A DNA stretch of 36,492 nucleotides from Ilumatobacteraceae bacterium (lineage in GTDB: Bacteria > Actinomycetota > Acidimicrobiia > Acidimicrobiales > Ilumatobacteraceae): positions 1-36,492 of the forward strand of contig JAOBWK010000020.1 in the NCBI GenBank assembly GCA_025463305.1, in the 5' to 3' direction. Position 1 is the first letter of the stretch, and every line of letters starts with the position of its first letter. Shown here in pieces: positions 1 to 36,492 of the stretch. Below the pieces are notes generated by a model, which did no database searches, was not told the DNA's origin, and worked only from the letters and a program-made list of their open reading frames with translations. The translations under genes were made by a program, and so were the position numbers.

Positions 1-2
1 AT

Positions 3-509
3 GACATCGAGACGGTCGGGGACAACACCGAGATCATCGTCGTCGTCGATTTGGAGACGATGATGTCGGGGTTGCGGAAGGGGTCGATCATCGACCCGGG
101 TCATGATCTGACGTTGCCGGTGGAGTCCTATCGGCGGATGGCCTGCATGGCTGCGATCATCCCGGTCGTCCTCGACGGTGACGGTGTCGTCCTCGACGAA
201 GGACGATCACGACGTCTCGCCACCAAACGTCAACGGCGGGCGCTGCGGGCCATGTACCCGACCTGCGGGGTCCCCGGGTGTGAGGTGCGCGCGAGGCATT
301 GTCAACCGCATCACGTCGTGTGGTGGCGGCCACCGTTCAACGGTCGCACCGACCTCGCGAGCCTGCTGCCACTGTGCAAGCGGCACCATCACCTCGTCCA
401 CGAAGGCGGCTGGCAACTGCTGCTGCACCCCGACCGGTCGTTGACGATCACGTTCCCGGACGGCTCCGTGCAGACCACCGGACCACCCGCCACCCAGCGG
501 GCCGCATGA
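3..509 (+). CDS. HNH endonuclease (DUF222/13E12-type), C-terminal part, cut by window edge
   Basis: The reading frame is open from base 3, so the N-terminal DUF222 part lies outside the window; the TTG at 51 is internal. What remains ends in a zinc-type HNH nuclease fold: a CxxxxC pair (CGVPGC), then HCQPHH, then the NGRTDLASLLPLCKRHHH block with the conserved Asn and final His residues. The tail after it (LTITFPDGS) is typical of the family. DUF222-HNH proteins are multicopy in actinobacteria and are thought to be DNA nucleases, perhaps selfish elements; their biology is not settled. A diverged paralogue on the other strand is cut by the right edge (36020-36492). Family is certain; activity is inferred. 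Confidence 0.9.
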   Translation, partial: DIETVGDNTEIIVVVDLETMMSGLRKGSIIDPGHDLTLPVESYRRMACMAAIIPVVLDGDGVVLDEGRSRRLATKRQRRALRAMYPTCGVPGCEVRARHCQPHHVVWWRPPFNGRTDLASLLPLCKRHHHLVHEGGWQLLLHPDRSLTITFPDGSVQTTGPPATQRAA

Positions 510-652
510 AGCGGCGATCGAGAACGGTGTCGACCTGGCGTGCTGTCGGGCCGATGCTGCGTGCCCGTCGAGACGTGCGCAGCCGGGCGCGCGCCGTGGG
601 GCGACCCATCGCGATCGTTGCGCCGGGTCGGCGTAGGGGCGAGGATGAACTC

Positions 653-1783
653 GTGGGCAGGAAAGTCGGTTCCGTCCTGGCGTTCGTCCTCCCCATCGCG
701 GTGTTGGGCGGTTGTGGCTCGGCGGCGCGCGTGGCGGCGCCGGAGACCTCGGCGACGTCCGCCGTCGACGTCCCGTCCTCGACGGAGGTGACCGCCGTCG
801 ACGCTTTGGCATCCACGACCACGACCATCACAACCACGCCGACAACCAGTACGACCACAGCCACGACCACAGCCACGACCACAGCCACGACCACGACCAC
901 AGCCACGACGACAACGATCGACGCGACCGCACTCGTCGCGGACACGACGGTGTACCTGCCGGTGATCGGGTCGGGGAGGTACGAGGTGCTGACGTCGGTG
1001 CTGCAGTCCGCGGAGCACGGACCGGAGCTGTGCATCGGGGGCATGAAGCTGCCGTATCCGCCGATCTGCGGAGGGATCCCGATCACCAACTGGGATTGGA
1101 GCACCGTCGACGGCGTGCAGAGCGCATCGGGCACGACGTGGGTCGATCACCTCCTGATCACCGGGACGTACGACGGCGCGCAGTTCACGGTGTCGAACGA
1201 GCGTCCGGCGACGTCTGGCGACGAGGCGCGCCATTGGCCGCCCCGAGTCGTGGGCACCGCGCCGTGCCCGGAGCCGGCCGGCGGCTGGTTGGCGCAAGCC
1301 GCCCAAGCCACCTTCGATGCTGCGAACCGGCTCGGCCCGATCAACGCGTACGTGAATACTCAGCCGGACGGGGCGGCGGTGTGGATCGATCAGTCGATCA
1401 ACCCCGATGTCGCCACCGACCCGAACGACTGGCAGAAGTCGGTCCTCGTCGTCACGTTCACCGGCGACCTCGCTCGCCACGAGGCCGACCTCCGCGCGCT
1501 GTGGAACGGCGCGCTCTGCGTCGCCGCGGCACCGGTGTCGAACGCCGATCTGCACCAGATCGCGACGACCATCAACGCGGGCATCCTCAAGGACACGACG
1601 GTCCTGCCGTTGCCCAACGGCGTCACGCTGAACCTGCTCAGCCTCGGCGACAGCGGCAACCCGATGACGGGCACCGTCGACTACGACGTGATCGTCAGCC
1701 CGCCTGGCGCGCAGGCGTACTTCGATCAGATGTACGGAGTCGGACGCGTCGTGCTGCACCCCGAGCTCCTCCCCGTGCCCTGA
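653..1783 (+). CDS. Thr-rich lipoprotein of unknown function
   Basis: Secreted lipoprotein of 376 residues. I place the start at GTG 653 because a strong ribosome site (GGGGCGAGGA, 635-644) precedes it and because it gives a clean lipoprotein signal: Arg/Lys near the start, a hydrophobic stretch and the lipobox LGGC with Cys at residue 21. After the signal comes a linker of about 35 residues rich in Thr, encoded by a 12-base repeat (851-908), then a globular domain of about 280 residues with several Cys and Trp residues (LCIGGMKLPYPPICGG and others). I do not recognise this domain. It is likely anchored on the outer face of the cytoplasmic membrane. It stands alone between the HNH tail and a DUF899 gene. 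The longer upstream open frame overlaps the HNH gene and is rejected. Confidence 0.8.
   Translation: MGRKVGSVLAFVLPIAVLGGCGSAARVAAPETSATSAVDVPSSTEVTAVDALASTTTTITTTPTTSTTTATTTATTTATTTTTATTTTIDATALVADTTVYLPVIGSGRYEVLTSVLQSAEHGPELCIGGMKLPYPPICGGIPITNWDWSTVDGVQSASGTTWVDHLLITGTYDGAQFTVSNERPATSGDEARHWPPRVVGTAPCPEPAGGWLAQAAQATFDAANRLGPINAYVNTQPDGAAVWIDQSINPDVATDPNDWQKSVLVVTFTGDLARHEADLRALWNGALCVAAAPVSNADLHQIATTINAGILKDTTVLPLPNGVTLNLLSLGDSGNPMTGTVDYDVIVSPPGAQAYFDQMYGVGRVVLHPELLPVP
851..908 (+). repeat. 12-bp coding repeat (Thr-rich linker)
   Basis: About four imperfect copies of a 12-base unit (ACGACCACAGCC) inside the lipoprotein gene encode an Ala-Thr-Thr-Thr pattern. A tract like this can gain or lose units by slippage without shifting the frame, so linker length may vary between strains. 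Confidence 0.85.
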
Positions 1784-1815
1784 ACACGAGCACGAGGACC
1801 TGAGCACGAGGAACT
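1784..1815 (+). repeat. Imperfect direct repeat after a stop codon
   Basis: Straight after the lipoprotein stop, the phrase CTGAGCACGAGGA occurs in two imperfect copies with a third degenerate one. It is one of several short duplications at gene ends in this window. Confidence 0.6.
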
Positions 1816-1869
1816 GGGCACGGGTCGTCGCCGCCGATGAGTTCGGCTGCTCCGGCACGTCGACCGTGC

Positions 1870-2571
1870 ATGACATCTCCGACCGAACTGACACCGGCTG
1901 CCGCGCTCGCCGCGACCAACACGGCGCACCATCCGAACGAATCCGCGGGGTACCGGGCGGCTCGCCAGGCGCTGCTGATCGAGGAGATCGAGCTGCGCCG
2001 GCGGATGGAGCGGGTCGCGGCGATGCGGCGCGAGCTCCCGTCGGGTGGCGACGTCCCCGACGATTACCGCTTCATCGCCGAGGACGCCAGCGAGGTGTCG
2101 CTGTCCCAGTTGTTCGGCGACCATGACACCCTCGTCGTCTACAGCTACATGTTCGGCCCGCAGCGCGAGACGCCGTGCCCGATGTGCACGTCCTTGATGG
2201 GCGGCCTCGACCACAAGATCGCCGACATCCGCCGACGGATCGCGATCGCGTTCACGGCCCGCTCGCCGATCGACACGCTCGTCGCGGCCAAGCGGGCTCG
2301 TGGCTGGACGGACCTGCCGATCTTCAGCGACACGAGCGGTGACTACACCCGTGCGTACGTGAGCGCCGTCGACGCCGACGCACCGGCGCTGAACGTGTTC
2401 GTCCGACGCGACGGCGTGATCCGCCACTTCTGGAGCGATGAGATCAGCGGTGAGATGGCCGATCCCGGCCAAGATCCGCGCAGCGCGGTCGAGATGGATC
2501 CGCTGTGGCTGGTGCTCGACGTCACCCCGGAGGGACGCGGCGAGGACTGGCGCCCGAGCCTCACGTACTGA
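1870..2571 (+). CDS. DUF899-family thioredoxin-like protein
   Basis: Cytosolic protein of 233 residues. It starts with a charged helix (ALLIEEIELRRRMERV), as DUF899 proteins do, followed by a thioredoxin-like domain. The family core is visible: DTLVVYSYMFGP, then CPMCTS with a CxxC-like pair, then the GWTDLPIFSDTSGDYTRAY block and a C-terminal LNVFVRRDGVIRHFWSDE. DUF899 members are thought to be redox or thiol-linked proteins, but no reaction is established. The start is ATG 1870; an in-frame ATG at 1837 would add 11 residues and neither has a good ribosome site. The gene stands alone, 61 bases before the SnoaL-like gene. Confidence 0.85.
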   Translation: MTSPTELTPAAALAATNTAHHPNESAGYRAARQALLIEEIELRRRMERVAAMRRELPSGGDVPDDYRFIAEDASEVSLSQLFGDHDTLVVYSYMFGPQRETPCPMCTSLMGGLDHKIADIRRRIAIAFTARSPIDTLVAAKRARGWTDLPIFSDTSGDYTRAYVSAVDADAPALNVFVRRDGVIRHFWSDEISGEMADPGQDPRSAVEMDPLWLVLDVTPEGRGEDWRPSLTY

Positions 2572-2580
2572 CCGTTGGGG

Positions 2581-2607
2581 CGGCCGACCGTGCGGCTCGG
2601 CCGACCG
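2581..2607 (+). repeat. Direct repeat CGGCCGACCG, 17-bp period
   Basis: Two exact copies of CGGCCGACCG, at 2581-2590 and 2598-2607, lie in the short gap between the DUF899 and SnoaL-like genes. No function is evident. Confidence 0.7.
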
Positions 2608-2632
2608 GGCGCCGCTCCGCGATGATGACGGC

Positions 2633-3064
2633 GTGGACCTCCAGGGAATCAGTGACCGACTCGAGATCGCCGAACTGCTCGCTCGCTACGCGCGTGGGCT
2701 CGACACGAAGGACTGGGACCTGTGGCGTTCGGTGTTCCTCGAGGACGCGTACATCGACTACAAGTCCGCTGGCGGCATCGACGGTCATCGCAACGACATC
2801 GGCGCGTGGCTCGAGAAGACGTTCGAGATGTTCCCGATGAGCCAGCACGCGATCAGCAACATCGAGTGCGACATCGACGGTGACACGGCCAAGGTCCGCG
2901 CCCTGTTCCACAACCCGATGCAGTTCCCGGGTCATCCGGCGCCGAGCTTCTGCGGCGGCTTCTACCACCATCGCATGGTGCGCACGGCCGACGGCTGGAA
3001 GAGCGCCGAGCTGATCGAGGAGAGCACCTGGTTCGCGTTCCCGCCGAACATCGCGCCCGCCTGA
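2633..3064 (+). CDS. SnoaL-like / NTF2-fold protein
   Basis: Protein of 143 residues with the cone-shaped NTF2-like (SnoaL_4) fold. It opens with ISDRLEIAELLARYARGLDTKDWDLWRSV, followed by the acidic LEDAYIDY strand, the MSQHAISNIECDIDGDTAKV strand pair and FCGGFYHHRMVRTADGWK, all standard for the family. Members act as dehydratases, cyclases, isomerases or ligand-binding proteins, so the substrate cannot be assigned. The start is GTG 2633: the family N-terminus begins there and no other in-frame start is close. There is no Shine-Dalgarno; a GATGAT hexamer ends six bases before the start, which may give a leaderless mRNA. It converges with the c-di-GMP gene. Confidence 0.88.
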   Translation: MDLQGISDRLEIAELLARYARGLDTKDWDLWRSVFLEDAYIDYKSAGGIDGHRNDIGAWLEKTFEMFPMSQHAISNIECDIDGDTAKVRALFHNPMQFPGHPAPSFCGGFYHHRMVRTADGWKSAELIEESTWFAFPPNIAPA

Positions 3065-3081
3065 CCCCACCCGCAACGCTC

Positions 3082-3098
3082 AGCCGGAGCGTTCGGCT
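3082..3098. terminator. Hairpin between convergent genes (possible terminator)
   Basis: AGCCGGA, loop GCG, TTCGGCT: a 7-bp stem including one G-T pair, between the SnoaL-like and c-di-GMP genes and touching the stop of the latter. There is no T-tract, so intrinsic termination is uncertain. Confidence 0.4.
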
Positions 3099-5404
3099 CA
3101 GAGGGTCTCGAACAGCTCCAGCGTCCGCGGCGCCGAGCGATGACGAGGTCGCGCACCCAGGCGGGTCTGGGCGGCCTTGCTCTTGCAGTGGTACAGCTCA
3201 CGGTCGGCGTTGGCGAGGGCGACCGCCGCGGGATGGTGCTCGATCAGCTCGGCCAACCCGGCGGAGAGCCCGGCCCCGAGCGGAGCCAGGATCGCGGTGC
3301 AGCTGCGCAGCAGGCGGGCCACCGTGCGTCGCGCGGTGACATCGTCCATGTCGGTCAGCATCACGGCGAACTCGTCGCCGCCGAGGCGGAACACGTGGTC
3401 GTCGTTGCGCACGCTGCTCGCCAGCAGCTGGGCGACGCGGCGCAGCGTCTTGTCGCCGGCGGCGTGACCGAGGCGGTCGTTGATCTGCTTGAACCGGTCG
3501 ACGTCGAGCAGCGCGAGCCAGTTGGTGGTGATCGCGCCGGCTGCCGGATGGCCGCTGATCGCCTCGCGCCGGCTCACGGGCGGTGCACCGGCCGGGGCCC
3601 CGGCGGCGCGCAGATCGTGGGCGGTGAGCACCTCCTCGAAGCGGGTGCGGTTGCCGACGCCGGTGAGCTGATCGCGGTATGCGAGCGTGTGCAGCTGCTC
3701 GAGCTGGGCGCGGGCGGCGAGGGTGGTGCCGATGTGCAGGCCGAGCAGCTCGACCGCCTCCACCGCCGTGCCGGGGATGCTGGCCGTGCGACAGCTGGTG
3801 GCGATGAGCAGCCCGCGATGGCCGCCCGCCGCGCGCACGGGCACGACCAGCACGGCCTTCACGCCGCGGTCGCGCAGCACGGCCATCGGGCCGAACGCAA
3901 CGTCGAGCGAGCCGCCGCCGGTGTGCACCGAGGCCAGGCCGTCGACGAGATCGGCGAGTGCGAGCACCTGCTGGCGGACCAGCGCCGTGAGCACGCCGGG
4001 ATGCTCGCCCGTGACGGCGACGAGCGCGAGGCCGTCATCGCCGTCGAAGAACAGCGCAGCCGTGTCGAGCGTCGACAGCGCCACCGCGCTGGCCACGGTC
4101 TGCACGGCGATCGCGGTGATCTGCTGCTCGGTCGAGGCCTGGCGGGCGACGCGGCTCAGCTCCTGCAGGGGCGTCGTGGCATCGAGCCCGGTGCCGATCT
4201 GCGCGAGCCGATCACCGAGCAGCTCGGCGCAGCTGCGCATCGCCGACATGTCGGCGTCGCTCAGCGTCGTCAGGCAGTCGGCGTTGAGCACACCGATCAC
4301 CGCGCCGCGCACGAAGATGGGCAGTGCCATCTCGGCGAGCACGCCGGGCGTGGCGGGCCGGTATGCACGGTGCTTGGTGACGTCGAGGGCGACGACTTCG
4401 CCGCGCTGGGCGAAGGCCTCGCCGGTGATCCCGGCGCCTGCCGGCATGCCGTCGAGCACGTGCCACTGCCCGCGCCGGGCGAGGCAGCGGAGGTGGCCGG
4501 CGCGCATCACGTAGACGCTGGGCAGCAGCCGCCGGTGCTCGAACAGGTAGCGGCAGACCGCGTCGGCCGCGGGCTGCGGCGCAGTCGCCGTCTCGAGCGA
4601 GGCGCGCATCCGCGCGAACGGCTTCGACGGGCTGGCGATCAACGACGACGGTGCACCGCTGCGTGCCGTGTCGGCCGGGAGCGGCCAGCCGGTGGCGGGA
4701 CGGGCGATCAGGTAGCCCTGAGCCAGATCGACGCCGAGGTCGGCCAGCACGTCGAGCTCGGCGGCGAGCTCGATGCCCTCGGCGATGCAGCTCGCTCCGA
4801 CCTGGGCGGCGAACGCGGCGAGGGCGGCGACGAGCGCACGCTGGTCGCGGTCGCGGTGCAGGCCGGCGATCAGGCTGCGATCGATCTTGATGAACGCCGG
4901 ACCGAGACGGACGACGTGCGCCATCGTGGCGTAGCCCGCGCCGACGTCGTCGATGGCCACCAGGGTGCCCGAACCCTGCCACAGCTGCAGCCGCTCGCGC
5001 AGTGGGCCGTAGTCGTCGACCGGCTGGTGCTCGGTGATCTCCAGCACGTGCGGCGGCAGGGTCGGCACCATCGCCGCGAAGCGGTCGTCGAGGATCAGAC
5101 CGGGGCTGGTGTTGAGGAACAGCCGCGCCCCGTCGGGCGCCGGGCCCTCGGCGATGGCAGCGACGATGCACGCCAGTTCGAAGTCGATCCGCCGGCCCTC
5201 GGCCTCGGCCAGCTCGAGCGCCTCCAACGGTCCGGCGATGCCGAGCGAGGGATCCGCGATGCGTGACAGCGCCTCCCAGCCGACGATGCTGCCGTCGCGA
5301 ACCCGCACGATCGGCTGACGGACCGAACGGATGCCGCCGGGTGCCAACAGCGCATCCAGTGCAGCGCATGCGCGCGAAACGGATGGCTGGTCGTGCGGGG
5401 TCAC
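3098..5404 (-). CDS. EAL-GAF-GAF-GGDEF cyclic-di-GMP signalling protein
   Basis: Soluble protein of about 768 residues with both c-di-GMP domains in the order opposite to usual. Numbered from an upstream TTG at 5446: the EAL phosphodiesterase domain spans 35-255 with EAL at 58-60, the metal-binding DD at 166-167, K187 and E223 all present. A GAF domain follows at about 290-418, a second at about 430-580, then GGDEF at 585-770 with an intact GGDEF motif (689-693). An RxxD inhibitory site (680-683) sits exactly five residues before it. Both activities therefore look intact. There are no membrane segments, so input is probably a small ligand on the GAF domains. I prefer GTG 5404 over TTG 5446 because the extra 14 codons use rare AT-rich codons and neither start has a Shine-Dalgarno. 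Confidence 0.92.
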   Translation of the reverse strand: MTPHDQPSVSRACAALDALLAPGGIRSVRQPIVRVRDGSIVGWEALSRIADPSLGIAGPLEALELAEAEGRRIDFELACIVAAIAEGPAPDGARLFLNTSPGLILDDRFAAMVPTLPPHVLEITEHQPVDDYGPLRERLQLWQGSGTLVAIDDVGAGYATMAHVVRLGPAFIKIDRSLIAGLHRDRDQRALVAALAAFAAQVGASCIAEGIELAAELDVLADLGVDLAQGYLIARPATGWPLPADTARSGAPSSLIASPSKPFARMRASLETATAPQPAADAVCRYLFEHRRLLPSVYVMRAGHLRCLARRGQWHVLDGMPAGAGITGEAFAQRGEVVALDVTKHRAYRPATPGVLAEMALPIFVRGAVIGVLNADCLTTLSDADMSAMRSCAELLGDRLAQIGTGLDATTPLQELSRVARQASTEQQITAIAVQTVASAVALSTLDTAALFFDGDDGLALVAVTGEHPGVLTALVRQQVLALADLVDGLASVHTGGGSLDVAFGPMAVLRDRGVKAVLVVPVRAAGGHRGLLIATSCRTASIPGTAVEAVELLGLHIGTTLAARAQLEQLHTLAYRDQLTGVGNRTRFEEVLTAHDLRAAGAPAGAPPVSRREAISGHPAAGAITTNWLALLDVDRFKQINDRLGHAAGDKTLRRVAQLLASSVRNDDHVFRLGGDEFAVMLTDMDDVTARRTVARLLRSCTAILAPLGAGLSAGLAELIEHHPAAVALANADRELYHCKSKAAQTRLGARPRHRSAPRTLELFETL

Positions 5405-5480
5405 GGGTGAGCTATCGGCACCGACACCACGAAACTTTGTTGCCAATCGGTGAATTCGCGCACGCGGGAGGCGCGTGCGG

Positions 5481-6122
5481 TCAGAACCCGAGGTGGCTCT
5501 GGGTCGGCCGGACCCCCTCGGCCGACGGCTCCGGCTCCGCCGCCTCGATGATCGGACCGAGCTCGTTGCCCGAGCGGAGCCGGCGGAGGTCCACCTTCGG
5601 CGTGCCCCGTTCGAGGAGCGTGACCTTGTTCGAGGTCAGCATCGCCTTCGCCGCCACGGGTCCGACGACGACGTGGGTGACCTCGCCCGCGACGACGTCG
5701 ACGATGCTGGAGTCGATCGTGAGGACGACGTCGAGGAGCAGGTGCAGCAATGGCACGGGCACCTTGCCGACGACGAGCTCGATCTTCGGATCGTGACGGA
5801 GCACGATCTCGTGCTTGCCGACCGACATCGTCCGCTGCGCGCCGCTCTCCAGGGTGTCGGCCTTGGCCTGCTTGACCTTGTCGAGGTGCCCCCATCCGCT
5901 GACGAGCATGTCGGCGACGGGGAGCTGGCCGAGGACGGCCTTGATCTGACCGGCGATCTGCTTCGACAGGTGCTTCGCGGCCCGCTTGTGGATCGCCGGC
6001 AGCTCGGGTGACTGCTCGACGGCGTCGGTGGTCTCGAGCGCGTGCTCGATGGTGTCGGTCGCGGTCGCCGGGTCGTCGACGACGAGGTCGAGCGCGCTGA
6101 GGGGTGCATCGTCGGCGGTCAT
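5481..6122 (-). CDS. Unknown 213-aa cytosolic protein, coupled to secreted partner
   Basis: I do not recognise this 213-residue protein. It has no signal peptide or clear membrane segment. The N-terminal third is acidic and helical; a Lys-rich helical stretch at about 50-95 (AAKHLSKQIAGQIKAVLG) follows. The rest is beta-rich and hydrophobic (KHEIVLRHDPKIELVVGKVP, LHLLLDVVLTIDSSIVDVV), with an acidic tail. Its ATG overlaps the stop of the upstream gene (6119-8407) by four bases in an ATGA and has a strong ribosome site (GGAGG, six bases before), so the two are made together. The partner has a cytosolic tail, which suggests contact, but this is inference. Confidence 0.75.
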   Translation of the reverse strand: MTADDAPLSALDLVVDDPATATDTIEHALETTDAVEQSPELPAIHKRAAKHLSKQIAGQIKAVLGQLPVADMLVSGWGHLDKVKQAKADTLESGAQRTMSVGKHEIVLRHDPKIELVVGKVPVPLLHLLLDVVLTIDSSIVDVVAGEVTHVVVGPVAAKAMLTSNKVTLLERGTPKVDLRRLRSGNELGPIIEAAEPEPSAEGVRPTQSHLGF

Positions 6123-8407
6123 CGGGTTCCTCCGGGTTCGGGGACGGTTGCGGGATCCGCCACGGGCTCATGCGCCGTGATGACCGACGTGCCATGCATG
6201 CCGCGCACGCTGATCTCGTGGCCGGCATCGCTCGGGCTCACGGTCACGTGCGCGGTGCCGTGCACCGCGCGCACCGTCGCCGGCGGCGGGGCGGGTGGCG
6301 CGACGCCACGGCGGCGACGCCGGATGACGACACCGGCTGTGGCAGCCCCGATCACGACGATGACGACGACCACCCACGGCAGCGCCGAACCGGAACCGTC
6401 GGACGACGTGGACGGGACGGCCGTCGATGTCGCGGCGGCGGTCGCGGTGGATGTCGCGACGGCGGTCGTCGCGACCGTGGATGCCGCGGCCGCGGCCGCG
6501 GGCGTCACCGTGGTCGACGGGACTGTGGTCGCGACGACGACGGGCGTCGGCAACGCGGGGATCAGCTCGGACTGGATCCACGGTCCGGTCGGCGTGCTCT
6601 CCGAGCCGTCGTCGGCCAACACCAACGCCGACATCCGGACGATGAACGGACCCGAGGGCCCGACGAGCCCCGCGGGCGGTGTCGCTGTCGCACTCACGGC
6701 GGTCAGTGGCCAATCCGCTGCGCCGGCCGTCGGAGCAGGTGCCGACCCCGACGCCGGCACGATCTGCTTGATCCAATCGGCCGGCGACACGGGCGGGGTC
6801 GTGTCGACCGCGAAGAACTGCTGATCGAGAGGACCCTTGTAGAACGTGAGACCGGTGAGGATCGGGCCCCCGCTCGCCGCCGCGGCGGCGATGGAGGCGA
6901 CGTCGTAGTCGGACGTGACGGGGATCGGCGTCGCTCCGGTCGTGGCGCCCGATCCGGCCGCGGCCGTCGCCGTCGAGTCGTAGATCACGGTGTTGCCGTA
7001 GTGATCGATCTGCCCGATGTAGTGATCGGTGGCGTTCGACGCGACGAAGTCGCCGTACTGATCGACGAACCCGGTGGCCGTTCCGCCGGTCGATGCCCGG
7101 GTGATCGTCATCGCGCCGCTGTCGAGCGCGATGGTGGCGCTGTCGGCCGCCTTGGCCGGCGGCGGAAAGTTCGGTATCTGGGCCTCGGTCGGGGCAACGG
7201 TGAAGTTGCTCAGCCCGTCGGCGGAGCTGACCGCCTCGTCGCGGCTGAGCGGCACCACGATCTGGCCGTCGAACCGGTCCATCACCGCCTTGGTCGGATC
7301 CGGGTCGACGACGAGCGTCGCTGCGGAGAACTGGCCGAGCGCCAGGCGCAACTCGCTGCCGGCGACGGTGACCGGCACGGTGCCGGCGCGCAGGCCGTCG
7401 GTCTCCACGTCGGCGTTGGGTTCCATGGCCCCGCCGTTGAAGTGCACGGTGACATCGACCGCCAGCCGGAGCGGATCGAGGCCGCCTTGGGCGAGCTGGA
7501 GATCCACGTTCGGACCGTGGTCGTAGGGCGGGAGTGACGCCAGGGGAGCGGCGGTCGTGACCACGGCGACGAGGTCCGGCCCCGTCCCCTCGAAGCGCAA
7601 CGACACGGCACGCACGGCATCCGGCACGGGTACGGGCGTCGGGGGCACGGCGAACGAGCCGAGCAGCTCGGTCTTCGCGTCGAGCACGTCATCGGCAGCC
7701 GACGATGCGCTCTCGCCCGACAGCGTGCCGACCGGCACCACCGACGTGCCGACCTCGTATCCGGTGGCGAGCACGAGCGAGTTGTCGGGATGCAGCCGCG
7801 CGTCCGAGTCGACTCGGACGAGGCCCTGCACCGTCCAGTCCGCCCCGACGCCGACCGAAGCGGGGACGCTCAGCACCGCGACCGTCCCGGCGATCGCCGA
7901 CGTCGACGGACCGGTCGCCGCGAAAGCGCCGCCCGATCCGGTGCCGACCGCGGTCGTTCCGTCGGGTTGCAGCTCGACGGTGTGCTCGGTGCCGTCCGGG
8001 GCGGTCAGCAGCACCGCAATGGTGTGGCGGATGGGGATGCCTCGCCAGCTGTGCAGCTGCACGATGGGGACCGCGAACCGGAACACAGCGGAGTAGCCAC
8101 CGGCCGGGTCCTGCACGAAGGCGAAGGTCCGCAGCGCCAGCTCGGGTGGTGCCGCGTCGTCGTTGCCGATGTTGCCCGTGATGGCACCGTTGATCAGCTC
8201 GAGCGCACCCTTGCCGATGAGGTCGCTGCCGAGGACATCGGGATCGGTGAGGAACCGCCCGCCACCCGGCCAGGTGACGGGATCGCCGACCGCAGCCGCC
8301 GGTGACGGGCGTGCGGTCGGCGTGCTCGCGCGAGCGGCTCCGGTCGTCGGCAGCGTCGCCGCGGTGATGAGCGCTGCAGCGGCCAGACCGAGAGTGACGC
8401 CGCGCAT
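6119..8407 (-). CDS. Large secreted protein with C-terminal membrane anchor, unknown
   Basis: Protein of 762 residues, not assigned to a family. It has a Sec signal peptide (about 1-27, ending in GAARA) and an extracytoplasmic region of about 640 residues rich in Val, Thr, Ala and Pro with a beta-sandwich look. It includes a repeated VDQYGDF / IDHYGNT element near 455-475. A Thr/Ala/Ser linker leads to one membrane helix (about 676-695), then RRRRR and a 67-residue cytosolic tail containing a repeated RAVHGTAHVTV / RGMHGTSVITA phrase. It is the first gene of a two-gene operon; its stop overlaps the next start. The promoter is unusually clear (8414-8442) and predicts a leaderless mRNA from ATG 8407. 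It could be a surface-sensing or envelope protein. Confidence 0.75.
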   Translation of the reverse strand: MRGVTLGLAAAALITAATLPTTGAARASTPTARPSPAAAVGDPVTWPGGGRFLTDPDVLGSDLIGKGALELINGAITGNIGNDDAAPPELALRTFAFVQDPAGGYSAVFRFAVPIVQLHSWRGIPIRHTIAVLLTAPDGTEHTVELQPDGTTAVGTGSGGAFAATGPSTSAIAGTVAVLSVPASVGVGADWTVQGLVRVDSDARLHPDNSLVLATGYEVGTSVVPVGTLSGESASSAADDVLDAKTELLGSFAVPPTPVPVPDAVRAVSLRFEGTGPDLVAVVTTAAPLASLPPYDHGPNVDLQLAQGGLDPLRLAVDVTVHFNGGAMEPNADVETDGLRAGTVPVTVAGSELRLALGQFSAATLVVDPDPTKAVMDRFDGQIVVPLSRDEAVSSADGLSNFTVAPTEAQIPNFPPPAKAADSATIALDSGAMTITRASTGGTATGFVDQYGDFVASNATDHYIGQIDHYGNTVIYDSTATAAAGSGATTGATPIPVTSDYDVASIAAAAASGGPILTGLTFYKGPLDQQFFAVDTTPPVSPADWIKQIVPASGSAPAPTAGAADWPLTAVSATATPPAGLVGPSGPFIVRMSALVLADDGSESTPTGPWIQSELIPALPTPVVVATTVPSTTVTPAAAAAASTVATTAVATSTATAAATSTAVPSTSSDGSGSALPWVVVVIVVIGAATAGVVIRRRRRGVAPPAPPPATVRAVHGTAHVTVSPSDAGHEISVRGMHGTSVITAHEPVADPATVPEPGGTR

Positions 8408-8413
8408 CGGCCC

Positions 8414-8442
8414 ATGATCGCTGGGCCCGCTGATGACGTCAA
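8414..8442 (-). promoter_or_regulatory. Promoter of the secreted-protein operon, leaderless
   Basis: On the minus strand: TTGACG (8442-8437), a 17-base spacer, GATCAT (8419-8414), then six bases to ATG 8407. This spacing places the transcription start at about the A of ATG. The -35 overlaps the 8-bp palindrome TGACGTCA (8434-8441), a possible operator. Confidence 0.65.
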
Positions 8443-8453
8443 CGAGGAGTTGT

Positions 8454-8486
8454 GCGCTCGGGAGCGCGTCCGCGCTGTTTGCGCGG
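8454..8486 (+). promoter_or_regulatory. Two adjacent hairpins upstream of the PASTA-like gene
   Basis: GCGCTC-GG-GAGCGC (8454-8467) and CCGCGC-TGTTT-GCGCGG (8470-8486) are perfect 6-bp inverted repeats side by side in the divergent gap, 26 bases before ATG 8512. They could be operator sites or structure in the leader; I cannot tell which. Confidence 0.45.
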
Positions 8487-8511
8487 TGCCGGACGTGGGA
8501 ACCTGGGCGGC

Positions 8512-9687
8512 ATGGCTACACCTGGTGATGGCACGCGCCCCGATTCCGACCCCGATCCGTGGGAGGCCTTCAAAGTGATCCCCGCCACGCCGGACGGGCC
8601 GCAGGAGGGTCTGCCGACGCGAGCGACGCCGGCGGCTGGACCGTACGACGCGACGAGCGCGCAGCCGAGGTCGTCCGTGCCGCCGGCCGATCCGTATCAG
8701 GGCCGCACGGTGATGCAGCCGCTGCCGGTCGAAGCGGTGCCCGCACGGCGGGTTGCGGCGGCGTACGTCGAGGAGCCGCTCAAGCCGCTGCCGAAGGGCG
8801 ATCCGCCGAGCAAGGCGCCGTGGGCGGTGCTCGCCGCCGTGATCGCGCTCGTCGTCGGCGGCGTCATCGGGTACGTCATCGGCAACCACAACAAGACGCC
8901 CACGTCGACGCTCGGCACGGCCGGTTCGCTCCCCACGGGCGACTCGGTGCCGCTCGACCAGGCCACCGTCGACAAGCGAGCCAACGACATCTTCACCCTC
9001 CTCGCCGCGCAGGCCCGCCAGCCCGGCGGCATCCAGACACCCACGCCGTACCCCGCGCTCGACGATCTGCTGAGCGTGCTCGGCGTCGGCGGAACGGCCA
9101 CGACGGCGACGACCACCGCGTCGAGTGGACCGGCCGACGTCGCCACCCTCACCGCGCAGCGCGATCAGCTGTCCGCGCAGGTGACCACGCTGCAGGGTCA
9201 GGTCACCGACCTGCAGAACCAGTTGGCGACCTCGCAGGCGACGGTGGCGTCGTTGCAGCAGACCGTGTCGAGCAACCCGAACACCGGCGACCTGCAGTCC
9301 AAGATCGACGACCAGGCCCAGCAGATCACCGACCTGCAGGGCAAGCTCGACGCGGCGAACGCCAAGCTCGACGCAGCCAACACCAGCCTGCAGACCGCGC
9401 AGGGCCAGCTCGCCACGGCGAACGCTTCGCTGCAGGCACTCGACGTCCAACAGCTCGACAACTACGTCGGGATGGACATCACCAAGGTCCGCAGCACGGC
9501 GAAGGCCAACGGCTGGGTGCTCGTCGAGCAGCCGGCCGACGCCGCGTCGGGCTCGGGCTCGGGCTCCACGTCCACCACGACCACCGTTGCGGGGCAGACG
9601 TTCACCGTCTCGGCGCAGATGCCGGCCGTCGGAGCGAACATGGTGAAGGGCTCGGTCCTCTACGTCGAGGTCGGGTCCGGCTCATGA
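8512..9687 (+). CDS. Membrane-anchored coiled-coil protein with PASTA-like C-terminus
   Basis: Protein of 391 residues. It has a Pro-rich cytosolic N-terminus of about 100 residues, one membrane helix (about 103-124, WAVLAAVIALVVGGVIGYVI), a Thr/Pro linker, a long coiled coil (about 207-312, with repeated LxxQxxxL heptads) and a C-terminal domain at about 315-388. That domain starts NYVGMDITKVRSTAKANGW and ends with VSAQMPAVGANMVKGS plus a VxVEV strand, the pattern of a PASTA domain. PASTA domains bind muropeptides or beta-lactams in cell-wall kinases and PBPs. No kinase or transpeptidase is attached here, so this is probably a cell-wall scaffold or sensor. Start ATG 8512 has only a weak GGGCGG ribosome site. 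The gene is divergent from the secreted-protein operon. Confidence 0.8.
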   Translation: MATPGDGTRPDSDPDPWEAFKVIPATPDGPQEGLPTRATPAAGPYDATSAQPRSSVPPADPYQGRTVMQPLPVEAVPARRVAAAYVEEPLKPLPKGDPPSKAPWAVLAAVIALVVGGVIGYVIGNHNKTPTSTLGTAGSLPTGDSVPLDQATVDKRANDIFTLLAAQARQPGGIQTPTPYPALDDLLSVLGVGGTATTATTTASSGPADVATLTAQRDQLSAQVTTLQGQVTDLQNQLATSQATVASLQQTVSSNPNTGDLQSKIDDQAQQITDLQGKLDAANAKLDAANTSLQTAQGQLATANASLQALDVQQLDNYVGMDITKVRSTAKANGWVLVEQPADAASGSGSGSTSTTTTVAGQTFTVSAQMPAVGANMVKGSVLYVEVGSGS

Positions 9688-9709
9688 CCGTCCGACCGTC
9701 TGACCGTCT
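9686..9709 (+). repeat. Tandem 8-mer GACCGTCY, three copies
   Basis: Three consecutive copies of GACCGTCC/T start inside the stop codon of the PASTA-like gene, followed by a decayed fourth (GATCGGCT). Confidence 0.8.
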
Positions 9710-9729
9710 GATCGGCTTGCCAGGTTCGA

Positions 9730-9744
9730 CCGGGCGCGGCCCGG
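9730..9744. terminator. Hairpin between convergent genes
   Basis: CCGGGC-GCG-GCCCGG is a perfect 6-bp stem between the convergent PASTA-like and small membrane-protein genes. No T-tract follows on either strand. Confidence 0.45.
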
Positions 9745-9750
9745 CGGGCG

Positions 9751-10329
9751 TCACTCGGCGTCGCGCCGGCTCGCCGCCCATGCCTCGTTGAGCAGTCGCG
9801 CGAGATCGGCCGCCGGCACGCCGAACGTGTCGGGGATCGATCGTGAACCGCCCATCAGCCGGCGGTTCTCCCGCGCGAGCTCGGTGTCGCCGTCGGGCGC
9901 GTAGTCGAAGACGACGCTCGTGGTGCCCCGACTCGGGTTGCGCCACGTCGTGAACTCGCTGCAGTCGGTGAGTGCGAACGAGGTGTGCCGGCGCATCGTC
10001 AACATGTCGACGGATGTGCGGGTCACGACGAGCGATCCGGGCGCGGCGAGCTCGCGGACGGCCACGAACGCGCAGAACGCGAACGTCGCGAAGATGATCC
10101 CGCCGATGATCTTGGCGACGGCGCCGGTGTGCACGCTGAACGTCAGCGCCGCGCCGAAGGTGAGGAACACGAGGCTGCCGATCAGGCTCCACACCCACCG
10201 CGACGAGCTCGCGCGCAGGACGACGCCTTCCTCGTCGTCCAGCCCATCATCCAGGCCGTCACCCAGCCCGTCATCCAGGCCGTCGTCCAGCTCGTCGGGG
10301 TCGTCGCGCGGATCGTGCTCGTCGGTCAC
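9751..10329 (-). CDS. Small membrane protein with acidic Asp-Gly repeats
   Basis: Protein of 192 residues, unknown function. The N-terminal 35 residues are almost all Asp, Gly, Leu and Glu, in a DDGLGDGLDDGL repeat. Two membrane helices follow (about 45-66 and 72-92), then a soluble C-terminal domain of about 95 residues (SLVVTRTSVDMLTMRRHTSF, later SRSIPDTFGVPAADLARLLN). Two helices followed by a small beta domain recall bacterial PH-like membrane proteins, but I cannot confirm this. The start is GTG 10329; I see no strong ribosome site. It lies downstream of the LigD polymerase on the same strand with a 57-base gap. Confidence 0.72.
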   Translation of the reverse strand: MTDEHDPRDDPDELDDGLDDGLGDGLDDGLDDEEGVVLRASSSRWVWSLIGSLVFLTFGAALTFSVHTGAVAKIIGGIIFATFAFCAFVAVRELAAPGSLVVTRTSVDMLTMRRHTSFALTDCSEFTTWRNPSRGTTSVVFDYAPDGDTELARENRRLMGGSRSIPDTFGVPAADLARLLNEAWAASRRDAE

Positions 10330-10386
10330 CCGTGCAGGCTGCCGCGATCCGACGGCGTCCGCAACACGGGCGCGCCGCGGGCGTGC

Positions 10387-11358
10387 TCAGCCCGACGCGT
10401 CGTCGCGCTGGGCGCGTGCTCGCCGCTTGCCCTCGTGCATTGCAGCCACCCGTGGGATCGGGATCGCGTGGCCCTCGGCGACGAGCTCGGCCGACAGCAC
10501 CTGCGGTGCCGGCATGGCCTCCGCCCAGCGGTCCCGGCCGCCGAGCAACGACGCCGCGTTGTGGATCGTGAAGTCCGCCGGCGACACGTCGTCGATGTCG
10601 TCCCACGCCAACGGGAACGAGACCGGGACGCCCGGCCGGGCGCGTGGGCTGTAGACCGCAGCGACGGTGGCGCCACCGGCGCGGGTGGCATCGATGAACA
10701 CCTTGCCGCCGCGATCGGCCTTCATGAACGCCGTGGTGGTCGAGTCCGGATCGAGCAGCTCGGCGCGCCGGGCGATGGCGCGCGTCACCGCGGCGGCGTC
10801 CTCCATCGACACCGACCGATCGATGGGCACGAACACGTGGAGCCCCTTGGCCCCGCTGGTCTTCAGCGCGCCGGCCAGGCCGAGGTCGCTCAACGCTTGG
10901 CGCACCAGCTTGGCCGCCAGCACCGGGGCGGCGAACGGTGCGTCCGGAGGGGGATCGAGGTCGAGCACGATGTGCGTCGCGTGATCCGGGTGATCGATCG
11001 TGGCGAGCGCCGGGTGGTACTCGGTGGCCCGCTGGTTGGCGAACCACAGCAGGGTCGGCCGGTCGTTGCAGAGCGCGTACGACACGTCGCGGTGCGACGC
11101 CTCGGCCCACACCGATGTGCGCTGCACCCAGTCGGGCGTCGACTTGGGGAGGTTCTTCTGCATGAACGGCGCCTGCCCCCGGGTCACCCGGATGACCGAC
11201 AACGGTCGATCGTGGAGGGCCGGGATGATTGAGGTGCTGACCGCGTCGAGGTAGTCGACGAGGTCGCGCTTGGTCGCGCCGGCGCCCTCGAACAACGGCT
11301 GATCGAGGTTGGTGAGGGGGACCCCGTCGCGGGTCTCGTCGGGCGCGGCACCGGCCAT
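10387..11358 (-). CDS. ligD: LigD-type DNA polymerase/primase domain protein
   Basis: Stand-alone polymerase domain of 323 residues from the archaeo-eukaryotic primase superfamily, the module that fills gaps and adds nucleotides during non-homologous end joining. Visible motifs: TNLDQPLFEG near the start, DLDPP (133-137) with two catalytic Asp, SGAKGLHVFVP (168-178), and FIDATR (221-226) with the third Asp, then SPRARPGVPVSFPLAWDD. The family length is about 300 residues; no ligase or nuclease domain is attached and no Ku gene is in the window. Actinobacteria often carry such separate copies beside a full LigD, so the end-joining role is inferred from family. The start is ATG 11358, without a strong ribosome site. 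Confidence 0.92.
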   Translation of the reverse strand: MAGAAPDETRDGVPLTNLDQPLFEGAGATKRDLVDYLDAVSTSIIPALHDRPLSVIRVTRGQAPFMQKNLPKSTPDWVQRTSVWAEASHRDVSYALCNDRPTLLWFANQRATEYHPALATIDHPDHATHIVLDLDPPPDAPFAAPVLAAKLVRQALSDLGLAGALKTSGAKGLHVFVPIDRSVSMEDAAAVTRAIARRAELLDPDSTTTAFMKADRGGKVFIDATRAGGATVAAVYSPRARPGVPVSFPLAWDDIDDVSPADFTIHNAASLLGGRDRWAEAMPAPQVLSAELVAEGHAIPIPRVAAMHEGKRRARAQRDDASG

Positions 11359-11462
11359 CGACAGAGTGTTGCCGAAACCGGTGCCCCGCCAAACCGCCGA
11401 GGTGCGCGGTCCTCCGTGGTCGCTCTATGCTCCGGCTTCCGCCGACCCGCAGAGGAACCACG

Positions 11463-12008
11463 ATGAGCGCGCTGCAGCAGATCCCGATCTCCACCATCAC
11501 CGGCGAGGACACGTCGCTCGCCGATCACGCGGGCAAGGTGCTGCTCGTGGTCAACGTCGCCTCCCAGTGCGGCCTCACCCCGCAGTACGAGGCGCTCGAG
11601 CACCTGTTCGAGGGGCGCAAGGACCAGGGCTTCGAGGTCCTCGGCTTCCCGGCGAACAACTTCGGCGCACAGGAGCCCGGAACGAACGAGGAGATCGCCG
11701 AGTTCTGCTCCACCACGTTCGCGGTCGGGTTCCCGATGTTCTCCAAGATCAGCGTCGTCGGCGAGGACCAGCATCCGCTGTACGCCGAGCTGACGTCGAC
11801 GATCCCCACGGCCGAGGGCGGGGCGGGCGAGTTCCGCGAGCGCCTGCGCGGCTTCGGCATGACCCCGAACGAGGATCCCGACATCCTCTGGAACTTCGAG
11901 AAGTTCCTCGTCGCCCGCGATGGCACCGTGGTGCGGCGGTTCGCGCCGACGATGACGCCCGACGATCCGGCGATCGTCGCCGCGATCGACGAGGAGCTCG
12001 CCCGCTGA
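11463..12008 (+). CDS. Glutathione peroxidase-family thiol peroxidase
   Basis: Cytosolic peroxidase of 181 residues that reduces hydrogen peroxide and organic hydroperoxides. The catalytic set is present: peroxidatic Cys36 in NVASQCGLT, Gln70 in GFPANNFGAQEPG, Trp143-Asn144 in WNFEKFLV. A second Cys82 in EFCSTTFAVGFPMF is where thioredoxin-dependent members keep the resolving Cys, so the reductant is more likely thioredoxin or a mycothiol system than glutathione. The start is ATG 11463 with GAGGAA eight bases before it; a TATGCT at 11427-11432 may be the -10. The adjacent MarR-type gene could respond to the same oxidants, but it has its own promoter. Confidence 0.94.
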   Translation: MSALQQIPISTITGEDTSLADHAGKVLLVVNVASQCGLTPQYEALEHLFEGRKDQGFEVLGFPANNFGAQEPGTNEEIAEFCSTTFAVGFPMFSKISVVGEDQHPLYAELTSTIPTAEGGAGEFRERLRGFGMTPNEDPDILWNFEKFLVARDGTVVRRFAPTMTPDDPAIVAAIDEELAR

Positions 12009-12010
12009 CA

Positions 12011-12024
12011 GGGCCGATCGGCCC
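12011..12024. terminator. 14-bp palindrome after the peroxidase gene
   Basis: GGGCCGATCGGCCC is a perfect palindrome two bases after the peroxidase stop. It can fold as a 5-bp stem with a GATC loop, followed by CGTTCT; a weak terminator is possible. Confidence 0.45.
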
Positions 12025-12037
12025 CGTTCTGGCCTGA

Positions 12038-12060
12038 CCTGTCCCGGCAACCTGTCCCGG
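12038..12060 (+). repeat. Direct repeat CCTGTCCCGG, 13-bp period
   Basis: Exact copies at 12038-12047 and 12051-12060, directly upstream of the MarR promoter. Confidence 0.75.
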
Positions 12061-12062
12061 TG

Positions 12063-12092
12063 CTTGACAGTCAAGAGCATTGACCATAGGCT
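12063..12092 (+). promoter_or_regulatory. MarR promoter with overlapping triple half-site operator
   Basis: TTGACA (12064-12069), a 17-base spacer, TAGGCT (12087-12092), then seven bases to ATG 12100: a near-consensus promoter giving a leaderless mRNA. Within it lie three half-sites in alternating orientation: TTGAC (12064), GTCAA (12070), TTGAC (12080). The first two form the 13-bp palindrome CTTGACAGTCAAG. This is an obvious autoregulation site for the MarR protein. Confidence 0.7.
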
Positions 12093-12099
12093 CTCGGCG

Positions 12100-12588
12100 A
12101 TGAGCGAATCGACCGACCCGCAGCCCTGGTACCTCGATGTCGTGATGCCGGCGTTGCTCGAATCGGCGCGCACGACCTATGGGATGGCGATGCGCCGCGC
12201 CCTGCTCGACGCCGGGTTCGACGACGTCCCGGCGCGCGGGATCGGCCTCATCGGCGGCATCGCCCGCAACGGCCCGGCTGCGCAACAGGACCTCACCGAG
12301 CACCTCAGCATCACCAAGCAGGCGGCGAGCCAGCTCGTCGATCAGCTCGTGCTGCGTGGCTACCTCGAACGGTCCGCCGACCCCGTCGACCGGCGGCGGA
12401 TGCTGCTCACCCTCACCCCGCGCGGCAACGACGCCGCCGCCGAGTCTGCCAAGGCCGTCGCCACGATCGATGCCGCGCTGGATCAGCGCTTCAGTGCCGA
12501 CGAGGTGGCGACGTGCCGACGAATGCTCGGCACGTTGAGCGCGATCGGTGCACGGGCGCGCGAACGCAAGCGCGCTGCGGCGAGCTGA
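12100..12588 (+). CDS. MarR-family transcriptional regulator
   Basis: Winged-helix repressor of 162 residues. The DNA-binding core is clear: QQDLTEHLSITKQAASQLVDQLVLRGYLERS, then the wing with DPVDRRRMLLTLTPRG, which matches the MarR DxRxxxxxLTxxG signature. Dimerisation helices flank it. MarR proteins release DNA on binding phenolic compounds or on oxidation of cysteines. The nearby glutathione peroxidase makes oxidative stress a fair guess, but the only Cys is in the C-terminal helix (ATCRRML). Start ATG 12100 is chosen because a near-consensus promoter places the transcript 5' end there; the upstream TTG at 12064 is the -35 itself. The operator candidate lies on its own promoter. Confidence 0.93.
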   Translation: MSESTDPQPWYLDVVMPALLESARTTYGMAMRRALLDAGFDDVPARGIGLIGGIARNGPAAQQDLTEHLSITKQAASQLVDQLVLRGYLERSADPVDRRRMLLTLTPRGNDAAAESAKAVATIDAALDQRFSADEVATCRRMLGTLSAIGARARERKRAAAS

Positions 12589-12593
12589 CGCCC

Positions 12594-12622
12594 GGTCGCG
12601 CCCGCCGGACCGAGGCGCGACC
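12594..12622. terminator. 9-bp inverted repeat between MarR and TetR genes
   Basis: GGTCGCGCC (12594-12602), 11-base loop, GGCGCGACC (12614-12622); a perfect stem starting six bases after the MarR stop. Its place suggests a terminator, though no T-tract follows. It ends eight bases before the TetR -10, so an operator role is also possible. Confidence 0.5.
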
Positions 12623-12629
12623 CACGCAT

Positions 12630-12644
12630 TATGATGCCCGTCAT
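12630..12644 (+). promoter_or_regulatory. TetR -10 box and candidate operator O1
   Basis: TATGAT (12630-12635) ends seven bases before ATG 12643, predicting a leaderless mRNA. ATGATGCCCGTCAT (12631-12644) overlaps the -10 and start. It matches the reverse complement of the sequence at 13215-13228 in 13 of 14 positions, so both are probably bound by the same regulator. Confidence 0.65.
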
Positions 12645-13212
12645 GGCCAACAACGTGCGGGCGACGATGATCGCCGGCGCGGCGCGGCTGCTCGCCGAGC
12701 GCGGGCTGGAGGGCACATCGTTCACCGAGGTGATCGAGCTCACCGGCGCGCCGCGCGGGTCGCTGTACCACCACTTCCCGGGGGGCAAGTCCGAGCTCGT
12801 CACCGAGGCGATCCGCTTCGCGGGCGCGAACGTGGTGGCGATGCTCGATGCGCAGCCGGCGATCACGCCGTTGGAGGCGCTCGAGGGCTTCATCGGCCTG
12901 TGGCGGCGCCTCCTCGTCGGGACCGACTTCCGGATCGGCTGCTCGTTGGCCGCCGTCACGATCGGGGCCGGTGGTGACGACGGGCTGATCGACGCCGCCG
13001 CGCTCGTGTTCCGCGACTGGATCCATTCCCTCGCCGGTCTGCTCGGCCGGGCCGGCATGACCAAGGCCGCCGCCCGCCGCCTGGCGACGATGGCGATCGC
13101 TTCGATGGAGGGCGCGGTCGTGGTCAGCCGGGCGACGCGGAGCATCGAGCCCTTCGACGACGTGGCCACCGAACTGCGTGGCCTGGCGAGGGCCGCTGCT
13201 CGGGCGCGTTGA
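12643..13212 (+). CDS. TetR-family regulator (LmrA/YxaF-like)
   Basis: Repressor of 189 residues. The N-terminal helix-turn-helix is typical: AARLLAERGLEGTSFTEVIELTGAPRGSLYHHFPGGKSEL. The GSLYHHFPGGK form and the C-terminal FRIGCSLAAVTI segment resemble the LmrA/YxaF subgroup, whose members control efflux or oxidoreductase genes in response to small aromatic ligands. Start ATG 12643 is preferred over ATG 12631 and 12634 because the latter lie within the -10 region. Matching 14-bp sites lie on its own start and in the promoter of the next gene, 77 bases downstream, so it probably represses itself and the tautomerase. Confidence 0.92.
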   Translation: MANNVRATMIAGAARLLAERGLEGTSFTEVIELTGAPRGSLYHHFPGGKSELVTEAIRFAGANVVAMLDAQPAITPLEALEGFIGLWRRLLVGTDFRIGCSLAAVTIGAGGDDGLIDAAALVFRDWIHSLAGLLGRAGMTKAAARRLATMAIASMEGAVVVSRATRSIEPFDDVATELRGLARAAARAR

Positions 13213-13237
13213 CTATGACGGACATCATAGATAGGGT
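13209..13237 (+). promoter_or_regulatory. Tautomerase promoter with TetR operator O2 in the spacer
   Basis: TTGACT (13209-13214), a 17-base spacer, TAGGGT (13232-13237). The imperfect 18-bp palindrome CTATGACGGACATCATAG (13213-13230) fills the spacer exactly, the classical place for a repressor. Its core is the inverse of O1 with one mismatch. Transcription should start near 13244, giving a leader of about 45 bases with its own ribosome site. Confidence 0.7.
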
Positions 13238-13288
13238 CCGAGACCGCAGAGTATGACGACCGTGATACTCGCCGGAACGGAGCCCCTC

Positions 13289-13747
13289 ATGCCCATGATC
13301 GACGTCTACGCCACGACTGGAACGTTCGCCGACACGCACGCCCTCGCCCAGGACATCGCGGCAGCGGTGATGCGCTGGGAGCAGGTCCCGCCGATCTCGA
13401 CGTTCCTCGACAACACCGCGGCGTTCATCCACGAGATGCGGGCCGACTGCATCTCCAACGCCGCGGGAAACAGCAACTACGCGCGGGTGCAGGTGCTCAC
13501 GCCGATCGGCGTGCTCGACCGCGACAAGCAGCTCGGCGTCGTGCGCGAGCTGACCGACATCGTCGCCTCGGCCGCCGGTGACCCCACCCTGGCCAACCGT
13601 ACGTGGGTGCTGATCTCCGAGTCGCCCGACGGCGGCTGGGGCATCAACGGTCACGCCAACACCGGCGCCGACATCGTCACCCTGGCCCGCACCGAGCTGG
13701 CCGCGATCGCCGCGGCGAAGGTCGGCTCGGAGCTCGGCGACGCCTGA
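13289..13747 (+). CDS. Tautomerase-superfamily protein (4-OT/MSAD-like)
   Basis: Protein of 152 residues that begins Met-Pro-Met-Ile-Asp-Val-Tyr. In this superfamily the initiator Met is removed and Pro1 becomes the catalytic base, so the start must be ATG 13289. It is preceded by a good ribosome site (GGAACGGAG). The length is that of a fused two-unit protein like malonate semialdehyde decarboxylase or cis-CaaD rather than the 62-residue 4-oxalocrotonate tautomerase. The rest fits (VQVLTPIGVLDRDKQLGVVRELTDIV, then TWVLISESPDGGWGINGH). Substrate unknown. It is the likely target of the TetR gene upstream, which suggests induction by the compound it handles. Confidence 0.88.
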   Translation: MPMIDVYATTGTFADTHALAQDIAAAVMRWEQVPPISTFLDNTAAFIHEMRADCISNAAGNSNYARVQVLTPIGVLDRDKQLGVVRELTDIVASAAGDPTLANRTWVLISESPDGGWGINGHANTGADIVTLARTELAAIAAAKVGSELGDA

Positions 13748-13768
13748 GCCCGGCCGCGACGCCTGTGC

Positions 13769-14326
13769 TCAGCGCTGCGCGGCGTACAGGTCGCGCAGCA
13801 GGCACACCTCGGCGAGGTGGTGGATCGCCTCACGGTGGATGTGCAGCACGAGGTCGAGGTACGGTGCCTCGGCGAACGGACCCTCCGCCGGGCCGACCGG
13901 CCGGGCGAGTGCTTCGACGTCGAGCCCCGACACGCCGCGCACCCACCAGGCGTATGCCGCGTCGAGCTGGGCGAGCGCGGTGTCGGCATCGGCGGCGTAC
14001 TCCGCAGTGGCGTACGTGGTCGGCGGCCCGTCGAAGTGTGAGTGGTTGCGCTCGCCGAACACCCCGATGGTCACGTGCGCCAGCCGCCAGGCGATGGTGG
14101 TGAACGGCGCCGGATCGGGCTCGCCGCGCGCGTGGTCGAGCACGAAGGCGCCCCGGCCGAGCGCGTCACGGGTGACGGCTTCGGCGCGGGGACGCACGCT
14201 CCATGCACCGGCCACCGGCTCCCAGCGGTACTCCTCGTCCGTGAGGCCGACGAGCCGGGGCCGCACGCCGTGCTCCCAGTGGAACGTCAGCTGATCGAGG
14301 AGGTGGGCGGTCCAGTCCAGGGTCAT
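13769..14326 (-). CDS. DinB-superfamily metalloprotein
   Basis: Four-helix-bundle protein of 185 residues of the DinB/mycothiol-dependent type. It shows the opening helix LLDQLTFHWEHGVRPRL, the WRLAHVTIGVFGERNHSHF helix with metal-ligand His84, and the C-terminal HIHREAIHHLAEVCLLRDLY helix with His164 and His169/170. Actinobacterial members include mycothiol-dependent S-transferases and maleylpyruvate isomerase relatives; the substrate here is unknown. The start is ATG 14326, with a TAGAAC hexamer six bases before it and no Shine-Dalgarno. It converges with the tautomerase gene, 21 bases away, and is divergent from the SGNH lipoprotein gene. Confidence 0.87.
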   Translation of the reverse strand: MTLDWTAHLLDQLTFHWEHGVRPRLVGLTDEEYRWEPVAGAWSVRPRAEAVTRDALGRGAFVLDHARGEPDPAPFTTIAWRLAHVTIGVFGERNHSHFDGPPTTYATAEYAADADTALAQLDAAYAWWVRGVSGLDVEALARPVGPAEGPFAEAPYLDLVLHIHREAIHHLAEVCLLRDLYAAQR

Positions 14327-14341
14327 GACGCCGTTCTAGCT

Positions 14342-14372
14342 GCCGTTGCGGACAGTTCGCGTCCGCAACGGC
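14342..14372. promoter_or_regulatory. Perfect 12-bp inverted repeat between divergent genes
   Basis: GCCGTTGCGGAC (14342-14353), loop AGTTCGC, GTCCGCAACGGC (14361-14372). The two flanking genes diverge (starts 14326 minus, 14397 plus), so it cannot be a terminator for either. It covers the -35 area of both, as an operator would. No regulator gene is adjacent. Confidence 0.75.
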
Positions 14373-14396
14373 GCCGAGGGGTCGTAGAGTTCGCCG

Positions 14397-15224
14397 ATGG
14401 TGCGCGCGTGGACGGCGGCCGCGGCTGGGCTCGTCGCGCTCGCGATGACCGGTTGCTCGGGCAGCGCCGCGCCGCCGATCCGGGATCCGCCGAAGCTGCC
14501 GCCCAGGCAACTGCTGCCCACAGTGGTCGTCACCAGCACCACGGTGGTCCCACCGGCCGTTCCGCCCGACCGAGTGCTGTTGATCGGCGATTCGACGCTG
14601 GAAGGCGTGCTCACCTATCAGGCCTTCGGCGCGCTGCGCGGCTTCGAGAGCACGTTCGACGCCCAGTCGTGCCGCACCCTCGGCGTCCCGTCGTGCGGGG
14701 AGGAGCCACGTCCGCCGAACGCGGTCGAGACGATCGGCGCCGCCGACGGCACCTTCGACACGGTGGTGATCATGGCCGGCTACGACGAGTGGTGGACCTC
14801 GTTCCCGACGAGCTTCGACGCTGTGGTGGCCGCGGCGCGGGCCAAGGGTGCGTCGCGCATCGTCTGGCTGACCTATCGCGAGGGCGTCGGCTACACGGTG
14901 CCCAACGGGGCGACCGCCAACGAGGCGTTCGTCAAGAACAACGTGACCCTGCGCGCCAAGGTGGCGAGCGGCGCGTTCGGTGACGTGGTGCTCGCCGACT
15001 GGTTCGCCTACACGGAGCCGACATCGGGATGGTTGGCCAACGACGGCATCCACCTCACCAAGTCGGGCGCCTTCGGCGTGGCCGACTACATCTCGCGCGA
15101 GATCGCCCACCTCGACGGTCGGGCCTGCCCGGCACCGTGGGTGGCCGGCGGTGCGATCGACGAGCCGTGCCCGGATCCCGACACGCACGCCGCGGTCGAC
15201 GACATCCGCTCCCTGTATCCGTGA
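14397..15224 (+). CDS. SGNH-hydrolase-like lipoprotein
   Basis: Surface lipoprotein of 275 residues. The signal peptide ends in the lipobox AMTGC (Cys20), followed by a Pro/Thr linker to about residue 58. The hydrolase domain has block I LLIGDSTLEG with nucleophile Ser66 and block V DGIHLTKSG with Asp216 and His219; block III is GYDE (128-131) in place of the usual GxND. It may be a deacylase/esterase acting on cell-wall or extracellular sugars, as in the acetyltransferase-linked SGNH proteins; substrate not shown. The start is ATG 14397 with TAGAGT (14385-14390) six bases before it and no ribosome site. A strong inverted repeat lies upstream at 14342-14372. Confidence 0.88.
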   Translation: MVRAWTAAAAGLVALAMTGCSGSAAPPIRDPPKLPPRQLLPTVVVTSTTVVPPAVPPDRVLLIGDSTLEGVLTYQAFGALRGFESTFDAQSCRTLGVPSCGEEPRPPNAVETIGAADGTFDTVVIMAGYDEWWTSFPTSFDAVVAAARAKGASRIVWLTYREGVGYTVPNGATANEAFVKNNVTLRAKVASGAFGDVVLADWFAYTEPTSGWLANDGIHLTKSGAFGVADYISREIAHLDGRACPAPWVAGGAIDEPCPDPDTHAAVDDIRSLYP

Positions 15225-15236
15225 CGCCCGGGAGCG

Positions 15237-16556
15237 CTACGGACGCCGGCGGCGGAAGTCGACCGGGCACGCCCGATCGGCGCGGGCCACGCCACCGATC
15301 TGGCGGGTGAGCGGCCCCGGCATCGTGTAGCGGGGTGCGAGGTCGAACTGTTCGACGAGCGCGGTCACCGCGGTGCTGATCGCAGAGATCGAGAACCGCT
15401 GCGCGGGACAGGTGTGGATGCCGTGGCCGAACGTGCTGACCAGCTCCTTGGCCGGCAGCGTCGCCGCCATCGTCAGGCGGCGACCGGCGTAGTGATCGGG
15501 GTCGAAGGAGGCGAGCTCCGGCGCGACCGTGGTGTTCGTGACCGACAGCATCGTGGTGATCAGCACGCCCGGCTGCAGCCGGTAAGTGCGCTCACCCGTG
15601 TCGAAGTCGGTGGGGCGGAGCACCTGGCGCATCGTGATCGAGCGCTGCGCGAACCGGATCGACTCGTAGGCGTAGCGCTCGAGCAGCGCGCGATCGCCGT
15701 CGCGCACCCGCTCGAGGTCGGCCGGGTCGTCGAGCAGGCGGACGAGCGTCCACGCCAGCGCGGCGAACAGGTTCGACTGCGAGCCGAGGTGGAGCACGAT
15801 CACGTCGCGAGCGACGAGCTGATCGTGCAGTGGCAGCGGCACGTCGGCGAACGACTCGTCGATGCGGTCGAGGAAGTCGCCGGGATGGTGGTCGGTGCGC
15901 CGCCGCTCGTCGAGGATCTCGCCGATGATGATCTCGATCTCCTGCATCGCCACCCGCTCGCGCCGCTGATGCGTCGCGACGGTGACGAGTGTCCGGATCG
16001 GGTGGACGAACGAGTCGGCGGTGTCGAGCCGATCGAGCGCGCCGACGAGGCGCTCGAAGTACCGGGGCGACGCAGCCTCGTGCCCGGCCCACGAGGCGAG
16101 CCCGAGCCGATGGCCGATGCGGCGTGCCTCGGCGAAGATCTCGAACGTGCCGTCGTGGCCGAGGCGGGCGAGCTCGTCGGCCATCGCCGTGTCGAGGTTG
16201 GCGAGGTAACCCTCGACCTGTTGGTTGCCGAACAGCTTGTGCGGCGGGTTGCGGATGTCGCCGAACAGCTCACCGGGCACCTTGGTGCGGATCATCGTGT
16301 ACGTGGCCAGCCCGAAGGACGCCTTGTGCTCGGGGACGGCATACAACGACTGCACGCCGGCCGCACCGAAGACGCAGAAGAAGCGGTGCGCGAGCGCGTC
16401 GACCACGAAGGTGTCACCGTGCCTGGCTCGCTGCCGGCTGAACCAGCCGGTCGGGTTGGCGAGCATGCCCGCCGCGGCGCCCACCCACGGCAGGTGCGAG
16501 CCGATGACGGCCGGCATCGGGTCGATGGCCGGGAGCGCCGGCGGGCGGAGCCGCAT
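15237..16556 (-). CDS. Cytochrome P450 with atypical I-helix
   Basis: Haem monooxygenase-fold protein of 439 residues. ExxR is at 298-301 (ESIR) and the haem loop FGHGIHTCPAQ at 376-386 holds Cys383. The residue two after Cys is Ala, not the usual Gly. The I-helix (about 250-272) reads VIVLHLGSQSNLFAALAW: the usual A/G-G-x-D/E-T oxygen-activation motif is missing and Gln260-Ser-Asn262 stands in its place. This recalls the SQxN segment of the CYP7/CYP8 clan, some members of which isomerise rather than hydroxylate. It has no membrane anchor or adjacent redox partner. The start is ATG 16556 with TAGGGT six bases upstream. A 12-base gap separates it from the convergent SGNH gene. Confidence 0.93.
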   Translation of the reverse strand: MRLRPPALPAIDPMPAVIGSHLPWVGAAAGMLANPTGWFSRQRARHGDTFVVDALAHRFFCVFGAAGVQSLYAVPEHKASFGLATYTMIRTKVPGELFGDIRNPPHKLFGNQQVEGYLANLDTAMADELARLGHDGTFEIFAEARRIGHRLGLASWAGHEAASPRYFERLVGALDRLDTADSFVHPIRTLVTVATHQRRERVAMQEIEIIIGEILDERRRTDHHPGDFLDRIDESFADVPLPLHDQLVARDVIVLHLGSQSNLFAALAWTLVRLLDDPADLERVRDGDRALLERYAYESIRFAQRSITMRQVLRPTDFDTGERTYRLQPGVLITTMLSVTNTTVAPELASFDPDHYAGRRLTMAATLPAKELVSTFGHGIHTCPAQRFSISAISTAVTALVEQFDLAPRYTMPGPLTRQIGGVARADRACPVDFRRRRP

Positions 16557-16562
16557 CGGCTC

Positions 16563-16568
16563 ACCCTA
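16563..16568 (-). promoter_or_regulatory. -10 box of P450 gene, leaderless
   Basis: TAGGGT on the minus strand, six bases before ATG 16556; no Shine-Dalgarno and no convincing -35. Confidence 0.5.
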
Positions 16569-16586
16569 CGGTCGGGCGCGCCACCG

Positions 16587-16659
16587 CTGGATCATCGGGA
16601 CCTGGCTCATCGGGACCTGGATCATCGGGACCTGGATCAACGGGGCTGGATCAACGGGG
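16587..16659 (+). repeat. Tandem repeat: three 15-mers then two 14-mers
   Basis: CTGGATCATCGGGAC occurs three times (16587, 16602 with one change, 16617), followed by two exact copies of CTGGATCAACGGGG (16632, 16646). The array fills almost all of the gap between the rqlH stop (16666) and the P450 -10 box (16563). It has no spacers, so it is not CRISPR. Confidence 0.9.
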
Positions 16660-16665
16660 CTGGCC

Positions 16666-18756
16666 TCAGGGCAGCTGGTGGACGACGAGCGGGAGCACCG
16701 ACGTCGCGCCGGCGCGGCGCAGCATGGCCGCCGCCACCGTCATCGTCCAGCCACTGCGATAGGTGTCGTCGACCAGCAGCAGCGGGCCGTCGGGCAGCTC
16801 CACACCCTCGACGACGGACAACCGGTCGAGCAGGGCCCGCACGCGCGCGCCGGACGCCGTGTCGGCGGCCGGCGGGGGACCGTGCTGGGTGAGCGCGCTG
16901 ATGATGGGCAGCTTGCCCACAGCTGCGATGTGCTCGGCGATGGACGCGACGCGTTGGGGATGGCGGGCCGATGGCATCGGCACGATGGCCACCGGTCGCT
17001 GCACCCAGGTGTTGCGCCAGCGACCCAGCACCGCGACGAGGCCATCGGCGATGGCCTGCTCGATGGGCGCGTCGCCGCGCTCGAAGCGGAGCAGCTCGGT
17101 GGCCCAGCCCGGATCGTCGGCGAACGCGAGCGCGCGACCGTCGACGCAGCCGACGATGCGTCCCGTCCACCACTCGATGCCGGACGGCCACAGCTTGCGC
17201 GGCTCGATGAGCGCGTCGGCGCCGCGGGCGAAGGTGCGCACCGAAGCCGTGAGCTCGGCCGATGGGTGCAGGCCCGGCTCGGGCAGCACACCCGTGCACA
17301 CCGAGCAACGGCCGCAGGGTTGGGGATCCGGGTCGTCGAGCGCCTGCTGGAGGAACTGCATCAGGCAGCCGTCGCCGGCGGCGTAGTGGCGCATCAGGTC
17401 GGCCTCGGCGCGGCGGGTGGCGGCCAGGGCCTCCCACTTCGCGGTGTCGTGCACGTACGCCTCGCCGGTGGACCGCCAGCCGGTGCCCTCCTTGGCCACG
17501 ACGCCTTCGGCCGCGAGCAGCTTGAGCATGCCCTCGAGACGGTTGCGGCGGATGCCGGTGACCGACTCGAGCGTGGGCAGCGAGGCCGGCCCGTCGGCCA
17601 GCACCGCGAGGCTCTGCTCGACGAGCGCCGGATCGGGCACCGACGCGCCGGCGAAGTACTCCCAGATCCGCTCGTCGTTCTCGGCAGGCAGCAGCACCGC
17701 GAGCGCGGTGTCGAGTGCACGGCCGGCGCGACCGACCTGCTGGTAGTAGGCCACGGGCGAAGCGGGCGAGCCGACGTGGATGCAGAACGCGAGGTCGGGC
17801 TTGTCGTAGCCCATGCCGAGCGCCGAGGTGGCCACGACCGCCTTCAACTCGTTGCGGCGGAGACGATCCTCGATGTCGATGCGCGAGGCCGCGTCGAGCC
17901 GGCCGGAGTACGCCGCGACCTCGAAGCCGGCCGACGTCAGGAAGTTGGCCACCCGGTCGGCCTCGGCCACGGTGAGCGTGTAGACGATGCCCGAGCCCTC
18001 GAGCCGGCCGAGCGCATCGGCCACCCAGGCCCAGCGATCGAGCGCGGTGAGGCCGGGGACGACAGCGAGGCGCAGCGAGGTGCGGGCCAGGCTGCCGCGG
18101 AACGTGACGGTGTCGGCCCCGAGCTGATCGGCGACATCGGCGGTGACCCGGGCGTTCGCCGTGGCCGTGGTGGCCAGCACCGGGGTGCCCGGAGCCAGCG
18201 ACAGCAGGTGGCGGGTGAGCCGCTGGTAGTCGGGGCGGAAGTCGAAGCCCCAGTCGGAGATGCAGTGCGCCTCGTCGATGACCACCATGCCGGTGTTGGC
18301 GAGCAGGCGGGGCAGCCGGGCCTCGAACCGCGGGTTGCCGAGCCGCTCGGGCGACACGAGGAGGACGTCGAGCGTGCCGGCCTCGACCCGGGCGAGCACG
18401 TCGTCCCACTCGTCGAAGTTGGTGGAGTTGATGGTGGCGGCCACCAGCCCGGCCCGTTCGGCCGCGCTGGCCTGATCGCGCATCAGCGCGAGAAGCGGCG
18501 ACACCACCAGGGTGAGGCCCCCGCCGGAGGCCCGCAACGCCGAGGTGGCCGCCCAGTAGACGGCCGACTTGCCCCATCCCGTGGCCTGGACCACGAGCAC
18601 TCGCTTGCGATCGGTGACGAGGGCGCGCACGGCCTGGCGTTGGTCCTCGCGCGCCACCGCGTCGGGCCCGGCGAGCGCGGCCAGCACGGCATCGAGGTGT
18701 TCGTCAGCGACGTCAGTGGCGATGTGGGTCGCGATGTGCACCGCTTCGGTGTTCAT
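16666..18756 (-). CDS. rqlH: RecQ-like DNA helicase with phosphoribosyltransferase tail (RqlH type)
   Basis: Protein of 696 residues. Superfamily 2 helicase core: Walker A ATGWGKS (58-64), DEAH box (161-164), TTATAN near 196-201, motif VI QQVGRAGR (339-346). A winged-helix-like stretch (about 390-425) is followed by four zinc Cys (464, 481, 484, 487). The RQC and HRDC modules of classical RecQ are absent. Instead, residues about 585-696 form a phosphoribosyltransferase-like domain with LLLVDDTYRSGWT (660-671), the PRPP-loop pattern. This is the architecture of Mycobacterium smegmatis RqlH, a 3'-5' helicase. The role of the PRTase part is unknown. The start is ATG 18756 with TAGTGT seven bases upstream, predicting a leaderless mRNA. 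Confidence 0.95.
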   Translation of the reverse strand: MNTEAVHIATHIATDVADEHLDAVLAALAGPDAVAREDQRQAVRALVTDRKRVLVVQATGWGKSAVYWAATSALRASGGGLTLVVSPLLALMRDQASAAERAGLVAATINSTNFDEWDDVLARVEAGTLDVLLVSPERLGNPRFEARLPRLLANTGMVVIDEAHCISDWGFDFRPDYQRLTRHLLSLAPGTPVLATTATANARVTADVADQLGADTVTFRGSLARTSLRLAVVPGLTALDRWAWVADALGRLEGSGIVYTLTVAEADRVANFLTSAGFEVAAYSGRLDAASRIDIEDRLRRNELKAVVATSALGMGYDKPDLAFCIHVGSPASPVAYYQQVGRAGRALDTALAVLLPAENDERIWEYFAGASVPDPALVEQSLAVLADGPASLPTLESVTGIRRNRLEGMLKLLAAEGVVAKEGTGWRSTGEAYVHDTAKWEALAATRRAEADLMRHYAAGDGCLMQFLQQALDDPDPQPCGRCSVCTGVLPEPGLHPSAELTASVRTFARGADALIEPRKLWPSGIEWWTGRIVGCVDGRALAFADDPGWATELLRFERGDAPIEQAIADGLVAVLGRWRNTWVQRPVAIVPMPSARHPQRVASIAEHIAAVGKLPIISALTQHGPPPAADTASGARVRALLDRLSVVEGVELPDGPLLLVDDTYRSGWTMTVAAAMLRRAGATSVLPLVVHQLP

Positions 18757-18794
18757 CCCGTCGACACTAGGCCGGGGGTGTGACGCGATGCCTC

Positions 18795-18809
18795 GGGAGC
18801 CCGGCTCCC
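18795..18809. terminator. Hairpin downstream of the L,D-transpeptidase gene
   Basis: GGGAGC-CCG-GCTCCC is a perfect 6-bp stem in the gap between the transpeptidase stop (18850) and the rqlH promoter (18764-18769). It is well placed to end the upstream transcript, but lacks a T-tract on the minus strand. Confidence 0.5.
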
Positions 18810-18849
18810 ACGTTTCCGACCGATGAAAAGTGCGCTGGTCCGACGTGGA

Positions 18850-20058
18850 TCAGAGGACGACGACTTCGGTGCCGATGTCGGCGAAAGCCCACACGAAGTC
18901 GGCGTCGGCGTTGGCCTGCCGGGTGCAGCCGCCGCTGAGGCGGGTGCCGAGCTGATCCTCGGTCTGGTACGGCGTGCCGTCGGCGATGTGGATCGGGATG
19001 CCGTGGAAGCCGATGTTGCCGATGTGCGTCTTCTGGTAGCGCACCATGTGCGGCAGCAGCGCCTTGCCGTTCCAGGCCGTCGACGTGACCGACTTGCTGT
19101 ACACGTGGTCGATGCCCGGGACTTCGTTGTTGTACTGGCTGCCGGACACGAGCCACGAACGGATCAGGTGGCCGTCCTTGGCGACCGCCCACACCCGCTG
19201 CTGGGCACGGTCGTAGACGAGGCGCTTGCCGGAGCCCGGATCGGTGGGCTTCGGCGGGATGTCGGAGCCGATGCTCGACACGGTGGACAGCGGGAAGCCG
19301 AGCTCGTCCTTGGTGCCCGGTGCCGGCTTCGGGGTGTGGACCACGAGCGACTGCTCGTCGGGCCAGATGCCGAGCGAGATCGCGGTCTCGCGGCCGGCCA
19401 CGCCGTCGACGAACAGGTTGCGGGTGGTCTGCAGCTTGCGGACAGCGGCGGTGGTGGCCGGGTCGAAGGTGCCGGACGCAGTCCCGGTGAGGAAGCCAGC
19501 CGCGATGAGGGCGTTCTGCAGGCACGTCACCGCGGGTCCGGTGACGCCCTCACGGACCGACTGCTCGGTGAGCTTGCAGTCGGTGCCCGAGGCGGCCGTT
19601 GGCTCGTCGAGGTCGACGGCCGAGGCGGCGTTGGCCGTGACGTCGGCGCCGGCAGCGGCGATGCCCTGGGCGATGGTGCTGGCCGTGGTGCCACCGTCGT
19701 CGGTGCCGACCGAGGAATCGGGGGTGACCACGCCGGCGACCGAACCCGAGGCATCGGCGACGGTGGTGGCGCTCGCGTCGGCGCCGGCCGACGTGGTGAG
19801 GGTCTTCTTGCCGTCGCTGCCATTGGCGAACGCGATCAGGCCGCCGAGCACGACGGAGGCCACGAGCACGGCGACGAGGGTGCTGTGCCGGGTCTGCCGG
19901 ATGGTGCTGCTCGGTTGAGCGCGGAGTGGATCGCGAGAGTTCATGAGAGAGGCATCGTCCAAGGGGTGTGAGCTGGGCTGCTGAGCTGGGGCGCTGTGAT
20001 CGGTCTGGGGTGACGGGTCGCCAGGCCGGTCGTGCACGGAGGGGTTCCGAGGAGCCAT
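18850..20058 (-). CDS. L,D-transpeptidase (YkuD) with peptidoglycan-binding domain
   Basis: Cell-wall cross-linking enzyme of about 402 residues that would form 3-3 bonds in peptidoglycan. It has a signal anchor (about 59-78, TLVAVLVASVVLGGLIAFA), an Ala/Thr/Ser linker of about 85 residues, a PG_binding_1 domain (about 167-230, VTCLQNALIAAGFLTG) and a YkuD domain (about 277-402). Catalytic His352 (GFHGIPIH) and Cys378 in SGGCTR are present; the usual SHGC reads SGGC, so the motif His is missing. The start is unsettled: GTG 20091 overlaps the previous stop, ATG 20058 has GAGGA ten bases before it, and ATG 19944 gives a shorter tail. I chose 20058. It follows the HTH-citrate synthase gene on the same strand. 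Confidence 0.9.
   Translation of the reverse strand: MAPRNPSVHDRPGDPSPQTDHSAPAQQPSSHPLDDASLMNSRDPLRAQPSSTIRQTRHSTLVAVLVASVVLGGLIAFANGSDGKKTLTTSAGADASATTVADASGSVAGVVTPDSSVGTDDGGTTASTIAQGIAAAGADVTANAASAVDLDEPTAASGTDCKLTEQSVREGVTGPAVTCLQNALIAAGFLTGTASGTFDPATTAAVRKLQTTRNLFVDGVAGRETAISLGIWPDEQSLVVHTPKPAPGTKDELGFPLSTVSSIGSDIPPKPTDPGSGKRLVYDRAQQRVWAVAKDGHLIRSWLVSGSQYNNEVPGIDHVYSKSVTSTAWNGKALLPHMVRYQKTHIGNIGFHGIPIHIADGTPYQTEDQLGTRLSGGCTRQANADADFVWAFADIGTEVVVL
19970..19995 (+). repeat. 13-bp tandem duplication near the transpeptidase start
   Basis: GAGCTGGGCTGCT followed by GAGCTGGGGCGCT, in the stretch between the candidate starts of the transpeptidase gene. Because similar duplications in this window lie outside genes, this slightly favours the start at 19944. 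Confidence 0.7.
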
Positions 20059-20087
20059 CCTACCCCAGTCCTCGCGCGAGTCAGGGT

Positions 20088-21308
20088 TCACGGTCCGACG
20101 TAGGAGGCCCGCGGGCGGAAGCGCAGCGGGGTCTCGCCGTACTCCTCGATCGTGTGCGCCAGCCAGCCGGCCATCCGAGCAACGGACATCACCACCTCGC
20201 CACCCTCGGCCGGCATCTCGCCGACCATCGTCATCGCCGCGAGCGCGAAGTCGACGTTGGCCGCCTGGTCGATGCGCCGACCGACGGCCTCGTGCACGTC
20301 GTCGACGACGGTCACCACGCGGCTGCGCCCACCGACCTCACGCAGCAACCGGAGCAGCACCACGGCCCGCGGATCCGCCTCGACGTACACGCTGTGCCCG
20401 AAACCGGGGATGCGGCGGCCGGCGTCGAGGATCTCGGCGACGGCTCGCACGGCGCCGACCTCGCCGGCCCGCATCAGCATCGACCGGGCGGCGATGCTGG
20501 CCCCGCCGTGGAGCGGACCGCTCAGCACGCCGAGTCCGGTGGTGACGGCAGCCGCCGGATCGGCCCGGGTGGAGGCCGCGACGCGCACGGCGAGCGTCGA
20601 GGCGGCCAGCTCGTGGTCGGCCATCAGCACGAGCGCGGCGTTGAGCACGGCCAGCATCCCCGGTTGTGGACGCCTGGGTGACAGCCGGGTCCACAGCCGG
20701 CCGGCGATGGAACCGGCGATCGGTCGCGCGGGTGCGGGCAGCACGAGCCGGGGCACCCGCCCGTCGCCGGCCACCGGGAGGGCGTCGGTGATCGAGGCGA
20801 TCAGCCGCCGTCCGGCGACGGCGACGGACGCCGCGTCGAGCCCGCCGGCCGGCGGGAGGTGCGCCGACGCCACCGCCGCGGCGATGCGCAGCTGCCCGAC
20901 CAGATCCGCTCCCTCGGCTGCCGCGGGGAGTCCGAGTGGTTCGCCGATCCACCGCTCGTGCGGTGGTCGCGCGGTCGTGACGCCGGTCCCGAGCCACAGC
21001 AGCTCGGCCACCTCCTCGAACGAGTGCGTCACCGCCAGCTCGCTGCTCCACCGGCCGCGGTAGCGCACCCCCTGCGGCGAGAGCGCGGTGATGCCCGTCT
21101 CGATCAGCATGTTGAGCGAGGTGCTGCGGCTGCTCTGCCGTGGCCGGCCGCGTCGGGCGAGGGCCTCGATGGCGCGCGGGTCGTACGAACTCGTCCTGCC
21201 ATCGGCCGAACGCTCGCGCACCACCAGCCCGCGGCTGACGTAGGCGTAGAGCGTCTCGACCTTCACCCCGAGCCGGCGGGCGGCCTCTTGCGTCGTCAGA
21301 CCCTGCAC
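20088..21308 (-). CDS. Citrate synthase-family protein with N-terminal MerR-like DNA-binding domain
   Basis: Protein of 406 residues. Residues 1-60 form a MerR/excisionase-type helix-turn-helix (LTTQEAARRLGVKVETLYAY, then a wing with SYDPRAIEAL). Residues about 65-406 are a citrate synthase fold with every catalytic residue: His232 (ADHELAAST), His267 (GPLHGGA), His305 (GFGHSVY) and Asp353 (VDFALAAM). It may make citrate or 2-methylcitrate, may regulate DNA in response to acyl-CoA or oxaloacetate, or both. It diverges from a second citrate synthase gene across a 57-base gap holding a palindrome. The start is GTG 21308, with TATGAT (21317-21322 on the minus strand) eight bases upstream and no Shine-Dalgarno. 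Confidence 0.9.
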   Translation of the reverse strand: MQGLTTQEAARRLGVKVETLYAYVSRGLVVRERSADGRTSSYDPRAIEALARRGRPRQSSRSTSLNMLIETGITALSPQGVRYRGRWSSELAVTHSFEEVAELLWLGTGVTTARPPHERWIGEPLGLPAAAEGADLVGQLRIAAAVASAHLPPAGGLDAASVAVAGRRLIASITDALPVAGDGRVPRLVLPAPARPIAGSIAGRLWTRLSPRRPQPGMLAVLNAALVLMADHELAASTLAVRVAASTRADPAAAVTTGLGVLSGPLHGGASIAARSMLMRAGEVGAVRAVAEILDAGRRIPGFGHSVYVEADPRAVVLLRLLREVGGRSRVVTVVDDVHEAVGRRIDQAANVDFALAAMTMVGEMPAEGGEVVMSVARMAGWLAHTIEEYGETPLRFRPRASYVGP

Positions 21309-21316
21309 GAGGGTGG

Positions 21317-21358
21317 ATCATAATCAACGTTGACTTCGCCGGCGAGCGGTCGCACCGT
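21317..21358. promoter_or_regulatory. Divergent promoters and palindrome between two citrate synthase genes
   Basis: Minus strand: TATGAT (21322-21317) eight bases before GTG 21308. Plus strand: TTGACT (21330-21335), a 17-base spacer, CACCGT (21353-21358), seven bases, ATG 21366. The near-palindrome AATCAACGTTGACT (21322-21335, perfect 10-bp core TCAACGTTGA) spans the plus -35 and abuts the minus -10, so one bound protein could control both genes. Confidence 0.6.
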
Positions 21359-21365
21359 GGTCGGC

Positions 21366-22565
21366 ATGACACTGGTTGATCGAGACGTGCCTGGTGGCGC
21401 GGAGGTGGAGCCTGCGGAGATCGTCGTTCCCAGAGGGCTCAAGGGCGTGGTGGTGGCCGACACGACCGTCGGCGACGTGCGCGGCGAGGAGGGCTTCTAC
21501 CACTACCGCCAGTACTCGGCCGTCGAGCTCGCCGAGCAGCGTCCGCTGGAGGACGTGTGGCGGCTGATGATCGACGGTGCGCTGCCGGCCACGCTGGCCG
21601 AGCGCGACGCGTTCGTCGACGAGGTGGCGCCGCTCGGCGAGGTGCCCAACGCGGTCGCCGCCGTCCTGCCGGCCATCGCCGCAGCGAGCGAGCCGCTCGA
21701 CGGGTTGCGCACCGCGCTGTCGCTGGCGGCGGCGCAGCGTGGCCTGCGGCCGAACATCGACATCGACCACGCGACTCGACGCGCGGACTCGCTGTTCCTG
21801 TGCGCGATCACCCCGACGTTGCTCTGCGCGCTGCACCGCCTCCGTCACGGTGAGCAGCCGGTGGCGCCGCGCCGCGATCTCGGCTACGCCGCGAACTACC
21901 TGTGGATGATGACCGGCTCAGAGCCGGCGCCGGAGCACGCGAGCGCGGTCGAGCACTACCTGATCTCGACGATCGACCACGGCTTCAACGCATCGACGTT
22001 CACGGCCCGCGTCGTGGCGTCGACCGGGGCCGACCTCGGTGCCTGCGTCACCGCCGGGATCGGTGCGCTGAGCGGACCGCTGCACGGTGGTGCGCCGAGC
22101 CGGGCGCTCGCGCTGCTCGACGAGATCGGATCGCCGGACCGCATCGATGCCGTCGTGCGGCCGATGATCGTCGGTGGCGACAAGATCATGGGGTTCGGCC
22201 ACGCGGTCTACCGCACCGACGATCCCCGGTCGGTCATGCTGCGCGGCGTCGCCCGGTCGCTCGCGGTGGACGAGCGCTCGACAGCGTTCGTGCGGTTCGC
22301 GCTCGACGTCGAGCGATCGGTGATCGCGCTGCTGGCCGAGCTGAAGCCGGGCCGCCGGTTGTACACGAACGTCGAGTTCTACGCCGGCGTGGTCATGGAG
22401 CTGTGCGGCGTGCCACGGTCGATGTTCACGCCGACGTTCGCCTCGAGCCGGGTGATCGGCTGGTGCGCGAACATCCTCGAGCAGGCCGACGACAACAAGA
22501 TCATCCGCCCGAGCGCCCGCTACATCGGGTCTCCGCCCCCGCAGCCGGTGCCGCCGTTACATTGA
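21366..22565 (+). CDS. Citrate synthase family protein (citrate/2-methylcitrate synthase)
   Basis: Enzyme of 399 residues that condenses acetyl-CoA or propionyl-CoA with oxaloacetate. The catalytic His residues are His205 (IDHGFNASTF), His240 (GPLHGGAPS) and His279 (GFGHAVYRTDDPR). The position normally held by catalytic Asp (NVDFYSG in most bacterial enzymes) is Glu337 in TNVEFYAGV. The C-terminal CoA/Arg region RPSARYIG is intact. The start is ATG 21366, the family N-terminus, in register with a TTGACT-N17-CACCGT promoter; the ORF could extend upstream only through that promoter. The patatin-like gene starts four bases after its stop, so the two may be co-transcribed. Confidence 0.93.
   Translation: MTLVDRDVPGGAEVEPAEIVVPRGLKGVVVADTTVGDVRGEEGFYHYRQYSAVELAEQRPLEDVWRLMIDGALPATLAERDAFVDEVAPLGEVPNAVAAVLPAIAAASEPLDGLRTALSLAAAQRGLRPNIDIDHATRRADSLFLCAITPTLLCALHRLRHGEQPVAPRRDLGYAANYLWMMTGSEPAPEHASAVEHYLISTIDHGFNASTFTARVVASTGADLGACVTAGIGALSGPLHGGAPSRALALLDEIGSPDRIDAVVRPMIVGGDKIMGFGHAVYRTDDPRSVMLRGVARSLAVDERSTAFVRFALDVERSVIALLAELKPGRRLYTNVEFYAGVVMELCGVPRSMFTPTFASSRVIGWCANILEQADDNKIIRPSARYIGSPPPQPVPPLH
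22558..22563 (+). promoter_or_regulatory. -10-like hexamer before the patatin gene
   Basis: TACATT, six bases before ATG 22570 and overlapping the end of the citrate synthase gene; fits the leaderless pattern of the window. Confidence 0.4.
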
Positions 22566-22569
22566 CCTG

Positions 22570-23556
22570 ATGTCAGACGGCGAGTCCGGATCCGCCACAC
22601 GGATCGGTCTCGTCCTCGGTGCCGGCGGGGTCGCCGGCGGCGCGTTCCACGCCGGCGTGCTCGCCGCGCTCGAGCAGGCGATGCACTGGGATCCGCGCAC
22701 GGCGTCGGTCATCGTCGGCACGTCCGCCGGATCGATCACCGCGACATCGCTGCGCGCCGGGTTGTCCGCGTCCGACGGGCTCGCCCACGCCCAGGGCCAC
22801 GCGATGTCACCCGAGGGCGAGGCGTTGCTCCGCTCCATCGGCCCGGTGCGCCGTCAGCCGCTTCGGCCGGCCGCACACGCCCGGCGCCCGAAGGACATCG
22901 CCGCATCGCTCGCCAAGGCCGCGGCTCGCCCGTTCACGGCGGCGCCGTGGACCTTGCTCGCCGGGCTGCTGCCGGAGGGTTCGGTGAGCACCGAGTTCAT
23001 CTCCTCGGGCATCGCCGGCATCCACCCCGGTCCGTGGCCGGACGAGCCGCTGTGGATCTGCACCGTCCGCCAGGGCGACGGTCGCCGGGTTGTGTTCGGG
23101 CGGCACGACCGCACCGGTCCCCTCGCCGACGTCGTCGCCGCGTCGTGCGCGATCCCCGGGTTCTTCAGCCCGGTCACCGTGGACGGTGACGCCTACGTCG
23201 ACGGTGGCCTGCACTCGCCGACGAACGCCGACCTGCTCGCCGACAAGGCGCTCGGGCTCGACCTGGTGCTCGTCAGCTCGCCGATGTCGGCGAGCGGCAG
23301 CCGGCTGCGGATGGGCCGCGGCCATCCCGTGCGCCGTTGGTCGGGTGCGCTGCTCGACGCCGAGGTGCTGCGCCTGCGCCGTCGCGGCATCCCGGCTGTC
23401 GCGTTCCAACCGACGGAGGCCGACGTCGCGATGATGGGGTCGAACGCGATGGATCCCACCCGGCGCGCCGCCATCGCTGCCCAGGCCAAGGCGTCGACCC
23501 TGCGCCGCCTGGCCCGCTCCGACACCCAGGCCCGGCTCACCGCCCTCCGCCCCTGA
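22570..23556 (+). CDS. Patatin-like phospholipase / acyl hydrolase
   Basis: Serine hydrolase of 328 residues using a Ser-Asp dyad. The glycine-rich oxyanion loop is LGAGGVAGGAFHAGVL (16-31), the nucleophile Ser52 is in GTSAGS (50-55) and the catalytic Asp211 in VDGGLHS (210-216). Bacterial patatins cleave acyl chains from phospholipids or other lipids; the substrate is unknown. No signal peptide is seen, so it is probably cytosolic or membrane-peripheral. It lies four bases after the citrate synthase stop, but TACATT (22558-22563) six bases before ATG 22570 could also give it a separate leaderless mRNA. It is convergent with the ArsA-like genes with a 13-base gap. Confidence 0.92.
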   Translation: MSDGESGSATRIGLVLGAGGVAGGAFHAGVLAALEQAMHWDPRTASVIVGTSAGSITATSLRAGLSASDGLAHAQGHAMSPEGEALLRSIGPVRRQPLRPAAHARRPKDIAASLAKAAARPFTAAPWTLLAGLLPEGSVSTEFISSGIAGIHPGPWPDEPLWICTVRQGDGRRVVFGRHDRTGPLADVVAASCAIPGFFSPVTVDGDAYVDGGLHSPTNADLLADKALGLDLVLVSSPMSASGSRLRMGRGHPVRRWSGALLDAEVLRLRRRGIPAVAFQPTEADVAMMGSNAMDPTRRAAIAAQAKASTLRRLARSDTQARLTALRP

Positions 23557-23569
23557 CCGCCAGCGTCGG

Positions 23570-24658
23570 CTACTCGCCGACGAGAAGGGCGGCGAGGCGG
23601 GAGAGGCCGTCGAGATCGTGGACGTCGACCTCGAGCAGCGGGATGTGCGTGGTCTCCACCCCGCTGACCACATCGGTCAGCGCGCCCATCTCGCCTCGCT
23701 CCGACGACGCCAGCGCGAACAGCTCGCGGTGGTACGCGACGTGCTCGGCGAGCGGGCCGTCGGCGAGGTCGTCGAGTCCGTCGAGCGGCGGCGGCAGCGG
23801 GTGGACGAGGTTGATGACGACGGCGTCGAGGTCGAAGCCGCCGTCGATGATCGCGTTGGCGAGGTGCGTCGATTCGTCGATGGCTTCCGAGCGCGGGCTG
23901 GACACGAGCACGAACGACGTCGAATCGGCGCGCAGCAGTTCGGCCACCTCGCCGGCCCGCGTGCGCAACCCCTGCTCCATGCCCGACAGCGAACGGAAGA
24001 ACTCGATCGTGTCCTCGACCAGGCGTGGTCCGGCGAGCCGGCGGACGACCCACAAGAACGCGTTGGTGCCGGCGTTGGCCACCTTCGCGAACGATCGCGA
24101 CGGCATCGTCAGGGCGCGGTAGATCGGATGGCCGAGGAAGCGCATCAACCGCTCCGGCGCCTCCAGCAGATCGATCGCATCGCGCGACGGTGGCGTGTCG
24201 ATGATGACGAGGTCGTAGTCGCCACTGCCCTGCAGTTGGTGCAGCCGCTCGATCGCCATGTAGTCCTGGGCCCCGGCGAGCGAGCCGGCGATGCTGCGGT
24301 ACACCGGGTTGGCGAGGATCTTCTCAGCCTTGGCCTCGTCCCCCGTGCGCTCGATGATCATCCGGTCGAACGTCGTCTCGGCATCGAGCATCAAGGCCCA
24401 CAGCGCGCCGCCGTCGGCGCCGATGCCGGCCACCTCGTGCGGCTCGAACATCTTCGCGTCGACGTCGATGCCGAGCGCGTCGGCGAGCCGTCGCGCGGGA
24501 TCGACGGTGACCACCACGACGCGCCGGCCGCGGTTGGCCGCGGCGATGCCGAGCGCGGCCGCGCTGGTGGTCTTGCCGACGCCGCCGGGCCCGCACGTGA
24601 CGAGCAGGGTCGCCGAGTCGACGATCGCGCCGAGGTGGGTGGGTGTGCCGTCGCTCAC
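23570..24658 (-). CDS. ArsA/GET3-like ATPase, P-loop-complete subunit (Rv3680-like)
   Basis: ATPase of 362 residues of the deviant Walker A (SIMIBI) class. The P-loop GPGGVGKTT (23-31) keeps the nucleotide-binding Lys29 but has Pro24 where these enzymes carry the signature lysine. Next come VVVTVDPARRLADALG and the DTPPSRDAIDLLE switch region. The arsenite-binding Cys set of ArsA is not seen. The gene is the second of an overlapping pair (GTGA at 24658-24655), as in mycobacterial Rv3679-Rv3680, whose pair is linked to envelope metabolism and stress survival. The partner has the complementary lysine pattern, so a heterodimer is likely. The long upstream extension of the frame lies inside the partner gene and is rejected. 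Confidence 0.9.
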   Translation of the reverse strand: MSDGTPTHLGAIVDSATLLVTCGPGGVGKTTSAAALGIAAANRGRRVVVVTVDPARRLADALGIDVDAKMFEPHEVAGIGADGGALWALMLDAETTFDRMIIERTGDEAKAEKILANPVYRSIAGSLAGAQDYMAIERLHQLQGSGDYDLVIIDTPPSRDAIDLLEAPERLMRFLGHPIYRALTMPSRSFAKVANAGTNAFLWVVRRLAGPRLVEDTIEFFRSLSGMEQGLRTRAGEVAELLRADSTSFVLVSSPRSEAIDESTHLANAIIDGGFDLDAVVINLVHPLPPPLDGLDDLADGPLAEHVAYHRELFALASSERGEMGALTDVVSGVETTHIPLLEVDVHDLDGLSRLAALLVGE

Positions 24659-25602
24659 GCGCGGCCCTCGACCGGTGCACCGAGCGCGTCGGCGAGCACG
24701 TCGAGCTCGGCGATGCCGAGGTGCGCAGTGGGCAGTCGCGGCAGCACGACGCGGGGGAGTGGCAGCAGCTCGTCGAGCCGGGCGAGCTGGCGGCGTTGGC
24801 CCTCGAGCCGCATCCGCCCGAACTCGGCCGATGCCTCGAGCGCGGCCTTGTTCACCGCCGACAGCTTGACGCCCTGAGCCTTTGCCGCGGCGGTCACGGA
24901 GAGGTCGAGCCCGGGCCGGTCGGTCCAGCATCCGTTGACGACGAGCGGCGCGAGGTCGAGGCCGAGCGTCTCCTCGAGGTCGTACGCCAGCTCGATGGTC
25001 TCGTTCACGGGGGTCTCCTCGGGCAGCGTCACCAGCAGGCCCTGGCAGCGCTTGCTGTCGGACAGCATCGCCGCCACCTCGTCGGCCTGGACCCGCACCG
25101 GACCGTTGGCCACCACCTTCTGCAGCGCCGACGCGGAGTGCAAGAACGCGGCGGCGTGCCCGGCCGGCGGCGCGTCGATGACGATCAGGTCAGCGGCGCG
25201 CTCGCGCTCGAGCTCCTTGATCTTGCCGAGCACGAGGAGGTGCTCGAGGCCCGGCGTCGCCGCGGCGATCGAGTCGAGCTGTGCCGCGGATGCCGCCTTG
25301 CGGAGCACACCGTTGATGCCCTTCAGCTCGAGGTAGTCGGCGAAGGCCTGCTGCGGCGGGATCGTGCGGCCGCGCACCCGGCCTGTGCGGCCGACCTTGC
25401 GGAGCACGCGGTCCTCGGCGTCGAGCGGCGGACCGCCGAGCAGCGACCCGACGCCCTCGCGCCCGTCGACGGAGATGAGCAGCACGTCGGCGCCCTCGCG
25501 GGCAGCCAGCAGCGCCACGGCTGCGGCGACCGTCGTGGACCCGACTCCACCCTTGCCGGCCACCACGAGCACGGTCGCGTCGGTGACCCAGGTCGGTTGC
25601 AC
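24655..25602 (-). CDS. ArsA-like ATPase homologue lacking the P-loop lysine (Rv3679-like)
   Basis: Protein of about 315 residues, first of the ArsA-like pair. The P-loop is GKGGVGSTT (16-24): the signature Lys17 is kept but the nucleotide-binding lysine is Ser22, confirmed by the TCC codon. The rest fits the family: LLISVDGREGVGSLLGGPPL, GLEHLLVLGKIKELER, VIDAPPAGHAAAFL, LVTLPEETPVNETIE. It probably cannot hydrolyse ATP alone but could supply Lys17 to the partner's site. The start is uncertain: GTG 25602 has TACCCT six bases upstream and normal codon use after it; ATG 25620 adds six codons with unusual third positions. Its stop overlaps the next start. Confidence 0.88.
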   Translation of the reverse strand: MQPTWVTDATVLVVAGKGGVGSTTVAAAVALLAAREGADVLLISVDGREGVGSLLGGPPLDAEDRVLRKVGRTGRVRGRTIPPQQAFADYLELKGINGVLRKAASAAQLDSIAAATPGLEHLLVLGKIKELERERAADLIVIDAPPAGHAAAFLHSASALQKVVANGPVRVQADEVAAMLSDSKRCQGLLVTLPEETPVNETIELAYDLEETLGLDLAPLVVNGCWTDRPGLDLSVTAAAKAQGVKLSAVNKAALEASAEFGRMRLEGQRRQLARLDELLPLPRVVLPRLPTAHLGIAELDVLADALGAPVEGRA

Positions 25603-25667
25603 GCCATGAGGGTATGCCATCGGCGCACGACGGCGGGTGAGGAGCCCCGACGATCCGCAGATGGCCG

Positions 25668-26024
25668 TCAGGGCTTGAAGACCGTCGTCCCCCCGAGCTG
25701 CGACAGCGCGGTGATCACCGTGTCGCCCGACATCGTCATCCCCGGATCGATCGGACCGACCTGCGGCGGTGCGCTCGGATCGGCGGTGGGTGCGGGCGCA
25801 CCACCGACCACCGTGGGGCCGGGGCCGTCGGGGATCGTCGTGGTGGTCGTGGTGGTGGTGGTGGTGGTGGTGGTCGATGACGGCAACGGCGAGGCAGCCA
25901 CGGTCGATGCCGCCGTCACGACGGCGACGGTGGTGGGCGACGGCGAGGCGTCGCTCGCGCACGCGCCCAGTGCGATCGTGATGGCGAAGCAGACTGCCGG
26001 AACGGTGGAACGTCGGACGAACAC
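25668..26024 (-). CDS. Small lipoprotein with poly-Thr tract
   Basis: Predicted lipoprotein of 118 residues. The signal (FVRRSTVPAVCFAITIALGAC) ends in the lipobox LGAC, with Cys at about 22. A Ser/Thr/Ala stretch leads to 13 consecutive Thr, then a Pro/Gly-rich segment and a short conserved-looking end (GDTVITALSQLGGTTVFKP). I recognise no domain. The start is GTG 26024, chosen for the signal peptide and a TACGCT box seven bases upstream; a longer frame overlaps the divergent gene. It lies 65 bases upstream of the ArsA-like pair on the same strand and could belong with it, but the pair has its own candidate -10. Confidence 0.75.
   Translation of the reverse strand: MFVRRSTVPAVCFAITIALGACASDASPSPTTVAVVTAASTVAASPLPSSTTTTTTTTTTTTTIPDGPGPTVVGGAPAPTADPSAPPQVGPIDPGMTMSGDTVITALSQLGGTTVFKP
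25849..25874 (+). repeat. Trinucleotide (GGT)n tract
   Basis: An uninterrupted run of nearly nine GGT units within a longer imperfect tract from about 25838. It encodes the poly-Thr run of the lipoprotein on the minus strand. Slippage would change the number of Thr residues in frame. Confidence 0.9.
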
Positions 26025-26108
26025 GGGACTCAGCGTAAACCGCGGCTGCCACGGCCGCGTCTGGGAACATGGGTGGCCCCCCTTCGACCGAACTGTGAGC
26101 AGAGTGTT

Positions 26109-26645
26109 GTGAGCGATCAACTCGATACCAAGACCGGCTGGCTGAGCCCCGATCAGTTGGAGAACATCCGCGCCAACGTCCCACTCGTCTACATCGACGC
26201 CGTGCCGGTGCGCGTCAACTCGCTCGGCCGGGTCACCCACATCGGTCTGCTGCTGCGCGTCGCGGCCGACGGCACCATCAGCCGGATGGCCGTCAGTGGT
26301 CGAGTGCTGTTCGGCGAGCGCATCCGCGACGCGCTGATCCGCCACCTCGAGAAGGACCTCGGCCCCGTTGCGCTGCCGAAGGTGCCCACCAACCCGGCGC
26401 CGTTCACGGTCGTCGAGTACTTCCCGGATCCTGATCAGAGCGGCTTCCACGATCCGCGCCACCACGCGGTCAGCCTGGCCTACGTCGTGCCGGTGGAGGG
26501 CGACTGCACGCCGACGCAGGAGGCACTCGACCTCGCCTGGTTCACGCCGGAGGAGGTCGTCAGTGACGCGGTGCGGAAGCAGATGACCGGTGGGCACGAT
26601 CGCCTGATCCGGTTCGCGCTCGCTCACGTCGGCGAGCTGCCCTGA
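26109..26645 (+). CDS. DUF4916 protein with degenerate Nudix box
   Basis: Cytosolic protein of 178 residues with a Nudix-like fold. It opens WLSPDQLENIRANVPLVYID, the DUF4916 signature, and has the strand pair VPVRVNSLGRVTHIGLLLR. The Nudix-box region is GRVLFGERIRDALIRHLEKDLG from residue 64. Gly64, Glu70, Arg78 and Gly85 match GX5EX7REUXEEXGU, but His79, Lys82 and Asp83 replace three of the four metal-binding Glu. Hydrolase activity is therefore doubtful or uses other ligands. LAWFTPEEV near the C-terminus is Nudix-like. The start is GTG 26109. The gene diverges from the small lipoprotein gene. Confidence 0.82.
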   Translation: MSDQLDTKTGWLSPDQLENIRANVPLVYIDAVPVRVNSLGRVTHIGLLLRVAADGTISRMAVSGRVLFGERIRDALIRHLEKDLGPVALPKVPTNPAPFTVVEYFPDPDQSGFHDPRHHAVSLAYVVPVEGDCTPTQEALDLAWFTPEEVVSDAVRKQMTGGHDRLIRFALAHVGELP

Positions 26646-26649
26646 TGGT

Positions 26650-26687
26650 CTGGGCCTGATCATCCGGATCTGATGCGCTGGGCCTGA
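26650..26687 (+). repeat. Direct repeat CTGGGCCTGA, 28-bp period
   Basis: Exact copies at 26650-26659 and 26678-26687, starting four bases after the DUF4916 stop. Confidence 0.7.
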
Positions 26688-26699
26688 GCCGGCCCGGCT
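26687..26699. terminator. Palindrome between convergent genes
   Basis: AGCCGGCCCGGCT, a perfect palindrome about a central C, 41 bases after the DUF4916 stop and 11 before the acidic protein's stop. A possible two-way terminator without T-tract. Confidence 0.45.
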
Positions 26700-26709
26700 G
26701 TGGAACAGG

Positions 26710-27114
26710 TCAGCGGCGCTTCGACTTCTTGTTGACGCCGATCGGCGGGCGTCGCTCGAGCGCGGGTGCATCGACGGACCGGGCCTCGTCGATGGCGAGG
26801 TGGAAGCCGTCCTTGTCGAGGTCGACGGGCTGGCTCGACGACTCCTGGATCTCGGCGAACTCGGGCTTCTGCTTGCCCGTCAGCGCCTGGTCGACACCGA
26901 ACATGCCGGCCGCGAGGATGGCCCCGCCGGCGCCGAACTTGCGGCGCGCCGTGGCCACGGGATCCGGGTTGTCGATCGAGATCGGATCGAGATCGTCCGG
27001 CGCATCCTCGTCGTCGAGTTCGTCGTCGAGTTCGTCGTCGATCCCGTCAGCGTTCTCGTCAGCGGGTGCGGTGTCGATCTCGTCGTCGATCTCGTGTGCT
27101 TCGTCGTCGGCCAC
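26710..27114 (-). CDS. Small acidic protein of unknown function
   Basis: Protein of 134 residues, not recognised. Residues 1-50 are dominated by Asp and Glu in a repeat (DELDDELDDEDAPDDLD). A short hydrophobic patch follows (FGAGGAILAAGMFGVDQAL, about 60-78), too weak to call a membrane helix firmly. Then comes a conserved-looking stretch (PEFAEIQESSSQPVDLDKDG) and a basic tail ending KKSKRR. The strong charge split suggests an intrinsically disordered adaptor. The start is GTG 27114 with TAGGGT (27126-27121) six bases upstream, so probably leaderless. It is divergent from the Nei-like glycosylase gene; the two starts are 104 bases apart. Confidence 0.7.
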   Translation of the reverse strand: MADDEAHEIDDEIDTAPADENADGIDDELDDELDDEDAPDDLDPISIDNPDPVATARRKFGAGGAILAAGMFGVDQALTGKQKPEFAEIQESSSQPVDLDKDGFHLAIDEARSVDAPALERRPPIGVNKKSKRR

Positions 27115-27120
27115 GAGGGC

Positions 27121-27126
27121 ACCCTA
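27121..27126 (-). promoter_or_regulatory. -10 box of the acidic-protein gene, leaderless
   Basis: TAGGGT on the minus strand, six bases before GTG 27114; no Shine-Dalgarno. Confidence 0.5.
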
Positions 27127-27205
27127 ACGCCTGCACCATCACGCGCACCGGGCCCGACCTGGTGTTCCCCGCGGGGTATACCGCAACCGGCATCATGACT
27201 GCAAC

Positions 27206-27211
27206 TACACT
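27206..27211 (+). promoter_or_regulatory. -10 box of the glycosylase gene, leaderless
   Basis: TACACT, seven bases before GTG 27219. It supports the start that gives the obligatory Pro2. Confidence 0.5.
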
Positions 27212-27218
27212 GGTTCGC

Positions 27219-28145
27219 GTGCCAGACGGGGATGCGATCCACCGAGCTGCGACGGCGCTCCGGACGAGCCTCGTCGGCAAGCCGATGCGGGGTTTTCGTG
27301 CTCCCCGCCTCGTCGGCCCCGCCCCCAGCGTCGGCCGCACGATCGAGACGGTGAACTGCCACGGCAAGCACCTCGACATCATCTGGGACGACGGCCTGAC
27401 GCTGCACACGTACCTGCGGATGACCGGCGTGTGGCACCTGTACCGCGCCGACGAGCGTTGGCGGAAGCGCTACGACCAGATGCGTGTCACGGTCGAGGTC
27501 GACGACTGGGTGGCCGTCTGCTTCAACGCTCCGGTCATCGACACGTACCGGCAGTTCGATCGGTACCGCCATCCCGGCTTCGGTCGGCTCGGCCCCGATC
27601 TGTGCAAGGCGAACGCCGACCTCGACGAGTGCGTCAACCGCGTCATCGACTACTACGACCCCGACATCACGATCGCCGAGGTGCTGCTCGATCAGCAGGT
27701 GGCCTGCGGCGTGGGCAACGTCTACCGCAGCGAGGTCCTGTGGGCCGTGGAGCTGAGCCCGTTCGCGGCCGTCGGCACGCTCGACATCGAAGATGTTCGC
27801 GACATCATCCGCTCGTGCGCGATCCTGCTCCAGGCCAACCTGCCCGACGGCACCACACGAACCGTCACGGTCCCCGGCGTCGCGCCCGGTCTGTCGGTCT
27901 ACGGGCGCAACGGCCAGCCGTGCGCGCGCTGCGGCGACACGATCCAGGTCAAGCGGTTCGGCGAGATGAACCGGCTGCTCTACTGGTGCCCGAGCTGCCA
28001 GGCGCGCGGCGACTCGCGCATCGCGCCCACCCCACCGGTCGGCCTCGAGCGTCCGATGGATCCGCATCCGGCCGCGTCGATGTACCTGTCCGACCTCCCG
28101 TGGAACCGCCACGACGACGTCGAGCCGCACGCAGACACCGCCTGA
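27219..28145 (+). CDS. nei: Fpg/Nei-family DNA glycosylase (Nei2-like)
   Basis: Base-excision repair enzyme of 308 residues that would remove oxidised pyrimidines or purines and nick the strand. In this family the N-terminal Pro, exposed after Met removal, is the nucleophile, so the start must be GTG 27219 (Met-Pro-Asp-Gly-Asp). The next residue is normally Glu; here it is Asp3. Other landmarks: Lys50 in NCHGKHLDI, the H2TH segment IAEVLLDQQVACGVGNVYR (152-170), and a four-Cys zinc finger (235, 238, 257, 260) ending YWCPSCQ. A tail of about 46 residues follows the finger, which normally ends the protein. TACACT lies seven bases before the start, with no ribosome site. Confidence 0.93.
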   Translation: MPDGDAIHRAATALRTSLVGKPMRGFRAPRLVGPAPSVGRTIETVNCHGKHLDIIWDDGLTLHTYLRMTGVWHLYRADERWRKRYDQMRVTVEVDDWVAVCFNAPVIDTYRQFDRYRHPGFGRLGPDLCKANADLDECVNRVIDYYDPDITIAEVLLDQQVACGVGNVYRSEVLWAVELSPFAAVGTLDIEDVRDIIRSCAILLQANLPDGTTRTVTVPGVAPGLSVYGRNGQPCARCGDTIQVKRFGEMNRLLYWCPSCQARGDSRIAPTPPVGLERPMDPHPAASMYLSDLPWNRHDDVEPHADTA

Positions 28146-28178
28146 GGCCGGCCCATCCGAGATCGACGCGACGCTGGT

Positions 28179-28775
28179 TCAGCTCGCCGGTGAGGCCCTG
28201 AACGCGGCGAGCACGTTGGTGAGCAGCTGCTGGTGCACGGCCGCCCAATCCGTGTCGGGTGGCCCGACCGCCTTCATCTCCAGGCTGACCGGCCCGTGGC
28301 ACGCTGACCACAACACGGTGGCGGTCATCAACGCATCGCCGCGCCGCATCGCGCCGGCGTCCATCGCCGCCTGCACCCGGTCGGCGAACGTGATGAGCGC
28401 CGCCGCCGCGGTGAGGTGCGCGACCTCCGACATCTCATAGCCCGGCACGACGCGGTCGAACATCAGCTCATAGTGCGAGCGATGGCTGAGTGCGAACGTG
28501 CGGTACGAGTGGGCGCACGCCTCGAGATCGGCCATCGGGTCGGCGGTGACGGCCACATCGCGCACGGCTTCGGCGAGCTGCTCGAAGCCCTCGATCAGCA
28601 GCGCATCGACGACACCGTCCTTGCCGCCGAAGCGCGAGTACACGTTCATCGTGCTCCCACCGGCGGCCGATGCGATCCGCCGCACGGTCAACGCGGCCTG
28701 GCCCTCGTTGGCGAGCAGGTCGCGCGCAGCCCCGAGGATCGCCGTCGATGCGTCGTCGATCGTGCGCGGGGACAT
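28179..28775 (-). CDS. TetR-family regulator, divergent from drug exporter
   Basis: Repressor of 198 residues. The helix-turn-helix is AARDLLANEGQAALTVRRIASAAGGSTMNVYSRFGGKDGVVDAL, with the C-terminal ligand domain of the TetR_C_13/WHG sort (YRTFALSHRSHYELMFDRVVPGYE). The start is ATG 28775, with TACGGT seven bases upstream. An in-frame ATG at 28862 also has a good -10 (TATAGT, six bases upstream), but the extra 29 codons have low GC at third positions and no family match. It diverges from the MFS exporter, and a 13-bp palindrome lies between them (28872-28884). It most likely represses the exporter and itself until a toxic ligand arrives. Confidence 0.9.
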   Translation of the reverse strand: MSPRTIDDASTAILGAARDLLANEGQAALTVRRIASAAGGSTMNVYSRFGGKDGVVDALLIEGFEQLAEAVRDVAVTADPMADLEACAHSYRTFALSHRSHYELMFDRVVPGYEMSEVAHLTAAAALITFADRVQAAMDAGAMRRGDALMTATVLWSACHGPVSLEMKAVGPPDTDWAAVHQQLLTNVLAAFRASPAS

Positions 28776-28871
28776 CGGCGAGACCGTATCCCGCCCGGAC
28801 GCGGCGGCCGATCCATTCGACCGCCCACTCGCTCCGTGGCGGATGTCACCTGGACAAGTCATGGCGAAACT

Positions 28872-28884
28872 ATAACACTGTTAT
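28872..28884. promoter_or_regulatory. Candidate TetR operator, 13-bp perfect palindrome
   Basis: ATAACACTGTTAT: half-sites ATAACA and TGTTAT about a central C, in an AT-rich island between the divergent tetR and exporter genes. It overlaps the -10 TATAGT on the minus strand (28874-28869). AT-rich DNA is rare in this window, which makes it stand out. Confidence 0.75.
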
Positions 28885-28939
28885 CACGACGTTCCATCGA
28901 GACGCCCGTCCGGGCCGATGGCGACAGGGGAGGCAGACC

Positions 28940-30595
28940 ATGAGCAGCACGACACCACGAGACACATCACCACGCAGCACATCGCCACGGATCAAGGCCG
29001 CGGCACTCGACGAGCAGCAGATCCACGATCGGCGATGGCTGATCCTCGGCGTGCTGTGCCTGTCGGTGTTCGTGATCGTCATCGATGGCACGATCATCAA
29101 CGTCGCCCTGCCGACGCTGGTCCGCGAGCTCGGTGCCACCACCAGCCAGCTGCAGTGGGTCGTCGATGCCTACACCCTCGTGTTCGCCGGCCTGCTGCTG
29201 GCGGCGGGAAGCCTCGGCGACCGCTTCGGCCGCAAGGGCTTCCTGATGACCGGCATGGCGTTGTTCGGGCTGTTCTCCGGGCTCGGTGCGCTGGCCACGT
29301 CGCCCGGTCAGCTGATCGCTGCCCGCGGCGCGATGGGCATCGGCGCCGCGCTGATCTTCCCGGCGACGCTCGCGATCCTCGTCAACGTCTTCACCGACAC
29401 CCGCGAGCGCCCGAAGGCAATCGCGCTGTGGGCCGCGACGAGCGGTCTGTCGGTGGCCCTCGGACCAGTGACCGGTGGCTTCCTGCTCGAGCACTTCTTC
29501 TGGGGATCGGTCCTGCTGGTCAACGTGCCGATCGTCGTGATCGCCATCGTGCTGATCGCGCGCTACGTGCCGACGTCGCGTGACACCACCATCCAGCGCT
29601 TCGACCCGGTCGGCATGGTGCTGTCGATCGTCGGGGTGTCGCTGCTCGTGTGGGCCGTCATCGAAGGCCCGAGCAACGGCTGGCTGTCGCCGACGAGTCT
29701 CGGCGCGTTCGCCGTCGCCATCGCCCTGCTGGTCGCGTTCATCCGGGTCGAGCAGCGCAGCTCGCATCCCATGCTCGACGTGAGCGTGTTCAGCAACGCC
29801 CGCTTCAGCGCCGGCAGCGCCTCGGTCACCATCGCGTTCTTCGCCCTCTTCGGGTTCATCTTCATGGTCACCCAGTACTTCCAGTTCGTCCGCGGCTACG
29901 GCACGCTCTCGGCCGGCGTGCACACCGTGCCCTTCGCGGTCTTCACCGGGATCGCCGCTCCGTCGTCGGCCAAGCTCGCCGCCCGCTTCGGTGCCAAGCG
30001 GATCGTGGCGGCCGGGCTGACGTCGATGGCGATCGGCCTCTTCGGCGCCGGCGCACTCGGCGCCGATTCGCCCTACGTGTTCGTGGTCGTGGTGATGCTG
30101 TTCCTCGGTGCGGGGCTCGGCCTGGTCAACGCGCCGGCCACAGAGGCGATCATGGGCTCGCTGTCGCCGGAGAAGGCCGGCGTCGGCTCCGCGGTCAACG
30201 ACACCACCCGCGAGCTCGGTGGCACGCTCGGCGTCGCCATCGTCGGCAGCCTGTTCTCGTCGGTGTACGCGGCCTCGCTGGTCGACGGCTTGAAGGGGAT
30301 GCCCATCCCCGCTGCAGCGCTCGCCGCGGCCAAGGACAGCGTCGGTGCCGCCGTGCAGGTCGCGGCGCAGGCCGGCCAGACGATCAGCCCGGCCGCCGGT
30401 GCTGCCGTCAAGCAGGCCGTCGACCACGCGTTCATGGACGGCTTCCGGGTCGCCTCGTGGGTGGCCGCCGCCGTCGCCCTCGGTGGCGCGCTGCTGGCCT
30501 ACCGGTTCCTGCCGGCCCACGCCGACGAGCACTCGTTCGAGACGGCGGCCGACGGCTCTCACGTCGACGAGCGCCCACTCGTGCAGACTGTGTGA
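28940..30595 (+). CDS. MFS drug exporter, DHA2 family (14 TM)
   Basis: Proton-driven efflux pump of 551 residues in the cytoplasmic membrane, of the EmrB/QacA type. It begins with a 30-residue Ser/Thr-rich cytosolic stretch. The first helix carries LGVLCLSVFVIVIDGTIINVALP, then motif A GSLGDRFGRKG and the motif C region LWAATSGLSVALGPVTGG, all standard for 14-helix DHA2 exporters. A periplasmic loop near 445-490 (LVDGLKGMPIPAAALAAAKD) is usual for the family. The start is ATG 28940 with a strong ribosome site (GGGGAGG). It is probably controlled by the divergent TetR. The next gene begins directly after its stop. Confidence 0.95.
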   Translation: MSSTTPRDTSPRSTSPRIKAAALDEQQIHDRRWLILGVLCLSVFVIVIDGTIINVALPTLVRELGATTSQLQWVVDAYTLVFAGLLLAAGSLGDRFGRKGFLMTGMALFGLFSGLGALATSPGQLIAARGAMGIGAALIFPATLAILVNVFTDTRERPKAIALWAATSGLSVALGPVTGGFLLEHFFWGSVLLVNVPIVVIAIVLIARYVPTSRDTTIQRFDPVGMVLSIVGVSLLVWAVIEGPSNGWLSPTSLGAFAVAIALLVAFIRVEQRSSHPMLDVSVFSNARFSAGSASVTIAFFALFGFIFMVTQYFQFVRGYGTLSAGVHTVPFAVFTGIAAPSSAKLAARFGAKRIVAAGLTSMAIGLFGAGALGADSPYVFVVVVMLFLGAGLGLVNAPATEAIMGSLSPEKAGVGSAVNDTTRELGGTLGVAIVGSLFSSVYAASLVDGLKGMPIPAAALAAAKDSVGAAVQVAAQAGQTISPAAGAAVKQAVDHAFMDGFRVASWVAAAVALGGALLAYRFLPAHADEHSFETAADGSHVDERPLVQTV

Positions 30596-31186
30596 GTGGG
30601 CATCTTCGGACGATCGTCAGCCGCCGCTGAGCACGAGTGGCAGGGTCGCTCGCTGGAGCTGCCCGATGCCGGTGCCGTCACGTGGAAGGTCGTCTGGGAC
30701 GCCCTCGCCGTCGACGATCCGCCGGGCCCGACCGGCATGGGGCCGATCGGGTTGCGCAGCGTGCGGGTGGCCACCAAGGACGATCCGACCAGCGTGTACC
30801 ACGGCGAGCGGCACGGGCACTGGGTGCAGATCCGCCAGATGCGTTCGGGCCGGGAGCTGGTGATGATGGTGTGGGTCGGCGTGGCGGCGGCCGACTTCAC
30901 CATCGTCGGGGCCGACGGCCGGCTGGTGGCGCTGCCCGACGAGGGTGAGGTGCCGCCGCTGCCCGACGAGCTCGTCGACGCACGCGTCTGGAACGGGCTG
31001 CGGTGCACCGGCGACGCCCTCGGCATCGTCACGCGACGGGTCGTGTCGAACCGGTTCCCCCAGGGATGGATGTACGACCTGTGGCTGGCCGAGGCACTGG
31101 CCGTCGAGACCGGCGCCGTGCCACTCCCGGCGCCGGGCGCCGGCGACGATCCCGCGACCTGGCTCGTCCCCCACGCCGCCCCGTAG
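30596..31186 (+). CDS. Unknown 196-aa protein after the exporter
   Basis: I do not recognise this 196-residue protein. It has no signal peptide, membrane helix or Cys-rich motif. The middle (HWVQIRQMRSGRELVMMVWVGV, then ADFTIVGADGRLVALPDEG) is beta-rich. A later part (TRRVVSNRFPQGWMYDLWLAEAL) is aromatic and the tail Pro-rich. GTG 30596 follows the exporter stop with no gap and no Shine-Dalgarno, so translation probably depends on coupling to the exporter. A role linked to the transported compound is possible but unsupported. Confidence 0.65.
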   Translation: MGIFGRSSAAAEHEWQGRSLELPDAGAVTWKVVWDALAVDDPPGPTGMGPIGLRSVRVATKDDPTSVYHGERHGHWVQIRQMRSGRELVMMVWVGVAAADFTIVGADGRLVALPDEGEVPPLPDELVDARVWNGLRCTGDALGIVTRRVVSNRFPQGWMYDLWLAEALAVETGAVPLPAPGAGDDPATWLVPHAAP

Positions 31187-31259
31187 ACAACCCCCCATCC
31201 CCGTGGCTCCGCGAAGGGCGTTGCCCGGCAGGGCGCACGTTTTCCTGCGAACTCTTGCA

Positions 31260-31302
31260 AGCGCACGCAACAGCGAGCGACGTGCTTGCTGTTGTGTGCG
31301 CT
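31260..31302 (+). ncRNA. Long hairpin in a convergent gap (structured RNA or terminator)
   Basis: Left arm 31260-31278, 5-base loop (GACGT), right arm 31284-31302: 19 consecutive pairs, two of which are G-T. Those two are G-U pairs in plus-strand RNA but A-C mismatches in minus-strand RNA, so the fold favours a plus-strand transcript, i.e. read-through from the unknown gene ending at 31186. There is no U-tract. It could be a processing or stabilising hairpin, a terminator, or part of a small RNA. Confidence 0.5.
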
Positions 31303-31312
31303 CGAAAGAGCG

Positions 31313-31327
31313 GTCTGCAGGGCAGAC
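31313..31327. terminator. Second hairpin in the same convergent gap
   Basis: GTCTGC-AGG-GCAGAC, a perfect 6-bp stem 17 bases before the stop of the minus-strand SCO6745-family gene. With 31260-31302 it makes this gap the most structured of the window. Confidence 0.45.
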
Positions 31328-31343
31328 GCTTGCGCGGAACTGA

Positions 31344-32204
31344 TCAGTCGGCGTAGCGGTTCGGGTCGACGACCATCAGGCCGGCGTCGATGACCATCCG
31401 CGACAGCTTCTTGCCGGTGCCGCGAAGGGTGAGCGCAGCGTCGTCACCGAGCGCGACGTAGGGCGCCATCGCGGCCCGGTCGGTGGCGTCCTCGACGACC
31501 TGGCGTTGGGCCCGGCCGGCGTCGGTGAACGAGCCGTCGGCGTTGACGAGGCCGCGTGCGGCGAGGCCCTCGACGCCGGCCGCCCACTCGTCGTCGCTGT
31601 AGGCGCGGGTGGCCTGCAGCACGGCGGCAGGCACATCGCCCGCGGCGGCGTGGGTGATCAACGCCTCGAGCCCGGTCAGGCCCTCGAGCGTGAGCGCGGC
31701 GACGTGGCCATCGCCGCGGTACTCGCGCAGCAGCGTCTGGGCGTGCCACAGCGCGAGGTGCGGCTCCTCCGGCCAGGGCAGCGAGGCGTGGCCGGCGAAC
31801 AACGGCCGGCCCTCGGGATGCTCGCAGGCCACCCTGGCGGCGCGCTCGGTGAGGCCTGCCGCCTCGGCCAACTCCACCGAGCCGATCACCTCGTCGCCGA
31901 ACGCGCGCCGCAGTGACGAGTCGACCGCGTTCAGACGCGCGGTGAGGATGGCGGTCGGCGATGTGAGCGTCCAGCCGTTCGCCATGCTGTGGCGCACCAG
32001 ACCCGGATGGAAGTTGTAGAACGACGCGATCACGACCTCGGCCGGCACCGCGCCCATCGCCGCCGAGCGCGACAGGAAGTAGCCCGGACGCGGCTTGGTG
32101 ATGCCGATCGCGGCATAGGCCGCCGGTGCATCGGGCGTGAAGTAGATCATCCCGTGCACGACTTCCATGCTCCGCCAGGTCTTGCGTGCGGTGATTGCGT
32201 CCAT
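31344..32204 (-). CDS. SCO6745-family protein
   Basis: Protein of 286 residues of an actinobacterial family named after Streptomyces coelicolor SCO6745. Its function is unknown, although an HTH-like C-terminal part has been suggested. The family N-terminus is clear: ARKTWRSMEVVHGMIYFTPDAPAAYAAIG, then a PGYFLSRSAAMGAVPAEVV segment and ASFYNFHPGLVRHSM. The C-terminal part is helical with a possible winged-helix (GLAARGLVNADGSFTDAGR). No transmembrane segment. The start is ATG 32204 with TACCGT (32216-32211) six bases upstream and no ribosome site. It diverges from the SDR gene across 88 bases. Confidence 0.85.
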   Translation of the reverse strand: MDAITARKTWRSMEVVHGMIYFTPDAPAAYAAIGITKPRPGYFLSRSAAMGAVPAEVVIASFYNFHPGLVRHSMANGWTLTSPTAILTARLNAVDSSLRRAFGDEVIGSVELAEAAGLTERAARVACEHPEGRPLFAGHASLPWPEEPHLALWHAQTLLREYRGDGHVAALTLEGLTGLEALITHAAAGDVPAAVLQATRAYSDDEWAAGVEGLAARGLVNADGSFTDAGRAQRQVVEDATDRAAMAPYVALGDDAALTLRGTGKKLSRMVIDAGLMVVDPNRYAD

Positions 32205-32292
32205 GGACGAACGGTACGGCATCGCCGCGTATGGTGGCGTGTTCGACCCGGTCCCGATCGCGGACCGGCAGAGACCGAAGAGGGGAACAGCC

Positions 32293-33120
32293 GTGGAGCA
32301 TCTGCGGGGCAAGGTCGCGGTCGTCACCGGCGCGGGGAGTGGCATCGGCCGGGCGCTCGCCGAGCGGTTCGTCGCCGAGGGGATGAGGGTCGTGCTGGCA
32401 GACATCGACGAGGTGCGGCTGCGCACCGTCGAGTCCGAGCTGGCCGAGCGCGGCGGCGATGTGCTGCCCGTCGTCTGCGACACAGCGTTGGAGGAGTCCG
32501 TGCAGTCGCTGGCCCAGAAGGCGCTCGACCGCTACGGCGCAGCGCACGTGCTGTGCAACAACGCCGGCGTCGTCGGCACCGGCGATCCGTGGACCGGGCC
32601 GATCTCGGTGTGGGACTGGGTGATCGGCATCAACCTCTACGGCGTCATCCACGGCGTGCGCGCGTTCCTGCCGATCATGCAGGACCAGGGCGAGGGGCAC
32701 ATCGTCAACACGGCGTCGATGGCCGGTCTGCTGGCGATGTCGGGCGCTGCGCCCTACAACGTCACCAAGCACGGCGTCGTCGCGCTCAGTGAGGGGCTGT
32801 ACGGCGAGCTGCGCGGGCTCGACTCGCCGGTGGGTGTGTCGGTCCTGTGCCCGGGCTTCGTGAAGACCGAGCTGATGAAGCAGATGACGTGGGCCGACCG
32901 CCTCGGTGCGCAACCGGCGGCCACCACGAACCCGGTCGGCCAGTTCATGGACCAGATGCTGAACGACGGCGTGGAGGGCGGCATCTCGCCGGCCGACGTC
33001 GCGGGCATGGTGGTCGACGCGATCACCCACGACCGGTTCTGGATCCTCACCCATCCGGACTTCGGCCCGGGCGTCACCGAGCGCTACCGGCGGGCCGTGG
33101 CGATGGAGAACCCGGGCTGA
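32293..33120 (+). CDS. Short-chain dehydrogenase/reductase (classical SDR)
   Basis: NAD(P)-dependent oxidoreductase of 275 residues. The cofactor motif TGAGSGIG is at 12-19, NNAG at 89-92, and the catalytic set Ser142, Tyr155, Lys159 (YNVTK) is complete. ADIDE after the second strand favours NAD over NADP. The C-terminal part (QFMDQMLNDGVEGGISPADV) is like actinobacterial steroid or alcohol dehydrogenases; the substrate is unknown. The start is GTG 32293 with a strong ribosome site (GAGGGGAA). It lies 60 bases before a co-directional run of oxidoreductases (33181-35990) and could act in the same pathway. Confidence 0.92.
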   Translation: MEHLRGKVAVVTGAGSGIGRALAERFVAEGMRVVLADIDEVRLRTVESELAERGGDVLPVVCDTALEESVQSLAQKALDRYGAAHVLCNNAGVVGTGDPWTGPISVWDWVIGINLYGVIHGVRAFLPIMQDQGEGHIVNTASMAGLLAMSGAAPYNVTKHGVVALSEGLYGELRGLDSPVGVSVLCPGFVKTELMKQMTWADRLGAQPAATTNPVGQFMDQMLNDGVEGGISPADVAGMVVDAITHDRFWILTHPDFGPGVTERYRRAVAMENPG

Positions 33121-33168
33121 CGACGGCGTCGTCGCCGTCGGGCGGCGACGCATCTCCGGCGCGAGAAA

Positions 33169-33174
33169 TAGTCT
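33169..33174 (+). promoter_or_regulatory. -10 box of the split-barrel gene, leaderless
   Basis: TAGTCT six bases before ATG 33181; GCGACG (33145-33150) at an 18-base spacing may be the -35. Confidence 0.5.
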
Positions 33175-33180
33175 GGCCCG

Positions 33181-33630
33181 ATGGCCGACGCTGGAACCCA
33201 CGACACCCCCTCCCTCGAGATGACGGTCGACGAGCGCGAGGCGTTCCTCGCCGACGTGCACGTCGGCATCCTCGCCGTCGCCCGCCAGGACAAGGGTCCG
33301 CTCGCGCTGCCGATCTGGTACCAGTACGAGGACGGCGTCGTCGTGATCGGCATGGGCGGCAACTCGTTGAAGGCCAGGCTGCTCCGCGCCGCGGGCCGGG
33401 CGACGATGACGGTGCAGACCGAGACCCCGCCGTACACCTACGTCTCGGTCGAGGGACCCGTCGAGATCGCCGCCGAGCAGCGCGACGACTTCGTGATGGC
33501 GTCTCGCTACCTCGGCCCGGAGTTCGGCCGCTGGTACGCCGACAACAACCCGAGCACGCCCGAGTCCGTGGTGGTGAAGCTGACGCCGGAGCGTTGGATC
33601 ACGAGCGACTTCGGCAAGGCGATGGGTTGA
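33181..33630 (+). CDS. Split-barrel flavin/F420-binding oxidoreductase
   Basis: Protein of 149 residues of the pyridoxamine-phosphate-oxidase-like split-barrel superfamily, probably the F420/FMN-dependent FDOR-B group of actinobacteria. Landmarks: LADVHVGILAVARQDKGPLALPIWYQYEDG, then GGNSLKARLLRAAGRATMTVQTE, where Lys64 and Arg66 would meet the cofactor phosphate, and YTYVSVEGPVEI. The choice between F420, FMN and haem cannot be made from sequence alone. The last bases overlap the TTG start of the next gene, so the two are translationally coupled. TAGTCT before the ATG suggests a leaderless mRNA. Confidence 0.86.
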   Translation: MADAGTHDTPSLEMTVDEREAFLADVHVGILAVARQDKGPLALPIWYQYEDGVVVIGMGGNSLKARLLRAAGRATMTVQTETPPYTYVSVEGPVEIAAEQRDDFVMASRYLGPEFGRWYADNNPSTPESVVVKLTPERWITSDFGKAMG

Positions 33631-34529
33631 CCACGACGCCCGACACGCCCGCCGCTTCGAGCAGCTGGGCGGTCCCCGCGTGGCTCGACGACCTCCGGCT
33701 CGAGCCCGGGCCGCCCTACTCGGCGATGGGCACCCGTTCGCTCGACCTCGATCGGTGGCTGATCATCGACGACGAGCGCGACGCCGACCTCGCCTACAAG
33801 GCCGAGCTGTTGCGCGATGCGCGCCCGGTGGTGTTCGCCGCCGATGACACGCGGGTCGACACCCGGCTGCCGGGGAAGGAGACGCTCGGTCTGATCCGCG
33901 CCTGGCTCGAGGCTCACGGCATCCAGCCGGCCGGCACCGTCGGCGACCAGCATCCGTTGATCGAGGCGGCGCGGTTGGTGCAGGAGGACCTCGCGATCCT
34001 GCAGCGCGTCGACCACGAGTGGATCCTCACCTCCGGCGTGGTGTGCTTCCCGAGCCACTGGACGGTGGGCGACAAGGTCGGCCTGCCGATGGAGGGCGTG
34101 CACGCACCCGTTGCTCACTACAGCCACGAGCTGCGCGACAAGGTGGACCGCTTCCACGAGCGGCTCCAGGCGGATCGCCCCGCGTGGCGGAGGAACTGGT
34201 TCGTCAACCCGACGAGCGAGCTGCACCTGCCGGCGTACGGGCACCAGATGCACATCGGCTCGACCATCGAGGCCGACGGCTCGCCGATGTGGATCCGCAG
34301 CGAGTACCAGACGTTGCGCCGGCTGCCCGAGGCCGGCGCGATCCTGTTCACGATCCGGGTGCAGCGCGCCCCGCTCGGCGTGCTGCGCGCCCGGCCCGAC
34401 CTGGCCGAGCGGATGCTCGCCACGGTGCGCTCCTGGGACCGGGAGAAGCGGATGTACACGTCCACCGGCGGCGCGCTCGACGCGCTCATCGAGTGGCTGT
34501 CCGAGGTGGCGGCGACAGCGTCTCGATAA
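33627..34529 (+). CDS. Haem-dependent oxidative N-demethylase-like protein (DUF3445/HODM)
   Basis: Protein of 300 residues matching the HODM_asu-like (DUF3445) family, which includes the DmmA-type subunit of dimethylamine monooxygenase; family members use a PAS-like haem fold unrelated to P450. Landmarks: PPYSAMGTRSLDLDRWLIIDDERDADLAYKAEL near the N-terminus, VQEDLAILQ and WILTSGVVCFPSHWTVGDKVGLP in the middle, FVNPTSELHLP, RSEYQTLRRLPEAGAILFTIRV towards the end. The start is TTG 33627 (TTGA overlap with the previous stop, AAGGCGATGGG before it); no later start keeps the conserved N-terminus. A small ferredoxin and a P450 follow. Amine demethylation is inferred from the family. Confidence 0.88.
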   Translation: MTTTPDTPAASSSWAVPAWLDDLRLEPGPPYSAMGTRSLDLDRWLIIDDERDADLAYKAELLRDARPVVFAADDTRVDTRLPGKETLGLIRAWLEAHGIQPAGTVGDQHPLIEAARLVQEDLAILQRVDHEWILTSGVVCFPSHWTVGDKVGLPMEGVHAPVAHYSHELRDKVDRFHERLQADRPAWRRNWFVNPTSELHLPAYGHQMHIGSTIEADGSPMWIRSEYQTLRRLPEAGAILFTIRVQRAPLGVLRARPDLAERMLATVRSWDREKRMYTSTGGALDALIEWLSEVAATASR

Positions 34530-34541
34530 CGCAGTTACAGT
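34512..34541 (+). promoter_or_regulatory. Promoter of the ferredoxin-P450 genes, leaderless
   Basis: GCGACA (34512-34517), an 18-base spacer, TACAGT (34536-34541), then seven bases to ATG 34549. It overlaps the end of the HODM-like gene, so the ferredoxin and P450 can be transcribed independently. Confidence 0.55.
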
Positions 34542-34548
34542 CGGGCGC

Positions 34549-34794
34549 ATGCGAGTCCTCCTCGACCTCGATCGGTGCCAGGGTCACAACCGCTGCTACG
34601 CGCTGGCGCCGGAGATCTTCGACGTCGACGACTACGGCATCGCAGTGCTGCTGAACGACGGTGTCGTGCCACCGGGCCTCGAGGACAAGGCGATGCTGGC
34701 GATCGCCAACTGCCCCGAGTTCGCGATCTCGCTCGCCGACGACGACACCGTGACGACGGACACCCCCACCCCATCGAGCGAAGGCGCATCATGA
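34549..34794 (+). CDS. P450-type ferredoxin with His in the cluster motif
   Basis: Small electron carrier of 81 residues. Cluster residues are Cys10, Cys16 and Cys55, with His13 at the position of the second Cys: a CxxHxxC...CP arrangement. Actinobacterial ferredoxins of this type carry a 3Fe-4S or unusual 4Fe-4S cluster and usually feed electrons to a neighbouring P450. The start is ATG 34549, in register with a TACAGT box. The stop overlaps the ATG of the next P450 (ATGA), so the two are coupled. The HODM-like protein directly upstream also needs electrons, so it may share this ferredoxin. Confidence 0.94.
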   Translation: MRVLLDLDRCQGHNRCYALAPEIFDVDDYGIAVLLNDGVVPPGLEDKAMLAIANCPEFAISLADDDTVTTDTPTPSSEGAS

Positions 34795-35990
34795 CATCGA
34801 TCTACGGACCCGTCACCGATTGGGCCACCGACTTCGACCACGCCGAGCCCGAGTACAACGAGAACGCCCCGGCGCTCTGGGCGCAGCTGCGCGAGACCTG
34901 CCCCGTGGCCCACACCGATCGCTACAACGGCACCTGGCTGCCCGTCACCCACGAGCTCGTCACCCAGATCGCCTACGACACCGAGCACTTCACGTCGCGT
35001 TCGGTCATCGTCTCGCCGTTCGAGCAGCTGGCGCCGGCGCCGATCGGTGGAGCGCCGCCGATCACCAGCGACCCGCCGTTCCACCACGATGCTCGCCGGC
35101 TGCTGTTGCCCGCGTTCGCCCCGAAGAAGATCGAGCTCTGGGAAGCCGATGTGCGCGCCCTGTGCCAGAAGCTGCTCGCCGCGTTGGGCGACGCCGATGT
35201 CATCGATGCGGCGGCGCAGTACGCGCAGCACATCCCCGTCAACGTGATCGCGCTGATGCTCGGGTTCCCGGTCGAGGACGCCGACCTCTTCTTCGGCTTC
35301 GTCCACGACGTGATCGAGGGCATCAACGTCGCACCGGAGGAGCGCTTCGCGGCCTTCGTGCGCCTCGACGAGTACGTCGAGCGCCAGGTCCAGGAGCACG
35401 TCGACAACCCGCGCGACGACCTCACCAGCTTCCTGCTCAACGCCACCATCGACGGCCAGCCGCTCACCCTCGAACACGTCGGCGGTTCGATCGTGCTGCT
35501 GCTGATCGCCGGCATCGACACGACGTGGAGCGCGATCAGTTCGAGCCTGCTCCACCTCGCCACGCATGCCGAGGACCGCGAGCGGCTGGTGGCCGATCCG
35601 TCGCTGATCCCGACGGCGATCGAGGAGTTCCTCCGCGCGTACGCGCCGGTGACGATGGCACGCATGGTGAAGCAGGACGTCGAGATCGCCGGCTGCCCGA
35701 TGAAGGTCGACGAGTGGGTGCTGCTGCCGTTCCCGGCCGCGAACGTCGATCCGGCCGCGTTCGACCGTGCCGACGAGGTGCTCATCGATCGCGCCGAGAA
35801 CCGCCACCTGGCCTTCGGCCTGGGCATCCACCGGTGCATCGGATCGAACCTGGCCCGGCTCGAGTTGAAGGTGGCGGTGGAGGAGTTCCTGCTCCGTTAC
35901 CCGGCTTTCGAGCTCGACACGGCCGACGTCACCTGGAGCGTCGGCCAGATCCGCGGCCCCCGCACCGTCCCGGTGCGCGTCAACGCCTGA
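34791..35990 (+). CDS. Cytochrome P450 (class I, bacterial)
   Basis: Soluble monooxygenase of 399 residues with all standard motifs: oxygen-binding AGIDTT in the I-helix (240-245), ExxR at 279-282, and the haem loop FGLGIHRCIG with Cys349. The overall look (MTSIYGPVTDWATDFDHAEP..., TSDPPFHHDARRLLLPAF) resembles actinobacterial CYPs acting on terpenoid or aromatic substrates; I cannot name the substrate. It contrasts with the other P450 of the window (15237-16556), whose I-helix is degenerate. Its start overlaps the ferredoxin stop by four bases and has only a weak ribosome site (GAAGGCGC). A ferredoxin reductase is not in the window. Confidence 0.95.
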   Translation: MTSIYGPVTDWATDFDHAEPEYNENAPALWAQLRETCPVAHTDRYNGTWLPVTHELVTQIAYDTEHFTSRSVIVSPFEQLAPAPIGGAPPITSDPPFHHDARRLLLPAFAPKKIELWEADVRALCQKLLAALGDADVIDAAAQYAQHIPVNVIALMLGFPVEDADLFFGFVHDVIEGINVAPEERFAAFVRLDEYVERQVQEHVDNPRDDLTSFLLNATIDGQPLTLEHVGGSIVLLLIAGIDTTWSAISSSLLHLATHAEDRERLVADPSLIPTAIEEFLRAYAPVTMARMVKQDVEIAGCPMKVDEWVLLPFPAANVDPAAFDRADEVLIDRAENRHLAFGLGIHRCIGSNLARLELKVAVEEFLLRYPAFELDTADVTWSVGQIRGPRTVPVRVNA

Positions 35991-36019
35991 CGCCCGGGCG
36001 CCACTCAGCGTCGTCGACA

Positions 36020-36492
36020 TCACGCTGCCCGCTTTTGGGTGGTGGGTCCGCGTGCGGGGAGTGGGACGGTGCGTCCGTCGGGGAGGGTGATGGAGAGGTT
36101 GTTGGCGTCGCCGTGGAGGGTGACGTCGGGTCGGTGGCGGAAGTGGTGGTGGTAGCAGCACCACAGGACCAGCAGGTGGAGGTCGGTGGGGCCGTTTTGT
36201 GCGTCCCATTCGTGGATGTGGTCGACTTCGCACCATTCGGGTGGCATCGGGCAGTCGGTCATCCGGCACCCGCCATCGCGAGCCAACAGGGCGGTGAACT
36301 GTGCGTCGGTGGCGAACCGTTTCGATCTGCCGAGGTCCAAAGGCATCGAGTCGGATGTGAGCAGGCGGACGAGGTTGGCGTTGGTGGTCATGCGGCGGAC
36401 GATCTCGGCGGGGATGATGGTGCCGTCGCTGGATCGTCCGGCTCCGGGGGTGCGGCCTTCGAGGACGTCGATGTCGATCACGACGACGACGG
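36020..36492 (-). CDS. HNH endonuclease (DUF222/13E12-type), C-terminal part, cut by window edge
   Basis: The frame is open to the right edge (Val codons before GTG 36481), so the N-terminal DUF222 part is outside. The visible part has the IDIDVLEGRTPGAG and GTIIPAEIVRRM linker strands and an HNH domain: CRMTDCPMPPEWCEVDHIHEW, then NGPTDLHLLVLWCCYHHHFRH with the conserved His and Asn. The tail SITLPDGRTVPLPARG resembles that of the first gene of the window but the two are clearly diverged. The run before the last His residues is VLWCCYHHH rather than the more common PLCxxHH. It faces inwards, convergent with the P450 gene 29 bases away. Confidence 0.9.
   Translation of the reverse strand, partial: VVVVIDIDVLEGRTPGAGRSSDGTIIPAEIVRRMTTNANLVRLLTSDSMPLDLGRSKRFATDAQFTALLARDGGCRMTDCPMPPEWCEVDHIHEWDAQNGPTDLHLLVLWCCYHHHFRHRPDVTLHGDANNLSITLPDGRTVPLPARGPTTQKRAA

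What the first reader, a model, noticed from the sequence alone, without database searches (positions are those of the whole stretch)
23570..25602. ArsA-like pair with complementary loss of the two key lysines
SIMIBI ATPases such as ArsA, GET3 and MinD use a deviant Walker A motif, GKGGxGK(S/T): the first Lys (signature) reaches across the dimer and the second holds the phosphates. Here the first subunit reads GKGGVGSTT (signature kept, P-loop Lys replaced by Ser) and the second GPGGVGKTT (signature replaced by Pro, P-loop Lys kept). Together they make exactly one complete site. As I recall, Rv3680 of M. tuberculosis also lacks the signature Lys while Rv3679 keeps both, so this genome would have taken the asymmetry further. 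The genes overlap by four bases, fitting equal production. The prediction is an obligate heterodimer with a single composite ATPase site and one dead one.
Basis: partly seen in the sequence, partly recalled or inferred. Interest (0 to 1): 0.72.

Follow-up and report, generated by a model that had tools for sequence, protein, structure and literature searches.

The report
Lopsided two-part ATPase, one site
Two neighbouring bacterial genes make a paired energy-using protein in which one of the two fuel-burning sites has lost key parts while the other is kept complete, a pattern found in a group of related bacteria and useful for asking whether such machines need one working site or two.

Summary
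The pair lies on the minus strand: A, 25602..24655, GKGGVGSTT; B, 24658..23570, GPGGVGKTT; four-base GTGA overlap. It is not a sequencing error: 120 of 120 listed relatives of A read GKGGVG[ST][ST], and 120 of 120 of B read GPGGVGKT. In 185 distinct A/B pairs A keeps the signature Lys (185/185), B keeps the P-loop Lys (185/185) and never has a signature Lys. A's P-loop Lys is absent in 40/185: Ser/Thr in one well-supported clade (window included), Arg about five times. So this is no single reciprocal swap: loss of B's signature Lys is family-wide in the sample (and in Rv3680); the change in A is younger. Both hit the same composite site; the other (B's P-loop plus A's signature Lys) stays complete. 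The Ser/Thr clade also changed A Asp/Glu121 to His and B Arg/Lys284 to Leu, and keeps A's nucleotide-binding shell. Best reading: a BagA/BagB-like Get3/ArsA heterodimer with one canonical and one degenerate site, as in degenerate-site ABC exporters. 'Dead' is not shown: lysine-less relatives are reported with ATPase activity.

The parts
24655..25602 (-). subunit A (BagA/Rv3679-like, Get3/ArsA fold), 315 aa from GTG; alternative ATG start at 25620
23570..24658 (-). subunit B (BagB/Rv3680-like), 362 aa from GTG
24655..24658 (-). GTGA four-base overlap of A stop and B start
   Evidence: sequence
25531..25557 (-). A intradimeric Walker A, GKGGVGSTT (residues 16-24); signature Lys17 kept, P-loop Lys replaced by Ser22 (codon 25539..25537)
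   Evidence: Ser/Thr in 120 of 120 listed relatives; K 145, S 29, T 5, R 6 of 185 pairs
24566..24592 (-). B Walker A, GPGGVGKTT (residues 23-31); signature place Pro24 (24589..24587), P-loop Lys29 kept
   Evidence: GPGGVGKT in 120 of 120 listed relatives
25465..25467 (-). A switch I Asp46 (Get3 Asp57 equivalent)
   Evidence: D in 34 of 34 Ser/Thr-type A; E 98, D 32 of 145 Lys-type A
25240..25242 (-). A His121, at a place that is Asp/Glu in the Lys- and Arg-type A sampled
   Evidence: H 34 of 34 versus D/E 145 of 145 and 6 of 6
24500..24502 (-). B switch I Asp53 (DPAR motif)
   Evidence: D in 34 of 34 and 145 of 145 and in 5 of 5 Arg-type rows of the thinned set
23807..23809 (-). B Leu284, next to the adenine Asn283; Arg/Lys in 143 of 145 Lys-type pairs

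Best explanation
The two genes encode an obligate A:B heterodimer of the Get3/ArsA fold, related to mycobacterial BagA/BagB. ATP held by B's P-loop (Lys29) and completed by A's signature Lys17 reaching across the interface is the working site. The second site, on A's P-loop, receives no signature Lys from B (true of the whole family sampled) and in this clade has also lost its phosphate-binding Lys (Ser/Thr). It has become a non-hydrolysing site that probably still holds nucleotide, or at least keeps the loop shape that presents Lys17. The cycle would thus run on one hydrolysis per dimer. Shown here: the residues, their fixation, the clade and the predicted fold. Inferred: the dimer, which site works, and what A's site still does. 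The client or pathway is not known; the fold predicts nucleotide-driven opening and closing of a client-binding dimer.
For: Signature Lys kept in A in 185 of 185 and P-loop Lys kept in B in 185 of 185 distinct pairs, signature Lys never in B. On the A tree P-loop Lys changed six times at the least, all in A, none in B (on the B tree the starred branches force five): each falls on the site that already lacks the trans Lys (if either subunit were equally likely, two-sided chance 0.03 for six, 0.06 for five). A's own switch I residue is Asp in only 32 of 145 Lys-type A (98 Glu), B's is Asp in 145 of 145 and 34 of 34. Closest solved pair: 6bs3, 'ADP-bound bacterial Get3-like A and B', both chains in one entry; a cited paper's title calls them 'two interacting ATPases' (reference list of PMC10597346). 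In the intradimeric Walker A class the first Lys crosses the dimer and the second points to the beta-phosphate in its own monomer (PMC10248533, section 9 read). A's loop and shell stay unchanged while codons vary.
Against: No dimer model or assay was possible; A and B are in different frames and no coordinates are returned by the predictor. Lysine-less members are reported to keep ATPase activity: E. rectale TadZ lacks both lysines and has a Lys from a neighbouring helix in their stead, and changing either Lys of MSMEG_3743 gave no significant change (PMC10482377, passages; TadZ second-hand); McdA lacks the signature Lys and is called a strong ATPase (PMC9178275, passages); NosGet3d has Arg for the P-loop Lys and still hydrolyses (PMC10248533). 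So A's site may be active. As I recall (Whitaker 2020, not held), both ATP-binding motifs are needed in M. tuberculosis, so A's site matters there. The Ser/Thr change arose once, so its link with Pro in B cannot be tested by repeated events; Pro also occurs in 10 of 145 Lys-type pairs and in 0 of 6 Arg-type pairs. Tree counts do not give direction; that Lys is ancestral in A is inferred from its spread and from Rv3679, Get3 and ArsA.
Confidence: 0.68

Rival explanations
1. The lysine was relocated, not lost: His121 of A (or another basic residue) stands in for the P-loop Lys, so A's site still binds and perhaps hydrolyses ATP with rewired chemistry.
For: A Asp/Glu121 (151 of 151 Lys- and Arg-type A) is His in 34 of 34 Ser/Thr-type A. 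It lies at the start of the helix 119-133 in the model. TadZ is reported to use a Lys from a neighbouring helix (PMC10482377, passages). Asp46, Asp143, Asn223 and Pro288 are kept.
Against: Closeness of His121 to the phosphates was not measured (no coordinates). Many other residues changed on the same long stem branch (0.61; columns). B supplies no signature Lys to this site in any pair sampled.
Confidence: 0.2
2. A's site is simply empty: the loop is conserved only because it carries the signature Lys and packs the dimer.
For: P-loop Lys normally mediates phosphate binding (PMC10248533); the loop must stay shaped to present Lys17.
Against: Adenine Asn223, A-loop Pro288 and Mg-binding Ser/Thr23 (roles recalled from Get3), which the signature Lys should not need, are kept in 34 of 34.
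Confidence: 0.25
3. Pseudo-enzyme pair or sequencing/assembly artefact.
For: Two changed motifs in adjacent genes.
Against: 120 of 120 and 120 of 120 listed relatives share the motifs; codons vary while residues hold; B keeps the canonical P-loop and switch I residues.
Confidence: 0.03

Closest known systems
BagA/BagB (Rv3679/Rv3680) of Mycobacterium tuberculosis, PDB 6bs3-6bs5
   Same: Get3-like fold, solved as A plus B; B lacks the signature Lys (Ala), A keeps it
   Different: Rv3679 keeps the P-loop Lys and has Glu in switch I; the window's A has Ser22 and Asp46 and is about 30% identical; scores are under the NCBIfam cut-offs
Get3/TRC40 and ArsA
   Same: Fold match; intradimeric Walker A layout, switch I/II, adenine Asn, A-loop Pro (residues, roles recalled)
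   Different: Those are, as I recall, homodimers or tandem halves with both lysines; here two subunits share one complete set
NosGet3d
   Same: P-loop Lys replaced (Arg) and switch I Asp to Glu, still a slow ATPase (PMC10248533, section 9)
   Different: Signature Lys kept in each chain; Arg is a milder change than Ser/Thr. The Arg-type A of L054, L165, L194, L203 and L204 resembles it
BcsQ and TadZ
   Same: Lys-less P-loops in SIMIBI proteins: BcsQ RGGVGTT (PMC9178275 Table 1), TadZ without both lysines (PMC10482377, passages)
   Different: Both lysines are lost in one chain; as far as I know no partner chain keeps a complete site
Heterodimeric ABC exporters with one degenerate nucleotide-binding site
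   Same: One canonical and one impaired composite site (PMC7756269 and others, search listing with abstract starts only)
   Different: Unrelated ATPase class and transmembrane transporter; analogy of working only

Membership tests
ArsA_ATPase (Pfam PF02374) | profile score over the curated cut-off of 24.3 bits | tested here: met
   A 69.1, B 95.6 bits
BagA / BagB equivalogs (NF053622 / NF053621) | profile score over the curated cut-offs of 400 / 521 bits | tested here: not met
   A 140.5, B 281.5 bits; best-scoring NCBIfam hit for each. Filed as relatives, not as members
GET3_arsA_TRC40 (TIGR00345) | profile score over the cut-off of 135 bits | tested here: not met
   A 68, B 87.4 bits
Intradimeric (deviant) Walker A ATPases | GKGGxGK[ST] with both lysines in each chain | tested here: not met
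   A lacks the second, B the first; together one set
BagAB-type pair | adjacent A then B genes; signature Lys in A only | tested here: met
   185 of 185 distinct pairs kept, the window pair among them; the motif filter fixes glycines but leaves both Lys places free
BagAB-type pair | physical A:B dimer | not testable with these tools
   known only for the solved pair, from the entry title
Get3/ArsA fold | closest solved fold | tested here: met

The most novel reading that the evidence does not exclude
In one clade centred on Ilumatobacteraceae, a Get3/ArsA heterodimer has been rebuilt as a strictly one-site machine: A's site lost its P-loop Lys, B's signature place became Pro, and near-invariant charged residues changed with them (A Asp/Glu121 to His, B Arg/Lys284 to Leu). 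The second nucleotide then acts, if at all, as a fixed structural ligand, so the whole opening-closing cycle runs on a single asymmetric hydrolysis.
Probability: 0.45. Interest if true: 0.68.

Novelty: new variant of a known kind. Interest (0 to 1): 0.52.

Why it matters
Get3/ArsA/MinD machines are usually drawn as symmetric two-ATP dimers. A natural series (both lysines in A; Arg in A; Ser/Thr in A), with B's lysine never touched in the sample, allows a direct test of whether one hydrolysing site suffices and what the second nucleotide is for, the question that degenerate-site ABC exporters opened for transporters. It also predicts that in the BagAB family at large, the mycobacterial pair included, only the B-bound nucleotide is hydrolysed with help from a trans Lys.

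Tried and rejected
Sequencing error at Ser22: rejected. A displaced P-loop Lys elsewhere in the loop: rejected by gap-free alignment to Rv3679. One reciprocal swap event: rejected, since B lacks the signature Lys in all 185 pairs. Pro in B as cause or requirement of the loss in A: not supported (10 of 145 Lys-type pairs have it, 0 of 6 Arg-type pairs). One apparent loss of B's P-loop Lys (L207, counted as 'M') was a wrong motif match; the true motif is GAGGVGKT. A function from gene context: not found; the neighbouring NUDIX/DUF4916 gene is matched in 13 of 34 clade loci (L001-L033, L053), many of which end within a few kilobases, and no other flanking gene of the window was matched in more. 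The locus search used the pattern GKGGVG[ST][ST]T (besides [PA]EETPVNE), which favours Lys-less A, so its proportions are not used; the class draw does not share this bias: of its 30 best loci (100 genomes, 72 with a match) 4 were Ser-type and 26 Lys-type, and the further stretches L149-L208 held no Ser/Thr-type A. Dropped before the 185-pair count: 12 duplicates, 4 without B, 3 short, 3 without motif, of 207; since rows without the glycine pattern were dropped, invariance of those glycines in the 185 is partly by construction. Trees are quick LG+G4 trees of 155 thinned rows, with warnings about long rows (L165, an Arg type, among them); starred branches force five Arg changes on the A tree and four on the B tree. 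The sister group of the Ser/Thr clade is not firmly resolved (support 90, not starred). Not used: the third protein search, viral and metagenome contigs, phages, plasmids, E. coli genomes, Rfam.

Full report

IS IT REAL. Of the 120 listed relatives of A (3115 passed the threshold), 120 have Ser or Thr at the P-loop Lys place; of the 120 listed relatives of B (3614 passed), 120 read GPGGVGKT. In 37 Ser/Thr-type A sequences the loop residues G16 to G21 and T24 do not change while their codons do, and residue 22 is coded by six different codons for Ser or Thr. So the motif is held by selection and is not an error.

HOW FAR IT REACHES. I collected A/B pairs from 80 genome loci found by similarity (one of its two patterns favours Lys-less A), from draws of 100 genomes of the class and 149 of the phylum, and from further stretches of these genomes. 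Of 207 A genes, 185 distinct pairs remained after dropping 12 duplicates, 4 without B, 3 short and 3 without motif. A's signature Lys: 185 of 185. A's P-loop residue: Lys 145, Ser 29, Thr 5, Arg 6. B's P-loop Lys: 185 of 185, counting L207, whose automatic motif was wrong. B's signature place: Ser 92, Pro 44, Ala 28, Thr 20, Gly 1, Lys 0 (aligned column for 179 pairs, motifs for the six Arg-type pairs). Ser/Thr in A goes with Pro in B in 34 of 34; Pro also occurs in 10 of 145 Lys-type pairs and 0 of 6 Arg-type pairs. On a tree of 155 thinned A sequences, built without residues 22 and 121, the Ser/Thr type is one clade (one change, SH-aLRT 100, stem 0.61), and Arg needs five changes. The B tree also needs one and five, of which its starred branches force one and four. 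The trees do not give direction; Lys as the older state is inferred. Records in the clade are titled Ilumatobacter, Ilumatobacteraceae, Acidimicrobiaceae, Actinomycetota and the like; one record titled Ilumatobacteraceae (L036) shows a Lys-type pair, which these genomes can carry besides. In the less biased class draw 4 of the 30 best loci were Ser-type.

WHAT THAT MEANS. The first Lys of this motif crosses the dimer to the partner's ATP and the second binds phosphate in its own chain (PMC10248533, section 9). So the site with nucleotide on B needs Lys29 of B and Lys17 of A: both are present in every pair. The site with nucleotide on A needs the P-loop Lys of A and a signature Lys from B: the second is missing in every pair sampled, the first in 40 of 185. 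Six changes away from Lys in A (five if only starred branches of the B tree are counted) and none in B is what one expects if A's site was already demoted before the Lys was lost. In agreement, the switch I Asp is invariant in B but is Glu in 98 and Asp in 32 of 145 Lys-type A. The finding is thus not a mutual exchange between two equal subunits but a further step of an old asymmetry. One point runs the other way: the Ser/Thr clade has Asp, the Get3 residue, in switch I of A in 34 of 34.

WHAT ELSE CHANGED. In the Ser/Thr clade A has His at residue 121 (34 of 34; invariant also in the 38 sequences), where the Lys- and Arg-type A have Asp or Glu (151 of 151). B has Leu at 284 (0.97 of 34; one Met among the 19), where 143 of 145 Lys-type B have Arg or Lys, and Pro178 and Trp203 where Arg or Lys prevail (132 and 118 of 145). 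Residue 121 opens a helix in the A model. By the usual layout of this fold that end faces the nucleotide and interface, which I infer and did not measure. A's Ser/Thr23, Asp46, Asp143, Gly148, Asn223 and Pro288 are kept in 34 of 34. Such a complete shell argues for bound nucleotide rather than an empty site, but it does not show it.

CAUTION ON 'DEAD'. Passages of PMC10482377 say that E. rectale TadZ has ATPase activity without both lysines, with a Lys of a neighbouring helix in their stead, and that changing either Lys of MSMEG_3743 did not change its activity significantly. PMC9178275 (Table 1 and passages) lists BcsQ as RGGVGTT and calls McdA, without the signature Lys, a strong ATPase. NosGet3d, with Arg for the P-loop Lys and Glu in switch I, has a kcat of 0.28 against 1.10 per minute for AtGet3d, at nearly the same KM (PMC10248533). 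So A's site could be slow rather than dead.

PARALOGUES. In five genomes where I looked at the three strongest A hits (G001, G003, G005, G030, G046), each carries one Ser/Thr-type pair and two Lys-type pairs; a sixth (G002) has the Ser/Thr-type pair and one pair cut off by a contig end, not counted. The trait belongs to one of three paralogous pairs, and each such genome also holds pairs in which A keeps both lysines.

FUNCTION. Nothing in the window names the client. For the mycobacterial relatives, passages of PMC10597346 link bagAB to glycerol and nitric oxide tolerance, and passages of PMC12216072 to survival under antibiotics; I do not carry these over to this clade.

NOVELTY. Get3-like A and B solved together are known (6bs3). 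Searches of the held open papers (one search found none) gave no listing that I recognised as describing a Lys-less A, but listings, abstract starts and passages are all I saw apart from one section of PMC10248533, and the two key papers (Hu 2019, Whitaker 2020) are not held. I recall from the second that both ATP-binding motifs matter in M. tuberculosis; if so, the clade here differs in working, not only in letters. I file the pair as a new variant of a known kind.

Noticed in passing
L054, L059, L165, L194, L203, L204: A's P-loop Lys is Arg, about five separate times on the tree, with B's lysine intact and Asp/Glu121 kept.
   Followed up: partly
G001, G003, G005, G030, G046 (L111-L116, L152, L153, L157, L163, L209-L212): Genomes with the Ser/Thr-type pair carry three BagAB-like pairs: one Ser/Thr-type and two Lys-type (5 of 5 looked at).
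   Followed up: partly
L148, L197 (same genome, G145): Two adjacent A genes followed by one B gene, suggesting alternative A:B dimers or a longer assembly.
   Followed up: no
window 20088-22565: Two divergent citrate synthase genes; the minus-strand one has a MerR-type helix-turn-helix at its N terminus.
   Followed up: no
window 22570-23556 (+): Patatin-like phospholipase gene convergent with B, not matched in three or more of the 34 clade loci.
   Followed up: partly
window 25668 to about 26030 (-): Possible small lipoprotein (LGAC-like box, then a run of Thr) upstream of A on the same strand; read by eye from the open frame.
   Followed up: no
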